A stretch of 64,000 nt of DNA from positions 3,038,001-3,102,000 of the forward strand of contig NZ_CP053439.1 of NCBI RefSeq assembly GCF_000769405.2, given 5' to 3'. Below the pieces are notes generated by a model, which ran no database searches, was not told the origin of the DNA, and worked only from the letters and a program-made list of their open reading frames with translations. Below, piece by piece: positions 1 through 64,000 of this stretch (positions are counted from its first letter, which is position 1; each line of letters begins with the position of its first letter). The stretch comes from Rhizobium brockwellii. GTDB lineage: Bacteria > Pseudomonadota > Alphaproteobacteria > Rhizobiales > Rhizobiaceae. The translations under genes were made by a program, and so were the position numbers.

Positions 1-19
1 CGCCATCCGCTTGTCTTCT

Positions 20-748
20 TCAGCGCTGGACCGCAATCAGCAGGAACATAGGCCGGTCCATCTCCTCAGCCCAATCTGGATTGTCGTGGAGCTCATCTTC
101 GTTCGGGCTCCACTCCTCGACATGGCGGAGGGTAAAGCCGGCCGCGATCAAGGTGTTGAGCGTCGTGCCGAGCTTGCGGTGCTGCTTGACCACGCCCTTG
201 GCGAGCCAGTTGGTGGTGCGCGGACCTTCGACGGAATAGTGGTCGAGCGGCCAGATGCGCCGTCCTTCGGCATCGGTTGTCCAGGCCGGATTGGTCGGCG
301 CCATGAAGATCGGATGCTCGATGGTGAAGACGAAATGCGATCCCGATAAAAGCGCGCGATAGACCGTCGCGGCGAGACCGGCGAAATCCTCGATATAATG
401 CAGCGCCAGCGAGCTGTAGGCGAAATCGAAAGAAGCTTGAGCAAGCGTGAGATGCTCGAGATCGGCGACCTCGTAGGTGATCGCTGCTTCAGTCGTATCG
501 GCCCTCGCTCTGGCGATCATCTTTTCCGAAATGTCGAGCGCAAGCACGCTTGCAGCACCCTGACTCACGGCAAAACGCGAAAACCAGCCGAAGCCGCAGC
601 CGAGATCGACAACACGCTTGCCGGCAAGATCGGGCAGGAGCGCACGCACGGCCGGCCACTCCGATGCTCCGTCGAGCCCGTGAACGGATCGTCTCATGCC
701 GCTATATCCGGCGAAGAATTCCGGTCGGTCGTAAATATTCTGGGCCAT
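20..748 (-). CDS. class I SAM-dependent methyltransferase
   Basis: The 242-residue protein has the Rossmann methyltransferase fold signature. Motif I is VVDLGCGFGWF near residues 46-56, an acidic ALDIS strand end lies near residue 75, and a later motif fits the UbiE/Methyltransf_11 group. It should transfer a methyl group from SAM to a small molecule or lipid-like acceptor in the cytoplasm; the substrate cannot be read from the sequence. The start at 748 is preceded by GGAGGAG at suitable spacing, but that Shine-Dalgarno sequence is the right arm of a short hairpin (see the site at 753-771). It lies downstream of recQ on the same strand with a gap of about 70 bases, so it may be the last gene of the dnaG-recQ transcript. 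Family call is secure; role unknown. Confidence 0.85.
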   Translation of the reverse strand: MAQNIYDRPEFFAGYSGMRRSVHGLDGASEWPAVRALLPDLAGKRVVDLGCGFGWFSRFAVSQGAASVLALDISEKMIARARADTTEAAITYEVADLEHLTLAQASFDFAYSSLALHYIEDFAGLAATVYRALLSGSHFVFTIEHPIFMAPTNPAWTTDAEGRRIWPLDHYSVEGPRTTNWLAKGVVKQHRKLGTTLNTLIAAGFTLRHVEEWSPNEDELHDNPDWAEEMDRPMFLLIAVQR

Positions 749-752
749 CGGC

Positions 753-771
753 GCTCCTCCTTTAGAGGAGC
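753..771 (-). promoter_or_regulatory. hairpin that encloses the ribosome binding site of the methyltransferase gene
   Basis: Read on the minus strand, GCTCCTC and GAGGAGC form a perfect 7-bp stem with loop TAAAG. The right arm contains the Shine-Dalgarno bases and ends four bases before the ATG at 748. Masking of the ribosome site by the stem is an inference. Confidence 0.45.
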
Positions 772-816
772 ACTACCATGCCCCCTCGCCCGATCTCAAG
801 GATCAGGCGGGCTCGC

Positions 817-2685
817 TTAACCCTTGTCCTGCGCCAAGATGATCTCCAGGAAGGCATCGCCGTAGCGTTCGAGCTTCGCCTGCCCGACGCCTGATATGGC
901 AAGCAATTCCTTGCGGCTTCGTGGCTTCTCGGTGGCAAAGGCGATCAGAGTCGTATCGGGGAAGACGACATAGGGCGGCACGCTGAGTGATTTGGCGATC
1001 GCCATGCGCTCGGCCCTGAGCGCCTCGAAGAGACTGCCGTCGGCGCCTGATAGTCCCGATTTGCGCTCGCTGCGATCCGCCTTCTTCGTACGCCGTTCCG
1101 AGGCCGGCCGGTCCTTGCGGAAGAACACCTGCCGCTCGTGCTTGAAGACGGAGCGCGCCTCCGGCTCCAGCTTCAGCGCCCCGAAGGCCTCATGATCGAC
1201 GCGGATCAACCCCATGGCGAGCAACTGGCGGAAGACCGACTGCCAGACGCGCGCTGGAATATCCTTGCCGGCGCCAAAGACCGGCATTTCGGCATGGCCG
1301 AAACGTTCGGTCTTTTCGTTGACGTTGCCGAGGAGCACGTCGACGACATGGCCAGCGCCGAAACGCTCGCCGGTGCGGTAGACAGCGGCCAGCGCCTTGA
1401 TCGCCGCCTCGGTGCCCTCCCAGGTCTCGACCGGTTTCAGACAAGTGTCGCAATTGCCGCATTGGCCGGCATGCGCTTCGCCGAAATGGGCAAGGATCGC
1501 CTGGCGGCGGCAGGAGGCGGTCTCGCAGATCGCCAGCAATGCGTTGAGCTTGGCGCGTTCGACCCGTTTGATCTCCGCGGCGGCGCTGCCTTCATCGATC
1601 ATCCGGCCGCGCTGGATGACGTCGGCCATGCCATAGGCCATCCAGACCTCGGACGGCAGGCCGTCGCGTCCGGCGCGCCCTGTCTCCTGATAATAGGCCT
1701 CGACGGAGCCCGGCAGATCGAGATGGGCGACATAACGCACATTCGGCTTGTCGATGCCCATGCCGAAGGCGACGGTGGCAACCAGGCAAAGATTCTCTTC
1801 TTTCAGGAAGGCATCCTGATTGGCGTCACGAACCGCCCTGTCCATGCCGGCATGATAGGCACGCGAGCGAATGCCCTGCCCGTTCAGCCACTCGGCCGTA
1901 TCCTCGACCTTGGCGCGCGACAGGCAATAGACGATGCCACTGTCGCCCTTGTGGCCGGACAGGAACCGCAACAGCTGCTGGCGCGGCTGGTCGCGCTCGA
2001 CGATTTCATAGGCGATGTTCGGGCGGTCGAAGCTGGTGGTGAAGATTTCGGCAGAATCCAAACCCAGCCGCTCGATCATGTCATCGCGCGTATGCGGATC
2101 GGCCGTCGCCGTCAGCGCCACCCTGGGCACACCGGGATATTGCTCGCCGAGCCGGCCGAGTTCGCGATATTCCGGCCGGAAATCATGGCCCCATTGCGAG
2201 ACGCAATGGGCCTCGTCGATGGCAAACAGCGCGATCTTCTCGTTGGCGATCAGCTCGCGGAAACCATCGGTCAGAATACGCTCGGGCGTCACGTAGAGAA
2301 GGTCGAGCTGGCCCGCCGAAAGCGCGCGGCGAACCTCGACGAACTCCTCGCGCGACAGCGACGAGTTGAGTGCTGCGGCGCGGATGCCGAGCTGCTTCAT
2401 CGCCTCCACCTGATCCCGCATCAGCGCAATCAGCGGCGAAACGACGATGCCGACGCCGTCGCGGCAGAGCGCCGGGATCTGGAAGCACAGCGACTTGCCG
2501 GCGCCCGTGGGAAAGAGCACGACAGCATCGCCGCCGGAGACCAAATGCTCGACCACCTGCTGCTGCTTGCCGCGGAAGGAGGAATAGCCGTAGACCTGCT
2601 TGAGGATATCGAGCGGCGAACGGCCGGAAGAAAACAGCGCGCCGGAAGCGGAAAAGCCCGGTTCATTCCGTTCAGTCAACGACAT
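817..2685 (-). CDS. recQ: ATP-dependent DNA helicase RecQ
   Basis: A 622-residue superfamily 2 3'-5' helicase of usual bacterial RecQ length. Visible motifs are Walker A PTGAGKS (residues 59-65), the DEAH box at 157-160 followed by the RecQ aromatic loop ([13 protein letters not shown]), helicase motif VI in [10 protein letters not shown], the RQC zinc cysteines (CRRQ and CGNCDTC, near 385-405) and a C-terminal HRDC domain (about 540-615). RecQ unwinds DNA in recombination repair and stalled-fork processing. Its ATG shares the base at 2685 with the TGA of dnaG (TGATG), which indicates translational coupling and one operon. In many bacteria rpoD follows dnaG; here recQ does. Confidence 0.97.
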
Positions 2686-4694
2686 CAGTGGTTCGCCGCC
2701 CCTTTGACGCGGCCGGAAAGCACACCGAAGCCATCGATGATCGCCTCCTGGTTCTCAAGGCGCACCCCTTCGAAATGCACTTCCTGCTGCGCTCGCATCA
2801 GTTGAACGATCGCCTCGCCGTCGCCGGCTTCTGTTGCCAGCGCGATCTCGCGCTCAAGCTCGATCTTCTGCCGGCGCAGCGCCTTCGCCCGCTTGTGGGA
2901 GGCCAGCGCCTGGCGGTATCCCTCACGCGCATCCTCCATCGCCGCCTCCTCGGTCGCGATCCACAGCCGGGCATTGCGCACCTGCTGGTCGAGGCTCTTG
3001 ATGAGCGGGCCGAAGCCTTGGAATTCCAGCCTTTCGGTCAGGTATTCGCGCGTCAGATGCGGGCCGGCTACGGCCGCGGCCGCCCCCAGCATCGCCGACC
3101 AGAGCCGCTGCAGCTCGCGGCTGTCATATTCAATCGCGGCTATTTCGTCATAATCGTCGATCATCAGCGAGGGGTGATTGACGACGGTCAGCGCCAGCAC
3201 GCATTCGCGCAGCGCCGTATTGTTCTGGTGGCCGCGCACGGGGCCTGAGCGGGCGAGCCTTTCTGAAATGACGCTGGGGCTTTTCGGCCCGGCCTTGCCC
3301 GCATTGTCGCGGCTCGTCCGGTAATTGCCATTGCCGTTGAAGCCGCCGCGGCGATCGCCATTGTTGCGGTTCTGGAACTGCGGCTGGAAGAAGACGTTCA
3401 GCCGGTCGCGAATATCCTGCTGGTAGTGACGGCGCACGTTCTCGTCGGCGATGACAGCGACCAGTTGCTTCAGCCGCGCCTCGAGTTCGGCGCGCGCCTC
3501 CGGCGTGTCGAACTTGCCGGAGTTAACCTCCCGGCTCCACAGCATCTCGGAGAGCGGCTTTGCCTGGCTCATCACCTTGTCGAATGGCGCGCGCCCGTCA
3601 TCACGCACGAGATCGTCGGGATCCTTGCCGTCGGGCAGAAGCGCGAAGCGAACGGAGCGGCCGGGCTTCAGATGCGGCAGCGCCAGTTCAGCGGCGCGAT
3701 TGGCGGCGCGGATACCGGCGCCGTCGCCGTCGAAGCAGAGCACCGGCTGCGGCACCATCTTCCACAGCAGCTCGAGCTGGTTTTCGGTGAGCGCCGTGCC
3801 GAGCGGCGCGACGGCATTCTCGATGCCCGCCTGATGCAGTGCGATCACGTCCATATAGCCTTCGACGGCAATAATGGTGCCGGTCGCATTGTCGTCCTGA
3901 GAATCACCGCGGCCAGGTCCCTGGATCGCCCGCCGCGCACGGGCGAAATTGTAAAGAACATTGCCCTTGTGGAAGAGTTCAGTCTCGTTGGAGTTCAGAT
4001 ATTTCGCCGGCGCATCGGCCGACATGGCGCGGCCGCCGAAGGCGATCACCTTTTCCCGCGATGAAAGGATCGGGAACATGATGCGGTCGCGGAAACGATC
4101 GTAGGAAACCGGCACGTTTTCATGGACAACCAGGCCGCAGGCCTCCATCTGATCCTTGGAGACACCCTTGCCGGCGAGGAATTCCTTGAGCGCATTGCGG
4201 CTGTCGGGCGCAAAGCCGAGACGGAAGGTCTCGATGGTGCGCCCCGTCAATCCGCGGTCGCGCAGATAGGCGCGCGCCCTTGCCCCATTCGCGGTCTGCA
4301 ACTGATCCTGGAAAAATTGCGTCGCCATTTCCATGACGTCGATCAGCGAGCCGCGCTCCTTTTCGCGCTTCTCCATCACAGGATCGGCAAGCGGCATCGG
4401 CACGCCGGCCATATCGGCGATCTGCTGCACCGCCTCGGGAAAACTCAAGCCCTCCAGCTCGGTGAGAAAGCGGAAATGGTCGCCGGTGACGCCGCAGCCG
4501 AAGCAGTGATAGCGGCCCTTGCGGTCCTCGCAATGGAAGCTCGGTGATTTTTCGCCGTGGAACGGGCAGCAGGCCCAGTAATCGCCGCGCGAAACGTTGG
4601 TCTTGCGCTTGTCCCAGCTGACGCGACGCGCAATCACGTTCGAAATCGGAACGCGGTCGCGAATATCATCGAGAAAGGTGTTGGAAAAGCGCAT
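2685..4694 (-). CDS. dnaG: DNA primase DnaG
   Basis: A 669-residue primase that makes RNA primers for DNA polymerase at the fork. The N-terminal CHC2 zinc finger is seen as C43-x2-H46 and C64-x2-C67. The RNA polymerase core and TOPRIM domain follow, with the acidic signature [12 protein letters not shown] near residues 270-285 and DGDGAG near 320. The C-terminal third is the DnaB-interacting region, preceded by a low-complexity Asn/Gly/Arg linker around 415-445. The long intergenic stretch upstream (4695-5325) must hold its promoter. It ends in a one-base overlap with recQ. Confidence 0.98.
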
Positions 4695-5099
4695 TTATAC
4701 CTCTTGATCAGCCTCCATATAAGCTGCTTTGCAGTTCCATGCCACGAAACTTGTCATGAAAGCCCGCTATTCACAGGCTATGTAGCCGTCATCGACGCCT
4801 CCGGTTATCCAATCAACAACGCGTTATCGCTCCCTGCGACAGGGTGCGACATTATTGTCCCTTCGGAGCCGGAATTCTGCCGTCAGAAAAGCTTGAGCAG
4901 GAGCGGCGCCCCCCAACAAAGTTGAGAGAAAATCTTTTTGAAACAAAAGATTATCCCCTCAGATGATTGCGCCTCATCATCCCTAGCGCCACCTCCCGAG
5001 GGTCCGCTTCGACGCCTCCCAAACCGCCGATTCCGGCAATTATTATTTTTTTGTAATTTGAATAAGCCTCCGCGCCGCAATAGGTTCGATCTCAACAAA
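4695..5099. other. non-coding stretch upstream of dnaG
   Basis: About 400 bases between dnaG and the candidate RNA at 5100-5253 hold no ORF with coding character. The stretch must contain the dnaG promoter, which I could not place. It includes an AT-rich tract (about 5036-5063). I looked for tmRNA, SRP RNA and RNase P RNA landmarks on both strands and found none. Confidence 0.5.
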
Positions 5100-5253
5100 G
5101 CGATCCCCGAGCGAAGCACCATCCCTACCCCCGGCGCCGCTTCGCAAGGGTGCCTTTGCAAATACCCTCCGGCTTGGGCTTCGGCCCTGCGTGCCGGTGG
5201 AAGCAAAGAGCAAGAAGGCAGGAGCGCCCCCAGCTCCTGCCTTCTTAAATTTT
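5100..5253 (+). ncRNA. candidate structured small RNA ending in an intrinsic terminator
   Basis: Three consecutive stem-loops lie on the plus strand. AGGGT/ACCCT pairs 5147-5151 with 5164-5168. A nested stem has outer CCGGC/GCCGG (5169-5173 with 5193-5197) around GGGC-TTCG-GCCC (5176-5187). The third is the 14-bp terminator stem at 5212-5246. No protein gene precedes the terminator on this strand, so it should end a short RNA or attenuate transcription into the gene starting at 5326. The 5' end is not defined and no family is recognised. Confidence 0.4.
5212..5253 (+). terminator. strong intrinsic terminator hairpin
   Basis: A perfect 14-bp inverted repeat (AAGAAGGCAGGAGC paired with its complement at 5233-5246) has a 7-base loop and is followed by AAATTTTTGG. 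On the minus strand the tail is only mildly T-rich, so the plus direction is favoured. Confidence 0.75.
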
Positions 5254-5325
5254 TGGCTCTCCTGCGACAACTCTCCCTTTGAAATTAACCGCTTATCGAT
5301 AAAATCGTTGACAGGCGGCGCTCGC

Positions 5326-6255
5326 ATGAAAGATGTATGCGCCGAACTCCCTGGACCTCTCCAAATGGCTTTTACCGCGGACAACCTTGCAGCAGACGAC
5401 CGCTTTCTTGCCGCGATCCTGCATTGCGCCGATCAGATGCTCGCCATCTATCGCGAGAGCCCGCGCATCGCTTCGATCTTCGCCGCGCAGCAGCGCTGGC
5501 TGATGGCCCATGCCGGCTTCGCGCTTCACTACGGTTATTCCGACGACGGCAAGAGCGGCGGCCTCTATTCCGGCCGCTTCATCGATTTTGCGGTCAGGAA
5601 CAACATCGCCAGCCGCAACACGGCCGCGGCCTTCATGCAGGAAATGCTGGCCTATCGCTTCCTGCGACCGGTTCCCGGCCCCGATAAGCGCACACGTTAC
5701 CTCGAGCCCACCGAAATCGCCGAGCAGCATTTCACCCGATGGCTCGTCGCCCATATGATGATCCTCGACAGCCTCGACGGCGGTGAGCGCGCCGATAAGA
5801 TCACCGCCAACCCCTCGGCGATGATGGCAGCAATCCAGCCACTGATCGCAAGGGCGATCATAGGAAGTGAAGCGGTGCGCAATCCGGGCGCCACCTTCAA
5901 CCTCTTCAACTGGGCAAATTCCGGCGGGCTGGTGATGGACTATATGATCTCGCGCCTTCCCGAATTTCCAAGGACGGCCGATCGCGTCGTGCTCGGCCCT
6001 CTGTCGCTCAGGGAAATCCGCGAACAGTTCATGATCTCCAACACCCATCTGAAGCGGCTTCTGATGCAGGCAGCGACCATGGAGAGCATCGGCTGGACGG
6101 AACCCTCTCGCAAGGGCGACTTCTGGCTATCGGCCCATTTCATCCGCGAATATTGGAATTATCAGGCGGCGAAATTCGCCATCATCGATGCCGCCGCCGA
6201 AGCGGTGCTCGGGCCCGCGGTCCGTGACGAACCGCAGGCAAGACGGGTTCTCTGA
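5326..6255 (+). CDS. conserved hypothetical protein, possible DNA-binding protein
   Basis: A 309-residue protein that I do not recognise by name. The ATG at 5326 is chosen because the same frame further upstream runs through the terminator hairpin at 5212-5246. There is no signal peptide or membrane segment. The segment near residues 218-262 (LGPLSLREIREQF, then SNTHLKRLLMQA) looks like a helix-turn-helix or winged-helix region, so a regulatory role is possible but unproven. It converges on yqeY with three bases between the stop codons. Confidence 0.7.
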   Translation: MKDVCAELPGPLQMAFTADNLAADDRFLAAILHCADQMLAIYRESPRIASIFAAQQRWLMAHAGFALHYGYSDDGKSGGLYSGRFIDFAVRNNIASRNTAAAFMQEMLAYRFLRPVPGPDKRTRYLEPTEIAEQHFTRWLVAHMMILDSLDGGERADKITANPSAMMAAIQPLIARAIIGSEAVRNPGATFNLFNWANSGGLVMDYMISRLPEFPRTADRVVLGPLSLREIREQFMISNTHLKRLLMQAATMESIGWTEPSRKGDFWLSAHFIREYWNYQAAKFAIIDAAAEAVLGPAVRDEPQARRVL

Positions 6256-6258
6256 GGC

Positions 6259-6723
6259 TTATCCGTTCAACAGTTCCTTGACGGTCGCCGATGCCTTGGC
6301 GAAATCCATCTGGCCGGCATAACGCTCCTTCAGCGCCGCCATCACCTTGCCCATGTCCTTGGCGCCTGCGGCACCCGTTTCAGTGATGATCGCCGAGACG
6401 TTGGCGCGCACTTCGCTGTCCGAAAGCTGCTTCGGCATGAAATCCTGAATGACAATGATTTCGGCGCGCTCCTTGGCGGCAAGCTCCGGCCGGGAATTCT
6501 CCTCGTAGATCTTGGCCGATTCGTCGCGCTGCTTCACCATCTTGGCGAGAATCTGCAGGATCTCGTCGTCGCTCGCCTGCTCCTTGCCAATGCCGCGATT
6601 GGCGATATCGCGGTCCTTGACCGCGGCCTGAATCAGCCGGACGGTGGACAGCCGCTCCGCATTCTTGGCCTTCATCGCCTCTTTCAGCTGGGTGGCGAGT
6701 TGATCGCGCAGCATAGTCTTCAC
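6259..6723 (-). CDS. yqeY: GatB/YqeY domain protein
   Basis: A 154-residue soluble protein matching the whole YqeY family. It has an N-terminal helical part (LKEAMKAKNAERLSTVRLIQAAVKDRDI) and the tail domain also found at the C-terminus of GatB (FMPKQLSDSEV, then GKVMAALKERYAGQMDFAKAS). YqeY-like domains are associated with tRNA-dependent amidation, but the stand-alone protein has no firmly assigned reaction. It is divergent from carA, with about 260 bases between the starts. Confidence 0.92.
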   Translation of the reverse strand: MKTMLRDQLATQLKEAMKAKNAERLSTVRLIQAAVKDRDIANRGIGKEQASDDEILQILAKMVKQRDESAKIYEENSRPELAAKERAEIIVIQDFMPKQLSDSEVRANVSAIITETGAAGAKDMGKVMAALKERYAGQMDFAKASATVKELLNG

Positions 6724-6831
6724 TCCTGTTTTGATGCCGCTTCATAAACCACGCTGATGCGGCGGATCAAATAAATTGCGCGGTCAGTGCGATAAAGCGC
6801 AGGAAAACAGCCGCGATCTCGGCTACAAAGA

Positions 6832-6859
6832 TTGACGCTAAGCGATTGCGTGGCTATTT
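6832..6859 (+). promoter_or_regulatory. candidate sigma-70 type promoter of carA
   Basis: TTGACG (6832-6837) and CTATTT (6854-6859) are separated by 16 bases, a fair match to the alphaproteobacterial housekeeping consensus. The expected transcript start near 6866 lies downstream of the first in-frame ATG (6846), which supports translation starting at 6984. Confidence 0.5.
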
Positions 6860-6983
6860 ACCGCCACCTGCACCAAAATTCGTGATCAGGCCTGAAGCGC
6901 GCGGCATTGCCGTGTCCACACGCCTGCGAAATCAAATGGCGACGAGCGCGGCAACGCGCCCACCTGCCGGAAACGGGATGAAG

Positions 6984-8189
6984 ATGACCGCGACAGCACC
7001 CTGGACAATCGAAAAGCCGACCGCCCTCCTCGTTCTTGCCGACGGCACGGTCATCGAAGGCAAGGGCATCGGCGCCACCGGCAAGGTGCCGGCCGAAGTG
7101 GTCTTCAACACAGCGTTAACAGGCTATGAGGAGATCCTGACGGACCCCTCTTATCTCGGCCAGATCGTCACCTTCACCTTCCCGCATATCGGCAATATCG
7201 GCACCAATGATGAAGACATCGAAGATCTGACGCCCGCCGCCCGCCACGGCGCCGTCGGCGTCATCTTCAAGGCCGACATCACTGAGCCCTCGAACTACCG
7301 CGCCGCCAAGCACCTCGACCAATGGCTGAAGGCGCGCGGCGTCATCGGTCTCTGCGGCATCGACACGCGCGCACTGACCGCCTGGATCCGTGAGAACGGC
7401 GCTCCGAACGCTGTGATCGCCCACGATCCGAACGGTGTCTTCGACATCGAGACGCTGAAGGCTGAGGCCAAAGCCTGGAGCGGCCTCGAAGGTCTCGACC
7501 TCGCCAAGATCGCCTCCTCGGGCCAGTCCTCGCAATGGGCCGAAACGCCGTGGGTGTGGAATGAAGGCTACGGTGAACTCAAGGCGGCCGACGCGAAATA
7601 CCACGTCGTCTGCCTCGATTACGGCGTCAAGCGCAACATCCTGCGCCTGTTTGCCGGCCTCGACTGCAAGGTGACTGTCGTGCCGGCCGCAACGAGCGCC
7701 GAAGACGTACTCGCCATGCAGCCGGACGGCATCTTCCTGTCGAACGGCCCGGGCGATCCGGCGGCAACCGGCGAATATGCCGTGCCTGTGATCAAGACGC
7801 TGATCAAGACCGATATCCCGGTCTTCGGCATCTGCCTCGGCCACCAGATGCTGGGTCTCGCACTCGGCGCGAAGACCGAGAAGATGCATCAGGGCCATCA
7901 CGGCGCCAACCACCCCGTCAAGGACCATACCACCGGCAAGGTCGAGATCGTCTCGATGAACCACGGCTTCGCGGTCGACTCGAAGTCGCTGCCGGATGGC
8001 GTTGAAGAGACTCATATTTCACTTTTCGACGGCACCAATTGCGGCCTGCGCGTCCTCGGCAAGCAGGTTTTCTCGGTCCAGCACCATCCGGAAGCCTCTC
8101 CAGGCCCTCAGGACAGCCACTATCTCTTCCGTCGCTTCATCAACATGGTGCGCGAGAAGAAGGGCGAACCGGCGCTCGCCGAACGCTGA
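6984..8189 (+). CDS. carA: carbamoyl-phosphate synthase small (glutaminase) subunit CarA
   Basis: The class I glutamine amidotransferase subunit hydrolyses glutamine and feeds ammonia to CarB for carbamoyl phosphate used in arginine and pyrimidine synthesis. The nucleophile is C284 in FGICLGHQM, with H368 and E370 in QHHPE; the N-terminal CPSase_sm_chain domain precedes it. The reading frame is open from 6846, but the ATG at 6984 gives 401 residues and the family's normal N-terminus (MTATAPW). carB lies about 8.3 kb away on the same strand, so the two subunits are not in one operon. Confidence 0.97.
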   Translation: MTATAPWTIEKPTALLVLADGTVIEGKGIGATGKVPAEVVFNTALTGYEEILTDPSYLGQIVTFTFPHIGNIGTNDEDIEDLTPAARHGAVGVIFKADITEPSNYRAAKHLDQWLKARGVIGLCGIDTRALTAWIRENGAPNAVIAHDPNGVFDIETLKAEAKAWSGLEGLDLAKIASSGQSSQWAETPWVWNEGYGELKAADAKYHVVCLDYGVKRNILRLFAGLDCKVTVVPAATSAEDVLAMQPDGIFLSNGPGDPAATGEYAVPVIKTLIKTDIPVFGICLGHQMLGLALGAKTEKMHQGHHGANHPVKDHTTGKVEIVSMNHGFAVDSKSLPDGVEETHISLFDGTNCGLRVLGKQVFSVQHHPEASPGPQDSHYLFRRFINMVREKKGEPALAER

Positions 8190-8249
8190 TTTCAAGCCTT
8201 AGCGATTTCCGGCCGCCTAGGTCGGCCTTGAACTTGTTGACAAACCTCA

Positions 8250-8338
8250 CTCTTCGTCATCCTCGGCCCTGTGCCGAGGATCTGCTACCTATCGACCGAA
8301 GGCAGATGCTCGGGACAAGCCCGAGCATGACGAAAGAG
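8250..8338. repeat. mosaic palindromic intergenic element (RIME-like)
   Basis: About 89 bases form nested inverted repeats. The outer ends CTCTTCGTCAT and ATGACGAAAGAG are near-complementary. Inside are hairpins CCTCGG/CCGAGG and TGCTCGG/CCCGAGCA, and a central ATCTGC/GCAGAT pair. The layout resembles Rhizobium intergenic mosaic elements. The family name is from memory and not searched. Confidence 0.6.
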
Positions 8339-8360
8339 GAGTTGGTCCGCTTTGTCAGTA

Positions 8361-8394
8361 GCCCAAAGGTTCGCCCAGGCGGGCCTTTTTCTTT
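8361..8394 (+). terminator. probable intrinsic terminator after carA
   Basis: GCCC-AGGC-GGGC (about 8373-8384) is followed by CTTTTTCTTT. It lies downstream of carA and of the palindromic element. Confidence 0.5.
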
Positions 8395-8469
8395 ATCCGC
8401 CTATTGACCTCAGCTTAACTTGAGGAATTACAGATCTGCCTGCAGACATCTGATGCAGGAGAAAACTGG

Positions 8470-8790
8470 ATGAGCGGAGCTTTCTTTCGAGTCGACAAGT
8501 TCATCGTGCCGGCGGCGGCACGCGAGGAATTTCTCGTCAAAGTGATGATGACCCACAAGGTGTTGGAGGCGCAGGACGGTTTCATCGATCACAGGGTGCT
8601 GGAGCAGGTCGCCGGTCCGGGCGAATTCAACTTCGTCACGATTGCCGAATGGGAAAATACCGAAGTCGTCGAGCGCGCGCGGGCAGCCGTGGCGGCCGCT
8701 CATAAGGCCGCGAATTTCGATCCGCAGGAAATGTTTTCGCGTCTCGGCATTCGTGCCGATATCGCCAGCTACAAACCTGTCGGGGCTTGA
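8470..8790 (+). CDS. antibiotic biosynthesis monooxygenase (ABM) family protein
   Basis: A 106-residue dimeric ferredoxin-like (alpha/beta barrel) protein of the ABM family. It begins FFRVDKFIVPAAAREEFLVKV and contains the family pattern of a small stress-responsive barrel (FNFVTIAEWENTEVVERARAAV). Members act as cofactor-free monooxygenases, haem-degrading proteins or hydroxylating enzymes; the substrate here is unknown. The start is well supported by AGGAGAA nine bases upstream. It converges on the MATE gene, with the two-hairpin repeat between them. Confidence 0.82.
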   Translation: MSGAFFRVDKFIVPAAAREEFLVKVMMTHKVLEAQDGFIDHRVLEQVAGPGEFNFVTIAEWENTEVVERARAAVAAAHKAANFDPQEMFSRLGIRADIASYKPVGA

Positions 8791-8808
8791 GGGTAAAGAC
8801 GGCCCGCT

Positions 8809-8919
8809 AGAGCATGATGCCGAAAAGTGTCAGCGGTTTTTGGAGGACATCATGCTCTGACTATTTGGTTTAGAACGGGAGGATGTTAAGCCGACGCGGC
8901 CTAAAATCCTCCCGTTCTA
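8809..8919. repeat. two-hairpin intergenic repeat, copy 1
   Basis: The first hairpin has AGAGCATGATG (8809-8819) paired with CATCATGCTCT (8848-8858). The second has TAGAACGGGAGGAT (8871-8884) paired with its complement at 8906-8919. The first hairpin and the inner part of the second recur at 51987-52099. The right end supplies the TAG stop of the MATE gene. Both copies sit between convergent genes. Confidence 0.85.
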
Positions 8920-10320
8920 GGCGTCGGCCGTCACTCCTTCGCGGCGAAGGAGAAGGTAGAAGCGCGCGCAGAGCATGACGGCGGCGGCTGCCAGCCCGAC
9001 GAGGAAGCCGAACCAGATGCCGATACCGCCGAAACCCAACGGGAAAGCAAAGACCCAGGCGAGGAAGAAGCCGATCGGCCAGTAGGCAATCAACGCCATG
9101 ATCATCGGCACGCGGGCGTCCTTGAGGCCGCGCAGCAATCCATTGGCGATCACCTGCAGCCCGTCGACGAGCTGGAATAGCCCGGCAACGATGATCAGCG
9201 GCCCGGCATAGGCAAGCACCTCGGGCGCCTCGGGCGAGGTGACGTCGAGGAACCAGCTGCCGAGGAATTGCGGCATGGTGGCGAAAAGCACGCTGCCCAC
9301 TGCCGAAATGGCGCAGGCGAGGACGAGCACGGTGATCGAAGCGCGCACCAGCCCTTGATAGTCGCCCTGCCCGTGGGCGACGCCGACGCGCACCGTTGCC
9401 GCCTGGCTGAGGCCGAGCGGAATCATGAAGGCAATCGAGGCCCATTGCAGGGCAATGCCATGGGCGGCGAGCTCGATGGTGCCGATATAGCCCATCAGCA
9501 GCGAGGCCACCGTGAACAGGCTGACTTCGGCGAGGATGGTGACGCTGATCGGGAAACCGAGCCGGATGACCTCCAGCAGCGCGTGCCAGTCGGGTTTCCA
9601 GAACCGCACGAAGATCTCGTAGCGCCGCGTCTCTTCCCGCCGCTGCACGAAAGCCAGGATGAAGAGGAAGCCGGCTGTCTGCACGACGACCGAAACGATC
9701 GCCGCACCTTCGAGCCCCATCGCCGGAAAGCCGAAATGGCCGAGCACGAGGATATAAGCGAAGATCGCGTTCATCACCAGCGTGGCGATGGTCACGTTGA
9801 GGATGATGCCCGCCTTGCCGATGGCGCTGACCAGCGCGCGCATGACGTTGAAGAGCAGTGCCGGCAGTACGCCGAACTGACCGATCATGATGTAGCCGTG
9901 GGCGAGCTTGGCCACCTCGGGCTTCTGCTGTGCGAAGAGGAGGACCTGCTCCGAATTGAAGAAGGCCGGCTGCATGATGACCCAGTATGCGATCACCACC
10001 CACAGACCCATGCGCAGCGACCGGCGCACCGAGATGAGATCGCCACGGCCATAGGCCTGCGCCACCATCGGAATGACGGCGATGGCAAAGCCCGAGCCGA
10101 AGATCAGGATCGTGAACAGGAACTGTGCCGCAAGCACCATAGCCGCCAGATGCTCGGCACCGAGACGGCCGACGATCATCACATCGGTGGTGTTGATGCC
10201 GAGCTGGGCAAGCTGCGCGCCGATCAGCGGAATGCCGAGCGCCAGCGTGGCACGGAAATGTGCGCCCCAACGATTGTCGGTTGTCGGCGCAAGCCTGCGC
10301 GCGTCGATCGGCGTGTCCAT
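8917..10320 (-). CDS. MATE family multidrug efflux protein
   Basis: A 467-residue integral membrane protein with twelve predicted helices in two six-helix halves, typical of NorM-type MATE transporters. The N-terminal half begins LALGIPLIGAQLAQLGINTTDVMIVGRLG, the classic MATE first-helix region. It should export cationic or hydrophobic compounds in exchange for Na+ or H+. The ATG at 10320 has AGGA nine bases upstream. A strong 8-bp hairpin (10349-10367) lies in the probable 5' leader. The stop codon is the last triplet of the repeat at 8809-8919. A longer overlapping frame (8870-10375) lacks membrane character and is rejected. Confidence 0.93.
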   Translation of the reverse strand: MDTPIDARRLAPTTDNRWGAHFRATLALGIPLIGAQLAQLGINTTDVMIVGRLGAEHLAAMVLAAQFLFTILIFGSGFAIAVIPMVAQAYGRGDLISVRRSLRMGLWVVIAYWVIMQPAFFNSEQVLLFAQQKPEVAKLAHGYIMIGQFGVLPALLFNVMRALVSAIGKAGIILNVTIATLVMNAIFAYILVLGHFGFPAMGLEGAAIVSVVVQTAGFLFILAFVQRREETRRYEIFVRFWKPDWHALLEVIRLGFPISVTILAEVSLFTVASLLMGYIGTIELAAHGIALQWASIAFMIPLGLSQAATVRVGVAHGQGDYQGLVRASITVLVLACAISAVGSVLFATMPQFLGSWFLDVTSPEAPEVLAYAGPLIIVAGLFQLVDGLQVIANGLLRGLKDARVPMIMALIAYWPIGFFLAWVFAFPLGFGGIGIWFGFLVGLAAAAVMLCARFYLLLRREGVTADA

Positions 10321-10348
10321 GACACCAGTCCTGTGATTGAAATATGCG

Positions 10349-10367
10349 TCGCCGCAGCTTGCGGCGA
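10349..10367 (-). promoter_or_regulatory. hairpin in the leader of the MATE gene
   Basis: TCGCCGCA and TGCGGCGA form a perfect 8-bp stem with a three-base loop, about 29 bases before the ATG. It could be an operator or an RNA element. Function not shown. Confidence 0.3.
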
Positions 10368-10421
10368 AATATCATCCGGGCTTAGATCAAAGCCCCGCAA
10401 AGAACTACCCCAAATGAGGCA

Positions 10422-10442
10422 GATGATGAAAAATTCATCATC
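10422..10442. repeat. AT-rich inverted repeat between tetA-like and MATE genes
   Basis: GATGATGAA and TTCATCATC are separated by AAA. It lies 20 bases after the stop of the tetA-like gene. There is no clear T-tract, so it is either a weak terminator or an operator for the MATE gene. Confidence 0.35.
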
Positions 10443-10462
10443 ACATCAGCATTTCTGATCGA

Positions 10463-11707
10463 TCAACCTGCCGCTTCCAGCGCCTCGGCCGGCTCACGGA
10501 CCCGGACCCGAACGAGGAACACGCCGGCGGCCACCAGGATGAACAGCGCGGCGGCAAGATAGGGCGCGCCGGCAAAGTTGACCGGCGCCTCGGGCCGCGT
10601 GAAATAACCGAACATCTGCGTGAAGATCAGCGGCCCGGCGATGGTGGTGATGCTGCTGAGGCTGGTGAGCGCGCCCTGCAGCTCTCCTTGCGCCGAGGGC
10701 GGCACCATGCCGGCGGCGATGCTGCGCAGCGGCGGATCGGCGACGTTTTCCATGACCGTCGCAACGATGATGACATAGACGACCCAGCCCTCCCAGGCGA
10801 AGGCATAGCCGGTAAGCCCGACGGCCGAGAAGCAGAGGCCGAGAAGAGCGGTCTTCCACTCGCCGAGCACCGGCACGATCCGCGGCAGAACCAGCCCCAT
10901 GACGATCGCGGCGCCGATGCCGTAAATGCCGAGCGACAGACCGATCTGTCCCTCGCTCCAGCCGTAGCGATAGGTCGAGACGAACGACCAGACCGAGGGA
11001 TAGACGGCATGCGCCAGGAAGAACAGAAACATGACGAGGCTGACCCAGCCGATGCCGGGATAATGGCGCATCTGGCGCAACGCGCCGAGCGGATTGGCAC
11101 GCTTCCACTCGAACCGGCGGCGGTTCTTCGCCTCCAGCGTTTCCGGCAGCAGGAAGCAGGCGGCGATGAAATTGATAAGCGATAGCGCGGCCGCGCCGAG
11201 GAATGGCACACGCGGGCCGAATTCGCCGAGGACACCGCCGACGACGGGGCCGATGGTGAAGCCAACACCGAAGGCGATGCCGATCAGCCCGAAATTCTTC
11301 GCCCGGTTCTCCTCCGTGCTGATATCGGCGATATAGGCCGAGCAGGTGGCGAAACTGCCGCCGCTGATGCCGGCAAGCACGCGGCCGACGAACAGCATCC
11401 AGAAGCTGGTGGCAATGCCGCAGATGAAATTGTCGATCGCAAAAGTCAGCACCGAAAGCAAAAGGATCGGCCGGCGGCCGAAACGGTCAGACAGGTTTCC
11501 GAGCAGCGGCGCGAACAGGAATTGCATGCCGGCATAGACCAGCATCAGCCAGCCGCCGTCGATCGCCGCATCGCTGACGCTGCCGCCAGTCAGTTGCTCC
11601 AGATAGGCAGGCAGCACCGGCATGATGATGGCGATACCGATAATGTCGAGGAAGAGGATGATGAAGACCAGGAAAAGGCCGCGGCGAACGAATTTCGGGT
11701 CAAGCAT
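10463..11707 (-). CDS. TetA-like major facilitator efflux transporter
   Basis: A 414-residue, twelve-helix MFS protein of the TCR/Tet drug:H+ antiporter group. The N-terminal region (ILFLDIIGIAIIMPVLPAYL) and the loop 2-3 motif GNLSDRFGRRPILL (conserved GxLxDRxGRR) are those of TetA proteins. It also has GISGGSFATCSAYIADI, matching antiporter motif C-like segments of TetA. Substrate may be tetracycline-like or another drug; natural rhizobial copies need not give resistance. It is followed on the same strand by the MATE gene, placing two unrelated efflux pumps side by side. Confidence 0.9.
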   Translation of the reverse strand: MLDPKFVRRGLFLVFIILFLDIIGIAIIMPVLPAYLEQLTGGSVSDAAIDGGWLMLVYAGMQFLFAPLLGNLSDRFGRRPILLLSVLTFAIDNFICGIATSFWMLFVGRVLAGISGGSFATCSAYIADISTEENRAKNFGLIGIAFGVGFTIGPVVGGVLGEFGPRVPFLGAAALSLINFIAACFLLPETLEAKNRRRFEWKRANPLGALRQMRHYPGIGWVSLVMFLFFLAHAVYPSVWSFVSTYRYGWSEGQIGLSLGIYGIGAAIVMGLVLPRIVPVLGEWKTALLGLCFSAVGLTGYAFAWEGWVVYVIIVATVMENVADPPLRSIAAGMVPPSAQGELQGALTSLSSITTIAGPLIFTQMFGYFTRPEAPVNFAGAPYLAAALFILVAAGVFLVRVRVREPAEALEAAG

Positions 11708-11845
11708 GAGGCATCTCTACAGCGGTTGGTTCTGAAAAGACGATCTCATCGCCGAGAAAATGACATAGCTCAGAAAGGAAACCGAAACAATCCGTGAACA
11801 TTTCAAAGTTTTTGATAATGCCCAACGGGAACTTTATGAGAGGCA

Positions 11846-12757
11846 TCAACCGGAGGGCGCGCGCTGCCGTTCCAGCTTCAGAAAATCGACGAAGGCGCGC
11901 AACGGTGCCGGCATATGCCGTCGGCTGGCGTAGTAGAGATACGGGCCGGAAAATTCGCTGACCCAATCGTCGAGGATAGCAACCAGTTGACCGGAGGCGA
12001 GGCTCGGTTGCAGGAGCTCCTGGAATGAGCCGATGACGCCCAGTCCCGCGATCGCCGCGGAAAGCTCCACCTCGATTGAGTTGGAAGTCAGCGCACCGCT
12101 CGGCGAGATGACCAGAGTCTCGCCGCTGCGCTCAAATTCCCAGGTGAGCGCGGCCCCGCTGAGGAAACGGTGCCGGATGCAGCTGTGCTCCAGCAGATCA
12201 CGCGGATGCTGCGGTACGCCCCTTTCCTGGAGATAGGCCGGCGAAGCGGCGGTGACGTAGCGCTGCCGGCGCGGGCCGATTGGTACGGCGATCATATCGC
12301 GCTCGATGCGCTCGTCATAGCGGATGCCGGCATCGAAACCGGCGGCGAGCACGTCGATGAAACTATCCTCGGCGACGATCTCCAGGTCGATCTCGGGATA
12401 GAGCTTCAGGAACCGGCAGGCAATGTCGGGCAGGAACAGCCGCGCCGCGATCGTCGGCACATTGAGCCGCAGCGTACCGGCCGGCCTGTCGCGGAAACTG
12501 TCGAGCGCGCCGAGTGCGGCCGCGACCTCACTGAGCGCCGGCGCCAGTTGCGCCAACAATCGTTCGCCGGCGGCCGTCGGCGTGACGCTGCGCGTCGTCC
12601 GGTTGAGCAGGCGCACACCGAGCCGTTCCTCCAGCCGCCTGAGCGACTCGCTCAGCGAAGACGCTGAAACCCCGCGCTTGCGGGCGGCGGCGCGGAAGCT
12701 TCGCTCCCTTGCAATTGCCGTGAAAGCATCCAGATCACTCAGGGGAAGATCGTTCAT
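11846..12757 (-). CDS. LysR family transcriptional regulator
   Basis: A 303-residue regulator. The N-terminal winged helix-turn-helix (residues 1-65: DLDAFTAIARERSFRAAARKRGVSASSLSESLRRLEERLGVRLLNRTTR) is followed by a periplasmic-binding-protein-like effector domain (about 90-295). It is divergent from the aldo/keto reductase at 12868, with 110 bases between the starts, the usual layout for a LysR protein and its target. The subgroup resembles regulators next to NADPH-dependent reductases. The effector is unknown. Confidence 0.92.
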   Translation of the reverse strand: MNDLPLSDLDAFTAIARERSFRAAARKRGVSASSLSESLRRLEERLGVRLLNRTTRSVTPTAAGERLLAQLAPALSEVAAALGALDSFRDRPAGTLRLNVPTIAARLFLPDIACRFLKLYPEIDLEIVAEDSFIDVLAAGFDAGIRYDERIERDMIAVPIGPRRQRYVTAASPAYLQERGVPQHPRDLLEHSCIRHRFLSGAALTWEFERSGETLVISPSGALTSNSIEVELSAAIAGLGVIGSFQELLQPSLASGQLVAILDDWVSEFSGPYLYYASRRHMPAPLRAFVDFLKLERQRAPSG

Positions 12758-12867
12758 TGTGCATTTTTCCGTACGACCTGTTCGACACTATCCGGATTAT
12801 CGCACAAATACGAAAGCGGTAAAACGGCGTCCGGCAGCGCCGCCCCGGCGCCGAAAAGGAGAAGACA

Positions 12868-13863
<996 letters not shown>

Positions 13864-13872
13864 GCAAGGGAT

Positions 13873-13912
13873 GGAAGGGGCTGCGATGCGCTTTGTGCCG
13901 TGCGCCCCTTCC
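13873..13912. terminator. possible bidirectional terminator between convergent genes
   Basis: GGAAGGGGC (13873-13881) pairs with GCCCCTTCC (13904-13912) and is followed by a pyrimidine tract, TCTCTCCTC. It lies between the reductase and the metallopeptidase. The loop is long, so support is moderate. Confidence 0.4.
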
Positions 13913-13919
13913 TCTCTCC

Positions 13920-14858
13920 TCAAACCGGCCCCGAAAACGTATCGCAGGCTGACAGCTGGCCGCTGTCGAAGCCGCGCTTGAACCATCTGACCCTCTGCTC
14001 CGAGGTACCGTGGTTGAAACTCTCCGGCACGACATAACCCTGTGACCGCTTCTGCAGCGAATCGTCGCCGATCTGCTGGGCGGCGTTCAGCGCTTCCTCC
14101 AGATCGCCTGACTCGAGCAGGCCCTTCTGCTGGGTATATTTACCCCAGATGCCCGCAAAGCAATCGGCCTGCAGTTCAACGCGCACCGACATCTTGTTGG
14201 CGTCGGCCTCGCTCATGCGCTGGCGGGCCTGGTTGAACTTCGGCAGGATGCCGAGCAGATTCTGCACGTGATGGCCGACCTCATGAGCAACGACATAGGC
14301 CTCGGCGAAATCACCCGACGCGCCGAAGCGGTCGGAAAGCTCCTGAAAGAATTCGGTATCGAGATAGACCTTGTGATCGCTCGGGCAGTAGAACGGGCCT
14401 GTTGCAGATGATGCGGAGCCGCAGGCCGAGGCCGTCGAGCCCGAGAACAGCACGAGACGCGGCTCTTCGTAATTTTGGCCCTGCGCCTGGAAGATGCCCT
14501 TCCAGGTATCCTCGGTCTCGGCAAGGACAGTGCGCATGAATGCGGTCATCTCGTCGTTGGCGGGCGTGCGTGTTCCACCGGACTGGCTCTGCTCGTAGCC
14601 AGGACCGCTTGTCGTGCCGCCGGTATCGAGCATCTGCAGCAGATCAATGCCCATCATCTTGAAGATGAAATAGATGACGACGAGGAAGATGATCGTGCCG
14701 ATGCTGAGGCCGCCGCCGGCGCGGCGAACACCGCCGCCGGAAGGAAAGTTGAAGCCGCCGCCGCGGCCGAAACCGCCGCCGGTCGGATCGCTGCGGCGAT
14801 CCTCGATATTGTCGGACTGACGCCGGCCTTTCCATTCCATCTTCGCTCTCCCCGGCAA
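13920..14858 (-). CDS. ypfJ: neutral zinc metallopeptidase, YpfJ/KPN_02809 family
   Basis: A 312-residue protein with a short basic, Gly-rich N-terminus, one membrane segment (about residues 53-70, GTIIFLVVIYFIFKMMG) and an extracytoplasmic peptidase domain. The zinc site is HEVGHHVQ near 190-197, with a downstream Glu-containing helix (ELQADCFAG). The acidic substrate region CPSDHKVYLDTEFFQEL is typical of the family. It probably acts in the periplasm, anchored to the inner membrane; substrates are unknown. The start at 14858 has GGGGAG upstream. Confidence 0.9.
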   Translation of the reverse strand: MPGRAKMEWKGRRQSDNIEDRRSDPTGGGFGRGGGFNFPSGGGVRRAGGGLSIGTIIFLVVIYFIFKMMGIDLLQMLDTGGTTSGPGYEQSQSGGTRTPANDEMTAFMRTVLAETEDTWKGIFQAQGQNYEEPRLVLFSGSTASACGSASSATGPFYCPSDHKVYLDTEFFQELSDRFGASGDFAEAYVVAHEVGHHVQNLLGILPKFNQARQRMSEADANKMSVRVELQADCFAGIWGKYTQQKGLLESGDLEEALNAAQQIGDDSLQKRSQGYVVPESFNHGTSEQRVRWFKRGFDSGQLSACDTFSGPV

Positions 14859-14919
14859 TGCCTGTGCTTGCGCTCAAGGAGTTATATATCCGTCGGCCGC
14901 CGGAATTCCAGCGACTTCA

Positions 14920-15417
14920 TCAGGCAATCAGGCGCCCGCGTCGGCGACGTAGCACGACTGCGATCAGGATCGAGCCGATCACCGCCCCAGCAAGGACAGC
15001 CGGCCATTTCGCGCCGGTGAAGATGACCGCATGCATGATCCGGCCAGGCACGAAAGTGAACAGGCCTGCAAGGACGATGCCGCCGAAATAAAGGCCGGCG
15101 ACGATGCGCTTATGCAGACGGATATCGCCGCGGCGGGCCGCCGCTATCGCATTCCAGCTGCCGCCCAGCGTTGCGATCGACAGAAGATGGATCGGGCTGA
15201 ACCCGTAGAAGAGATCGAGCTCATGAATGAAGAAGCTCGATATCGCCGTCACGACGATCAGCGCCATCCAGATCCTGCCGAGCAGCCGGTGCAGCGGCGT
15301 GCCCTTGGGGCGCAGCAGGATATAGGCGCCGAGAATTGCCGCCGGTGTAACAGCGGCGACATGGATCTGAACGGCGAACGGGGCATCGAGGAGCGGTTCG
15401 AGGGTCATCAGCGGCAT
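14920..15417 (-). CDS. DUF2306 family membrane protein
   Basis: A small inner-membrane protein of 165 residues from this start. Four hydrophobic helices are visible: AAVTPAAILGAYILL, IWMALIVVTAISSFFI, IHLLSIATLGGSWNAI and LYFGGIVLAGLFTFV. The conserved LHRLLGRIW between helices 1 and 2 marks DUF2306. Function is unknown. The start is uncertain: TTG at 15447 has a weak GAGG upstream, and ATG at 15417 or 15408 would begin closer to the conserved domain. It is divergent from the LytTR gene. Confidence 0.75.
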   Translation of the reverse strand: MPLMTLEPLLDAPFAVQIHVAAVTPAAILGAYILLRPKGTPLHRLLGRIWMALIVVTAISSFFIHELDLFYGFSPIHLLSIATLGGSWNAIAAARRGDIRLHKRIVAGLYFGGIVLAGLFTFVPGRIMHAVIFTGAKWPAVLAGAVIGSILIAVVLRRRRGRLIA

Positions 15418-15494
15418 CCGGTTGAATTCGATCGCTCTTTCCGCCAAGACTGCATCTGCCTCAATCCGAACCGCGCGAACGGCAGGAAAACTTC

Positions 15495-16271
15495 GTGATT
15501 CACCTCTTCTTGCAATCCACGCTTCGCGAATTGCAGGTCTTTCTCCACTCCCGGCGCTTCTGGGGAACCTTTGCCGCTATCGTCCTGCTCTTTGCCGTCA
15601 CCGGCCCCTACGGCACCATGGAAAGCATGGCCTTCGGCGAACGCCTCGCCTACTGGCTGAGCCTGCATACCCTTGCCTGGGTGATCGCCATCCTCTGCGC
15701 GGTTGCGGCCGAAAGACTGCTGCGGGGATTGATCGTTTCCATGTTCGCCCGGATGATGGCGGGTTCGCTCATAGCCGCCCTGCCGATCGGTTTTGCCATC
15801 GGCCTCGTCGACTATGCCTTCACCGGCGAAGCGACTACGCTCGAAAGCGGCCTGCAGCGCGCGCTTTTTGCCGTGCCCCTCTGCGCCCTCTTCTGCCTTT
15901 TGACCTACATGGCGATGAGCCAGAAAATCGCCGAAGCCGCAGCGCCTGAGGAAACCAGCCCCGGCACCTCGATCCTCGACCGGCTGAAGCCTGAGAATCG
16001 TGGTCCGCTGCTGCGCCTCTCCGTCCAGGATCACTATACCGAGGTGGTGACCGGCCGCGGGCGCGAACTGGTGCTCTTGCGTTTTGCCGACGCACTGAAG
16101 GAAGCCGCCGCGACGCCGGGCCTTCGCGTTCATCGCTCGCACTGGGTGGCCGACGCCCATGTCGAAAGCCTGAAACGCGACGATGGCAGGCTGCTGATCC
16201 TCACGCGCGACGGCACGAAAATCCCGGTTAGCCGCAGCTATGCCGAGGAAGTGCGCCGCCGCTTCACGTAA
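15495..16271 (+). CDS. membrane-bound LytTR family transcriptional regulator
   Basis: A 258-residue protein with four N-terminal membrane helices (about residues 18-140) and a C-terminal LytTR DNA-binding domain (about 160-258). The latter contains LRLSVQDHYTEVVTGRGRELVLLRFADAL and ends VHRSHWVADAHVESL...LTRDGTKIPVSRSYAEEVRRRF, the typical beta-rich DNA-binding pattern. The membrane part replaces the usual receiver domain, so the protein may sense a membrane signal and bind DNA while anchored. GTG start, with AGGAAAA upstream. The neighbouring DUF2306 gene is a plausible target or partner. Confidence 0.88.
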   Translation: MIHLFLQSTLRELQVFLHSRRFWGTFAAIVLLFAVTGPYGTMESMAFGERLAYWLSLHTLAWVIAILCAVAAERLLRGLIVSMFARMMAGSLIAALPIGFAIGLVDYAFTGEATTLESGLQRALFAVPLCALFCLLTYMAMSQKIAEAAAPEETSPGTSILDRLKPENRGPLLRLSVQDHYTEVVTGRGRELVLLRFADALKEAAATPGLRVHRSHWVADAHVESLKRDDGRLLILTRDGTKIPVSRSYAEEVRRRFT

Positions 16272-16424
16272 AGAAGGCGCGCCAAGCGCTTGACGGGACT
16301 CCCGTTTGCGCTCTTCCGGAAGCAGGGCGGCGGCGAAATCCGGGTGGCGGTCGTGTCTGACGGGAAATAGCCCTTCGCGCCGTGTTGGATTCCTGTCGAT
16401 TCCGCGATTTATGGGGTTCCGTTT

Positions 16425-16438
16425 GCAAATACATTTGC
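16425..16438. promoter_or_regulatory. palindrome in the carB leader
   Basis: GCAAAT-AC-ATTTGC is a perfect inverted repeat about 100 bases before the carB ATG, next to TATAAG (16440-16445), which could be a -10 element. It may be an operator. Evidence is limited to symmetry. Confidence 0.3.
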
Positions 16439-16540
16439 CTATAAGCCGCTTCTAGCCTGAAAAGACCCAGCATGCGCGACCCGACCCGGTGATCTCCCAC
16501 CCTGGCCGGCTTTCTGCGCAGCCAGAAAACGGAAGCACCC

Positions 16541-20029
<3,489 letters not shown>

Positions 20030-20038
20030 GATGCGGAA

Positions 20039-20063
20039 CGCCATCGCTCGATGAGCGATGGCG
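20039..20063. terminator. hairpin terminator between carB and udgX
   Basis: CGCCATCGCTC and GAGCGATGGCG form a perfect 11-bp stem with a three-base loop ten bases after the carB stop. No long T-tract follows, so efficiency is uncertain. It sits between convergent genes. Confidence 0.5.
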
Positions 20064-20085
20064 CCAGCCTTGCCATTGAATCAGT

Positions 20086-21543
20086 TTATGCAGCCTTCAG
20101 AATAAGGCGGTGAATTGTCAGCATATCTTCGCGAAATCGTGCCAGTTCCTCCGCTTTCAGCCGCTCGTCGGGAATACGCAGCAGATAGGATGGATGCACC
20201 GTCACGAAGAGCGTTCGCTGCTCGTCGATCGCGATCGCTTTCCCCCTGACATCCTGCAGCCGCTGTTTCGCATCGGTCAGCGCCGCAAGCGCCGTCGCCC
20301 CCATAGCAACCACCAGCTTCGGTTTGATCAGCGCCATCTCCAGATTGAGCCACCAGCGGCAATGCTTCACCTCGCCCATATTGGGCTTCTGATGGATGCG
20401 ACGCTTGCCACGCGGCTCATATTTGAAATGCTTGACGGCATTGGTGACGTAAAGCGTTGAGCGGTCGATGCCCGCTTCAGTGATCACTTGATCGAGAAGC
20501 CTGCCGGCGGGACCGACGAAGGGCCGCCCTGATATATCCTCCTGGTCGCCCGGTTGTTCACCGACGAACATCACCTCGGCATCGCGCGGCCCCTCCCCGA
20601 ATACGGTTTGCGTCGCCTTCGCATGAAGCGGACAGCGGGTGCAGGCGGCAGCTTCCGAGCCCAGCGCTTCCAGCGTGCCCGCCGGCGCTTCGGGTTCAGC
20701 TGGAATGCTGCGCGCGGCTTCCTGCAGGCGATCGTGAAAGGGCAACGATTGGGTCGCCTCCCGGGCGGCCATGGCCCGCACCTTGCTCTCCGCCGATGCA
20801 ATTAGCCCAGGGATGAGATCGGCTTCCGGCAGGTTCTTCCAGTATTTTTTCGGCATCTCCGCTTGCATCGCCTTCAACTTCAACCGCGCCGGATTGAAAA
20901 TGCTGGCGTAGTAAGTGCGCCAGAGGTCATCGGTAGCATCTGTGAGATTGGGTTTTTCACACGGTTCGTCGCTCATCGTCAGCCGCTCGCCGTCCCACGC
21001 GGCCGATCCCTTGGGCGTCGCGATCAGCCAGTCCATGTCGGTGAAGCGCCGTTGGAAGAAGGGCGCTGTGCGCCTGACGATATGGTGATCTGGCTCGAAC
21101 CAGGCGAGGAATTTTCGACGGCCCGCCGATACCGCATCGATCTCTTTGAAGCGGACGAAGGCCGTCATCTTATGCGCGTCGCGTCGAACGTTTTTCGCCA
21201 TCAGCCTGGCACGGGCGACGTCCTCGTCGGAAGCCACTTCAAGTAATTGCCGGTCCAGTTGTAGCCGCCAGAGCAGGCGGTAAAGCAGGGAAAAACGCGC
21301 CGGGTCAAAATGGCAGAGAACTGTCTCCGCGAGTTCGATGAAGGCGGGCGGCACCGTCATCGGCTTGCGTGCCATGACAGGCGCCGGCGGCATGGCGTCG
21401 CGTTGAAACGCAAGGTCCGCCTCCTCGCCCTTTTCGCGCCAATCGATCTCTTCCGGCAGGATGCCAGCGACTGCGAAAGCGCGCGCGGCGTCACGCCATT
21501 CGGCAAGCTCCCCGCGTCCTGCAAGCACGACCCGGCGCATCAC
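20086..21543 (-). CDS. udgX: fused DUF4130-like domain and UdgX-type uracil-DNA glycosylase
   Basis: A 485-residue two-domain protein. The N-terminal half (about 1-250) matches the DNA-metabolism domain regularly paired with a radical-SAM partner. The C-terminal half (about 285-485) is UdgX: cluster cysteines C301 and C304 (CTRC) and C395, active-site GEQPGDQE (328-335), and the diagnostic KRRIH loop (380-384), whose His links covalently to DNA at uracil sites in characterised UdgX. NAVKHFK carries His where family-4 glycosylases have Cys, also typical of UdgX. HPSYLL (450-455) closes the pocket. It overlaps the radical-SAM gene by four bases and shares its SOS-type promoter. Confidence 0.93.
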
Positions 21544-22772
21544 AGCAACGACAATTGTTCAGGTTGCGGTTCGAACATGGCGCGAAGGTCGGGGCGCTCG
21601 ATCAATCGGCGCGGCGACCAGCCTTCCGCCGAGATAAAGGACTGAACCTTCTTCATCGAAATGCCGAGCCGCGAAAGATCGTCCAACCGCAACCGGCGAA
21701 AACGTCGGGCCGAAACGATCGCTCTGACTGTCTTGGTGCCGAGACCGGGCACGCGCAACAACCGTTCACGCTCGGCCCTGTTGATATCGACGGGGAATTC
21801 CGCCCGGTTGGCGAGCGCCCAGGCAAGTTTGGGGTCGAGGCTGAGATCGAGCATGCCGCCCGCCTGGTTCGCGGTGATCTCGTCGATGCCGAAACCGTAG
21901 AATCGATAGAGCCAATCGGCCTGATAAAGCCGGTGCTCGCGCATCAGCGGCGGCTTGATCAGCGGCAGGTTTTTCGATGAATCCGGGATTGGGCTGAAAG
22001 CGGAATAATAGACGCGCTTCAGCCCGTAGCTGCTGTAGAGCCGGCCGCTGGTCGCAAGGATCGTCGCATCGTTCGCCCCATCGGCGCCGACGATCATCTG
22101 CGTGCTTTGGCCGGCCGGCACGAAACGCTGACGCTTCTTCGTCCGCAACGTCGGTTCGCCGGCGGCCTCGATCTTCAGCCTCAGATCTCCCATCGATCGC
22201 CGGATATTGGCAGGCTTCTTTTCCGGCGCGAAGCGCGTTATGCCGTGATCCGTCGGCAACTCGATATTCAGCGACAGCCTGTCGGCATGAAGCCCCGCCT
22301 CCTCGATCAGACGCGGCGACGCCTCAGGGATCGATTTCAGATGGATATAGCCCCGGAAATTATGGGTCACACGCAGTTCGCGGACGATGCGGACCATCTC
22401 TTCCATCGTGTAATCAGACGATCGAATAATACCCGAGGAAAGAAACAGGCCTTCGATATAGTTGCGGCGGTAAAATTCCAGCGTCAGCCAGATGACCTCC
22501 TCGGGCGTAAAGCGCGCCCGTTCGACATTGCTCGACGAGCGATTGACGCAATAGGCGCAGTCGTAGATGCAGAAATTGGTCAGCAGTATTTTCAAAAGCG
22601 AAATGCACCGTCCGTCCGGGGCATAGGCATGACAGATGCCGGATCCTTCGGTCGAACCGAGCCCGCCACTTGCCTGGGAATCACGTTTCACCGTGCCGCT
22701 GGAAGCGCAGGAAGCGTCATATTTCGCAGCATCGGAAAGGATGGCCAAGCGTTCTGTGAGCGATTTCTTCAT
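21540..22772 (-). CDS. putative DNA modification/repair radical SAM protein
   Basis: Radical SAM enzyme with a C-x3-C-x2-C cluster motif (FCIYDCAYCVNR) that binds the 4Fe-4S cluster, a central TIM-barrel-like body and a C-terminal helix-hairpin-helix (LLRVPGLGTKTVRAIVSARR) that suggests DNA contact. This family is almost always encoded with the DUF4130/UdgX protein that follows it here by a four-base overlap. The reaction is unknown; a role in DNA repair is inferred from the partner and the SOS box. A GTG at 22784 would add four residues but lies inside the LexA box; the ATG at 22772 gives 410 residues and may be translated from a nearly leaderless mRNA. Confidence 0.9.
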   Translation of the reverse strand: MKKSLTERLAILSDAAKYDASCASSGTVKRDSQASGGLGSTEGSGICHAYAPDGRCISLLKILLTNFCIYDCAYCVNRSSSNVERARFTPEEVIWLTLEFYRRNYIEGLFLSSGIIRSSDYTMEEMVRIVRELRVTHNFRGYIHLKSIPEASPRLIEEAGLHADRLSLNIELPTDHGITRFAPEKKPANIRRSMGDLRLKIEAAGEPTLRTKKRQRFVPAGQSTQMIVGADGANDATILATSGRLYSSYGLKRVYYSAFSPIPDSSKNLPLIKPPLMREHRLYQADWLYRFYGFGIDEITANQAGGMLDLSLDPKLAWALANRAEFPVDINRAERERLLRVPGLGTKTVRAIVSARRFRRLRLDDLSRLGISMKKVQSFISAEGWSPRRLIERPDLRAMFEPQPEQLSLL

Positions 22773-22778
22773 TAGTAT

Positions 22779-22793
22779 GTTCACTATATGTTC
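22779..22793 (-). promoter_or_regulatory. LexA (SOS) box of the radical-SAM/udgX operon
   Basis: GTTC-N7-GTTC on the plus strand (GAAC-N7-GAAC on the coding strand) is an exact match to the LexA operator of Rhizobium and other alphaproteobacteria. It lies seven bases upstream of the ATG at 22772. TTGACT, 17 bases upstream of TAGTGA on the minus strand, would place the -10 element inside the box, so LexA would block polymerase binding. Confidence 0.8.
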
Positions 22794-22915
22794 TTATATG
22801 CAAAGTCAATCACGACGGTCCGATTTCTGCCCATTTTTAAGTCGCACCACCTGATATCGGGGCGAGCCGCATTTCTTTCATGCGAATTTTCTGGAAATCG
22901 GCCTTGGCGATCTGC

Positions 22916-22921
22916 TATAAG
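22916..22921 (+). promoter_or_regulatory. candidate -10 element of the greA leader transcript
   Basis: TATAAG, with TGGAAA 18 bases upstream, is a plausible promoter. It would start transcription near 22928, just before the leader terminator. Confidence 0.35.
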
Positions 22922-22943
22922 CGTCCGACTAAGATTGTGGCAC

Positions 22944-22979
22944 GGTTCCGAAGTTCCCCTTCGGGACCTGTTTTCTTTT
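22944..22979 (+). terminator. intrinsic terminator inside the greA leader (attenuator)
   Basis: GGTTCCGAAG (22944-22953) pairs over ten positions, one of them G-U, with CTTCGGGACC (22959-22968). The loop is five bases and TGTTTTCTTTTG follows. It sits 47 bases before the greA ATG, in a divergent intergenic region with no upstream gene to terminate, so it should act on transcripts heading into greA. Confidence 0.75.
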
Positions 22980-23025
22980 GTGTCAGCGCTCAACTCTGCG
23001 GACACGAAGAGAGAAGGACAGAAAA

Positions 23026-23502
23026 ATGGTTGAAAAGGTACCGATGACACAGGGTGGTTTCGTCAAGCTGCAGGAAGAGCTGCGCTGGCGTCAACAGACG
23101 GAGCGTCCCCGAATCATCGAGGCGATTGCCGAAGCCCGTGCTCATGGCGACCTTTCGGAAAATGCCGAATATCACGCCGCCAAGGAAGCCCAGAGCCACA
23201 ATGAAGGCCGCATCAGCGAGCTGGAAGACCTGACGGCGCGCGCCGAGGTCATCGACCTCACCAAGATGTCGGGCGACAAGATCAAGTTCGGCGCCAAGGT
23301 GAAGCTCATGGATGAGGACACCGACGAAGAAAAAACCTATCAAATCGTCGGCGACCAGGAAGCCGACGTCAAGGCTGGCCGCATCTCCATCTCCTCGCCG
23401 ATCGCCCGCGCGCTGATCGGCAAGGAGGTCGGCGATTCCATCGAGGTCAACGCACCGGGCGGGTCCAAGGCCTACGAGATCCTCCAGGTTTCCTGGGGCT
23501 GA
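23026..23502 (+). CDS. greA: transcription elongation factor GreA
   Basis: A 158-residue factor that enters the RNA polymerase secondary channel and stimulates cleavage of backtracked RNA. The N-terminal coiled coil carries the acidic tip in [18 protein letters not shown] (about 37-54), the catalytic pair being D and E at the tip. The C-terminal FKBP-like domain ends in [13 protein letters not shown]. The ATG at 23026 has GAGAAGGA upstream; the frame is open further 5' but would run across the leader terminator. The leader terminator suggests attenuation of greA, as known for the E. coli gene. lpcC follows after 27 bases. Confidence 0.97.
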
Positions 23503-23529
23503 TCGCCCGCCAGCCGCGAGACCCCTCCA

Positions 23530-24588
23530 TTGCTGGATATTCGTGACGTCGAGATCATCGCGCCCAATTTCAAGCGCCGGCTCTCCGGCGTCACGTCGAC
23601 GATCGTCCAGCTCATCCCGTGCCAGATCCGGCTCGGCATCAAGATCGCGACACTCGGCCCCGGCCTGCCCGAGGACCTGCCGAAACTGAAGTGGCGGCAG
23701 CTCCTCGGCCTCTGCCGCCCGCCAGCGCATCGCCGCCAGCGGGTCTGGCACGCGCGCCGCAACAACGAGATGGCCGTCGGCATCCTGCTTCGCCATCTCA
23801 CGCGCATGCCGCTGAAGCTTCTCTTCACCTCGGCCGCGCAACGCCGGCACACCGCCTATACGAAATGGCTGATCCGTCGCATGGACGCTGTCATCGCGAC
23901 CAGCGATCGATCCGGCTCGTTCCTGGAGGTGCCGCACACGGTCATCCAGCACGGCGTCGACCTCGCCTTGTTCCATCCGCCGGAGACCGCCGAGGACGGC
24001 ATCGCCGCCACCGGCCTGCCCGGCCGCTATCTCGTCGGCTGTTTCGGCCGCGTGCGCCATCAGAAGGGCACCGACCTTTTCGTCAAGTCGATGATCGAAC
24101 TGCTGCCGCGGCATCCCGAATGGACGGCGGTCGTCGCCGGCCGCGTGACGGCGGAGCACGTGGCATTCGCAGACAAACTCAAGGCGGATGTCGCCGCCGC
24201 CGGGCTGAACGACCGTATCCTCTTCCTCGGCGAAGTGCCTGACATCAAGGTCTGGTATCGCCGCCTGACGCTTTACGTCGCCCCCTCTCGCAACGAAGGC
24301 TTCGGCCTGACGCCGCTCGAAGCCATGGCCTCGCGGACCGCGGTGGTGGCATCGGACGCCGGCGCCTATGCCGAACTCATCGTCACGGGCGAGACGGGCT
24401 CGGTCGTCGCCGCCGGCGATGGCGAGGCGCTGACGCGGGCAATCGCGCCCTATATCGCCGATCCCGCTCTGGCAGTCGCCCATGGCGAGAATGCGCTGCG
24501 GCATGTCAGGGCGAATTTCGCGCTGGAGAAGGAAGCAAGTGCGATCGGCGCCGTTTACAACAGCCTTCTCGGCGACAATCGCAGCTGA
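23530..24588 (+). CDS. lpcC: lipopolysaccharide core mannosyltransferase LpcC (GT4)
   Basis: A 352-residue GT-B fold glycosyltransferase of family 4. The C-terminal half has the nucleotide-sugar signature GCFGRVRHQKGTDLFV and the E-x7-E motif in NEGFGLTPLEAMAS. Sequence and length match the Rhizobium leguminosarum LpcC, which adds mannose from GDP-mannose to the inner Kdo of the LPS core at the cytoplasmic face. The start is a TTG at 23530, giving MLDIRDVEIIAPN as in relatives; no strong ribosome site is visible. It lies 27 bases after greA and is probably cotranscribed with it. Confidence 0.93.
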   Translation: MLDIRDVEIIAPNFKRRLSGVTSTIVQLIPCQIRLGIKIATLGPGLPEDLPKLKWRQLLGLCRPPAHRRQRVWHARRNNEMAVGILLRHLTRMPLKLLFTSAAQRRHTAYTKWLIRRMDAVIATSDRSGSFLEVPHTVIQHGVDLALFHPPETAEDGIAATGLPGRYLVGCFGRVRHQKGTDLFVKSMIELLPRHPEWTAVVAGRVTAEHVAFADKLKADVAAAGLNDRILFLGEVPDIKVWYRRLTLYVAPSRNEGFGLTPLEAMASRTAVVASDAGAYAELIVTGETGSVVAAGDGEALTRAIAPYIADPALAVAHGENALRHVRANFALEKEASAIGAVYNSLLGDNRS

Positions 24589-24593
24589 GGCAG

Positions 24594-24625
24594 AAAAGAG
24601 AAACGGCCCGTTGGATGACGGGCCG
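24594..24625 (-). terminator. intrinsic terminator of dctA
   Basis: CGGCCCGT and ACGGGCCG (24604-24625) form an 8-bp GC stem. On the minus strand it is followed by TTTCTCTTTT, right for termination of dctA. On the plus strand the tail is not T-rich. Confidence 0.75.
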
Positions 24626-24661
24626 CTGCAGGGATTCTAAGGATAAGGGAATAGCGGCTGA

Positions 24662-25996
24662 CTATTCGGCCGGCTGCAGCCCCGCAGCCGAAGTATCCTC
24701 TCCGGTCTGGCCGCCCAGTGCCGCAGCAAGCTGTGCCGTATCCAGCTCATTTTCCCAACGTGCCACGACGATCGTCGCAACCGCATTGCCGACGAGGTTG
24801 GTCAGCGCCCGGCATTCCGACATGAAGCGGTCGATGCCGAGGATGAGCGCCATGCCGGCGACCGGCACGGAGGGAACGACGGAGAGCGTTGCGGCAAGCG
24901 TGATGAAGCCCGCGCCGGTGATGCCTGCGGCACCCTTGGAGCTCAGCATCGCCACCAAGAGCAGCAGGATCTGGTCACCCCAGGAGAGATGGATGCCGGT
25001 TGCCTGGGCAATGAACAGGGCCGCCAGCGTCATGTAGATGTTGGTGCCGTCGAGATTGAAGGAATAGCCTGTCGGAATGACGAGGCCGACGACCGAGCGC
25101 TTGCAGCCGGCCTTTTCCATCTTGTTCATCAGCCCCGGAAGTGCGGCCTCCGAAGACGAGGTGCCGAGGACCAACAGCAGTTCTTCCTTGATGTAGCGCA
25201 GCAGCGCCACGATCGAGAAGCCGTTGTAACGGGCGACGGCGCCGAGAACGACGAGGACGAAGAGCAGAGAGGTGAGGTAGAAGGTGCCGATCAGCATGGC
25301 GAGATTGGCAATCGATCCGACGCCGTACTTGCCGATGGTGAATGCCATGGCGCCGAAGGCACCGATGGGGGCAGCCTTCATCAGGATGGCGACGAGCTTG
25401 AACACGGGCGCCGTCAGGGCATTGAGGAAATTGACGACCGGTTCGCTCTTTTCGCCGACCATGGCGAGCGCGATGCCGAAGAGCACCGAGAAGAACAGCA
25501 CCTGCAGAATATCGCCATCGGCAAAGGCACCGACGATCGTGGTCGGGATGATGTTGGTCAGGAAACCGACGATGCTCTGCTCATGCGCCTTTGCAGCGTA
25601 GCCGGCGACGGCGGCCGGATCCAGCGAGGCAGGATCGATGTTCATGCCGGCGCCGGGCTGGACGACATTGGCGACGATCAGGCCAATGATGAGCGCCAAT
25701 GTCGAGAATGTCAGGAAGTAAAGCATCGCCTTACCGGCGACGCGGCCGACCTTCTGCAGGTCGCTCATGCCGGCAATGCCGGTCGCAACCGTCAGGAAGA
25801 TGACCGGTGCGATGATCATCTTGACGAGCTTGATGAAGGCATCGCCGAGCGGCTTCAGCTGGGTGCCGAATTCGGGATAGAAATGGCCGAGAAGGATACC
25901 CGCAGCGATGGCCACGAGAACCTGAACGTAAAGATGGCTATAAAAGGGCTTCTTGCCCTTGCTGCCTGCGACTGCATCGAGTGGTGCTGCGATCAT
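24662..25996 (-). CDS. dctA: C4-dicarboxylate transport protein DctA
   Basis: A 444-residue member of the dicarboxylate/amino acid:cation symporter (DAACS, GltPh fold) family. Eight membrane helices and two re-entrant hairpins are expected; the conserved serine-rich hairpin [17 protein letters not shown] and the helix 7 motif [15 protein letters not shown] are present. It imports succinate, fumarate and malate with protons, which is essential for nitrogen-fixing rhizobia in nodules. A strong ribosome site AGGAGGA precedes the ATG. It is transcribed divergently from dctB-dctD from a sigma-54 promoter at 26089-26104. Confidence 0.98.
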
Positions 25997-26088
25997 GATG
26001 TCCTCCTAATGGCTCGTCCGGAACGAACTCCGGCCTCCCGAGCCGTTCGCTTCAAGTCCAACAGCTCAGCCGTTGTTGCCACCTCCTT

Positions 26089-26104
26089 CGCAATCGGCGT
26101 GCCA
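26089..26104 (-). promoter_or_regulatory. sigma-54 (-24/-12) promoter of dctA
   Basis: On the minus strand the text is TGGCACG-CCGA-TTGCG, a perfect match to the RpoN consensus TGGCACG-N4-TTGC. It lies 93 bases before the dctA ATG. RpoN promoters need an activator, here DctD bound at the upstream sites. Confidence 0.92.
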
Positions 26105-26180
26105 GTTTTAAGCCGCCTCTTCAACGGATTGAATTTATTAAGGAAAAATTTACGGGACTGCTGATGGGTTAATTAAGCAA

Positions 26181-26201
26181 TGCGGAAATCCGCACAAATC
26201 C
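26181..26201. promoter_or_regulatory. DctD upstream activator site 1
   Basis: Inverted repeat TGCGGA-AA-TCCGCA (26181-26194), followed by CAAATCC. It lies about 80 bases upstream of the sigma-54 promoter, where DctD enhancer sites occur in rhizobia. Confidence 0.75.
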
Positions 26202-26212
26202 ATTTGCGTTTC

Positions 26213-26234
26213 GTGCAGAAAAATGCACAAATCC
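26213..26234. promoter_or_regulatory. DctD upstream activator site 2
   Basis: GTGCA-GAAAAA-TGCAC (26213-26228) runs into the same GCACAAATCC seen in site 1, shifted by exactly 33 bases, about three helical turns. The dctB start codon at 26223 lies inside this site. Confidence 0.7.
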
Positions 26235-28091
26235 GCCATGTCCGTGTCGCAGAAATTGTGGCCTTCCCTACCCGTGCAACACCGCATCCGCCGGATGTCG
26301 TGGGCCTATGCCGTGCTCGCCCTCGTCGCTGTCGTCGCAAGCCTGTGGGCCAGCGGCGAGATCGGCCGGCACCGGGCGGAGGCTGCCCTCGAGGAACAGG
26401 CCCGCATGGATGCGAGGCTGAATGCGGCTTTGCTGCGCACGGTTCTCGAAAAATACCGGGCGCTTCCCTTCGTGCTGTCACAGGATACCGCACTCGCCGC
26501 GGCACTGGCAGGCAGCGATGTCGGCACGTTCGACCGGCTCAGTCAGAAGCTGGAAATGCTGGCAGCGGGCACGAGGGCCGCCGTCATCTATGTCATCGAC
26601 AAGGACGGCATGGCGGTTTCGGCCAGCAACTGGCGCGAGCCGACGAGCTTCGTCGGCAACGACTACCGATTCCGGGAGTACTTTCAGGGGGCGGTCGAAC
26701 GAGGATGGGCCGAGCACTTCGCGCTCGGCACGGTCAGCAAGAAACCGGGTCTCTATATCTCCCAGCGGATTTCGGGCAGCAATGGCCTGCTGGGTGTCGT
26801 CGTGGTCAAGGTCGAATTCGACGACGTCGAGGCGGATTGGAACGCCTCGGGGACCCCATCCTACGTCGTTGACGAGCGCGGCATTGTCCTCATCACCAGT
26901 CTTCCGTCATGGCGGTTCATGACGATCGGCCGGATCGCCGAAGACCGGCTGACGGCGATCCGCGAAAGCCTTCAATTCGGCGCTGCGCCACTTCAACCCC
27001 TGCCTCTCGACATGGTTCGAAACCTCGGCGAAGGGCTCGATGTCGTCGAGATCGTCATGCCCGGCGATGCCGGGAAAACCAGGTTTCTCGATGTCGCAAC
27101 GTCGGTGCCGGCGACCGGATGGCATTTGCAGCATCTCGTGGCGCTAGGGCCGTCCGTCGATGCGGGGATTCGCGAAGCCCGCATGCTGGCCTTGCTCATG
27201 CTCTTGCCACTGCTGGCCGGAGCAGCCTTCCTGTTGCGCCGTCGCCATGTGATCACCCAGCGCATCTCCCGCGAACAGCAAGCTCGAGAGGAACTGGAAC
27301 GGCGTGTGAGCGAGCGCACACTGGATCTCAGCCAGGCGCGGGATCGGCTGCAGGCTGAAATCATCGGCCACAAGAGCACGGAGCAGAAGCTGCAGGCCGT
27401 ACAACAGGATCTGGTGCAGGCCAACCGGCTGGCCATTCTGGGTCAGGTGGCCGCCGGCGTCGCTCATGAGATTAACCAGCCAGTGGCGACCATCCGTGCC
27501 TATGCGGATAACGCCCGCACCTTCCTCGATCGCGGCCAGACGGCGCCTGCCGGCGAAAATCTCGAAAGCATCGCGGCTCTGACGGAGCGCATCGGTTCGA
27601 TCACCGAGGAGCTGAAGACCTTTGCTCGCAAAGGCCGTGGCAGCGCTGAACCAACCGGACTGAAAGACGTCATCGAGGGGGCGGTGATGCTGTTGCGCAG
27701 CCGGTTTGCCGGCCGCATGGATACGCTCGACATCGACCTGCCGCCCGACGAACTGCAGGTGATGGGAAACCGGATTCGTCTCGAGCAGGTGCTCATCAAC
27801 CTGCTTCAGAACGCCCTGGAGGCGGTGGCGCCGAAGGCCGGAGAGGGGCGCGTCGAGATCAGAACATCAACCGATGCAGGGATGGTAACGGTAACGGTCG
27901 CCGACAACGGCCCCGGTATTCCGCCTGATATTCGCAAAGGCTTGTTCACGCCGTTCAATACCTCGAAGGAAAGCGGTCTCGGCCTTGGCCTCGTCATCTC
28001 CAAGGATATCGTCGGCGACTATGGTGGCCGGATGGAGGTTGCAAGCGACAGCGACGGAACCCGGTTCATCGTTCAGTTGAGGAAGGCTTGA
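26223..28091 (+). CDS. dctB: C4-dicarboxylate sensor histidine kinase DctB
   Basis: A 622-residue membrane sensor. Two membrane helices (about 28-44 and 321-338) bracket a periplasmic double-PAS sensor (about 47-320; dicarboxylate-pocket region [19 protein letters not shown]). A coiled coil (about 350-400) leads to the HisKA domain with phospho-acceptor H415 in [18 protein letters not shown]. The ATPase has N box [11 protein letters not shown]1 DNGPGIP and G2 [10 protein letters not shown]. It detects succinate-type acids and phosphorylates DctD. The ATG at 26223 overlaps an activator site; an alternative ATG at 26238 would begin MSVSQKLW. Neither has a clear ribosome site, implying weak translation. 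dctD follows after four bases. Confidence 0.97.
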
Positions 28092-28095
28092 GGTC

Positions 28096-29442
28096 ATGGA
28101 CACACTTATGCCCGTTGCGCTGATCGACGACGACAAAGATCTGCGCCGCGCCACCGCGCAGACGCTCGAACTCGCCGGATTCTCCGTTTCCGCCTATGAT
28201 GGTGCGAAAGCCGCGCTGGCGGATCTGCCGGCGGACTTTGCCGGCCCCGTCGTCACCGATATCCGCATGCCGGAGATCGACGGACTGCAGCTCTTCGCCA
28301 CGCTGCAAGGCATGGATGTCGACCTACCGGTGATCCTTATGACCGGCCACGGCGATATTCCCATGGCCGTTCAGGCGATCCAGGACGGCGCCTATGATTT
28401 CATCGCCAAGCCCTTCGCAGCCGATCGGCTCGTGCAGAGCGTGCGTCGCGCAAGCGAGAAGCGGCGGCTTGTTCTGGAAAACCGCATGCTGCGGAAGGCA
28501 GCCGAAGATGCGCAGGAGAATTTGCCGCTGATCGGCCAGACGCCTGTCATGGAAAACCTCAGAAACATCCTTCGGCACATCGCCGATACCGATGTGGATG
28601 TGCTCGTCGCCGGCGAAACGGGCAGCGGCAAGGAAGTGGTTGCCCAGATCCTGCATCAATGGAGCCACCGTCGGAAGGGCAATTTCGTGGCGCTGAACTG
28701 TGGCGCCCTGCCCGAAACCGTCATCGAAAGTGAGCTGTTCGGCCACGAGGCCGGCGCCTTTACCGGCGCTCAGAAGCGCCGCACGGGCCGCATCGAACAC
28801 GCAAGCGGCGGCACGCTTTTCCTCGACGAAATCGAAAGCATGCCGGCCGCCACGCAGGTGAAGATGCTGAGGGTACTGGAGATGCGAGAGATCACGCCGC
28901 TCGGCACCAATGAGGTGCGCCCCGTCGATCTTCGCGTCGTCGCGGCTGCGAAGATCGACCTCGGGGATCCCTCGGTGCGCGGCGATTTTCGCGAGGATCT
29001 CTATTACAGGCTGAATGTCGTGACGATCTCCATTCCGCCGCTGAGAGAACGTCGCGACGATATTCCGCTGCTGTTTTCCCACTTCGCCGCTCGCGCCGCG
29101 GAGCGCTTCCGTCGCGATGTCCCGCCGCTTTCACCCGACGTGCGGCGGCATCTCGCCTCGCACACATGGCCGGGCAATGTCCGCGAGCTCTCGCATTATG
29201 CCGAACGCGTGGTGCTTGGGGTGGAAGGCTGCGGAGCGGCAGCGGTCCCTCCGCAGCCAACGGATGCGACGCTTCCCGAACGGCTGGAACGCTACGAGGC
29301 GGAGATCATTCGCGACGCGCTGTCGGCCAATGACGGCGACGTCCGCCGCACCATCGAGGCGCTCGGCATTCCGAGAAAGACGTTTTATGACAAACTTCAG
29401 CGCCACGGCATCAACCGGGGCGGCTATATCTCGCGCAAGTAG
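28096..29442 (+). CDS. dctD: C4-dicarboxylate response regulator DctD (sigma-54 activator)
   Basis: A 448-residue NtrC-family activator. The receiver domain (1-125) has phospho-acceptor D55 in VVTDIRMPE. The central AAA+ domain has Walker A GETGSGKE (173-180), the sigma-54 contact loop GAFTGA (220-225) and Walker B LFLDEI (241-246). The C-terminal Fis-type helix-turn-helix (about 400-445; [25 protein letters not shown]) binds the sites at 26181-26234. When phosphorylated by DctB it opens the RpoN promoter of dctA. It is cotranscribed with dctB. Confidence 0.97.
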
Positions 29443-29473
29443 TTGGCGATGACGGTCTATCTGCCGAGTGGCT

Positions 29474-29941
29474 TTAGACTTCCACCAGTCCCAGCTTCTT
29501 CACCTGCCGGATCGTCAGCATGGTGCGCACGGTATCGACATGTTCGTTCGCCGTCAGCACCTCGATAACGAAATCCTGGAAGCGGGTGAGATTCTCCGCC
29601 ACGCAATGCAGCAGGAAATCGCTGTCGCCGGAAACCATCCAGGCCTGGCGCACCAGCGGCCATTCGGCGGTGGCAGCGGCGAAGGCTTTGAGATTTCCCT
29701 CCGACTGGTGCTTGAGGCCGACCATGCAGAAAGCGACGAGGTCGAAGCCAAGCTTCGGGCTGTTTAGCATCGCGTGGTAGCCCTCGATGATACCGGCTTC
29801 CTCGAGCTTGCGCACCCGGCGCAGGCAAGGCGGCGCCGAGATGCCGACGCGATCGGCAAGCTCCACATTGGTCATGCGGCCGTCGGCCTGCAGCTCCCGG
29901 AGGATCTTTATGTCGATGACGTCGAGTTCCGCACGACCCAC
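29474..29941 (-). CDS. lrp: Lrp/AsnC family transcriptional regulator
   Basis: A 155-residue regulator from the GTG at 29941, which has AGAAAGG at good spacing; the frame is open to 30001 but the extra residues do not fit the family. The N-terminal winged helix (LDVIDIKILRELQADGRMTNVELADRVGISAPPCLRRVRKLEEAGII) binds DNA. The C-terminal RAM/Lrp_AsnC_ligand domain (about 75-150) has the amino-acid-sensing Gly-Asp strand (VSGDSDFLLH). It is divergent from trxB, a neighbourhood common in rhizobia. Confidence 0.93.
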   Translation of the reverse strand: MGRAELDVIDIKILRELQADGRMTNVELADRVGISAPPCLRRVRKLEEAGIIEGYHAMLNSPKLGFDLVAFCMVGLKHQSEGNLKAFAAATAEWPLVRQAWMVSGDSDFLLHCVAENLTRFQDFVIEVLTANEHVDTVRTMLTIRQVKKLGLVEV

Positions 29942-30171
29942 ATCATTGCCTTTCTTTAATTCTCCGCGGGGAGCTTCTATATAAAGCCGCGGAATACGCA
30001 AGAAAGTTTCACGCCGCTAACGGATTCTTGCACATCCGGGCGATTTGCCTTGTTGGTAACGCAAGGCTGCCCTTGAATAAAAGCATTGGACGTTCATAAA
30101 TGGCGCAGGGACGCGAAACGGCCGCAATCGCTATTTAGCCGCCGCCCTCCTGCCAGTCGAAAGGAAATGAC

Positions 30172-31146
30172 ATGCCCGCCCGCCATACGAAGGTGCTCAT
30201 CATCGGTTCCGGACCTGCGGGCTATACCGCCGCGGTCTATGCCGCGCGCGCCATGCTGAAACCGGTTTTGATCGCCGGTCTCGAACAGGGCGGCCAGTTG
30301 ATGATCACCACCGATGTCGAGAACTATCCGGGCTTTGCCGATCCAATCCAGGGTCCCTGGTTGATGGAACAGATGCTGCAGCAGGCAAAACATGTCGGCG
30401 CCGAGATCGTCAACGACCTCGTGACCGAAGTCGACATGAATCAGCGTCCTTTCGTCGCCCGCACCGACAGCGGCCAGGTCTGGACCGCCGATACGCTGAT
30501 CATCGCCACCGGCGCCAAGGCCAAGTGGCTCGGCATCGAGAGCGAGCAGCATTTCCAGGGCTTCGGCGTTTCGGCCTGCGCCACCTGCGACGGTTTCTTC
30601 TATCGCAACAAGGATGTGATCGTGGTTGGCGGCGGCAACAGCGCCGTCGAAGAGGCGCTCTATCTCTCCAACATCGCCAAGTCGGTCACATTAGTGCACC
30701 GCCGCGACTTCTTCCGAGCCGAGAAGATCCTGCAGGAGCGCCTTTTCTCCAAGGACAATGTCAAGGTCCTCTGGAATACCGAAGTGGCCGAGATAACAGG
30801 CACTCCGGCCAAGCCGCCGATGCCGCAATCCGTATCCGGCGCGCGCCTGCGCGACGTCAGAACCGGCACGATCACCGACATGGTGATCGATGGCGTCTTC
30901 GTCGCCATCGGCCATGCGCCGGCAACCGAGCTCTTCAAAGACAAGCTGAAGCTGAAGGACAATGGTTATCTCTGGACCGCGCCGGATTCGACTGCAACCA
31001 GCCTGGACGGCGTCTATGCCGCGGGCGACGTGACGGATGACACGTTCCGCCAGGCGATCACTGCCGCCGGCCTGGGGTGCATGGCAGCGCTTGAAGCCGA
31101 GCGATATCTGACGGGCCACATGCCCGTCGCCGTGGCCGCGGAGTAA
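30172..31146 (+). CDS. trxB: thioredoxin reductase TrxB
   Basis: A 324-residue flavoenzyme that passes electrons from NADPH to thioredoxin. The FAD site is IIGSGPAGYTAAVYAARA (10-27), the redox pair is C136-AT-C139 in SACATCDGFFY, the NADPH fold is VVGGGNSAVEEALYLSN (about 151-167) and the second FAD motif is YAAGDVTDDTFRQAITAAG. The start has AAAGGAAA upstream. lsrB follows seven bases after the stop, and in Sinorhizobium lsrB likewise sits beside trxB. Confidence 0.97.
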   Translation: MPARHTKVLIIGSGPAGYTAAVYAARAMLKPVLIAGLEQGGQLMITTDVENYPGFADPIQGPWLMEQMLQQAKHVGAEIVNDLVTEVDMNQRPFVARTDSGQVWTADTLIIATGAKAKWLGIESEQHFQGFGVSACATCDGFFYRNKDVIVVGGGNSAVEEALYLSNIAKSVTLVHRRDFFRAEKILQERLFSKDNVKVLWNTEVAEITGTPAKPPMPQSVSGARLRDVRTGTITDMVIDGVFVAIGHAPATELFKDKLKLKDNGYLWTAPDSTATSLDGVYAAGDVTDDTFRQAITAAGLGCMAALEAERYLTGHMPVAVAAE

Positions 31147-31168
31147 GATCGGCATGAGGGGTGGGGGA

Positions 31169-32065
31169 ATGCCATTGGATTGGGACAAGCTGCGTATTTT
31201 TCACGCAGCTGCCGAGGCGGGTTCGTTCACGCATGCGGCGGATAAACTGCATCTGTCCCAATCCGCCATCAGCCGCCAGGTCAGCGCGCTGGAGCACGAT
31301 GTCGGCACCAAGCTGTTTCACCGCCATGCGCGCGGCCTGATTCTGACGGAACAGGGCGAGCTGCTTTACCGCACCGCCCATGACGTGCTGCTGAAGCTCG
31401 AAACCGTGAAGATGCAGCTTACCGAAACGACGGAAACCCCGTCTGGCAAACTGCGCGTCACCACGACGGTCGGTCTCGGCCAGGGCTGGCTGACCGACAA
31501 GATCCAGGAATTCCTGCAGCTTTATCCCGATGTGCAGATCCAGCTGATCCTCGACAATGAGGAAGTGGATGTGAACATGCGTCATGCCGACTGCGCGATC
31601 CGCCTGCGCCAGCCGCAACAGTCCGACCTCATCCAGCGCAAGCTCTTCACCGTGCACATGCATGTCTATGCGGCCCCGTCCTACATCAACCGCCACGGCG
31701 AACCGCAGAAGGTCGAGGATCTCGACAATCACCGCATCATCACTTTCGGTGAGCCGGCGCCGAGTTACCTGCTCGATGTCAACTGGCTTGAGGTCGCCGG
31801 CCGCTCATCCGACAACAAGCGTATTCCGCATCTGCAGATCAACAGCCAGACCTCGATCAAGCGCGCCGCCCTGCTCGGCATCGGCGTCGCCTGCCTGCCG
31901 GATTACATCGTCGGCCGCGACCCAGGCCTGATTCAGCTGGCGATCAATGCCGACGTACCCTCCTTCGACACCTATTTCTGCTATCCCGACGAGATAAAGA
32001 ACGCCGCCAAGCTGAAAGCCTTCCGCGATTTCATCGTCAGCAAGGCCAGAAACTGGAACTTTTAA
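31169..32065 (+). CDS. lsrB: LysR family regulator LsrB/VtlR
   Basis: A LysR regulator of 298 residues from the ATG at 31169 (MPLDWDKLRIFHAAAEAG); an upstream in-frame ATG at 31154 would add five residues. The helix-turn-helix (SFTHAADKLHLSQSAISRQVSALEHDVGTKLFHRHARG) and the effector domain with its characteristic NSQTSIKRAALLGIGVACLPDYIVG closely match LsrB of Sinorhizobium and VtlR of Agrobacterium/Brucella. Those proteins control redox response, LPS and attachment traits and activate an AbcR-family small RNA. Two AbcR-type RNAs lie directly downstream here, so the regulator and its likely target are neighbours. Confidence 0.93.
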   Translation: MPLDWDKLRIFHAAAEAGSFTHAADKLHLSQSAISRQVSALEHDVGTKLFHRHARGLILTEQGELLYRTAHDVLLKLETVKMQLTETTETPSGKLRVTTTVGLGQGWLTDKIQEFLQLYPDVQIQLILDNEEVDVNMRHADCAIRLRQPQQSDLIQRKLFTVHMHVYAAPSYINRHGEPQKVEDLDNHRIITFGEPAPSYLLDVNWLEVAGRSSDNKRIPHLQINSQTSIKRAALLGIGVACLPDYIVGRDPGLIQLAINADVPSFDTYFCYPDEIKNAAKLKAFRDFIVSKARNWNF

Positions 32066-32115
32066 ACCTGGTTTTATTGATGAATTGCCGACTATGCAGA
32101 ACGTGCATGACTGGC

Positions 32116-32124
32116 ATGCACAAA
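32116..32124 (+). promoter_or_regulatory. conserved upstream motif of AbcR copy 1
   Basis: ATGCACAAA lies exactly 50 bases before the AGCTGATGCA block of the first small RNA. The identical motif lies at the same distance before copy 2. It is a candidate LsrB/VtlR contact site. Confidence 0.5.
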
Positions 32125-32165
32125 TGAGGGTTGCCGTTTGCCCATTAAACCACCATATCGCACAT

Positions 32166-32281
32166 AGCTGATGCACATGGTGGCTTTTCCTCCCAGTTCC
32201 ACCGCATTAGCTGTTCCCCTCTGGAGGTTTTTGACCTTCACACTTATAAGGGCCCTGGTTTTCCAGTGGCCCTCTTTTTTT
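32166..32281 (+). ncRNA. abcR1: AbcR-type small RNA, copy 1
   Basis: About 116 bases from the conserved AGCTGATGCA block to the end of the T-tract. It contains CTCCC (within TTTTCCTCCCAGTTCC) and the shared core ATTAGCTGTTCCCCTCTGG, both able to pair with ribosome sites as AbcR RNAs do. It ends in the terminator AGGGCC-CTGG...CCAG-T-GGCCCT (32249-32273) with seven Ts. The position between lsrB and an ArsR-type gene is that of AbcR1/AbcR2 in Sinorhizobium. The RNA is expected to act with Hfq on transporter mRNAs. The exact 5' end and which copy equals which named paralogue are not determined. Confidence 0.85.
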
Positions 32282-32339
32282 GCCCTTACTTCCTCGATAA
32301 ATGCCGCATCGCAAAAAAATTGTGCGGCGCATAGCAGAC

Positions 32340-32348
32340 ATGCACAAA
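32340..32348 (+). promoter_or_regulatory. conserved upstream motif of AbcR copy 2
   Basis: ATGCACAAA lies 50 bases before the AGCTGATGCA block of copy 2. Both copies also share CACCATAT or CCACCATAT near the expected -10 position. Confidence 0.5.
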
Positions 32349-32389
32349 AAAGCATTGAAACCTGCTCAAGGAAGCACCATATTTACCTC

Positions 32390-32504
32390 AGCTGATGCAT
32401 CTTGTGGTTTCTCTCCCAGTACCACCGCATTAGCTGTTCCCCTCTGGAGGTTTTTGACCTTCACAATTACAAGGGCCCTGGTCTTCCGGTGGCCCTCTTT
32501 TTTT
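32390..32504 (+). ncRNA. abcR2: AbcR-type small RNA, copy 2
   Basis: Tandem paralogue of the RNA at 32166-32281, offset by 224 bases. The core from CCACCGCATTAG through the GACCTTCACA block is identical to copy 1. The 5' part differs modestly (TTTCTCTCCCAGTACC), and the terminator is AGGGCCCTGG-TCTT-CCGG-T-GGCCCT (32472-32496) followed by seven Ts. The differences in the first CTCCC-bearing loop could shift target choice between the copies. The next gene starts 115 bases downstream with its own operator. Confidence 0.85.
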
Positions 32505-32568
32505 GCCCAAAATTTGCGCACTAACCAAACACCGCAGCCTCACGCCTCCGTGATTTGCATATCGAAGC

Positions 32569-32591
32569 CTGACGATCGATATATCGGTCAG
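32569..32591. promoter_or_regulatory. candidate operator of the arsR–MFS–reductase operon
   Basis: CTGAC and GTCAG are inverted around an AT-rich centre containing CGAT-ATAT-ATCG-like symmetry. It lies 28 bases before the arsR-family ATG, the usual place for autoregulation. Confidence 0.5.
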
Positions 32592-32618
32592 ACACGATTT
32601 ATAGTTCGGCGAACGACG

Positions 32619-32912
32619 ATGGACAAAGACGAAATTATCAAGGCGCTCGCCCATCCCGCCCGGATGGACATTCTCAACTGGCTGAAAAATCCCGAGGAGC
32701 ATTTCCCCTCGCAGGAGCATCCTTTCGAAATGGGCGTCTGCGCCAGCCAGTTCGAGCGCTGCGGCCTGTCGCAGTCGACGGTCTCGGCCCATCTCGGCAC
32801 GCTGCATCGCGCCGGCCTCGTCACCACCAAACGCGTCGGCCAGTGGATCTTTTATAAGCGCAACGAAGAAACCATCGCCGCCTTCCTCAAGCAACTGACG
32901 CAGGATCTTTAG
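32619..32912 (+). CDS. ArsR family winged-helix repressor
   Basis: A 97-residue regulator from the ATG at 32619; the frame is open upstream through the small RNA genes but those codons are not coding. The helix-turn-helix is IIKALAHPARMDILNWL followed by FERCGLSQSTVSAHLGTLHRAGLVTTKRVGQWIFYKRNEE. Cysteines C43 (GVCASQ) and C50 (ERCGL) could form an electrophile or redox sensor, as in repressors of ene-reductase operons. The stop is one base before the MFS gene, so it heads a three-gene operon that it probably represses. Confidence 0.92.
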   Translation: MDKDEIIKALAHPARMDILNWLKNPEEHFPSQEHPFEMGVCASQFERCGLSQSTVSAHLGTLHRAGLVTTKRVGQWIFYKRNEETIAAFLKQLTQDL

Positions 32913-32913
32913 A

Positions 32914-34080
32914 ATGCCCCTCGCCCTCCTCGTTCTTGCCTTGAGCTCATTTGCGATAGGCACCACCGAATTCGTCATCATGGGTCTGTTGCCGGAGGTC
33001 GCCGCCGATCTCTCGGTCAGCATTCCGCAGGCCGGATGGCTGGTGACCGGCTATGCCCTGGCGGTCGCGATCGGCGCCCCTGTGATGGCGATTTCGACTG
33101 CGAAGTTGAAGCGCCGTACCGCCCTGATTGCGCTGATGGCCTTCTTCATCGCCGGCAACCTGCTGTGCGCTCTGGCGAGCGACTACTGGGTGCTGATGAT
33201 CGCCCGTGTCGTGACAGCACTCTGCCACGGCGCCTTCTTCGGTATCGGATCGGTGGTCGCCGCCGGCCTCGTCGCCGAAGACCGCAAAGCCCGCGCCGTC
33301 GCGCTGATGTTCACTGGCCTGACGCTCGCCAATGTTCTCGGCGTGCCGCTCGGCACCGCGATAGGCCAGGCATATGGCTGGCGCGCCACCTTCGGCGTCG
33401 TCACCGTCATCGGTATCTTCACCATTCTCGGCCTGATCGCCATCCTGCCCAGGGACAAGCAGCAAGAAAACGGCAGCATCCTGCGCGAGATCGCAGCACT
33501 CAGGAATGTCGGTCTGTGGCTGGCACTCTCCACCACCGTCTTCTTCGCCGCCTCTATGTTCGCCCTCTTCACCTATATCGCGCCGCTGCTGCGCGACGTC
33601 ACCGGCGTTTCGCCGGAAGGCGTCACCTGGACGCTGTTCCTGATCGGCCTCGGGCTGACCATCGGCAACCTCGTCGGCGGCAAGCTTGCCGACTGGCGGC
33701 TCGGCGCGACGCTTGCCGGCGTCTTCGCCGCAATCGCCATCACCTCGATCGCCTTCAGCTATACGAGCCGCTTCTTCATCTCGGCTGAAATCACCCTCTT
33801 CCTTTGGGCGATGGCAAGCTTTGCCGCCGTGCCGGCACTTCAGGTCGGCGTCGTCGGCTTCGGCAAAGATGCCCCGAACCTGGTTTCAACAATCAATATC
33901 GGCGCCTTCAACACCGGCAATGCGCTCGGCGCCTGGGTGGGCGGCCTGGTCATCGACGCCGGTTTCGATCTGACCCGCGTTCCGCTCGCCGCGGCCTTGA
34001 TGGCCATGATCGGCCTCGGCGCCACGGCACTCACCTATCTCTCCGCCAGGGGGCGGGCCGCCCTCGCCCCTGCCGAGTGA
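32914..34080 (+). CDS. MFS transporter (AraJ/YdhP-like drug efflux type)
   Basis: A 388-residue, twelve-helix MFS protein. The N-terminus (LVLALSSFAIGTTEFVIMGLLPEVAADLSVSIPQAGWLVTGYALAVAIGAPVM) is the well-known signature of AraJ-like putative arabinose/drug exporters (DHA1). It should expel small organic compounds with proton antiport. Lying between a repressor gene and an ene-reductase gene, it may export electrophiles or their reduced products. The start directly follows the arsR stop. Confidence 0.92.
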   Translation: MPLALLVLALSSFAIGTTEFVIMGLLPEVAADLSVSIPQAGWLVTGYALAVAIGAPVMAISTAKLKRRTALIALMAFFIAGNLLCALASDYWVLMIARVVTALCHGAFFGIGSVVAAGLVAEDRKARAVALMFTGLTLANVLGVPLGTAIGQAYGWRATFGVVTVIGIFTILGLIAILPRDKQQENGSILREIAALRNVGLWLALSTTVFFAASMFALFTYIAPLLRDVTGVSPEGVTWTLFLIGLGLTIGNLVGGKLADWRLGATLAGVFAAIAITSIAFSYTSRFFISAEITLFLWAMASFAAVPALQVGVVGFGKDAPNLVSTINIGAFNTGNALGAWVGGLVIDAGFDLTRVPLAAALMAMIGLGATALTYLSARGRAALAPAE

Positions 34081-34105
34081 TCCTCCCGCAAAAGAAAGGA
34101 CCATC

Positions 34106-35230
34106 ATGGCCAAGCTTTTCGAACCCACGAAAGTCGGCGACATATCCGTCAAGAACCGCATCGTCATGGCGCCACTCACCCGTAACCGCTCGCCGGGCGC
34201 GATCCCCAACGACCTCAACGTCGAATATTACCGCCAGCGCGCCACATCAGGCCTGATCATCACCGAAGCAACCGCGATCACCCATCAGGGCCAGGGTTAT
34301 GCTAACGTGCCTGGTCTCTACAGCAAAGAGGCTCTCGACGGCTGGAAGCGCGTGACCGACGCCGTTCACGCAGCCGGCGGCAAGATCGTCGTCCAGATGT
34401 GGCATGTCGGCCGCATCTCGCACACGACGTTGCAGCCGAACGACGGCAAGCCGGTTTCATCGACCAACCGCGTCGCCAAGGCCAAGACCTATCTGGTCAA
34501 TGCCGACGGCACCGGCAGCTTTGCTGACACTTCCGAACCACGCGCGCTCGAAACCGCCGAAATCCCCGGCATCATCGAGGATTACCGCAAGGCTGCCCGG
34601 GCGGCGATCGACGCCGGCTTCGACGGTGTCGAGATCCACGGCGCCAACGGTTACCTGCTCGACCAGTTCATCCGCGACGGCGTCAATGACCGTACGGATG
34701 CATATGGCGGTTCGATCGAAAACCGCACCCGTCTGACCTTCGAAGTCGTCGATGCCGTGGTCAAGGAAATTGGCGCCAGCCGCACGGCGATCCGCATCTC
34801 GCCGGTGACACCGTCCGGCGAAAGCTACGATTCCAATCCGCAGGCGACCTTCGCAAATGTCGTCGAAGGACTGGCGAAATACGACCTCGCCTATATCCAT
34901 GTCATCGAAGGCCAGACCGGCGGCGACCGCGACTACAAGCAGGGCGACAATCCCTCCTTCGATTACAAGGCGCTGTGCCAGACTTATGAAAAGGCCGGCG
35001 GCAAGGCCGACTGGATGGTCAACAACGGCTACGATCGCGATCTGGCGATCGACGCCGTCGAAAGCGGCCGCGCCGATCTCGTCGCCTTCGGCAAGCCTTT
35101 CATCGCCAATCCCGATCTCGTCGAGCGCCTGGAACACAACCTACCGCTCAACACGCCCGACCAGTCGACCTTCTATGGCGGCACCGGCAAGGGCTATATC
35201 GACTATCCCATTCTCGAAAAGGTTGCCTGA
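34106..35230 (+). CDS. nemA: Old Yellow Enzyme family alkene reductase (NemA-like)
   Basis: A 374-residue FMN-containing TIM-barrel enzyme that reduces activated C=C bonds and nitro groups with NAD(P)H. The substrate-binding H178 and N181 and the proton donor Y183 are in EIHGANGYLLDQF, and the FMN region is DAYGGSIENRTRL. The N-terminus has the FMN loop IVMAPLTRNRS. Expression with an ArsR-type repressor and an efflux pump resembles nem-type detoxification operons for electrophiles such as N-ethylmaleimide. A strong ribosome site AAAGGA precedes the ATG. Confidence 0.94.
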   Translation: MAKLFEPTKVGDISVKNRIVMAPLTRNRSPGAIPNDLNVEYYRQRATSGLIITEATAITHQGQGYANVPGLYSKEALDGWKRVTDAVHAAGGKIVVQMWHVGRISHTTLQPNDGKPVSSTNRVAKAKTYLVNADGTGSFADTSEPRALETAEIPGIIEDYRKAARAAIDAGFDGVEIHGANGYLLDQFIRDGVNDRTDAYGGSIENRTRLTFEVVDAVVKEIGASRTAIRISPVTPSGESYDSNPQATFANVVEGLAKYDLAYIHVIEGQTGGDRDYKQGDNPSFDYKALCQTYEKAGGKADWMVNNGYDRDLAIDAVESGRADLVAFGKPFIANPDLVERLEHNLPLNTPDQSTFYGGTGKGYIDYPILEKVA

Positions 35231-35246
35231 CCTTCACGCGAACGCG

Positions 35247-35268
35247 AATCCCGCCGAAAGGCGGGATT
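35247..35268 (+). terminator. terminator hairpin after the nemA-like gene
   Basis: AATCCCGCC-GAAA-GGCGGGATT forms a 9-bp stem with a GAAA tetraloop, 17 bases after the stop codon. The tail TTCCATCTT is only modestly T-rich. Confidence 0.65.
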
Positions 35269-35301
35269 TCCATCTTCGACGTGTTTTTGTAGGGTGCCGC
35301 C

Positions 35302-36102
35302 ATGTTTGCTCCCTATCTTAATCGCTGGTCGCTGATAGCAGACGGCGAGCCTATCATCACCCACTCCAGCCGCCTCCTGCCGGTCCTCTGGCAGGACAGG
35401 CCTGCCATGCTGAAAGTGGCGGCCGATATCGACGAACGATACGGCGCGCTTCTGATGCAATGGTGGGACGGTGACGGCGCAGCCTATGTCTATGCCCAGG
35501 AGGGCGATGCCGTGCTGCTCGAAAGGGCGACGGGAAAACGCTCGCTGCTTGCCATGGCGATGAACGGCGAGGACGATGAGGCAAGTCGCATCCTCTGCGC
35601 GACGGCGGCACGGCTGCATGCGCCGCGCAAAAAACAGCTTCCCGATCCCATCCCCCTTACTCGCTGGTTCCGCGATCTGGAGCCGGCAGCAGGCAAGCAT
35701 GGCGGCACGCTTGCCGATTGCTCGGCGATCGCCAACGCCCTCCTTGCCGATCAGCGTGATGTCACCATCCTCCACGGCGACATCCACCACGACAATATCC
35801 TCGATTTCGAGGCACGCGGCTGGCTGGCAATCGATCCGAAGCGGCTCCATGGCGAGCGCGGCTTCGATTTCGCCAATATCTTCGCCAACGAGGAACTGCC
35901 TGTCATCACCGATACCGCCCGTTTACGCCGCCAGCTCGCCATCGTCTCAGCAGAGGCGAAACTGGAGCCGAAGCGGCTGCTGCAATGGATCGCCGCCTAT
36001 TCCGGTCTTTCCGCCGCCTGGTTCCTCGGTGATCCGAATATTCAGCAGGCAGAAACGGCCCTGACGGTCGCCCGGATCGCGCTGGCCGAACTCGAGAGCT
36101 AA
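35302..36102 (+). CDS. aminoglycoside/hydroxyurea-type phosphotransferase
   Basis: A 266-residue kinase-fold protein of the APH(6)/hydroxyurea kinase group. The catalytic loop is HGDIHHDN (158-165; D160 the base, N165 metal) and the DFG-equivalent is D178 in AIDPKRLHGERGFD. The N-lobe is short (PAMLKVAADIDERYGALLMQWWDGDGA). Members phosphorylate streptomycin-like compounds or hydroxyurea; chromosomal copies often have an unknown native substrate. Its stop overlaps the convergent epimerase gene's stop by four bases. Confidence 0.88.
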   Translation: MFAPYLNRWSLIADGEPIITHSSRLLPVLWQDRPAMLKVAADIDERYGALLMQWWDGDGAAYVYAQEGDAVLLERATGKRSLLAMAMNGEDDEASRILCATAARLHAPRKKQLPDPIPLTRWFRDLEPAAGKHGGTLADCSAIANALLADQRDVTILHGDIHHDNILDFEARGWLAIDPKRLHGERGFDFANIFANEELPVITDTARLRRQLAIVSAEAKLEPKRLLQWIAAYSGLSAAWFLGDPNIQQAETALTVARIALAELES

Positions 36103-37121
36103 CCGGCGTTCTGCGACGGATGCCCGATAAGGGCGGCTGCGGCTTGACGGTGCGGTTCGGGCAGGCAGCCAAGCGCCACGAGCGAAGCCCTGACCGCCTC
36201 GTCGATCGGCGTCTGCGGTTCCCTGCCGAGTTCGGCCGTAAGCCTGGTATTCCGCATCCGCACCGGCACCTTCCAGAGATAGCGCATTTCCTTGATCTCC
36301 CGCATCACAGGAACGAAAGGAGCGGCAAGTGGCACGATCCACCAGGGGAAGTTGCCGATCTTCGCCTTACCGCCGACGACGCGCTTGATCGCTTCGGCCA
36401 TCTGCATGCCGTCCGCATCCCAGAAGCCCTCCATGTGATAGACGGCGAAAGCCGGCAGCCGGTCGGCCCGCTCGACGAGTTGGGCAATGGTTTCTGCCAT
36501 GTCTGGCAGGTAAGCCCATTGATGACCGATGCCGCGCCGTGCCGGGTTCCTGATCGTACCGACCGGCTTGCCTGGGGTCACGAGACCGGACGAAAACCAG
36601 CTATTGGCCGTCGTGCCTGGACCGAAGAAATCCCCTGCCCTGACGATGATGGCGCCGGCGCCGGACTGCGACGCGGCCTTCAGCCGCTTCTCCATTTCGA
36701 CGCGGATCGCCCCTTTCTTCGTCACCGGATTCTGCGGGCTTTCTTCCGTCGGCGCCGACAGGGCATCGGGACCAAAATTATAGACGTTGCCCGGCAGCAC
36801 GATGCGCACGCCGACGGCGCGAGCAGCGGCGATGGTATTGTCGAGCATCGGCAGCACCAGCGTTTCCCAGTCGCGATAACCGGGAGGATTGACGGCATGG
36901 ACGATCAGGCCGACGCCTTCAGCCGCCCTCAGGACGTCACCGGCATTCATCGCATCGCCCTGCACCCATTCGAAAGCCGGCTCGCTGCTCGACGCCTTGG
37001 CTGCGCCGCGGTTCAGCGCCCGGATGCGCCAGCCGCGCGCAAGCAGCTTGCGGGCAACCGCGCCGCCGATACCGCCGGTGGCGCCGAGAACGAGGGCCGT
37101 CCTATTCATTTCGCTGTTCAT
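36099..37121 (-). CDS. NAD(P)-dependent epimerase/reductase of the extended SDR type
   Basis: A 340-residue Rossmann protein. The cofactor loop is LVLGATGGIGGAVARKLLARGW, and the extended-SDR active-site Y/K region is degenerate, as in NAD(P)H-binding atypical SDRs. It has PGNVYNFGPDAL and VRAGDFFGPG, motifs of nucleoside-sugar epimerase-like proteins. The start at 37121 is favoured because AAGGAG lies nine bases upstream; ATG at 37130 directly abuts that ribosome site. It is divergent from the LysR gene at 37216, which likely regulates it. Substrate unknown. Confidence 0.88.
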   Translation of the reverse strand: MNSEMNRTALVLGATGGIGGAVARKLLARGWRIRALNRGAAKASSSEPAFEWVQGDAMNAGDVLRAAEGVGLIVHAVNPPGYRDWETLVLPMLDNTIAAARAVGVRIVLPGNVYNFGPDALSAPTEESPQNPVTKKGAIRVEMEKRLKAASQSGAGAIIVRAGDFFGPGTTANSWFSSGLVTPGKPVGTIRNPARRGIGHQWAYLPDMAETIAQLVERADRLPAFAVYHMEGFWDADGMQMAEAIKRVVGGKAKIGNFPWWIVPLAAPFVPVMREIKEMRYLWKVPVRMRNTRLTAELGREPQTPIDEAVRASLVALGCLPEPHRQAAAALIGHPSQNAG

Positions 37122-37215
37122 GACAATCATCTCCTTCGATCGGATGAGAGGATCATGCCACCAGAATGGCGTAAACGAAATTGACGAAATAAATGCATCA
37201 GCTATACATAAATAT

Positions 37216-38115
37216 ATGAATGTCGAACCGAGTTGGGATTTCTACCGCAGTTTCCTGACCGTGCTCCAGCAGGGGTCGCTTTCGGCCGCCGCCCGCGAAC
37301 TGGGGTTGACTCAACCGACCATAGGCCGCCATGTCGATGCTCTGGAACTGGCAATCGGCGCCGAACTCTTCACCCGCTCACCGAACGGGCTGCTGCCGAC
37401 CGACGCCGCATTGGCACTGAAGCCCTATGCCGAAACGCTGGCGGCAACCACCGCCGCCCTTTTGCGCACCGCATCCGGCCAGCGCGATCACGTGGCGGGA
37501 ACGGTCAGGATCAGCGCCAGCGAGGTCATCGCCGTCGAAGTGCTGCCCGGGATTCTCGGACCGCTGCAGGAGATTTATCCGGAACTTCAAATCGAGCTCT
37601 CGGCTTCCGATACGATCGAGGACCTGGTGAACCGCGCGGCCGATATCGCCGTGCGCATGGCCGAGCCACAGCAGGGTGCGCTCGTCGTGCGCCGCATCGG
37701 CGATATCCCGCTCGGCTTTCACGCCCATCGCCGCTATCTCGAACGATACGGCATTCCGCAGACCCTGGCTGACCTCGCAAACCACCGGCTCATCGGCTTC
37801 GACCGGCAGACGGCCTATGTCCGCATGGTGATGAAACGTTATGCGGTGCCTGGCATCGAGTTCGTCTTCCGCTCCGACAGCAACCTCGCCCAACTTTCGG
37901 CGATCCGTGCTGGCGTTGGCATCGGCATCTGCCAGACAGGGCTCGCGCGTGAAAATCCCGACCTTGTTCACATCCTGCCTAAAGCCTTCAGCATACCGCT
38001 CGGCACGTGGGTGGCGATGCACGAGAGCCTGAAGTCTTCGCCGCGCTGCCGCGCCACCTTTGATGTATTGGTCAGGGGGCTTCAGGACTATCACCGATAT
38101 TCGACCAGCGCATAA
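37216..38115 (+). CDS. LysR family transcriptional regulator
   Basis: A 299-residue regulator from the ATG at 37216; the frame is open further upstream but reads through the divergent promoter region. The helix-turn-helix is FLTVLQQGSLSAAARELGLTQPTIGRHVDALELAIGAELFTRSPNGLLPT, and the effector domain covers about 90-290. The 94-base gap to the divergent epimerase contains AT-rich DNA suited to a LysR operator. Effector unknown. Confidence 0.92.
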   Translation: MNVEPSWDFYRSFLTVLQQGSLSAAARELGLTQPTIGRHVDALELAIGAELFTRSPNGLLPTDAALALKPYAETLAATTAALLRTASGQRDHVAGTVRISASEVIAVEVLPGILGPLQEIYPELQIELSASDTIEDLVNRAADIAVRMAEPQQGALVVRRIGDIPLGFHAHRRYLERYGIPQTLADLANHRLIGFDRQTAYVRMVMKRYAVPGIEFVFRSDSNLAQLSAIRAGVGIGICQTGLARENPDLVHILPKAFSIPLGTWVAMHESLKSSPRCRATFDVLVRGLQDYHRYSTSA

Positions 38116-38203
38116 TCGCGAGATCAGAATCGATTTTCGGAAAGAATCATGCGCAAATTTCGAAGCGATAGAGCCTCCTTAACGCGTCGAGCACCCCAGC
38201 GGG

Positions 38204-38725
38204 ATGGAAATGATAACGCACAGCCCGGTTGAACTCGTGCCTCACGATCCGCAATGGCCGCAAGCCTTCCAGCGCATCCGCGACAGGCTGCTGGCCTTGC
38301 TGCCGCAGGCGCTCTCCATCGATCACATCGGCAGCACGTCCATACCGGGCATGACAGCCAAGCCGCTTATCGATATCGACATCGTTCTTCCCGGCCTCGG
38401 GCATATCGAGGGCGCCACACGCGTGCTCCTGGCAGAAGGCTACGAGCCACGCGGCAACCGCTATGACGACGAGGTCTGGGCGTTTCTATCGAAAGGTTCA
38501 GCGCCGGCGGAACGGGTCTATCTTTGCCCTGAAGGTAACGGCACGCATCGAAACAGGCTGGCTTTCCGGGATTATCTCATCGCGCATCCGCAAGCGGCGG
38601 CCGATTATGCCGCGCTCAAACGCAGGCTGGCAGCCGAATTCAGGATGGACGGCGACCGCTACACTGCGCATAAGCGCGAATTCGTCGATGCGATCGTCGC
38701 GTGGGCATTGACGGGCGATGCTTAG
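38204..38725 (+). CDS. GrpB family protein (UPF0157)
   Basis: A 173-residue protein of the GrpB/nucleotidyltransferase-like family. The core motifs are VPHDPQWPQAFQRIRDRL, SIDHIGSTSIPGMTAKPLIDIDIVL (with the hG-S and D-x-D of the NTP transferase fold) and the C-terminal FRDYLIAHPQAAADYAALKRRLA. In some bacteria the domain is fused to dephospho-CoA kinase or acetyltransferases. Reaction unproven. Confidence 0.9.
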   Translation: MEMITHSPVELVPHDPQWPQAFQRIRDRLLALLPQALSIDHIGSTSIPGMTAKPLIDIDIVLPGLGHIEGATRVLLAEGYEPRGNRYDDEVWAFLSKGSAPAERVYLCPEGNGTHRNRLAFRDYLIAHPQAAADYAALKRRLAAEFRMDGDRYTAHKREFVDAIVAWALTGDA

Positions 38726-38727
38726 CT

Positions 38728-39009
38728 TCAAATGCCTTGCGAGGCTTCGGCCGTACGGTCCTTCCACAGGCCGTCCACCACTTCGGTTTCCGGCCGGTCG
38801 CCGCCCTCGGCATATTCCTCATGCCATTTGCCGTTCTCGTCCTGCCAACTGATCTCGGCGGAATCGCCGCCGACCTGCTGTTCGGCCGCGACTATGCGCG
38901 CAGCTTCGAGCGCCTCGGCATGGGTCGGGAATGCCTCGGAATAGACACCTCCCAGCCTGTAGGCCCAGCCGCCGTCATGCGGCACGACTTCGTAGACCAC
39001 CTTGATCAT
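38728..39009 (-). CDS. DUF2188 family small protein
   Basis: A 93-residue protein with the DUF2188 repeat-like fold: VVYEVVPHDGGWAYRLGGVYSEAFPTHAEALEAARIVAAEQQ, a wrapping of beta strands then a helix. A second acidic half follows. The ribosome site GAGGAGACGG is strong. Function unknown. It converges tightly on the GrpB gene. Confidence 0.8.
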   Translation of the reverse strand: MIKVVYEVVPHDGGWAYRLGGVYSEAFPTHAEALEAARIVAAEQQVGGDSAEISWQDENGKWHEEYAEGGDRPETEVVDGLWKDRTAEASQGI

Positions 39010-39240
39010 GCATCCGTCTCCTCATCTTCTTGTTGCGCATTCGCACGCTTCCGGACAGGATCCGGATCATCGCGGCCGCTTGACGAGAATTCGAGGACGC
39101 CGCGATCTGCTTTCCGGCCCCGATAACGTTCAGTATTCCATTAAACGCCGAAGACTGCAAATGGCACTCCACCGGGGCTTGCTTGATACGCGAAATCAGC
39201 GACTTAGATAAAACGCATGAATCGGAATAGGAGCTGAGGC

Positions 39241-40338
39241 TTGGGGATCGCGTCACGCTTTAAAGAGGAAAAGTTTCTGGTCGCCGCACTTGCCGTTGCA
39301 GTGCTCGCCTATCTCTTGGAACACGCAGTGATCGGGATGGGGCGCGGCGTCGCGCTGATTGCCGCCGTCGCCCTGGTCGGCACCATCGTGCTCGCCTCGA
39401 TCCGTGTTGCCCATCACGCCGAACTGCTCGCCGTCAAGGTTGGCGATCCCTACGGCACGATGATCCTGACGCTCTCGGCTGTAGCCGTCGAAGTCATCAT
39501 CCTCGCCATCATGATGGGCGGGGAGAGTTCGCCGACGCTGGTGCGCGACACGATCTACTCGGCCCTGATGCTTGATATCAACGGCATTCTCGGCCTGGCC
39601 GCCCTACTCGGCGGCCTCAAGCACGGCGAACAGCCCTATAACGACAATTCCGGCAAGACCTACGGCGTGATGATCCTCACCGCCATGGGCATTTCGATGA
39701 TCGTGCCGGAATTCGTGCCCAGCGACAAATGGCACTATTATTCCGCCTTCACCATCGTCGCGATGATCGCGCTCTACGGCCTCTTCCTGCGCATGCAGGT
39801 TGGCCAGCACAGCTATTTCTTCAGCTACAGCTACCCGCGGTCCGAACGCAAGAAGGAAAGTCCGGACGAGCATGGCCCCGACGAGTCGGCGGCGATCTCG
39901 ATCGCCACCATTCTGGTCGGCGTCGTCATCATCGGCTTGCTGGCGGAATTCATGGCGGCCTTCATGACCGAAGGCCTGCGCGACAGCGGCGCCCCGATCG
40001 CCGTGACCGCCGTGGTCGTCGCGGCAATTTCGGCCGCGCCCGAGATCCTCACCGCATTAAGGGCGGCACTCAGGAACCGCATGCAGGCGACGGTCAACAT
40101 CGCCATGGGCGCCTCGCTGTCGACGGTCATCCTGACGGTGCCCGTCATGGAGGCGATCGCGCTCTATACCGGCCAGCCCTTCATCATGGCGATGACGCCG
40201 GTGCAGACGGTGATGGTGGCGATCACGCTGATTGCCGCGGCGATCAACCTCAACGACGGCGAGACCAACGCCATCGAGGGCATGACGCATTTCATCCTCT
40301 TCGCCACCTTCGTCATGCTGACGGCACTTGGGCTTTGA
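39241..40338 (+). CDS. chaA: calcium/proton antiporter, CaCA family (ChaA-like)
   Basis: A 365-residue membrane protein with about eleven helices. The two alpha-repeats typical of cation/Ca2+ exchangers are VGDPYGTMILTLSAVAVEVIILAIMM (residues about 61-86) and AVVVAAISAAPEILTALRAALRNRMQATVNIAMGASLSTVILTVPVM (about 255-300). It should extrude Ca2+, or Na+/K+, in exchange for protons. A hydrophilic charged loop (RSERKKESPDEHGPDES) lies in the middle. The start is TTG, with GGAGCTGAGG upstream. Confidence 0.92.
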   Translation: MGIASRFKEEKFLVAALAVAVLAYLLEHAVIGMGRGVALIAAVALVGTIVLASIRVAHHAELLAVKVGDPYGTMILTLSAVAVEVIILAIMMGGESSPTLVRDTIYSALMLDINGILGLAALLGGLKHGEQPYNDNSGKTYGVMILTAMGISMIVPEFVPSDKWHYYSAFTIVAMIALYGLFLRMQVGQHSYFFSYSYPRSERKKESPDEHGPDESAAISIATILVGVVIIGLLAEFMAAFMTEGLRDSGAPIAVTAVVVAAISAAPEILTALRAALRNRMQATVNIAMGASLSTVILTVPVMEAIALYTGQPFIMAMTPVQTVMVAITLIAAAINLNDGETNAIEGMTHFILFATFVMLTALGL

Positions 40339-40434
40339 AGGCTGCGTCTCTCCGACAGTAGCAGGCATCCGCGCACGTAGCGTCAACTCACAGAGCGGCC
40401 TGACAGCCCACCTTCTGGGGAGAGCTTTCGACGG

Positions 40435-41304
40435 TCATTCCTTCGACTTTTCAAGGAAACGCTGCTTGCGGGTTTTCGGCTTGAAGCGCCGGAAGAAACC
40501 CTCGATGGCGCGGATCGATTTGGTGACGGACATCAGCCTGTCGATCTGGCCGTTCGCATTGTGGAGCCGTTCCGACAGAACTTCGGCCGCCGTCATCGCG
40601 ATCTCGATCGGCGGCACCTGTGGGAACCGTCTGGCAATTGCCGCATAGGGGCTGACGTCCACGCCGCCCATCATTGAGATCGTGCCCATCCTGGCAAAGA
40701 GACGCAGGAAGATCTGCTCGAACGTCCAGTCGTGCACGTCGAAGACCTTCCACTTCTCGCTCCTCTTGGCCGAGAATCCGGCAAGCAGGATCTTGCCCGG
40801 CAGTTGCAACTCGGCGAGCCAAAGCGCCATCGCAAAGCCGCTCGTCGCGATCTTGTCGGTCGGATAGAGATCGCCGAGCATTTGCGTTAGATCGAGATGA
40901 CGGGTTCTGGCGCCTTTGAAGCCGCTCTCGTCACTGAAGTTCTCCTCCGGCGAGACGCGAATGTTGATGACGCCCAGAAAATCGTCGCCTGCAAAGAAAC
41001 GCAGGACATCCACCACCTCGCGCCGGTGGACGATATTGGCGCCCATCACACCGCTGCGGGCAATCAGCACCGCATGGCCGGCGAAGGGTTCGTCGAGCAC
41101 CTTATAAACATTGTTGAAGAAGACGTAGAGCGCCGTCCCCGGCAATTCGCCTCGCAGCCGTCCGAAATCGACTGCTTCGCTGTTTGCCACCAGCACGATG
41201 TGGGAATAGGGTGACAGCAGCGCCTTCCACGCCTCCGGCGTCAGGACGTTGAAGCCGCCATCTGCGGCGGCGGCACTCTGCGTATCACTGGAGATTGCTT
41301 CCAT
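40435..41304 (-). CDS. uncharacterised protein with sialyltransferase-like (GT29-like) motif
   Basis: A 289-residue protein not recognised by name. The segment ATSGFAMALWLAELQLPGKILLAGFSA (about 152-178) resembles the S/T-G-x2-A...GF-D/S motif of GT29-type sialyltransferases and their distant bacterial relatives. The N-terminus (SHIVLVANSEAVDFGRLRGELPG) looks like a Rossmann entry strand, and AVLIARSGVMGANIVHRREVVDV also fits. The C-terminus is basic (RRFKPKTRKQRFLEKSKE), perhaps membrane-associated. It is the neighbour of a GT8 gene on the same strand. A glycosyltransferase role is inferred only. Confidence 0.6.
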   Translation of the reverse strand: MEAISSDTQSAAAADGGFNVLTPEAWKALLSPYSHIVLVANSEAVDFGRLRGELPGTALYVFFNNVYKVLDEPFAGHAVLIARSGVMGANIVHRREVVDVLRFFAGDDFLGVINIRVSPEENFSDESGFKGARTRHLDLTQMLGDLYPTDKIATSGFAMALWLAELQLPGKILLAGFSAKRSEKWKVFDVHDWTFEQIFLRLFARMGTISMMGGVDVSPYAAIARRFPQVPPIEIAMTAAEVLSERLHNANGQIDRLMSVTKSIRAIEGFFRRFKPKTRKQRFLEKSKE

Positions 41305-41350
41305 ACCGGCTCACATGCACTTTCCAAGGACGATGCGCTCTGACCGCCTT

Positions 41351-42256
41351 CTAGCTGTTGCTGAAATAGGCGCGCGTTCGTGCCAGCCGCGTCAGCCCGC
41401 CGATGCGCTTTCCCAAATGCGAGAGGAAACCCGCAACCCGACCCGTCATCGACGGCTGCCTGCAGAAAGAGGCCCACGGTGTATTGCTGAGATCCTCGAT
41501 ATAGTGCTTGGCCATCCGCCGATGCACCCACGGCACAGTCGCCTGCCACGGCTTTTTGCGGCCGGTGAAATGGATGATCGCCGGCCGGCCGACGAAAGGC
41601 AGCAGGCCGGTCTGCGTGTTCCAGCGCGGATCGAGCACCAGCCAGTCGCCATCGAAAGTAACGTTCAGCGCATCCTGGTCGTTATTCTCGAAAAGATGCG
41701 ACCGCTCCTCGAAGATCTCCCGTGTCCTGGCAAAAAGCCCCCTCGACCGACAGGCCGACCAGTCGAACAGCAGCACGCCCGCATTGAAATAGCGGCCGCC
41801 CTCGCCCATGCCGATCTTCCGCTGCCGTGCACCGGCCTTCTGGGGAAAGGCCATGACATAATCGTCTATGGCGGCAAGCGCCTTGCCCTGCAAATCCATG
41901 GCGAAGAGGTCGTCGACCGGCGCAACCGCAAGCACATCGGCGTCGAGATAGAGCAGGCGCTCGATATGATCGGGTATATGCAGATCCATGTAGAGGCGTG
42001 CCAATGTCGCGCCTGACCAGCGGCCCCGCGCCTGCAGCGCCGTATCCGGCGTATTGTAGGGCAGCACCCTGATCGCCATGTCATGCAGCCGCGCGAAATT
42101 TCCCACCTCGGCGATCTCGTTCGGCTTGAGGTCGATGCCGAGAAGCAGGAACTCCACGGCAGGGCCTGAGAGATTGCGCTTGACGGAAAGCAGGGTGCAG
42201 CAGGCGGCAGGCAGCATGTTGACATCCGAACAGACGATCACGGCACTCTGCTGCAA
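41351..42256 (-). CDS. family 8 glycosyltransferase
   Basis: A GT-A fold retaining glycosyltransferase of the LPS galactosyl/glucosyltransferase or glycogenin type. The metal-binding D-x-D is in RLLYLDADVLAVAPVDDLF, and the later H-x-GxxKPW motif is recognisable in IIHFTGRKKPWQ. The start is uncertain: TTG at 42256, with GGGAGG eight bases upstream, gives 301 residues and begins just before the first strand VIVCSDVN; TTG at 42280 gives 309. It likely adds hexose to LPS or another surface glycan and may work with the downstream gene at 40435. Confidence 0.88.
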   Translation of the reverse strand: MQQSAVIVCSDVNMLPAACCTLLSVKRNLSGPAVEFLLLGIDLKPNEIAEVGNFARLHDMAIRVLPYNTPDTALQARGRWSGATLARLYMDLHIPDHIERLLYLDADVLAVAPVDDLFAMDLQGKALAAIDDYVMAFPQKAGARQRKIGMGEGGRYFNAGVLLFDWSACRSRGLFARTREIFEERSHLFENNDQDALNVTFDGDWLVLDPRWNTQTGLLPFVGRPAIIHFTGRKKPWQATVPWVHRRMAKHYIEDLSNTPWASFCRQPSMTGRVAGFLSHLGKRIGGLTRLARTRAYFSNS

Positions 42257-42436
42257 AATCCCGGCCTCCCGAAGCGGCAACTTAAACTTGATGCCGGATA
42301 TCTAGTTGGTTTGATGCCAACCCGCAACCGCAGATCACCCGCCAGACCGTCACTCTGCGTCACGTTTTGAATCGGATTTCAACGACTTGCGAGGCGAAGC
42401 GGATTCAGATGAGGAGCATATTGTCGGAACGTGAAC

Positions 42437-42823
42437 TTAGAGCCGCAGCGCCAATGGATGATCAACGAGCAGCCGGTCGACTGTCGCAAGCTGCAGCCCC
42501 TCGACCTTGCATTGCGCAAGCAGCAGGCGATCGAAGGGATCACGCGTCTCCGGTTCCGGGTCGGCGGCCATGATGACGTGTGCGATATCGATGGGCAGGA
42601 TCGTCAGCCCCGTGCCCTGCAGGTAGGCTGGAATAACGTCCAGGGCGAGTCCAGGCTGCAACTTGCCAAGTCGTGTCTTTATCGCGATTTCCCAAAGGCT
42701 CGCGACGCTGACGAAACCTTCGGTCGCAGCGTGCAAAAGCACACGTTGGACATCAGGAAAACGGTCCGTCAGCTTTCGTTGAACGATTGCGATGATCATA
42801 TGCGTGTCGAGTAGCACACGCAT
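42437..42823 (-). CDS. PIN domain ribonuclease toxin (VapC-like)
   Basis: A 128-residue PIN-domain protein. The acidic metal-binding residues are D6 (LLDTHMII), E45 (ASLWEIAIK), D95 and D98 (RDPFDRLLLAQ) and D116 (LATVDRLL). Such toxins cut tRNA or rRNA when the antitoxin is lost. The gene starts four bases after the antitoxin stop. This toxin family is often called PIN_Sll0205-type and pairs with Phd-type antitoxins, as here. Confidence 0.92.
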   Translation of the reverse strand: MRVLLDTHMIIAIVQRKLTDRFPDVQRVLLHAATEGFVSVASLWEIAIKTRLGKLQPGLALDVIPAYLQGTGLTILPIDIAHVIMAADPEPETRDPFDRLLLAQCKVEGLQLATVDRLLVDHPLALRL

Positions 42824-42827
42824 ATGA

Positions 42828-43088
42828 TCACGGCAGCGGCTTGAGAAGAAAATCCTCCGGCAAAGGATCGTCGAAGTCGTCGGCTATATACATCTCTGTC
42901 CTGGTGATACCCTTGGAACGAAGATAGGCTTCGCCAGCCTCCAAGTTCAAACCACCGCGTTTTTGATGCGGCACGAGATCGAACACCGGCCGGCCGTTTC
43001 GCGTCACGACAATGGTCTCGCCTTCCTCAACCTCGCGGGCCAGCTCGGTCAGGCGGTTCTTCGCATCGCGGATCGAAACGGTCTTCAT
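42828..43088 (-). CDS. Phd/YefM family antitoxin
   Basis: An 86-residue antitoxin from the ATG at 43088 (MKTVSIRDAKNRLTELAREVEEGETIVVTRNGRPVFDLVP), the standard Phd/YefM N-terminal DNA-binding fold. The acidic C-terminal tail (ADDFDDPLPEDF) would bind and block the PIN toxin. The frame extends to 43133, but the extra codons cover the putative operator repeats. The antitoxin and toxin genes are adjacent and cotranscribed. Confidence 0.9.
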   Translation of the reverse strand: MKTVSIRDAKNRLTELAREVEEGETIVVTRNGRPVFDLVPHQKRGGLNLEAGEAYLRSKGITRTEMYIADDFDDPLPEDFLLKPLP

Positions 43089-43096
43089 GCAGCTAA

Positions 43097-43118
43097 ATGT
43101 AGCCACATGCAGCCACAT
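43097..43118. promoter_or_regulatory. direct repeats upstream of the antitoxin gene
   Basis: AGCCACAT occurs at 43101-43108 and 43111-43118, ten bases apart (one helical turn), with ATGT just before the first copy making a short palindrome. It fits an autoregulatory Phd-type operator. Confidence 0.5.
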
Positions 43119-43133
43119 CGTCAACGCCGCCAC

Positions 43134-43160
43134 AAAAAAAGCCCGCCGTCACCGGCAGGC
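43134..43160 (-). terminator. intrinsic terminator of the aspartate aminotransferase gene
   Basis: GCCCGCCG-TCAC-CGGCAGGC (43141-43160) forms a stem with one mismatch. On the minus strand it is followed by seven Ts. It ends aatA transcription before the toxin–antitoxin pair. Confidence 0.8.
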
Positions 43161-43187
43161 CTTCGATCGGTGTTTTTGAAAACCCGC

Positions 43188-44774
<1,587 letters not shown>

Positions 44775-47156
44775 ATGTTTCTGGAAGATGAGTTTATCAT
44801 AGGGCGCATTCGTGCGCGCCGAATTTCCGTTTCAGTCCTTGTTGCCGTCACCGCCTTTGCAGCCTGCATCGCCGCGATGCTGGCGCTTGCCTCCGCCGCC
44901 CGCGCCGGGCAGACGCCGCAGGCATCCGCACAGCTCGCAGCGCTTGTCCGGCCGAACGACGTCAATAGCGGCTCGCTGCTCTTTCCGTCGAAGGAGCCTG
45001 GCTTCTATGTCGAAGCGCCGCGGCTGAAGAGTGATGTCGCAATCGATGTCTCCGGCCCGATCGCCAGGGTGAAGGTGACGCAGCGCTTCCAGAATCCGAG
45101 CCAGGGTTGGGTCGAAGGCACCTACGTCTTCCCGCTGCCGGACAATTCCGCCGTCGACGCGCTGAAAATGCAGATCGGCGAACGCTTCATCGAAGGCCAG
45201 ATCAAGCCGCGCCAGGAAGCCCGCGAGATCTACGAGCAGGCCAAGGCCGAGGGCAAGAAGACAGCGTTGCTCGAACAGCAGCGGCCGAACATCTTCACCA
45301 ACCAGGTCGCCAATATCGGTCCCGGCGAAACCATCGTCGTCCAGATCGAATACCAGCAGATGATCCACCAGTCGGGCGGCGAGTTCTCGCTGCGCTTCCC
45401 GATGGTCGTCGCACCGCGCTACAATCCGGCGCCGATCGTCCAGACCGTCGAGTTCAACAACGGCGCCGGTTTCGCCACCCCGCGCGACCCGGTGCAAAAC
45501 CGCGACAAGATCGAAGCCCCGGTGCTTGATCCGCGTGAGAACGCCAGGATCAATCCAGTCGCGCTAACAGTCTACCTGAAAGCCGGCTTCCCGCTTGGCG
45601 ACGTCAAATCCTCCTTCCATGCGGTCGATATCAGCCAGGACGGCGACCAGGCGAGAACGATCAGCCTGAAGGCAGACTCCGTTCCCGCCGACAAGGATTT
45701 CGAGCTCACTTGGAAAGCCGCTCCCGGCAAGATGCCGAGCGCCGGCCTCTTCCACGAGGTGATTGATGGTAAGACCTATTTGCTCGCCTTCGTCACCCCG
45801 CCCACGGCCCCGGATGCGGCAGCACCGCCGGCAAGACGCGAGGTGGTCTTCGTCATCGATAATTCCGGCTCGATGTCCGGCCCGTCTATCGAGCAGGCAA
45901 GGCAGAGCCTGGCGCTTGCCATCTCCAAGCTGAACCCCGACGACCGCTTCAACGTCATCCGTTTCGACGATACGATGACCGATTACTTCAAGGGTCTCGT
46001 CACTGCCACCCCTGACAATCGCGAAAAGGCGATCGCCTATGTCAGAGGCCTGACAGCCGACGGCGGCACGGAAATGCTGCCTGCCTTGCAGGCTGCGCTT
46101 CGTAACCAGGGACCGGTCGCAAGCGGAGCGCTGCGCCAGGTCGTGTTCCTGACGGATGGCGCGATCGGCAACGAACAGCAGCTTTTCCAGGAAATCACCG
46201 CAAACCGCGGCGATGCCCGCGTCTTCACCGTCGGCATCGGTTCGGCGCCGAACACCTATTTCATGACCAAGGCTGCCGAGATGGGCCGCGGCACCTTCAC
46301 GGCGATCGGCTCGACCGACCAGGTGGCAAGCCGCATGGGCGAGCTTTTCGCCAAGCTGCAGAACCCAGCCATGACCGATATCACTGCCACCTTCGAAGGC
46401 ATCGCAGCCGAGAATATCACGCCAAACCCGATGCCGGACCTCTATAGCGGCGAGCCCGTCGTGCTGACCGCGGAGCTGCCTGAGGAGAGGCCCGCCGGCA
46501 AGCTGCAGATCATCGGCAAGACAGGCGACCAGCCCTGGCGCGTCGAGATGGATATCGCCAATGCCGCCGACGGCAGCGGCATTTCCAAGCTCTGGGCACG
46601 CCGCAAGATCGACGATTTGGAGGCCCGTGCCTATGAGCGTCAGGATCCGGCCGCACTCGACAAGGATATCGAGACCGTGGCGCTCGCCCATCACCTCGTC
46701 TCCCGCGTCACCAGCCTGGTCGCCGTCGACGTCACCCCGTCTCGCCCGGTCGATCAGCCGCTCGGCTCGACCAAGCTGCCGCTCAACCTGCCGGATGGTT
46801 GGGACTTCGATAAAGTCTCCGGCGAAAACCCTGCCCCTCTTGGCGGCGCGGAGCGCCATGGCTCGGCTACGCCGGCAGGAAACGCCGGACCGGAGCAGGC
46901 CGAAACGCAGGCACTTGTCGCGTCGCCTGAGATCGCAAACATGATGGCCGCAGCCCCAACCGCCAAGGCGGCCACCATGATCGCGCAGAAGAGTTCGACC
47001 GTGACCCTGCCGCAGACGGCGACGCGCGCCGACGAGCAGATCATCCGCGGGCTTACCATGCTGCTCCTGGCACTGTCGGCGGCAAGCGGGCTGGCCGTCT
47101 GGCGGCGGCGGATCAAGCGCATTATCGCGGTCGGAGCCAAGCGCAATGGTCTCTAG
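44775..47156 (+). CDS. sortase target protein with VIT and VWA domains
   Basis: A 793-residue exported protein from the ATG at 44775, which has GAGGG eight bases upstream. A signal anchor (VLVAVTAFAACIAAMLALASAARA, about 20-43) precedes a VIT domain (about 80-220) and a VWA domain whose metal site is DNSGS (362-366). The C-terminus holds a sorting signal: LPQTA (745-749), a hydrophobic helix, then RRRIKR. This is the architecture of the dedicated substrate of Gram-negative class sortases. It is probably displayed in the envelope for adhesion or protein contacts. The sortase gene overlaps it by 11 bases. Confidence 0.93.
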   Translation: MFLEDEFIIGRIRARRISVSVLVAVTAFAACIAAMLALASAARAGQTPQASAQLAALVRPNDVNSGSLLFPSKEPGFYVEAPRLKSDVAIDVSGPIARVKVTQRFQNPSQGWVEGTYVFPLPDNSAVDALKMQIGERFIEGQIKPRQEAREIYEQAKAEGKKTALLEQQRPNIFTNQVANIGPGETIVVQIEYQQMIHQSGGEFSLRFPMVVAPRYNPAPIVQTVEFNNGAGFATPRDPVQNRDKIEAPVLDPRENARINPVALTVYLKAGFPLGDVKSSFHAVDISQDGDQARTISLKADSVPADKDFELTWKAAPGKMPSAGLFHEVIDGKTYLLAFVTPPTAPDAAAPPARREVVFVIDNSGSMSGPSIEQARQSLALAISKLNPDDRFNVIRFDDTMTDYFKGLVTATPDNREKAIAYVRGLTADGGTEMLPALQAALRNQGPVASGALRQVVFLTDGAIGNEQQLFQEITANRGDARVFTVGIGSAPNTYFMTKAAEMGRGTFTAIGSTDQVASRMGELFAKLQNPAMTDITATFEGIAAENITPNPMPDLYSGEPVVLTAELPEERPAGKLQIIGKTGDQPWRVEMDIANAADGSGISKLWARRKIDDLEARAYERQDPAALDKDIETVALAHHLVSRVTSLVAVDVTPSRPVDQPLGSTKLPLNLPDGWDFDKVSGENPAPLGGAERHGSATPAGNAGPEQAETQALVASPEIANMMAAAPTAKAATMIAQKSSTVTLPQTATRADEQIIRGLTMLLLALSAASGLAVWRRRIKRIIAVGAKRNGL

Positions 47157-47919
47157 GCTCTCCGCAAGCCAAAACGAGGAAGCGGCCGAATTCGAGCCGC
47201 TTCCAACCTATCTGGAACTCGCCATGGCCGCCGCCACGGCCTATGACAGGCCGAAGCCTCGCCAGCGGAAGGGGTTCTTCCTCTGGCGTCTTTCTTCGAT
47301 CGAAAAGACGATCGCCTTTGCCATCGCCGGCCTTGCCCTCTATGGCCTGGCGCTGATCGGCGACGGCTTCCTGCTGAAGGCGAAGGCGGAGCTTTCCCAG
47401 GTTCTGCTGAAACGCGCCTTCGCCGCCGAACTGCAGGGGAAAGAGACAAAACCCTGGCCCTGGGCGGATTTCACCACGGAGGCCAAGGTGCGTGCCCCGC
47501 GCCTCGGCAAGGAGGCGATCGTGCTCTCCGGCGCCTCCGGCGAAGCTCTCGCCTTCGGTCCGGCCTGGCTCGTCAACACGCCACAGCCGGGCGAGGAAGG
47601 CACCTCCGTGATTGCCGCCCATCGCGACACGCATTTCCGCTGGCTGCAATATATAAGGCCCGGTGATACGATCGAGGTCACCCGCCGCGACGGCAAACTA
47701 TTGACCTTTAAGGCCGGCGAGGGCCGCATCGCCCCGTGGGATGCCAACGGCATCGATCCCTCCTCCGATGGCCGTCGCCTGGTGCTGACCACTTGCTGGC
47801 CCTTCAATGCCACCGAACGCGGGCCGCTGCGCTACATCCTTGAGGCAGAATTGGTCGACGACCAGGCGACGGGCTCGGTTCAACCGGTAAACACAAAGCC
47901 GTTATTGCAGACCGAATGA
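47146..47919 (+). CDS. class GN (marine proteobacterial type) sortase
   Basis: A 257-residue membrane transpeptidase. An N-terminal membrane helix (about 54-75) is followed by a sortase barrel with H159 (SVIAAHRDTHFRWL), the catalytic C217 in LVLTTCWPF and an Arg at 225 or 229 (ERGPLRYILEAEL). It should cut LPQTA in the neighbouring target and attach that protein to an acceptor, which is unknown in Gram-negative bacteria. Overlap with the target gene shows they work as a one-to-one pair. Confidence 0.93.
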   Translation: MVSRLSASQNEEAAEFEPLPTYLELAMAAATAYDRPKPRQRKGFFLWRLSSIEKTIAFAIAGLALYGLALIGDGFLLKAKAELSQVLLKRAFAAELQGKETKPWPWADFTTEAKVRAPRLGKEAIVLSGASGEALAFGPAWLVNTPQPGEEGTSVIAAHRDTHFRWLQYIRPGDTIEVTRRDGKLLTFKAGEGRIAPWDANGIDPSSDGRRLVLTTCWPFNATERGPLRYILEAELVDDQATGSVQPVNTKPLLQTE

Positions 47920-47978
47920 GGTTGAAGCTCTCCCCTGCCCGCTCCACGTTCAGCCTGGAGAGACGACGGGGATGCAAG

Positions 47979-49121
47979 ATGAAGAGAATGTCCGCCTTCC
48001 ATTTCGCCGCAGCGCTGGTTCTGTTCGGCGCCGTATCCGCGGATGCGGCCGACACCATCAACACGCAGGATCTCGCGGTCCGTGTCGACAAGCTCGCCGA
48101 CGGTCTCGAACATCCGTGGGCGGTCGAGGTCTTGCCCGATGGCGCCTATCTCGTCACCGAGCGGCCTGGCCGCATGCGGATCGTCCGCGACGGCAAGGTC
48201 TCCGGCCCGATCGGCGGCGTGCCCAAGGTTAGCGCCCATGGCCAGGGCGGCCTGATGGACGTGGCGCTCGCGCCGGACTTTGCGACATCTCGCAAACTCT
48301 ATTTCACCGCCGCCATCGCCAACAGCCAGGGCTCCGGCACCGAAGCCTTCAGCGCCACGCTTTCCACTGACGAGAAGACACTCGACGCCGTGAGGCCTAT
48401 CTTCACAATGCGGCGCTTCACCTCGGGCAATATCCAGTACGGCTCGCGCATCGCGATTGCTCCCGACGGCTCGCTGTTCATCAGCGTCGGCGATCGCGGC
48501 AACCGCGACCGCTCGCAGAACTGGCAGGACGATGCCGGCTCGATCATCCACATCAATGCCGATAGCAGCATCCCTGCCGACAATCCATTCAAGGATGGGG
48601 GCAAGGCGCTGCCGGAAATCTGGTCGAAAGGCCACCGCAACCCGCAGGGCATCACCTTCGACGCCAAGGATGGCAAGCTCTATACCGTCGAACACGGCGC
48701 GCGTGGCGGCGACGAGATCAACCAGCCCGAGGCCGGCAAGAATTACGGTTGGCCGATCATCACCTATGGCCGCGACTATTCGGGTGCCGAGATCGGCGAA
48801 GGCACCGCCAAAGAAGGGCTGCAACAGCCGCTGCATTATTGGGATCCTTCGATCGCGCCTGGCGCCCTCGTCGTCTATCGCGGTGCCATGTTTCCGGAAT
48901 GGGACGGCAATTTCCTCGTCGCGGCGCTGAAGTTCCAGCTGCTCTCGCGCATGCAGCGTGACGACAGTGGCGCCTTCGTTGCCGAGGAGCGCCTGTTCGA
49001 GGGTGAATACGGCCGCATCCGCGACGTTGTCGTCGCACCCGACGGCGCCCTGCTGATGGTGACGGACGAGGACGACGGCGCGCTGCTCAGGATCTCAAGA
49101 GCCCAAGCCCGTAACGGCTGA
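47979..49121 (+). CDS. soluble PQQ-type sugar dehydrogenase (Glucose/sorbosone dehydrogenase family)
   Basis: A 380-residue periplasmic protein. A signal peptide (MKRMSAFHFAAALVLFGAVSADA) supports the ATG at 47979 over the upstream ATG at 47916. The beta-propeller begins LEHPWAVEVLPDGAYLVTERPGRM and carries the family hallmark HGQGGLMDVALAPDF and the PQQ/Ca2+ region GHRNPQGITFDAKDGKLYTVEHGARGGDEIN. It resembles YliI/Asd-type aldose sugar dehydrogenases. Oxidation of sugars with PQQ is likely but cofactor use is unproven. It starts 59 bases after the sortase gene. Confidence 0.92.
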   Translation: MKRMSAFHFAAALVLFGAVSADAADTINTQDLAVRVDKLADGLEHPWAVEVLPDGAYLVTERPGRMRIVRDGKVSGPIGGVPKVSAHGQGGLMDVALAPDFATSRKLYFTAAIANSQGSGTEAFSATLSTDEKTLDAVRPIFTMRRFTSGNIQYGSRIAIAPDGSLFISVGDRGNRDRSQNWQDDAGSIIHINADSSIPADNPFKDGGKALPEIWSKGHRNPQGITFDAKDGKLYTVEHGARGGDEINQPEAGKNYGWPIITYGRDYSGAEIGEGTAKEGLQQPLHYWDPSIAPGALVVYRGAMFPEWDGNFLVAALKFQLLSRMQRDDSGAFVAEERLFEGEYGRIRDVVVAPDGALLMVTDEDDGALLRISRAQARNG

Positions 49122-49125
49122 GACG

Positions 49126-49596
49126 TCACAGCAAGCCGCGCAATTCCTTACGGATGACGAATTTCAGCCCGGACCAGATCTCGTCGACGGCGCAGACCTT
49201 GATGTCGACGAGGCCCATCGGAAGCAGAACCTCCCGCAGCACGTCCTCGGTGACATCAGTCGGCACACTCGAACTCTTCTTAGGCCAGGAGATCCAGACC
49301 ATGCCATTCGGCACCAGAACAGGCAGGAGTGCAGGCGCGGTCCGCTCTAGCACGGTCCGTTCGGTCGTAAAGAGATGCACATAGTCGAATACGCGGGCGG
49401 GCGTCTCCGGAAGTGCCCGAACGACCGAGGCAAACCCGTCGAAACCGTTGATATCGCCGATCGTTTCAGGAACGCTGAGAAGAGCCGCCGCCTGCCCGCG
49501 CGCAAGGCCGAGCTTCCTGGCCAGCGGCGTGCCGGAATAACCGGCCGCCTTGGGCGCTGTCGTGTCGTCAGCCTGCGGCCTCTCTTCGCCTCGCAT
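49126..49596 (-). CDS. DUF3052 family protein
   Basis: A 156-residue protein from the ATG at 49596, which has GGAGGTGA seven bases upstream; the open frame to 49698 overlaps the divergent gene. The conserved core is YSGTPLARKLGLARG, then PNGMVWISWPKKSSSVPTDVTEDVLREVLLPMGLVDIKVCAVDEIWSGLKFV. The fold looks like a degraded methyltransferase-like Rossmann; function unknown. It converges on the sugar dehydrogenase gene with four bases between. Confidence 0.88.
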   Translation of the reverse strand: MRGEERPQADDTTAPKAAGYSGTPLARKLGLARGQAAALLSVPETIGDINGFDGFASVVRALPETPARVFDYVHLFTTERTVLERTAPALLPVLVPNGMVWISWPKKSSSVPTDVTEDVLREVLLPMGLVDIKVCAVDEIWSGLKFVIRKELRGLL

Positions 49597-49696
49597 GCCT
49601 TCACCTCCGCCAATCCGCGTGAAGTCTTCACCCTTGCCGAAAGGAAACGCAACTGCTAACCGCTTGGGCACATCTCCCTTCCCCATCGAGGACGAC

Positions 49697-50587
49697 ATGA
49701 CGCGCGTTCAGGCGAACCTCCTCCTATTGCTCGCAGCCGCCATCTGGGGCGGCGGCTTCGTCGCGCAGTCGACGGCGATGAAGGCAATCGGCCCTTTCTG
49801 GTTCATCGGCCTGCGTTTTGCCGTCGCCACGCTGGCCGTGCTGCCTTTCGTCCTTTTCGAAGCGCGCAAGGCAAAGGAGAAGACCAGCGCACGCCATGCG
49901 AAGCTCTATATCCTGATCGGCCTTGCCCTTTTCGGCGGTGCAGCCACGCAGCAGGTCGGACTGCAGACGACGACGGTGACGAATTCCAGCTTCATCACCG
50001 GCCTCTATGTCGTCTTCGTGCCTGTTATCGCCGTGTTCTTCCTGCGCCGTGCCCCACACTGGATCATCTGGCCGGGCGCGCTGATGGCTGTCACCGGCAT
50101 CTATCTCCTGTCCGGCGGCCATATCTCGGCGCTGACGCCAGGCGATCTGCTGACCGTCGTCTGCGCCGTCTTCTGGGCGATCCAGATCACCCTTGCCGGC
50201 ACGACCGTTTCAGAGACCGGAAGGCCGCTCGCGCTCTCCGCAGTGCAATTCGCCGTCACCGCAGTCTGTGCGCTGGCCGTTGCCGCAGCCGTCGAACCGG
50301 TCAGCCTTTCGGCGATACGGGCCGCAGCGCCGGAGATCCTTTATGTCGGCATCTTCTCATCGGGCGTTGCTTTCGTGCTGCAGGTGATCGGCCAGCGCTA
50401 CACAACGCCCTCGCAGGCCGCGATCTTCCTTTCTTCCGAAGCACTCTTTGGCGCCTCACTCGCCGCCCTGCTGCTCGGCGAGACGATGCCGGCAACAGGC
50501 TATGCAGGTTGCGCGCTAATGTTTATCGCTATGCTTGTAGTCGAACTCGTGCCGGGACTGACCCGCCGGCGCTTGCCAGCCGCGTGA
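49697..50587 (+). CDS. EamA/DMT family transporter
   Basis: A 296-residue membrane protein with ten helices in two EamA repeats (about 8-140 and 155-285). The first repeat begins NLLLLLAAAIWGGGFVAQSTAMKAIGPFWFIGLRF, typical of RhaT/YdcZ-like drug and metabolite exporters. The ATG at 49697 has GAGGA upstream. The upstream open frame overlaps the DUF3052 gene and is not coding. Substrate unknown. Confidence 0.92.
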   Translation: MTRVQANLLLLLAAAIWGGGFVAQSTAMKAIGPFWFIGLRFAVATLAVLPFVLFEARKAKEKTSARHAKLYILIGLALFGGAATQQVGLQTTTVTNSSFITGLYVVFVPVIAVFFLRRAPHWIIWPGALMAVTGIYLLSGGHISALTPGDLLTVVCAVFWAIQITLAGTTVSETGRPLALSAVQFAVTAVCALAVAAAVEPVSLSAIRAAAPEILYVGIFSSGVAFVLQVIGQRYTTPSQAAIFLSSEALFGASLAALLLGETMPATGYAGCALMFIAMLVVELVPGLTRRRLPAA

Positions 50588-51026
50588 AAACGCGTCCAAA
50601 TATAGGCGAGTCACGCATCGGAAAAAAAATTCATTTGCCGCGAGAGACGCGTTCACGTTGCATTTTTGGGAAAATCTGCTCGGAACTTATATTGCAGACG
50701 ATATAAAACGTTAATCATTCCCTATCAGCGAAGGAAATTTTGCGTTTTTGCGCAAATTGGATATAGGCAGGGGTGTGCCCGCAACGACACGCCAAAAAAC
50801 TTTTGCTTGCCAAAATCCTTTAAACGCAGCACTCTCAGCGCGTTCGGGCATTTTGCGAGCATGGGAAGTCCTTAAGTATTTGCGCGCCGGGAACGCTAAT
50901 ATCCCGGTCAGCCGGTTCCGAAAATGGCGGGCGAAAGTCCTGCCTGGAACAGGCCGAGGTAGAGGGGACCTTTTTCTCAAATTTCAAGAATTGCCTGCCA
51001 ACACCTCCCCGCAAGGAGGCAATGCT
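50588..51026 (+). other. long non-coding leader region of cspA
   Basis: About 440 bases without a convincing gene. The first part is AT-rich (A-tracts near 50622 and 50782) and probably holds the cspA promoter(s). The last part forms competing hairpins in front of the short ORF at 51027. Confidence 0.5.
50990..51023 (+). promoter_or_regulatory. mutually exclusive hairpins before the cspA upstream ORF
   Basis: ATTGCCT (50990-50996) can pair with AGGCAAT (51017-51023). Alternatively CCTCC (51004-51008) can pair with GGAGG (51015-51019). The arms overlap, so only one can form, and both mask the GGAGG ribosome site of the short ORF at 51027. Confidence 0.5.
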
Positions 51027-51071
51027 ATGATGCTGCCCGTGTGGATGGCGGGCAGAGAGAAAAGGACCTGA
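51027..51071 (+). CDS. 14-residue upstream ORF (putative leader peptide of cspA)
   Basis: ATG at 51027 is seven bases after GGAGG and codes for MMLPVWMAGREKRT, ending in TGA three bases before the cspA ATG and in the same frame as cspA. Ribosomes ending here would be placed at the cspA start, so translation may be coupled. Existence of the peptide is inferred only from the ribosome site and spacing. Confidence 0.45.
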   Translation: MMLPVWMAGREKRT

Positions 51072-51074
51072 GGC

Positions 51075-51290
51075 ATGGCAGAGACTGGCACTGTAAAATT
51101 CTTCAATACCGACAAAGGCTTCGGCTTCATCAAGCCGGACCGGGGCGGCGCCGATATCTTCGTTCACATTTCTGCCGTTCAGGCCTCTGGCCTGGCCGGT
51201 CTGACGGAAAACCAGAAGGTTAGCTTCGACACGGAGCCGGATCGCCGCGGCAAGGGCCCGAAGGCCGTCAATCTGCAGATTGCGGGCTGA
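51075..51290 (+). CDS. cspA: cold shock protein (CspA family)
   Basis: A 71-residue OB-fold nucleic-acid chaperone. The RNP1 motif KGFGFIKPD and RNP2 motif DIFVHISAV are present. Such proteins melt RNA secondary structure at low temperature or in stationary phase. The gene has a long structured leader and a short in-frame upstream ORF. A terminator follows at 51324-51345, making it a single-gene transcript. Confidence 0.97.
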   Translation: MAETGTVKFFNTDKGFGFIKPDRGGADIFVHISAVQASGLAGLTENQKVSFDTEPDRRGKGPKAVNLQIAG

Positions 51291-51323
51291 ACCCTTAACA
51301 AGGCTGGCGAGTTCGAGTTGAAG

Positions 51324-51345
51324 CCCGGCAGCAATGCCGGGTTTT
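51324..51345 (+). terminator. intrinsic terminator of cspA
   Basis: CCCGGCA-GCAA-TGCCGGG is followed by TTTTGTCGTT, 34 bases after the cspA stop. Confidence 0.8.
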
Positions 51346-51437
51346 GTCGTTCAGCCTTCGTTCAGCTACAAATCTGTACTGCTCTCATCATCGAGAAAGG
51401 GGCCGGCGTTCGGTTCCCGGGATTAGGATTTATGCTT

Positions 51438-51905
51438 ATGAACAGGCTCGCCAAGACCCTTCTGCTGACGGCAACCGCTGCAGCACTCACGCTTTCCGCC
51501 ATCGGTGAAGCGTCGGCCCGCGACCGCCACTGGCGCCACGGCAATCACGGCAACAACGATGCGTGGGTCGGCGGCGCCGTCGGCCTTGCCACCGGCCTGA
51601 TCGTCGGTTCGGCCATCGCCAACGCCAATAATGGTCCGGCCTACGAAGAGCGCCGCTACATCGACCCGGCCTACGAGCCGGATTATTACGAACCCGCTCC
51701 GGTCTATCGCGCCCCGCGCCGCGTCTATGTCGATCAGCCGCAATATGTTGAGCAACCGCGATACTATGCGCCCGTCCGCACAGCAGTAGAGCCCTGGTCG
51801 CCGCAATGGGAGCGCTATTGCTCCTACCGCTACCGCTCCTTCGATCCGCGCAGCGGCACCTATATCGGCAATGACGGCCGCAGCCACTTCTGCACCGCCG
51901 GCTAA
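51438..51905 (+). CDS. BA14K family exported protein
   Basis: A 155-residue protein with a signal peptide (MNRLAKTLLLTATAAALTLSAIGEASA), a Gly/Ala hydrophobic stretch (WVGGAVGLATGLIVGSAIANA) and a Tyr/Pro-rich region. It ends in the BA14K domain: WERYCSYRYRSFDPRSGTYIGNDGRSHFC, with two conserved cysteines. BA14K is a Brucella immunoreactive protein with lectin-like activity and a role in envelope or LPS integrity. The ATG at 51438 has AGGA nine bases upstream. It ends at a strong terminator. Confidence 0.9.
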   Translation: MNRLAKTLLLTATAAALTLSAIGEASARDRHWRHGNHGNNDAWVGGAVGLATGLIVGSAIANANNGPAYEERRYIDPAYEPDYYEPAPVYRAPRRVYVDQPQYVEQPRYYAPVRTAVEPWSPQWERYCSYRYRSFDPRSGTYIGNDGRSHFCTAG

Positions 51906-51927
51906 TCCCTCGATTATCCCCAATGCC

Positions 51928-51958
51928 AAGCGCCGCTTTTCAGCGGCGCTTTTGTTTT
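51928..51958 (+). terminator. intrinsic terminator of the BA14K gene
   Basis: AAGCGCCGCT-TTTC-AGCGGCGCTT is a perfect 10-bp stem, followed by TTGTTTTG. Confidence 0.85.
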
Positions 51959-51986
51959 GCCTGGGTCAACCGGCCTTCTTGTTCCT

Positions 51987-52099
51987 AGAGCATGATGCCG
52001 AAAAGTGTGCGCGGTTTTCGGACGACATCATGCTCTATTTCTTTGATTTAGATCAGGCTTCAGATTTTAGGCCGATCGGGCCTAAAATCATCCTGATCT
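51987..52099. repeat. two-hairpin intergenic repeat, copy 2
   Basis: AGAGCATGATG (51987-51997) pairs with CATCATGCTCT (52026-52036), as in copy 1. The second hairpin has AGATCAGG/CCTGATCT (52050-52057 with 52092-52099) around GATTTTAGGCC/GGCCTAAAATC (52063-52073 with 52079-52089). The SDR gene runs into this element and takes its last 14 codons and its stop from it. Confidence 0.85.
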
Positions 52100-52946
52100 G
52101 GAGCATGGACTCGGCCTCGGCATCAAAATCGGTCGAGACGCTCACGGTGCGCCACATCCGATCGGCTTCGATGCGCGCCGCATCCGCCTTTTCGACATTG
52201 CGTACCGCATCGCTGCCGAGCAGCAGCCGGAACGGCGGCTCTTCGAGACCGGCAATGTGGATGACGACTGCAGCCGCTCTGGCAGGATCGCCGGGCTGGC
52301 GACCATCATACTCACGCTGGAAGCGCACCGTAGCGCCGACCGTCTCCGCGTAGTCCTGCCGCCCTTCGGCAAGCACCGTCGAGGAGCCGGCGAAATCGGT
52401 CCTGAAGCCGCCGGGCTCGATCACCGTCACCCTGATGCCGAACGGCGCGACCTCTTTCGACAGTACCTCGGAAAAGCCCTCGACAGCGAATTTCGCCGCC
52501 GAATAGGCGCCGCGCCCGGCAGGTCCGATCCGGCCGCCGACCGATGAGAACTGGATGATGTGCCCCGCCCCCTGCCCGCGCATCAGGGCGATGACCGCCT
52601 TGGTCATGATGATCGTGCCGAAGAGATTGGTCTCGATCTGGGCGCGGAAATCGGCAAGACTGGTATCCTCGATCGAGCCGACATTGCCGTAGCCGGCATT
52701 GTTGACGAGCACGTCGATGCGCCCGAACCTCTTCACAGCAGCCTCGACTGCTGCCGCTGCCGCCGCCTCGTCGGTCACGTCAAGCGCCAGCGTCAGGACC
52801 TGATCGCCATACCGCTCGGAAAGATCGGCAAGCTGGCCGGGATCGCGCGCTGTTGCCACCAGATTGTCGCCAGCGGGCAATACCGCCTCCGCCAGCGCCC
52901 GGCCGAGACCGCGCGAACTCCCTGTTATCAACCAGACTCTGAACAT
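52053..52946 (-). CDS. short-chain dehydrogenase/reductase with repeat-derived C-terminus
   Basis: A 297-residue classical SDR. The cofactor loop is ITGSSRGLGRALAE (7-20), NNAG is at 82-85, the catalytic Ser is in QFSSVGG (132-138), and Y148/K152 are in YSAAKFAVEGF. It should oxidise or reduce an alcohol/carbonyl with NADP(H). The last 14 residues (RMILGPIGLKSEA region) are translated from the palindromic repeat at 51987-52099, so the original stop was probably lost or moved. It is divergent from an HxlR-type regulator, likely its controller. RBS AAGGAG precedes the ATG. Confidence 0.92.
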   Translation of the reverse strand: MFRVWLITGSSRGLGRALAEAVLPAGDNLVATARDPGQLADLSERYGDQVLTLALDVTDEAAAAAAVEAAVKRFGRIDVLVNNAGYGNVGSIEDTSLADFRAQIETNLFGTIIMTKAVIALMRGQGAGHIIQFSSVGGRIGPAGRGAYSAAKFAVEGFSEVLSKEVAPFGIRVTVIEPGGFRTDFAGSSTVLAEGRQDYAETVGATVRFQREYDGRQPGDPARAAAVVIHIAGLEEPPFRLLLGSDAVRNVEKADAARIEADRMWRTVSVSTDFDAEAESMLQIRMILGPIGLKSEA

Positions 52947-53046
52947 CGGAAACTCTCCTTCTTTGGTTCCCGGTTCATGTATGATCTATTGTATCCGATC
53001 GAAAGAAGGTACCCAGACGATCTATACACACCCTGAGGTAACTGAC

Positions 53047-53442
53047 TTGACCAGCGACATCTTCGATTTCTGCAGCAGCATGACGGACGAACAGGATGGG
53101 CGGGCCCGTGAACTGATCGAGCGAGCGGCGGCGAAATGGCCGCTACGCATCCTGCATGTGCTCTCCGATGCCGGCGCGCCCTTGCGCTTCTCGCGCCTTA
53201 TGGAGAGGGTCGAGGGCATCAGCCAGAAAGTGCTGACGCAGACGCTGCGCACCCTCGAAAGAGATGGCCTCATCATCCGCACGCTCTATCCCGAAGTGCC
53301 GCCGCGCGTCGAATACGAGTTGACGCCGCTCGGACGCGATCTCCTCATGCAGGTCGCCACGCTCTGGCGTTGGATCGTCGAACACCTCGACGATTTCGAT
53401 GCGCGCAAAGCCGTCAAGCTGATGGCTACCGCCAACGCTTAA
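53047..53442 (+). CDS. HxlR family transcriptional regulator
   Basis: A 131-residue winged-helix protein from the TTG at 53047 (GAGGT upstream); an ATG at 53080 is an alternative. The HxlR signature is AAAKWPLRILHVLSDAGAPLRFSRLMERVEGISQKVLTQTLRTLERDGLIIRTLYPEVPPRVEYELTPLGRDL. Such regulators respond to electrophiles or quinones. It lacks the N-terminal Cys often used for sensing, though one Cys is near the start (FDFCSS) if the TTG is used. The divergent SDR gene is the probable target. Confidence 0.9.
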   Translation: MTSDIFDFCSSMTDEQDGRARELIERAAAKWPLRILHVLSDAGAPLRFSRLMERVEGISQKVLTQTLRTLERDGLIIRTLYPEVPPRVEYELTPLGRDLLMQVATLWRWIVEHLDDFDARKAVKLMATANA

Positions 53443-54815
53443 GCCGGAATGCGGATCGTTGCTCTCAGCCCACCGAGCGGGCTGTCACTGAGCGTGACGT
53501 TGCCGCCGTGGCTGCGGGCAATGTCGCGGGCGATCGCAAGGCCGAGGCCGGTGCCTGATGCATCGAGGTTGCGCGCCGTATCCAGCCGGAAGAACGGCTT
53601 GAACACGTCCTCACGGTTCTTTTCGGGAATGCCAGGCCCGTCATCGTCGAAGATGACGGTCAGCCATTTGGCATTGTGCTTGGCCTCGATGTCGAGACTA
53701 TCGGCATACCGGCGCGCGTTCGAGGCAAGGTTGGTGACGAGACGCATGAAGGCGTTCGGTCTGACGGAAATATCGTCATCGCCTTCGATCGAATAGTTGA
53801 ATTTTTTACCGTGCAGGGCGAAATCGGATTCCAGCTTTGCGAAGATCTCGCTGAGTTTCAGCTGGCCGACATCCTCTTCGACCTCGCCGCGTGCAAAGGC
53901 CATGTAGGCCTCCAGCATGGTCTGCATGTCGTTGACGTCATCGTTGAGGCCATGCAGGTCGGGATTGTCGCCGGCCAGCGCCAGTTGCAGCTTGAAGCGG
54001 GTGAGGATGGTGCGCAGATCATGGCTGACGCCGGAGAGCATCGCGGTGCGCTGCTCGATCTGTCGTTCGATTCGCTCGCGCATCAGGATGAAGGCAAGGC
54101 CGGCGCGCCTGACCTCGTCGGCGCCGCGCGGATAGAAATTATCGGGCTTCTGCCCCTTGCCGAAGCTTTCCGCCGCGCGCGCCAGGGTGAGGATCGGCCG
54201 GATCTGCCCGCGCAGGAAGAGGATCGAGATGCCGATCAGCACCAGCGAAGTGCCGACCATCCAGACGATGAAGATATGCGTGTTGGAGGCATAGGTCTGG
54301 CTGCGCTTGGTCAGCACCCGCAGGATCTTGTTGTCGAGTTTGATGCGGATCTCGACGAGGTTCGAGTTGCCGACCGTGTCGATCCAGAAAGGCCGATGGA
54401 TCTCGTCGGTGATCTCGTCGCTGAGGATGCCGTCGAGGATCGAGAAGAACGGCTTGACGCGCGGCGGCGGCAGGTCGCCGTCCGGCTCGATCGAGATCTG
54501 CAGGCTCAGCTGGTCGCGAGCGATGCGGATGATCTCGCTGTAGTCCGAATTCTGCGGATAGGTCTCGATGATCTCGATGATCGCGGCAATGTCACGGGTG
54601 ACCGCAAGCGACAGCCGCTCCGTCACCATTTGCCAGTGGCGCTCCATGAAGACGGCGGCGACGACGGATTGCAAGAGCACCATCGGAATGATGATGATCA
54701 GCAGCGAGCGAGCGTAAAGTCCCGTCGGCAGCCGGCGGCGCAGCCAGCGGACGATCGAGCGCCAGCCCGGCGCAGAAGTGCGGTCTTCCCGCCGCAAGCT
54801 GTCGATCGTCACCAT
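53439..54815 (-). CDS. EnvZ-like sensor histidine kinase
   Basis: A 458-residue membrane kinase. Helices at about 36-57 and 181-201 enclose a periplasmic sensor of roughly 120 residues. HAMP follows (about 202-255), then HisKA with H265 in SGVSHDLRTILTRFKLQLAL, and a HATPase domain (N-box LVTNLASNARRYA, G1 DDGPGIP, G2 GTGLGLAIARDIARSHGG). It pairs with the response regulator just upstream. The stop overlaps the end of the HxlR gene by four bases. Start at 54815; no good ribosome site is seen, so translation may be coupled. Confidence 0.93.
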   Translation of the reverse strand: MVTIDSLRREDRTSAPGWRSIVRWLRRRLPTGLYARSLLIIIIPMVLLQSVVAAVFMERHWQMVTERLSLAVTRDIAAIIEIIETYPQNSDYSEIIRIARDQLSLQISIEPDGDLPPPRVKPFFSILDGILSDEITDEIHRPFWIDTVGNSNLVEIRIKLDNKILRVLTKRSQTYASNTHIFIVWMVGTSLVLIGISILFLRGQIRPILTLARAAESFGKGQKPDNFYPRGADEVRRAGLAFILMRERIERQIEQRTAMLSGVSHDLRTILTRFKLQLALAGDNPDLHGLNDDVNDMQTMLEAYMAFARGEVEEDVGQLKLSEIFAKLESDFALHGKKFNYSIEGDDDISVRPNAFMRLVTNLASNARRYADSLDIEAKHNAKWLTVIFDDDGPGIPEKNREDVFKPFFRLDTARNLDASGTGLGLAIARDIARSHGGNVTLSDSPLGGLRATIRIPA

Positions 54816-54839
54816 CAGCGCCGGTCCCGAACCTTGAGT

Positions 54840-55541
54840 TTAGTCGATGCTCAGCCTGTATCCGATGCCGCGCACGGTCTGCAGCCAGACCGGATTGGCG
54901 GGATCATCCTCGATCTTACGCCGCAACCGGTTGATCTGCACGTCGATCGTCCGCTCGCCAACTTCGGTATCGTTGCCGATCAGTTCATGGCGCGGGATCG
55001 TGTCGCCGGCGCGGCGCGCAAAGAGCAGCATGATCTCCTGCTCGCGGTCGGTGAGCCGGATCACCTCACTGGCTTTCTTCAGTTCCTTGCGGGTCAGCGA
55101 GAAGGTGTAGGGGCCGAACATCACCTGTTCGATCTTCGGTCCCTCGCCGCCGACGTTGCGACGCAGGATGTTGTTGATGCGCAGCACCAGTTCGCGCGGG
55201 TCGAAGGGCTTGGAAAGATAGTCATCGGCGCCCGCCTCGAGGCCTTCGATGCGGTTGCCCGATTCTGCCAGCGCCGTCAGCATGATGATCGGGACGTTCT
55301 TGATGGCGCGAAGCCCGCGGGTAACCTCGATGCCGGATTCGCCGGGCATCATCACATCCATGATGATCAGGTCGAAATCGAGACCCGCAAGCTTGCGCTG
55401 CGCCTCGGCGCCATCGGCGGCGACGGTGACGCGGAAGCCGTTCTCGGCGAGATAACGATTGAGCAGCGCGCGGATGCGGGAGTCGTCATCGACCACCAGC
55501 AAGTGCGCCGCATCGTCGGAAATACCTGTCTTGACCGCCAT
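54840..55541 (-). CDS. OmpR/PetR-like response regulator
   Basis: A 233-residue regulator. The receiver domain (about 13-125) has the acidic pair DDD at 18-20, phospho-acceptor D62 in LIIMDVMMPGESG and the conserved K in YLSKPFDPREL. The winged-helix output domain (about 140-230) is of OmpR type (LTDREQEIMLLFARRAGD...VQINRLRRKIEDDPANPVWLQTVRGIGYRL). The MarR gene stop TGA directly touches its ATG, so the two are tightly coupled. The pair resembles petP-petR of Rhodobacter, although no petABC is nearby. Confidence 0.93.
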   Translation of the reverse strand: MAVKTGISDDAAHLLVVDDDSRIRALLNRYLAENGFRVTVAADGAEAQRKLAGLDFDLIIMDVMMPGESGIEVTRGLRAIKNVPIIMLTALAESGNRIEGLEAGADDYLSKPFDPRELVLRINNILRRNVGGEGPKIEQVMFGPYTFSLTRKELKKASEVIRLTDREQEIMLLFARRAGDTIPRHELIGNDTEVGERTIDVQINRLRRKIEDDPANPVWLQTVRGIGYRLSID

Positions 55542-56033
55542 TCAATCCGCCTTCTGTCTGTCCCGCATGCCGCTGAGGAAGGCTTTTACGCCTTCTCGCA
55601 CCTCCGCAGAAGCCCCCTCGAATGCCCGCTCAATGCGGCGCGATTGCGGCTCGGCAAGCGCAAGCGCAAGCTCTCGTCCCGATTTCGTCGGATAGAGCTT
55701 GCGCTGCCGCCGGTCCTCGGGACCTGCCACCTGGCGAATATAGCCTGAATCGATCAGCTGTTTCAGCACCCTTGCAAGGCTCTGCTTGGTGATCTTCAGC
55801 GTATCGAGAAGATCGGCCACCGTCATGCCGGGATTGCGGTTGACGAAATGCACGACGCGGTGATGCGCCCGGCCGAATCCGCTCTTCTCAAGGATAGCGT
55901 CAGGATCGGAAACGAAGTCGCGATAGGCGAAGAAGAACAGCTCGATGATCTCGAAATCGATGATGCCTGTATCTTCCATCGGCGTGGCCAGCGGCTCTGG
56001 CTTGCCTGCTTTCGGGCCGGTCTGTCGTGACAC
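55542..56033 (-). CDS. PetP-like MarR family transcriptional regulator
   Basis: A 163-residue regulator from the GTG at 56033, with AAAGGAA upstream; the frame extends to 56060. The winged helix is FGRAHHRVVHFVNRNPGMTVADLLDTLKITKQSLARVLKQLIDSGYIRQVAGPEDRRQRKLYPTKSG. It heads the marR–response regulator–kinase operon. Length and gene order match PetP upstream of PetR. Its targets are unknown here. Confidence 0.9.
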   Translation of the reverse strand: MSRQTGPKAGKPEPLATPMEDTGIIDFEIIELFFFAYRDFVSDPDAILEKSGFGRAHHRVVHFVNRNPGMTVADLLDTLKITKQSLARVLKQLIDSGYIRQVAGPEDRRQRKLYPTKSGRELALALAEPQSRRIERAFEGASAEVREGVKAFLSGMRDRQKAD

Positions 56034-56297
56034 TCGGCATTTCCTTTCTTTTCCGCGCACTGCGGGAAACTTTCGCGAAGATATGCCGCTTTATTGATAT
56101 AAATTTGCGCCGCTATCAGCTTCCGCGAACTCTGCGGGAGCCCCGCACGGTCTCTCATTTCCCTGGCACTTCCCGGGAAACCAAGGCCCGTCCGGCACTC
56201 CGACGCAATACGCGATTTCCGCTTGCGTCTGTGGATAAAACGTAATGGGGACAACAATCAACAGGCATGGCGCTTGAAGTGCCGGAGGAGTTTGGGG

Positions 56298-56755
56298 ATG
56301 GCTTCGATTCCTTTGGATGAGCTGGACGGGGGCGCAGGCCAACCGCATCAACGTCGCCATCGCCATCTGGCAATGGGGACGGCTATTTCAGCCCGACCGA
56401 AAAGCTGAAGGGCATCCGCCTCGATCCGAAGGCTCCCTGCGCCTCAAGGCTGCCGGTCTCTAAATGATCTGCACATTTCCAAACACGCCGCCGAAGCCAA
56501 GGGCCACGCCGATGAAATGATGCTCGATTATCGCGGCGAGGTCATTGAGGCGACCGGCGGCAACATCTTCTTCATCAAAGACGGCGTCATTCACACGCCG
56601 ACCCTGGATTGCTTCCTGAACGGCATCATTCGCCAGACCGTCATCGACTCGGTCCCGAAATCGGCCCGTATAGCATCACGCCGTCGACGATCTCCGAAAC
56701 AGGGATGAACGACTACATGAAGGCAGCCTATCCGGCGGCGATCGCCGCCGAATGA
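56298..56755 (+). pseudogene. ilvE: branched-chain amino acid aminotransferase remnant
   Basis: Pieces of an IlvE-type enzyme are recognisable in order but in different frames. MASIPLDELDG is the N-terminus. After it about 70-80 codons are missing, then [32 protein letters not shown]-(stop for Y)-[39 protein letters not shown] and [14 protein letters not shown] second deletion removes the Gly-rich PLP region, and the end reads [14 protein letters not shown] and [16 protein letters not shown]. At least three frame changes, one nonsense codon and two deletions make it non-functional. Confidence 0.85.
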
Positions 56756-56801
56756 GGCCACCACGCAATCGGTCCGGCCGAGTACAGACCCCTCGGGCCG
56801 T

Positions 56802-57071
56802 TTATCTATGCGCCCGTGCCATGACCAGTCCGGCGAGCGTCGAGAGGATGCCGCCGCCGATCAAGCCGCCGATGCCGTCGGCGATCAGGCCGGTCATAGC
56901 CGCTTCTCCACCGACCATGCTGAGCAGCATACCGCCGGCGACGCCGCCGATCGCACCGGCGATCGTCCTGGCGACGACATTGATCGCCTGCTGCTTCAAA
57001 GCGGCGCTCGCGGCGTTGCCACCGATTGCACCGGCAATCAATTGTGTGATGAGCGGAAGTAGCGCTTCCAT
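56802..57071 (-). CDS. small glycine/alanine-rich membrane protein
   Basis: An 89-residue protein from the ATG at 57071, which has a strong GAGGAGGAAATC ribosome site. It is nearly all hydrophobic with glycine-zipper repeats (LIAGAIGGNAAS, TIAGAIGGVAGGMLLSM, LIADGIGGLIGGGILSTLAGLVM), likely two or three membrane helices. No named family is assigned, though it resembles short DNA-associated or glycine-zipper envelope proteins. Function unknown. Confidence 0.7.
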   Translation of the reverse strand: MEALLPLITQLIAGAIGGNAASAALKQQAINVVARTIAGAIGGVAGGMLLSMVGGEAAMTGLIADGIGGLIGGGILSTLAGLVMARAHR

Positions 57072-57254
57072 GATTTCCTCCTCTGGCGATCTCCCCGATC
57101 GCCGATCCATACCGAACCTTCGGCATATTAGTATTTTATCATATTTTGGAGGAAAGCGTTAAGAAAAATCAACCGAAGCGGGATTAAGGCAGGGAGAAGC
57201 GCCCCGGAACGAGGCGGTCCGACGTCCGCCTCGCCTCAGTTTCTGTCGATCACG

Positions 57255-57872
57255 TCATTGATAGACGTAGACGATCCGGCGCGTACCGGGATCGACCAGA
57301 ACCGGCCGATCGTTGATCCTCGTATAGCGGAACTCGTAGTCGGGAACCGTCTGGAAGGTGACGTCTGCAGGCACTTCCGCGCCGACCACGACATCGCCGC
57401 CAAGCTGCACCGTCTCACCCGGATTGGTTTCGATATAGGTGCGCACCGTCTCCGGCGGGGTGATAGTCTCGACCGCTCCCACGGGGCCGAGCAACTCGTC
57501 GCCCGGTGCCGGCTGCGGATCGGCCGGAACGACACTGGCGGTCGACTCATAGGTCACGCTGGGAACACCGATCTCGGCGCGGTGCTGCTCGACGATGACA
57601 GAGCTGCCGCCGTGATCGACCTGCAGATAATCGGCATAGACCCAGCCGCGCATGCCGTTGACGTCGACACGGCACCAGCGGCTGCCTTCGATGCAACCGT
57701 CGAGAACTGCGGTGGAGCCGCGGGTGGCAAGACCGACCGAGGGATATTGCGGGCCGGGGCCAGCGCGAACGTTGAGATCGTTGACCGTCGTCGCCATCAT
57801 CTCCGCCTGCGCAAGACCGGCGCTAGCCATCAGCACCGCGCCTGCCAGCAGAAAGTTTCTCTTCAAGGTCAT
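57255..57872 (-). CDS. exported SH3b / DUF1236 protein
   Basis: A 205-residue protein from the ATG at 57872 (AGGAGA upstream). The signal peptide MTLKRNFLLAGAVLMASAGLAQA is followed by a bacterial SH3 domain (MATTVNDLNVRAGPGPQYPSVGLATRGSTAVLDGCIEGSRWCRVDVNGMRGWVYADYL, about 26-85). A linker leads to a C-terminal DUF1236 domain (EFRYTRINDRPVLVDPGTRRIVYVY). It is probably periplasmic, binding cell wall or other proteins. Common in rhizobia, often in several copies. Confidence 0.9.
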   Translation of the reverse strand: MTLKRNFLLAGAVLMASAGLAQAEMMATTVNDLNVRAGPGPQYPSVGLATRGSTAVLDGCIEGSRWCRVDVNGMRGWVYADYLQVDHGGSSVIVEQHRAEIGVPSVTYESTASVVPADPQPAPGDELLGPVGAVETITPPETVRTYIETNPGETVQLGGDVVVGAEVPADVTFQTVPDYEFRYTRINDRPVLVDPGTRRIVYVYQ

Positions 57873-58159
57873 GTGATCGTCTCCTAGGTTTCGATGGGCT
57901 GACAACGCGCGGGGTTCCACGATGTTCCCCTGTGCTCCGCCAAGCGAAACACTACTAGCGTGAGATTTCATGCAAACGTTTGGAAGAATTGAGAAAAGCT
58001 CGATTTTCTCGCCCTGCGACGATGGCGAAGAGGGCATAAATTCTTGTTGCAGTCCGTCTTTTTACCGTGAGGCACACCGCCAATGTCACAAGATTCCGGC
58101 TGTCCTTGCCGTCGTTTCGGACTATACCCGAAGCAACAGAGACACCAAGCGAGGCACTT

Positions 58160-58819
58160 ATGGGCATGCTCCAGGCCGGCGTCATTCCGCTGACACCTTT
58201 CCAGCAAAACTGCACGATCTTCTTCGATCCCGACACCAAGGAAGGCGTCGTAGTCGATCCCGGCGGCGACGTGCCGCTCATCCTGCAGGCGATTGCCCAG
58301 AACGGCCTGACAATCAAGGAAATCTGGCTGACACACGGCCATCTCGACCATGCCGGCGGCGCCAGAGAATTGAAGGAAGCTCTCGGCATCGACGTGGTTG
58401 GCCCACATCAGGACGACCTGCCGCTGCTGCAGCGGATCGAAACCCAGGCTGAAAAATACGGCATATCAGGATTGCGTAACGTCGTGCCCGACCGCTGGCT
58501 GAAAGACGGCGACAAGATTTCTTTCGGCGCCCATGAATTCGAGGTCTATCACACGCCCGGCCATGCCCCCGGCCACATCATCTATTTCAACCGTGCGCAG
58601 AATTTCGCCCATCTCGGCGATGTCCTCTTCAACGGCTCGATCGGCCGCACCGACCTGCCGGGCGGCGATCATCAGCAGCTTCTCGATTCGATCCGCGACA
58701 AGGTATTGCCGCTTGGGGACGACGTCGGCTTCATCTGCGGCCACGGCCCCGGCAGCCGCATCGGCGACGAGCGGCGAAGCAATCCATTTCTGCAGGAGAT
58801 CAAACCTCGGAGTATCTGA
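58160..58819 (+). CDS. MBL fold metallo-hydrolase (YcbL/glyoxalase II-like)
   Basis: A 219-residue enzyme from the ATG at 58160. The metal motif is T-H59-G-H61-L-D63-H64 (WLTHGHLDHAGG), with a further His in HTPGHAPGHIIYF and the Asp in HLGDVLFNGSIGRTDLPGGD. It belongs to the hydroxyacylglutathione hydrolase-like group (YcbL), smaller than GloB, and probably hydrolyses a thioester. An ATG six bases later is also possible. Ribosome site GAGG. Confidence 0.92.
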   Translation: MGMLQAGVIPLTPFQQNCTIFFDPDTKEGVVVDPGGDVPLILQAIAQNGLTIKEIWLTHGHLDHAGGARELKEALGIDVVGPHQDDLPLLQRIETQAEKYGISGLRNVVPDRWLKDGDKISFGAHEFEVYHTPGHAPGHIIYFNRAQNFAHLGDVLFNGSIGRTDLPGGDHQQLLDSIRDKVLPLGDDVGFICGHGPGSRIGDERRSNPFLQEIKPRSI

Positions 58820-58832
58820 TGCGAGCTCACGC

Positions 58833-59174
58833 TCACATCATTTTTCGGCCGTTCGGCACCGGCTGTTCGACCGCAGCAAGCACGATCGCGCCGTTCTCGT
58901 CCTCGAATCCCAGCGTCAGCACTTCCGAGCGGAATGGCCCGATCTGGCGCGGCGGGAAATTGACGACGCCGAGCACCTGCCGGCCGATCAGGCTTTCCGG
59001 CGTATAATGCACGGTGATCTGCGCTGAGGATTTTTTCGTGCCTATGTCAGGACCGAAATCGATCAGGAGTTTGAACGCCGGCTTGCGTGCCTCCGGAAAG
59101 GGACTGGCTTCGATGATCGTGCCGACGCGGATATCGACACGCTCGAAATCGGCGTAGGTGATCTCTTCTGCCAT
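58833..59174 (-). CDS. csaA: tRNA-binding domain protein CsaA
   Basis: A 113-residue dimeric OB-fold protein related to the tRNA-binding domain of MetRS. Core: FERVDIRVGTIIEASPFPEARKPAFKLLIDFGPDIGTKKSSAQIT and the C-terminal GRQVLGVVNFPPRQIGPFRSEVLTLGF. CsaA has chaperone-like, export-related activity in Bacillus. Start at 59174 with GGAGA upstream; an in-frame extension to 59225 overlaps proC. It follows proC on the same strand and may be cotranscribed. Confidence 0.93.
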   Translation of the reverse strand: MAEEITYADFERVDIRVGTIIEASPFPEARKPAFKLLIDFGPDIGTKKSSAQITVHYTPESLIGRQVLGVVNFPPRQIGPFRSEVLTLGFEDENGAIVLAAVEQPVPNGRKMM

Positions 59175-59184
59175 ATGGTCTCCG

Positions 59185-60012
59185 TCAGCCGGCCAGTTCC
59201 TCGGCCCGCTTGCGCGCCGCCGCAAGGGCTGCGTCGAACAAGGGCTGCATGCCGTCTTCGGCCATCAGCACCGCGAGCGCCGCCGCCGTCGTGCCGCCGG
59301 GAGAGGTCACATTCTCCCGTAGCCGCGAAGCGTCGTCGGGGGACTGGTGCATGAGTTCACCAGCCCCCGCGACTGTTTCCCGCGCAAGACGCATGGCGAG
59401 GTCCGCCTGCAGGCCGAGTTTACGGCCTGCCTCCGCCATACATTCAACGAGATAGAATACATAAGCCGGACCGCTGCCCGAAAGCGCCGTCACGGCATCG
59501 ATATCGGCTTCCGCAGCGACCCATTCGACCGGCCCCGAGACCCGCAGAAGGGAATGGACGCGTTCGCGCTGCTGATCGTTCACGGCACCATTGGCAAAAG
59601 CGCCGGTGACGCCGCGCCCGACCATGGCCGGCGTGTTCGGCATGGCCCGCACCATGGCGGCCTTGCCGAAATGTCTTTCGAGGAAACCGACCGTCTTGCC
59701 GGCCGCGACCGAGACGACGACCGTGTTCGGCCCGACGGCACTCTTCACCGCCGGCAGCACCGTCTCCATCACTTGCGGCTTGACCGCGAGGAAGAGCACG
59801 CTTGCCTTCAAATCCGCGGGAAGCGCAGTCAGATGGGTCGCGCCAGCCTCGCTGATCGTCGAAAGCATCGCCGGCGACGGGCCGGGATCGACAACGATGA
59901 CGGCCGAGCCCGGAACGCCGCTTTTCAGCCAGCCGGAGAGCATCGCCCCGCCCATGTTTCCGGCACCGATCAGAACGACGGGATGTGTCGAGGAGAAAGC
60001 GGCCGTCGGCAT
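59185..60012 (-). CDS. proC: pyrroline-5-carboxylate reductase ProC
   Basis: A 275-residue enzyme that reduces P5C to proline with NAD(P)H. Rossmann motif VVLIGAGNMGGAMLSGWLKSG (12-32), then the AVKPQ strand, and the family signature ALSGSGPAYVFYLVECMAEAGRKLGL with catalytic-site Thr/Ser following (VTSPGGTTAAAL). The ATG at 60012 directly follows the ybjN stop (TAAGATG), showing coupling. The open frame to 60210 is the shadow of ybjN. Confidence 0.97.
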   Translation of the reverse strand: MPTAAFSSTHPVVLIGAGNMGGAMLSGWLKSGVPGSAVIVVDPGPSPAMLSTISEAGATHLTALPADLKASVLFLAVKPQVMETVLPAVKSAVGPNTVVVSVAAGKTVGFLERHFGKAAMVRAMPNTPAMVGRGVTGAFANGAVNDQQRERVHSLLRVSGPVEWVAAEADIDAVTALSGSGPAYVFYLVECMAEAGRKLGLQADLAMRLARETVAGAGELMHQSPDDASRLRENVTSPGGTTAAALAVLMAEDGMQPLFDAALAAARKRAEELAG

Positions 60013-60013
60013 C

Positions 60014-60514
60014 TTATGCCTCGCCGACCGTTTCAAACAGCACGGCTTCCATCGCCTTCGTCGCTTCCATACCGGACCAGACGACGAACTGGAATGCCTG
60101 AAAATAGGCTTCGCAGGTATCGAGCGCGCTGGAAAGCAGCACCTCCACCTGGCGATTGGTAGGCTCCGCACCGCCGGCAAGCAGCAGCGATTGGCGGAAA
60201 ATGACGACATCTTCCTGGCGCCAGAGGTCGAAATGACCCATCAGCACCTGCCCGTTGATCGCCGAGAGCAGCTTGACCACCTCGTTGACCCTGATGTCGG
60301 GAACTTTGATATCGAAGGCGCAGCCAAGATGCAGCGCCTCGAATTCCTCCATCCAGGAGAAGGAGACGTGGTAGTCGGTCCAGCGGCCCTCGACCGTCAT
60401 CGCGATCTCGTCCTCGCCAGACCGTTCGAACGACCAGTCGTTGTTGGAGGCAACGTACTCGATCATATCGACCGGGTTCGACTGACGCTCGACTTCCAAT
60501 TCCATCAGGTTCAT
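60014..60514 (-). CDS. ybjN: YbjN domain protein
   Basis: A 166-residue protein of the YbjN/DUF1790 (sensory transduction regulator-like) family. The fold begins NPVDMIEYVASNNDWSFERSGEDEIAMTVEGRWTDYHVSFSWMEEFEALHLGCAFD, and the core VNEVVKLLSAINGQVLMGHFDLWRQEDVVIFRQSLLL is characteristic. YbjN proteins resemble type III secretion chaperones and modulate motility, stress and metabolism. It is upstream of and coupled to proC. Start at 60514 with AAGGTG upstream. Confidence 0.9.
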   Translation of the reverse strand: MNLMELEVERQSNPVDMIEYVASNNDWSFERSGEDEIAMTVEGRWTDYHVSFSWMEEFEALHLGCAFDIKVPDIRVNEVVKLLSAINGQVLMGHFDLWRQEDVVIFRQSLLLAGGAEPTNRQVEVLLSSALDTCEAYFQAFQFVVWSGMEATKAMEAVLFETVGEA

Positions 60515-60903
60515 GCAGCACCTTCTTGACCGGAACGAATGCGACCTAACTTGGTGTACGAACACAAGCAAGACACACGCAAAATACCGGAACCACCACT
60601 CGGATGATCGTTGAACCGCTGCCAGACTTAACGCAGATAACCTGCCCGGAGCTTACCACGTCGCTTCGAATCATCATTTAAAATCAGTGTATAGCGCCCC
60701 TGGTCCCCTGCCAGCCCCCTGAACGGAAAATAGGACCGGCCACTGTGGAAAGGCTCTTCGAAATTCAATTCAGAAGGGAGAATAAGCGACTCTGCGAATT
60801 GGCTTTTTTGGCAGTGTCCACAGGTGGAAAACTCAACTGGTTTTTTTACGGAAGATGCGGCGTGTGGCATGAAGGCAACGCCGCATCTGTGTCGTATCGG
60901 GAC
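60515..60903. other. intergenic region between ybjN and ubiK
   Basis: About 390 bases. It contains the ybjN promoter (not placed) and a 9-bp hairpin GATGCGGCG/CGCCGCATC (60854-60862 with 60879-60887) 17 bases after the ubiK stop. That hairpin lacks a T-tract on either strand in the right place. No gene or repeat recognised. Confidence 0.5.
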
Positions 60904-61167
60904 TTAAGCGCCCTCGCCGGCAAGCTTCGCCTCGAGTGCTGCGATGCGGGCGGCAAGCGCCTCGTTCTCGTCGCGTGCCTTGATCGCCATCTCGCGCACG
61001 GCCTCGAACTCCTCGCGCTTGACGATGTCCATGCTGTTCAGCCAACGCTCGGCCTGGGCGTTGAAGGCGGTCTCGATCTCCTTGCGGACGCCCTGGGCTG
61101 CACCGGCCGCATCGGTCATCAGCTTGGCGAATTCGTCCATGATGCGGTTCGTTCCGGTCGTCATGGC
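60904..61167 (-). CDS. ubiK: accessory factor UbiK family protein
   Basis: An 87-residue protein of the UbiK/BMFP (YqiC) type. An N-terminal amphipathic stretch (IMDEFAKLMTDAAGAAQGVRKEIETAFNAQAERWLNSMDIVKREEFEAVREMAIKARDENEALAARIAALEAKL) ends in a coiled coil that trimerises. In gammaproteobacteria UbiK assists ubiquinone synthesis with UbiJ. The ATG at 61167 has GGGAG upstream. It is divergent from lgt. Confidence 0.9.
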   Translation of the reverse strand, partial: AMTTGTNRIMDEFAKLMTDAAGAAQGVRKEIETAFNAQAERWLNSMDIVKREEFEAVREMAIKARDENEALAARIAALEAKLAGEGA

Positions 61168-61365
61168 GTTTTTCTCCCTTCGCATGAGGTGAATTCAGCC
61201 CTTCGGGGCCTCAGGAGTTGAGGTAGGGCTTCGCCATCGACGATGCAAGCGCTTTGCACGGGATAAGCTTGCCGGAACCGGCCGGGAACGGGCCATCACG
61301 AACAATGGACTTGACCGTCCGGGATCGCAGCGGCATGTTCCGCGCAACTCAACAGGTGGAAAACC

Positions 61366-62214
61366 TTGCCGACAGCAGCCAATCTCCTTGCCATCATGCC
61401 TTTCCCGGATATCGATCCGATCGCCTTTTCGATCGGTCCGCTGGCGATTCATTGGTATGGTCTCGCTTATGTCGCCGGCATCCTGCTCGGCTGGGCTTAT
61501 GCGCGCCGCCTCGCAGCCAATGAAAGTCTCTGGCCCGGCAACGTCTCGCCGATATCAAGGACGCAGCTCGACGATTTCATCGTCTGGGCAGCGCTTGGAG
61601 TCGTCCTCGGCGGTCGTCTCGGCTATATTTTCTTTTATGATCTCCCCGCCGTCCTGCGCAGTCCCGTCCGTGCGCTCGAGATCTGGAACGGCGGCATGTC
61701 CTTCCATGGCGGCCTGACCGGCACGACGATCGCCATGATCCTCTTTGCCCGCCGCAACGCCATCCCGATCTGGAGCCTGTTCGACATCGTCGCCGCCGTC
61801 GTTCCCTTCGGTCTGTTCTTCGGTCGCATCGCCAATTTCATCAATGGCGAGCTCTGGGGCCGGTTGACCGACGTGCCTTGGGCCGTGGTCTTCCCGACCG
61901 GCGGTCCCTTCGCCCGCCATCCGAGCCAGCTCTATGAAGCCGGCCTCGAAGGCATCGTGCTGCTCCTGGTGCTGGCCGCCCTGGTCTACGGCATGCGCGC
62001 GCTGAAAAGCCCCGGCTTCATTACAGGCGTCTTCGTTTGCGGCTATGCGCTGTCGCGCATCTTCGTCGAATTCTTCCGCGAGCCCGACGCCCAGCTCGGT
62101 TACCTCCTCGGCACGAACTGGCTGACCATGGGCATGGTGCTCTCCTCCCCGATGATCCTGCTTGGCCTCTGGGCGATGCTGCGGGCCCGCCGCCAGGCTG
62201 CGCTGCAGCTCTGA
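61366..62214 (+). CDS. lgt: prolipoprotein diacylglyceryl transferase Lgt
   Basis: A 282-residue inner-membrane enzyme with seven helices. It transfers diacylglycerol from phosphatidylglycerol to the lipobox Cys of prolipoproteins. The Lgt signature [13 protein letters not shown] (from 153) and the essential HGG region ([19 protein letters not shown]) are present, along with [15 protein letters not shown] start at 61366, with GGTGG six bases before. midA follows 16 bases after its stop. Confidence 0.96.
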
Positions 62215-62230
62215 AACGGCAGGACGCGAC

Positions 62231-63331
62231 ATGACCACCGCTCTAGGCGAAAAGATCAAGGCGATTATCCAGGCCAACGGCCCGATCAGCGTCACCGATT
62301 ATTTCTCGCTTTGCCTCGCAGACCCCGAACACGGCTATTACCGCACCCGCGAGCCCTTCGGCCGATCCGGTGATTTCGTCACCGCGCCCGAGGTCAGCCA
62401 GATCTTCGGCGAAATGATCGGCGTCTTCATCGTCCATGCGTGGCAGCGTCACGGCACACCGACAGGCGTCCGCCTCGTCGAGATCGGCCCCGGCCGCGGC
62501 ACCATGATATCAGACATGCTGCGCGTCATCTCCCGCATCGCTCCACCGCTTTTCGACGCCATGACCGTGCATCTCGTCGAAACCAGCGAGCGGCTGCGCG
62601 ACGTCCAGAGCCAGACGCTCGAATCCCAGGGCGAGAAGATCACTTGGCATAATGGCTTCGACGAGGTGCCGCCCGGCTTCACGCTGATTGCCGCCAACGA
62701 ACTCTTCGACGCCATCCCCATCCGCCAGTTCGTCCGCATGCCGACGGGTTTCCGTGAGCGCATGGTCGGCATCGATGCCGATGGTGAGCTGACATTCGCC
62801 GCCGGCGTCGCCGGCCTCGACCCCACGCTTCTTCCCGAACCGGTGCAGAACCTGCCGGTCGGCACACTCTTCGAGATCTCGCCTGCCCGCCAGGCGGTGA
62901 TGATGGCGATCTGCGAGCGGCTGCGCGCCTTTGGCGGCACCGCGCTTACGATCGACTACGGCCATCTCGTCACCGGCTTCGGCGATACGCTGCAGGCCGT
63001 GCGCATGCATGAATTCGACCCGCCGCTCGCCCATCCAGGTGAATCCGATCTGACGAGCCATGTCGACTTCCAGCAGCTCGCCGAAACGGCGCTTGCGGCC
63101 GGCCTCCATCTGAACGGCGCCCTGCACCAAGGTGATTTTCTGACCGGCCTCGGCATCCTCGAGCGCGCAACCGCTCTCGGCCGTGATCGCGAGCCGCACA
63201 CCCAGCAGGTCATTCAGGCGGCGGTCGAAAGGCTTGCCGGCGCCGGTGAAGGCCGGATGGGCGAACTCTTCAAGGTGATGGCGGTCTCCTATCCTGCCAT
63301 CGATCTCATGCCCTTTCGTCCGGTGGATTGA
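62231..63331 (+). CDS. class I SAM-dependent methyltransferase, MidA/NDUFAF7 family
   Basis: A 366-residue protein. The N-terminal region (GPISVTDYFSLCLADPEHGYYRTREPFGRSGDFVTAPEVSQIFGEMIGVF) and SAM motif I (VEIGPGRGTMISDMLRV) are diagnostic of the MidA/DUF185 family. NDUFAF7 methylates an arginine of complex I NDUFS2 in mitochondria; a similar role toward NuoD is plausible in alphaproteobacteria. ATG at 62231; the longer frame overlaps lgt. Confidence 0.94.
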   Translation: MTTALGEKIKAIIQANGPISVTDYFSLCLADPEHGYYRTREPFGRSGDFVTAPEVSQIFGEMIGVFIVHAWQRHGTPTGVRLVEIGPGRGTMISDMLRVISRIAPPLFDAMTVHLVETSERLRDVQSQTLESQGEKITWHNGFDEVPPGFTLIAANELFDAIPIRQFVRMPTGFRERMVGIDADGELTFAAGVAGLDPTLLPEPVQNLPVGTLFEISPARQAVMMAICERLRAFGGTALTIDYGHLVTGFGDTLQAVRMHEFDPPLAHPGESDLTSHVDFQQLAETALAAGLHLNGALHQGDFLTGLGILERATALGRDREPHTQQVIQAAVERLAGAGEGRMGELFKVMAVSYPAIDLMPFRPVD

Positions 63332-63442
63332 CAGGGCGCACGCGGCTGGTTCAACATCCGCCCGAAACAAGAACTTGAAGCGCGCCGCATATGCGATGCG
63401 CTTGGGATAATAACAAACCCCTCGAAAACCCCGGAATCACAG

Positions 63443-64000
63443 ATGCAGGACGCGGCCTCTCCCGCACCGATTGAAAGCGTGCTGCTCAACCAAGCGGCGG
63501 GCGCCACGATCCGGCACGGTTATTTCACTCGGGCCGGCGGCGTTTCCGAAGGGATGTATCGTGGCCTCAATGTCGGCCTCGGCTCCAGCGACGAACGCGA
63601 CAAGGTTCTGGAAAATCGCCGTCGCGTCGCCGCCTGGTTCGGCTTGCCGATCGAGCGGCTGGCAACGGTGCATCAGGTCCATTCCCCCGATGTCGTGACG
63701 ATCGGCGCCGACTATGACGGCATCCGCCCCGACGCCGATGCAATGGTGACGGCAGCCCCTGGTATTGTGCTTGGCGTGCTTGCCGCCGATTGCGGGCCGA
63801 TCCTGTTTGCTGACCCGGATAATCGCGTCATCGGCGCTGCCCATGCCGGCTGGAAGGGCGCGTTGACGGGCGTGCTCGAAAATACCATCGCCGCCATGGA
63901 GGCGCTGGGTGCGGACCGCGCTCGCATCGTCGCCTGCCTCGGCCCCTCGATCAGCCAGGCAAGTTATGAGGTCGGTCCCGAATTCGTCGAGCGTTTCGTC
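63443..64000 (+). CDS. pgeF: peptidoglycan editing factor PgeF (5' part, runs off the window)
   Basis: The first 186 codons of a YfiH/LACC1-type protein. The metal/active-site residues H80 (TVHQVHSPDV), C117 (AADCGPILF) and H134 (AAHAGWKGAL) are present, and SISQASYEVGPEFV near the right edge fits the family. PgeF proteins clear wrongly built (serine-containing) peptidoglycan precursors or act as purine nucleoside phosphorylases. It follows midA after 111 bases, in the usual lgt-midA-pgeF order of rhizobia. Confidence 0.93.
   Translation, partial: MQDAASPAPIESVLLNQAAGATIRHGYFTRAGGVSEGMYRGLNVGLGSSDERDKVLENRRRVAAWFGLPIERLATVHQVHSPDVVTIGADYDGIRPDADAMVTAAPGIVLGVLAADCGPILFADPDNRVIGAAHAGWKGALTGVLENTIAAMEALGADRARIVACLGPSISQASYEVGPEFVERFV

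Follow-up and report, generated by a model that had tools for sequence, protein, structure and literature searches.

The window analysed here, a 64,000-nucleotide stretch of the Rhizobium brockwellii genome, holds an operon coding for a radical-SAM protein and a UdgX fusion, and a short direct repeat stands immediately before its first gene. The question raised by this locus is whether the repeat works as an SOS box, and what such control would say about the two enzymes. A motif search located GTTCACTATATGTTC at 22779-22793, with both tetramers of the GTTC-N7-GTTC direct repeat exact and the spacing equal to 7, as had been claimed in an earlier, sequence-only reading of the locus. On the coding strand the site reads GAAC-ATATAGT-GAAC, followed by ATACTA and by the ATG (A at 22772), and the six bases separating box and ATG (22773-22778) agree, up to the counting convention, with the distance of seven bases given in that reading. 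The repeat is very probably a real LexA binding site, since nearly every examined relative with the first gene keeps a site of this kind at its start; as a whole, we explain the 15-bp direct repeat with high confidence as a functional LexA operator that controls the radical-SAM/TIGR03915-UdgX operon by the mechanism proposed below (Table 1).

Table 1. Features of the operon in window coordinates, and loci preceded by the palindrome GTCTCAN5TGAGAC.
Feature	Position or locus	Strand	Remarks
LexA operator (SOS box), predicted	22779..22793	-	exact motif; coding strand GAACATATAGTGAAC; same motif in 202/205 own-class loci
Radical-SAM gene, TIGR03916	21540..22772	-	410 aa; CX3CX2C and C-terminal helix-hairpin-helix; start ATG 22772
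TIGR03915 (DUF4130)-UdgX fusion	20086..21543	-	485 aa; start GTG 21543 or ATG 21540, overlapping the radical-SAM stop codon
-10-like hexamer TATAGT, candidate	22783..22788	-	in operator spacer; from sequence
-35-like hexamer TTGACT, candidate	22804..22809	-	15 nt from TATAGT; from sequence
greA	23026..23502	+	divergent; judged not the main target of the box; name by ORF-list reading
Palindrome upstream of radical-SAM gene	L184/L295, L268/L294, L287/L292; L308, L309, L318, L324, L325		
Palindrome upstream of HRQ1-like helicase gene	L296, L297, L305, L306, L312-L315, L317, L321-L323		
Palindrome upstream of uvrA	L293		
Palindrome upstream of recA	L310		
Palindrome upstream of rmuC-like gene	L332		

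The gene names of the sequence-only reading were borne out by profile scores. The first protein reaches 570.9 bits against the NCBIfam model TIGR03916 (rSAM_link_UDG; cut-off 343.5), which we take to correspond to COG4277, and the cysteines of its CX3CX2C motif are C68, C72, and C75. Its AlphaFold model (pLDDT 78.7) forms a radical-SAM barrel whose best-ranked listed matches are HydG/HydE and generic barrels, and no spore photoproduct lyase is present among the best 50 structural matches listed. The C-terminal helix-hairpin-helix, weakly ComEA/RuvA-like, is the part of the protein that hints at an action on DNA. In the second protein, besides TIGR03915, the UdgX part scores 352 bits against TIGR03914 (cut-off 189.95), both motif A (GEQPG) and the R-loop (KRRIH) are present, and E329, Q330, and H384, the cross-linking histidine of the R-loop, are invariant in 17 of 17 aligned fusions. 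The model of the fusion has a pTM of 0.45, and its structural matches fall almost only over residues 286-485, i.e., outside the TIGR03915 part. The nearest named proteins belong to Rhizobium leguminosarum (97-98% identity), and a gene called carB-like from reading of the ORF list lies convergent beyond the operon.

Motif counting was rejected as evidence: the window holds four copies against 1.67 expected, a number reached in 9 of 100 shuffles, and the 7.1-Mb genome, both strands included, holds 198, compared with 158 copies of the reversed motif, so that counting alone gives no significance. What carries the argument is the position of the box and its conservation, the bare motif being weak evidence. 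The genome encodes LexA (TIGR00498, 179.3 bits; cut-off 110.95), the lexA gene itself is preceded by the box GTTCCATATGTGTTC, and the same motif is found upstream of dinB, of uvrA/ssb, of a PcrA/UvrD-like helicase gene (uvrA and the helicase gene being fragments cut by the fetched stretch) and of a SRAP-like gene, named by reading of the sequence with an NCBIfam score under the cut-off. Given these copies, the motif appears to be the SOS box in use in the organism. The surroundings were inspected for 26 of the 198 places (23 loci), most of them picked because their spacers are AT-rich; no open frame starts near 5 of these, and several more have doubtful frames only.

Among relatives, the radical-SAM gene was sought independently of the box. 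In the own family it was matched in 92 of 199 genomes, and 90 loci were examined, a contig-edge fragment (G174) and a broken copy (G082) being left out; exact boxes are present in all 90, and in every locus one lies at -17 to -34, counted from the place that the start codon has in the window. At class level, where only matches over the protein-family cut-off were counted, 18 of 289 genomes qualified, the own one included, and the box was exact in 16 of the 17 others; Caulobacter vibrioides has a match to the protein family. At phylum level 53 of 299 genomes were over the cut-off and all 53 were examined, and from 591 relatives a separate scan of named genomes retained 80, the box being present in 75. 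Once nine loci had been removed from 234 as duplicates in both the first 200 nt of the gene and the 120 nt ahead of it, an exact box lay between -120 and +15 of the start in 202 of the remaining 225, related loci among them not being mutually independent. These 202 come from the 205 loci of the own class (assigned by kinship label or record title, and including L284, a MAG labelled only Proteobacteria), in which two further loci have one mismatch (L219, L233) and one, L138, from a 1.5-Mb genome, has a gene over the family cut-off and no recognised SOS motif upstream. With L138 set apart, the reversed motif was found as a control in 4 of 204 own-class loci. Poor conservation would have spoken against an SOS box, and the check proposed in the sequence-only reading thus came out in its favour. 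An alignment anchored on the box took in 89 family-level loci and omitted L098, whose box has the other orientation. The anchoring itself makes the eight fixed bases identical in 89 of 89; the spacer shows partial conservation, and the flanking bases are mostly close to random. The box, its place and its conservation are direct observations, as are lexA with the other boxed SOS genes and the protein families.

Outside the class, different operators occupy the start of the same gene. Of 20 loci, 16 have the E. coli-type CTG-N10-CAG (12 of them CTGT-N8-ACAG), three have GTCTCA-N5-TGAGAC, and one, L166, has a gene over the family cut-off with no recognised SOS motif upstream; CTG-N10-CAG occurs in just 3 of 204 own-class loci. 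Other phyla, together with Acinetobacter, were sampled by five loci from plasmid records: those of Parabacteroides, Spirosoma, Acinetobacter, and Gemmatirosa, one each, had no convincing SOS motif near the start (the Parabacteroides locus has GGA-N5-TCC 211 nt upstream), and that of Acetoanaerobium has a one-mismatch Gram-positive-type site 107 nt upstream. A box kept in nearly all relatives of the own class and swapped for another SOS operator elsewhere makes a strong comparative case for regulation, and supports the earlier assignment of the operon to the DNA-damage regulon.

The sequence-only reading had also placed the box inside the predicted -10 region. The hexamer TATAGT does lie within the box, 10 nt from the ATG; TTGACT is found at a spacing of 15 nt, outside the 16-18 nt of the promoter scan, which reported no promoter in the window, and this part of the claim stays tentative because of that spacing. 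Among the relatives, the start codon falls at most 8 nt beyond the box in 144 of 187 GAAC-oriented loci, a 144/43 split that carries the labelling flaw described below, and the commonest gap is 2 nt (80 loci). In 120 of these close-start loci box positions 5-10 form a hexamer that agrees with TATAAT at four or more of six positions; in 72 the distance from the best -10-like hexamer to the start codon is 6 nt, TTG-type words peak 16-18 nt upstream of the box, and SD-like words occur in 14 of the 144 vs. 13 of the 43 others. Such distances would put the transcription start at or beside the start codon in many loci; LexA on the box would then stand in the way of the polymerase, and the mRNA would have little or no leader. 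A near-leaderless mRNA of the radical-SAM operon is therefore a likely but unproven prediction, and in the window the 5′ leader would measure about 3-4 nt. A GTG start inside the box, already considered improbable in the sequence-only reading, finds little favour among the relatives, with an in-frame start codon in the box in just 16 of 187 GAAC-oriented loci and a variable distance from box to start. A separate arrangement, unlike the near-leaderless layout elsewhere, was seen in L178-L181 (same order, family f160), where the box GTTCATGATATGTTC lies about 90 nt upstream of the start, is oppositely oriented and is followed by similar sequence.

A minority of loci, mainly one own-family clade of 18, has the box about 12 nt further upstream, often with a CTATA-like element between box and ATG, which suggests that in those loci the spacer of the promoter is taken up by the box. 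By inspection of the tree by eye, boxes at least 28 nt from the start are confined to one clade of 18, to L107 and to the pair L118/L119. A tree program run on the family loci, labelled by start-codon distance, returned seven label changes, from which no number of shifts was drawn, some labels being wrong: a spurious upstream start had been taken in L085, L090, L105, and L111, and the start next to a close box was unrecognised in L116 and L117. In three loci (L034, L069, and L076) the start of the gene carries GAACN7GAACN7GAAC, with a third GAAC at the same spacing of 7, which spans both of the usual box positions; these loci are possible intermediates and would offer a route for operator shift.

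From this material we infer that LexA binds, that damage induces the operon and that the transcript is leaderless, and we infer the repair chemistry in all its steps. In undamaged cells LexA on the box would keep RNA polymerase off, because the box would cover the -10 region and adjoin the likely transcription start and the start codon. DNA damage would lead to RecA filaments, these to self-cleavage of LexA, and the box, once freed, would permit a leaderless or near-leaderless mRNA to be made and translated from its ATG, with the second gene coupled through the overlapping stop and start codons. UdgX would remove uracil and covalently cap the resulting abasic site, and the radical-SAM enzyme with its helix-hairpin-helix would, together with the TIGR03915 partner, process the lesion or the DNA-protein adduct. 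SOS control argues for a pair that repairs or modifies DNA, short of proving it.

The composition of the operon varies among the 225 loci. Behind the radical-SAM gene a TIGR03915-UdgX fusion is found in 186, TIGR03915 alone in 22, some of these owing to short flanks, neither in 7 and a separate or shifted partner in 2, the flank being short in the remaining 8. The boxed locus L223 (2.5 kb of flank) has TIGR03915 without UdgX behind, and the same holds for the SOS-boxed loci L192-L194, L196, L200-L204, and L285 of other classes (at least 2 kb of flank); among the seven loci with neither partner, five boxed ones (L087, L104, L105, L112, and L113) have no partner domain within 2.1-2.2 kb. These counts and the boxed loci without UdgX point to the radical-SAM protein as the constant element, to TIGR03915 as its usual partner and to UdgX as a frequent third part. 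The radical-SAM gene, present in 92 of 199 own-family genomes, is patchy and probably mobile or often lost. It was also seen on 158 records of a plasmid collection (58 of Phaeobacter; some are megabase replicons), and remnant or broken copies were noticed at G082:C1:26604-27044 and G178:C4:18962-19471.

If the repeat had arisen by chance or belonged to a constitutive promoter, the operon would not be damage-regulated; exact copies, which are common in the genome and with 198 modestly exceed the 158 of the reversed control, would fit, as would the spacer that doubles as a -10 hexamer. Nonetheless, the eight fixed bases are kept in 202 of 205 own-class loci while neighbouring bases drift, and other classes have a different SOS operator in their place; a promoter alone would not change from GAACN7GAAC to CTG-N10-CAG in step with the clade, and we regard this explanation as extremely improbable. 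The divergent greA starts 254 bp off on the other strand, and a box between divergent genes can serve two, as at uvrA/ssb in the own genome, which would allow the box to act on greA or on both genes; greA, however, is in the fetched flank of just 15 of 225 loci. The radical-SAM gene, in contrast, keeps the box, which therefore belongs to it, and a role for greA appears very improbable.

The operon could also be SOS-regulated while its proteins act on something other than genomic DNA that is produced under damage, for instance a nucleotide, an RNA, or the DNA of a phage or plasmid. We know of no substrate for the radical-SAM protein, which counts in favour of this possibility, as do the HydG/HydE/BioB-type proteins, rather than DNA enzymes, among the best-ranked listed structural matches, and the patchiness of a gene that is over the cut-off in 18 of 289 class genomes and recurs in the plasmid collection. 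On the other hand, the protein ends in the weakly ComEA/RuvA-like helix-hairpin-helix, and its partner is fused to a UdgX whose relatives excise uracil from DNA, according to PMC10359453. We find such a substrate unlikely, and prefer the LexA-controlled operon with a function in DNA repair or modification.

SOS control of a two-gene COG1573-COG4277 operon is described for Bacteroidetes, with Verrucomicrobia and Alphaproteobacteria cited (references 7 and 65 therein), and CAC3343-CAC3344 are predicted LexA targets of Clostridium acetobutylicum (PMC8565304 and PMC3828012, respectively). The regulatory link is thus not new, and the rhizobial operon is a well-supported further case of a known type of SOS-controlled operon. 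It is of the same kind as the Bacteroidetes operon, but here a single fused protein contains both TIGR03915 and UdgX, and the operator has the form of the alphaproteobacterial direct repeat, unlike the GGA-N5-TCC and CTAA-N5-TTAG motifs of Bacteroidetes; in the Clostridium case the partner is called a protein of unknown function, and the motif is one predicted for the Clostridium LexA (PMC3828012). GTTCN7GTTC is listed as the Caulobacter SOS box, after da Rocha 2008 as cited there (PMC9578287), and the alphaproteobacterial LexA operator is given for the class in PMC8565304. The rhizobial site shares with it both tetramers, the spacing of 7, the location at the start of a repair-type gene and a genome with lexA; it differs in being mostly in GAAC orientation (186 of 204 loci, with 15 in GTTC orientation only, 1 in both and 2 in neither) and usually near enough to the ATG for little or no 5′ leader. 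Compared with UdgX of Mycobacterium smegmatis (PMC10359453; PDB 6AJO, 6IOD, and 8IIE), the Rhizobium UdgX is fused behind a TIGR03915 domain.

In the literature within scope, from which most subscription journals fell out, no study of the rhizobial radical-SAM/UdgX operon was found. By word search, "radical SAM" is absent from PMC6473078, PMC12700426, PMC1839093, PMC13384398, PMC6120978, PMC4211646, PMC8072749, and PMC9578287, and "uracil" from the same papers except PMC1839093, which uses it for uracil-DNA glycosylases in general. Likewise, "SOS," "operon," and "radical SAM" are absent from the text of PMC10359453, and the words SOS and operon from the UdgX biochemistry literature examined.

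The third operator version at the TIGR03916 gene, beside GAACN7GAAC and CTG-N10-CAG, deserves separate consideration. GTCTCAN5TGAGAC is present in 41 of 60 genomes of Xanthomonas relatives (the family of G562), the reversed control in none. Thirty palindrome loci were inspected, one per genome and part of all places, with genes read by eye: downstream lie the radical-SAM gene in 5, an HRQ1-like helicase gene in 10, recA in 1, a rmuC-like gene in 1, and an unclear or other gene in 13; in further palindrome loci uvrA and two helicases were checked against Pfam. The exact palindrome is found in none of 22 lexA-family loci from 12 such genomes within 260 nt upstream of the profile match, a scan in which at least one stretch was misplaced (L339, flank cut). 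Several of these loci have TTAGTAGTAATACTA-type sites or, by eye, TGTACAAATGTACA sites, and the UmuD-like locus L353 has a one-mismatch copy of the palindrome. The SOS box or Xanthomonas is treated in PMC6237742 and PMC3108266, and TGAGAC was not found in the 10 of 19 papers listed for this palindrome. In Xanthomonas relatives the palindrome is thus a candidate operator for a damage regulon not yet described: being unlike the boxes seen at several of their own lexA genes and preceding uvrA, recA, and the HRQ1-like helicase gene, it would mark an undescribed regulator. With at least three operator versions, the radical-SAM protein and its usual TIGR03915 partner, rather than UdgX, would be the conserved damage-response function. 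We hold the chances to be evenly balanced for this wider proposal, i.e., that TIGR03916 is under damage control whatever the regulator, through at least three operators, the third of which marks an undescribed damage regulator in Xanthomonas relatives.

For the rhizobial operon, the finding fixes a physiological setting for an enzyme pair of obscure chemistry, and assays of the pair are best begun from damaged DNA and damage-induced cells. UdgX gains a setting as well, most loci (186 of 225) having it in the fusion gene directly behind the radical-SAM gene, while the palindrome of the Xanthomonas relatives could open a new damage regulon.
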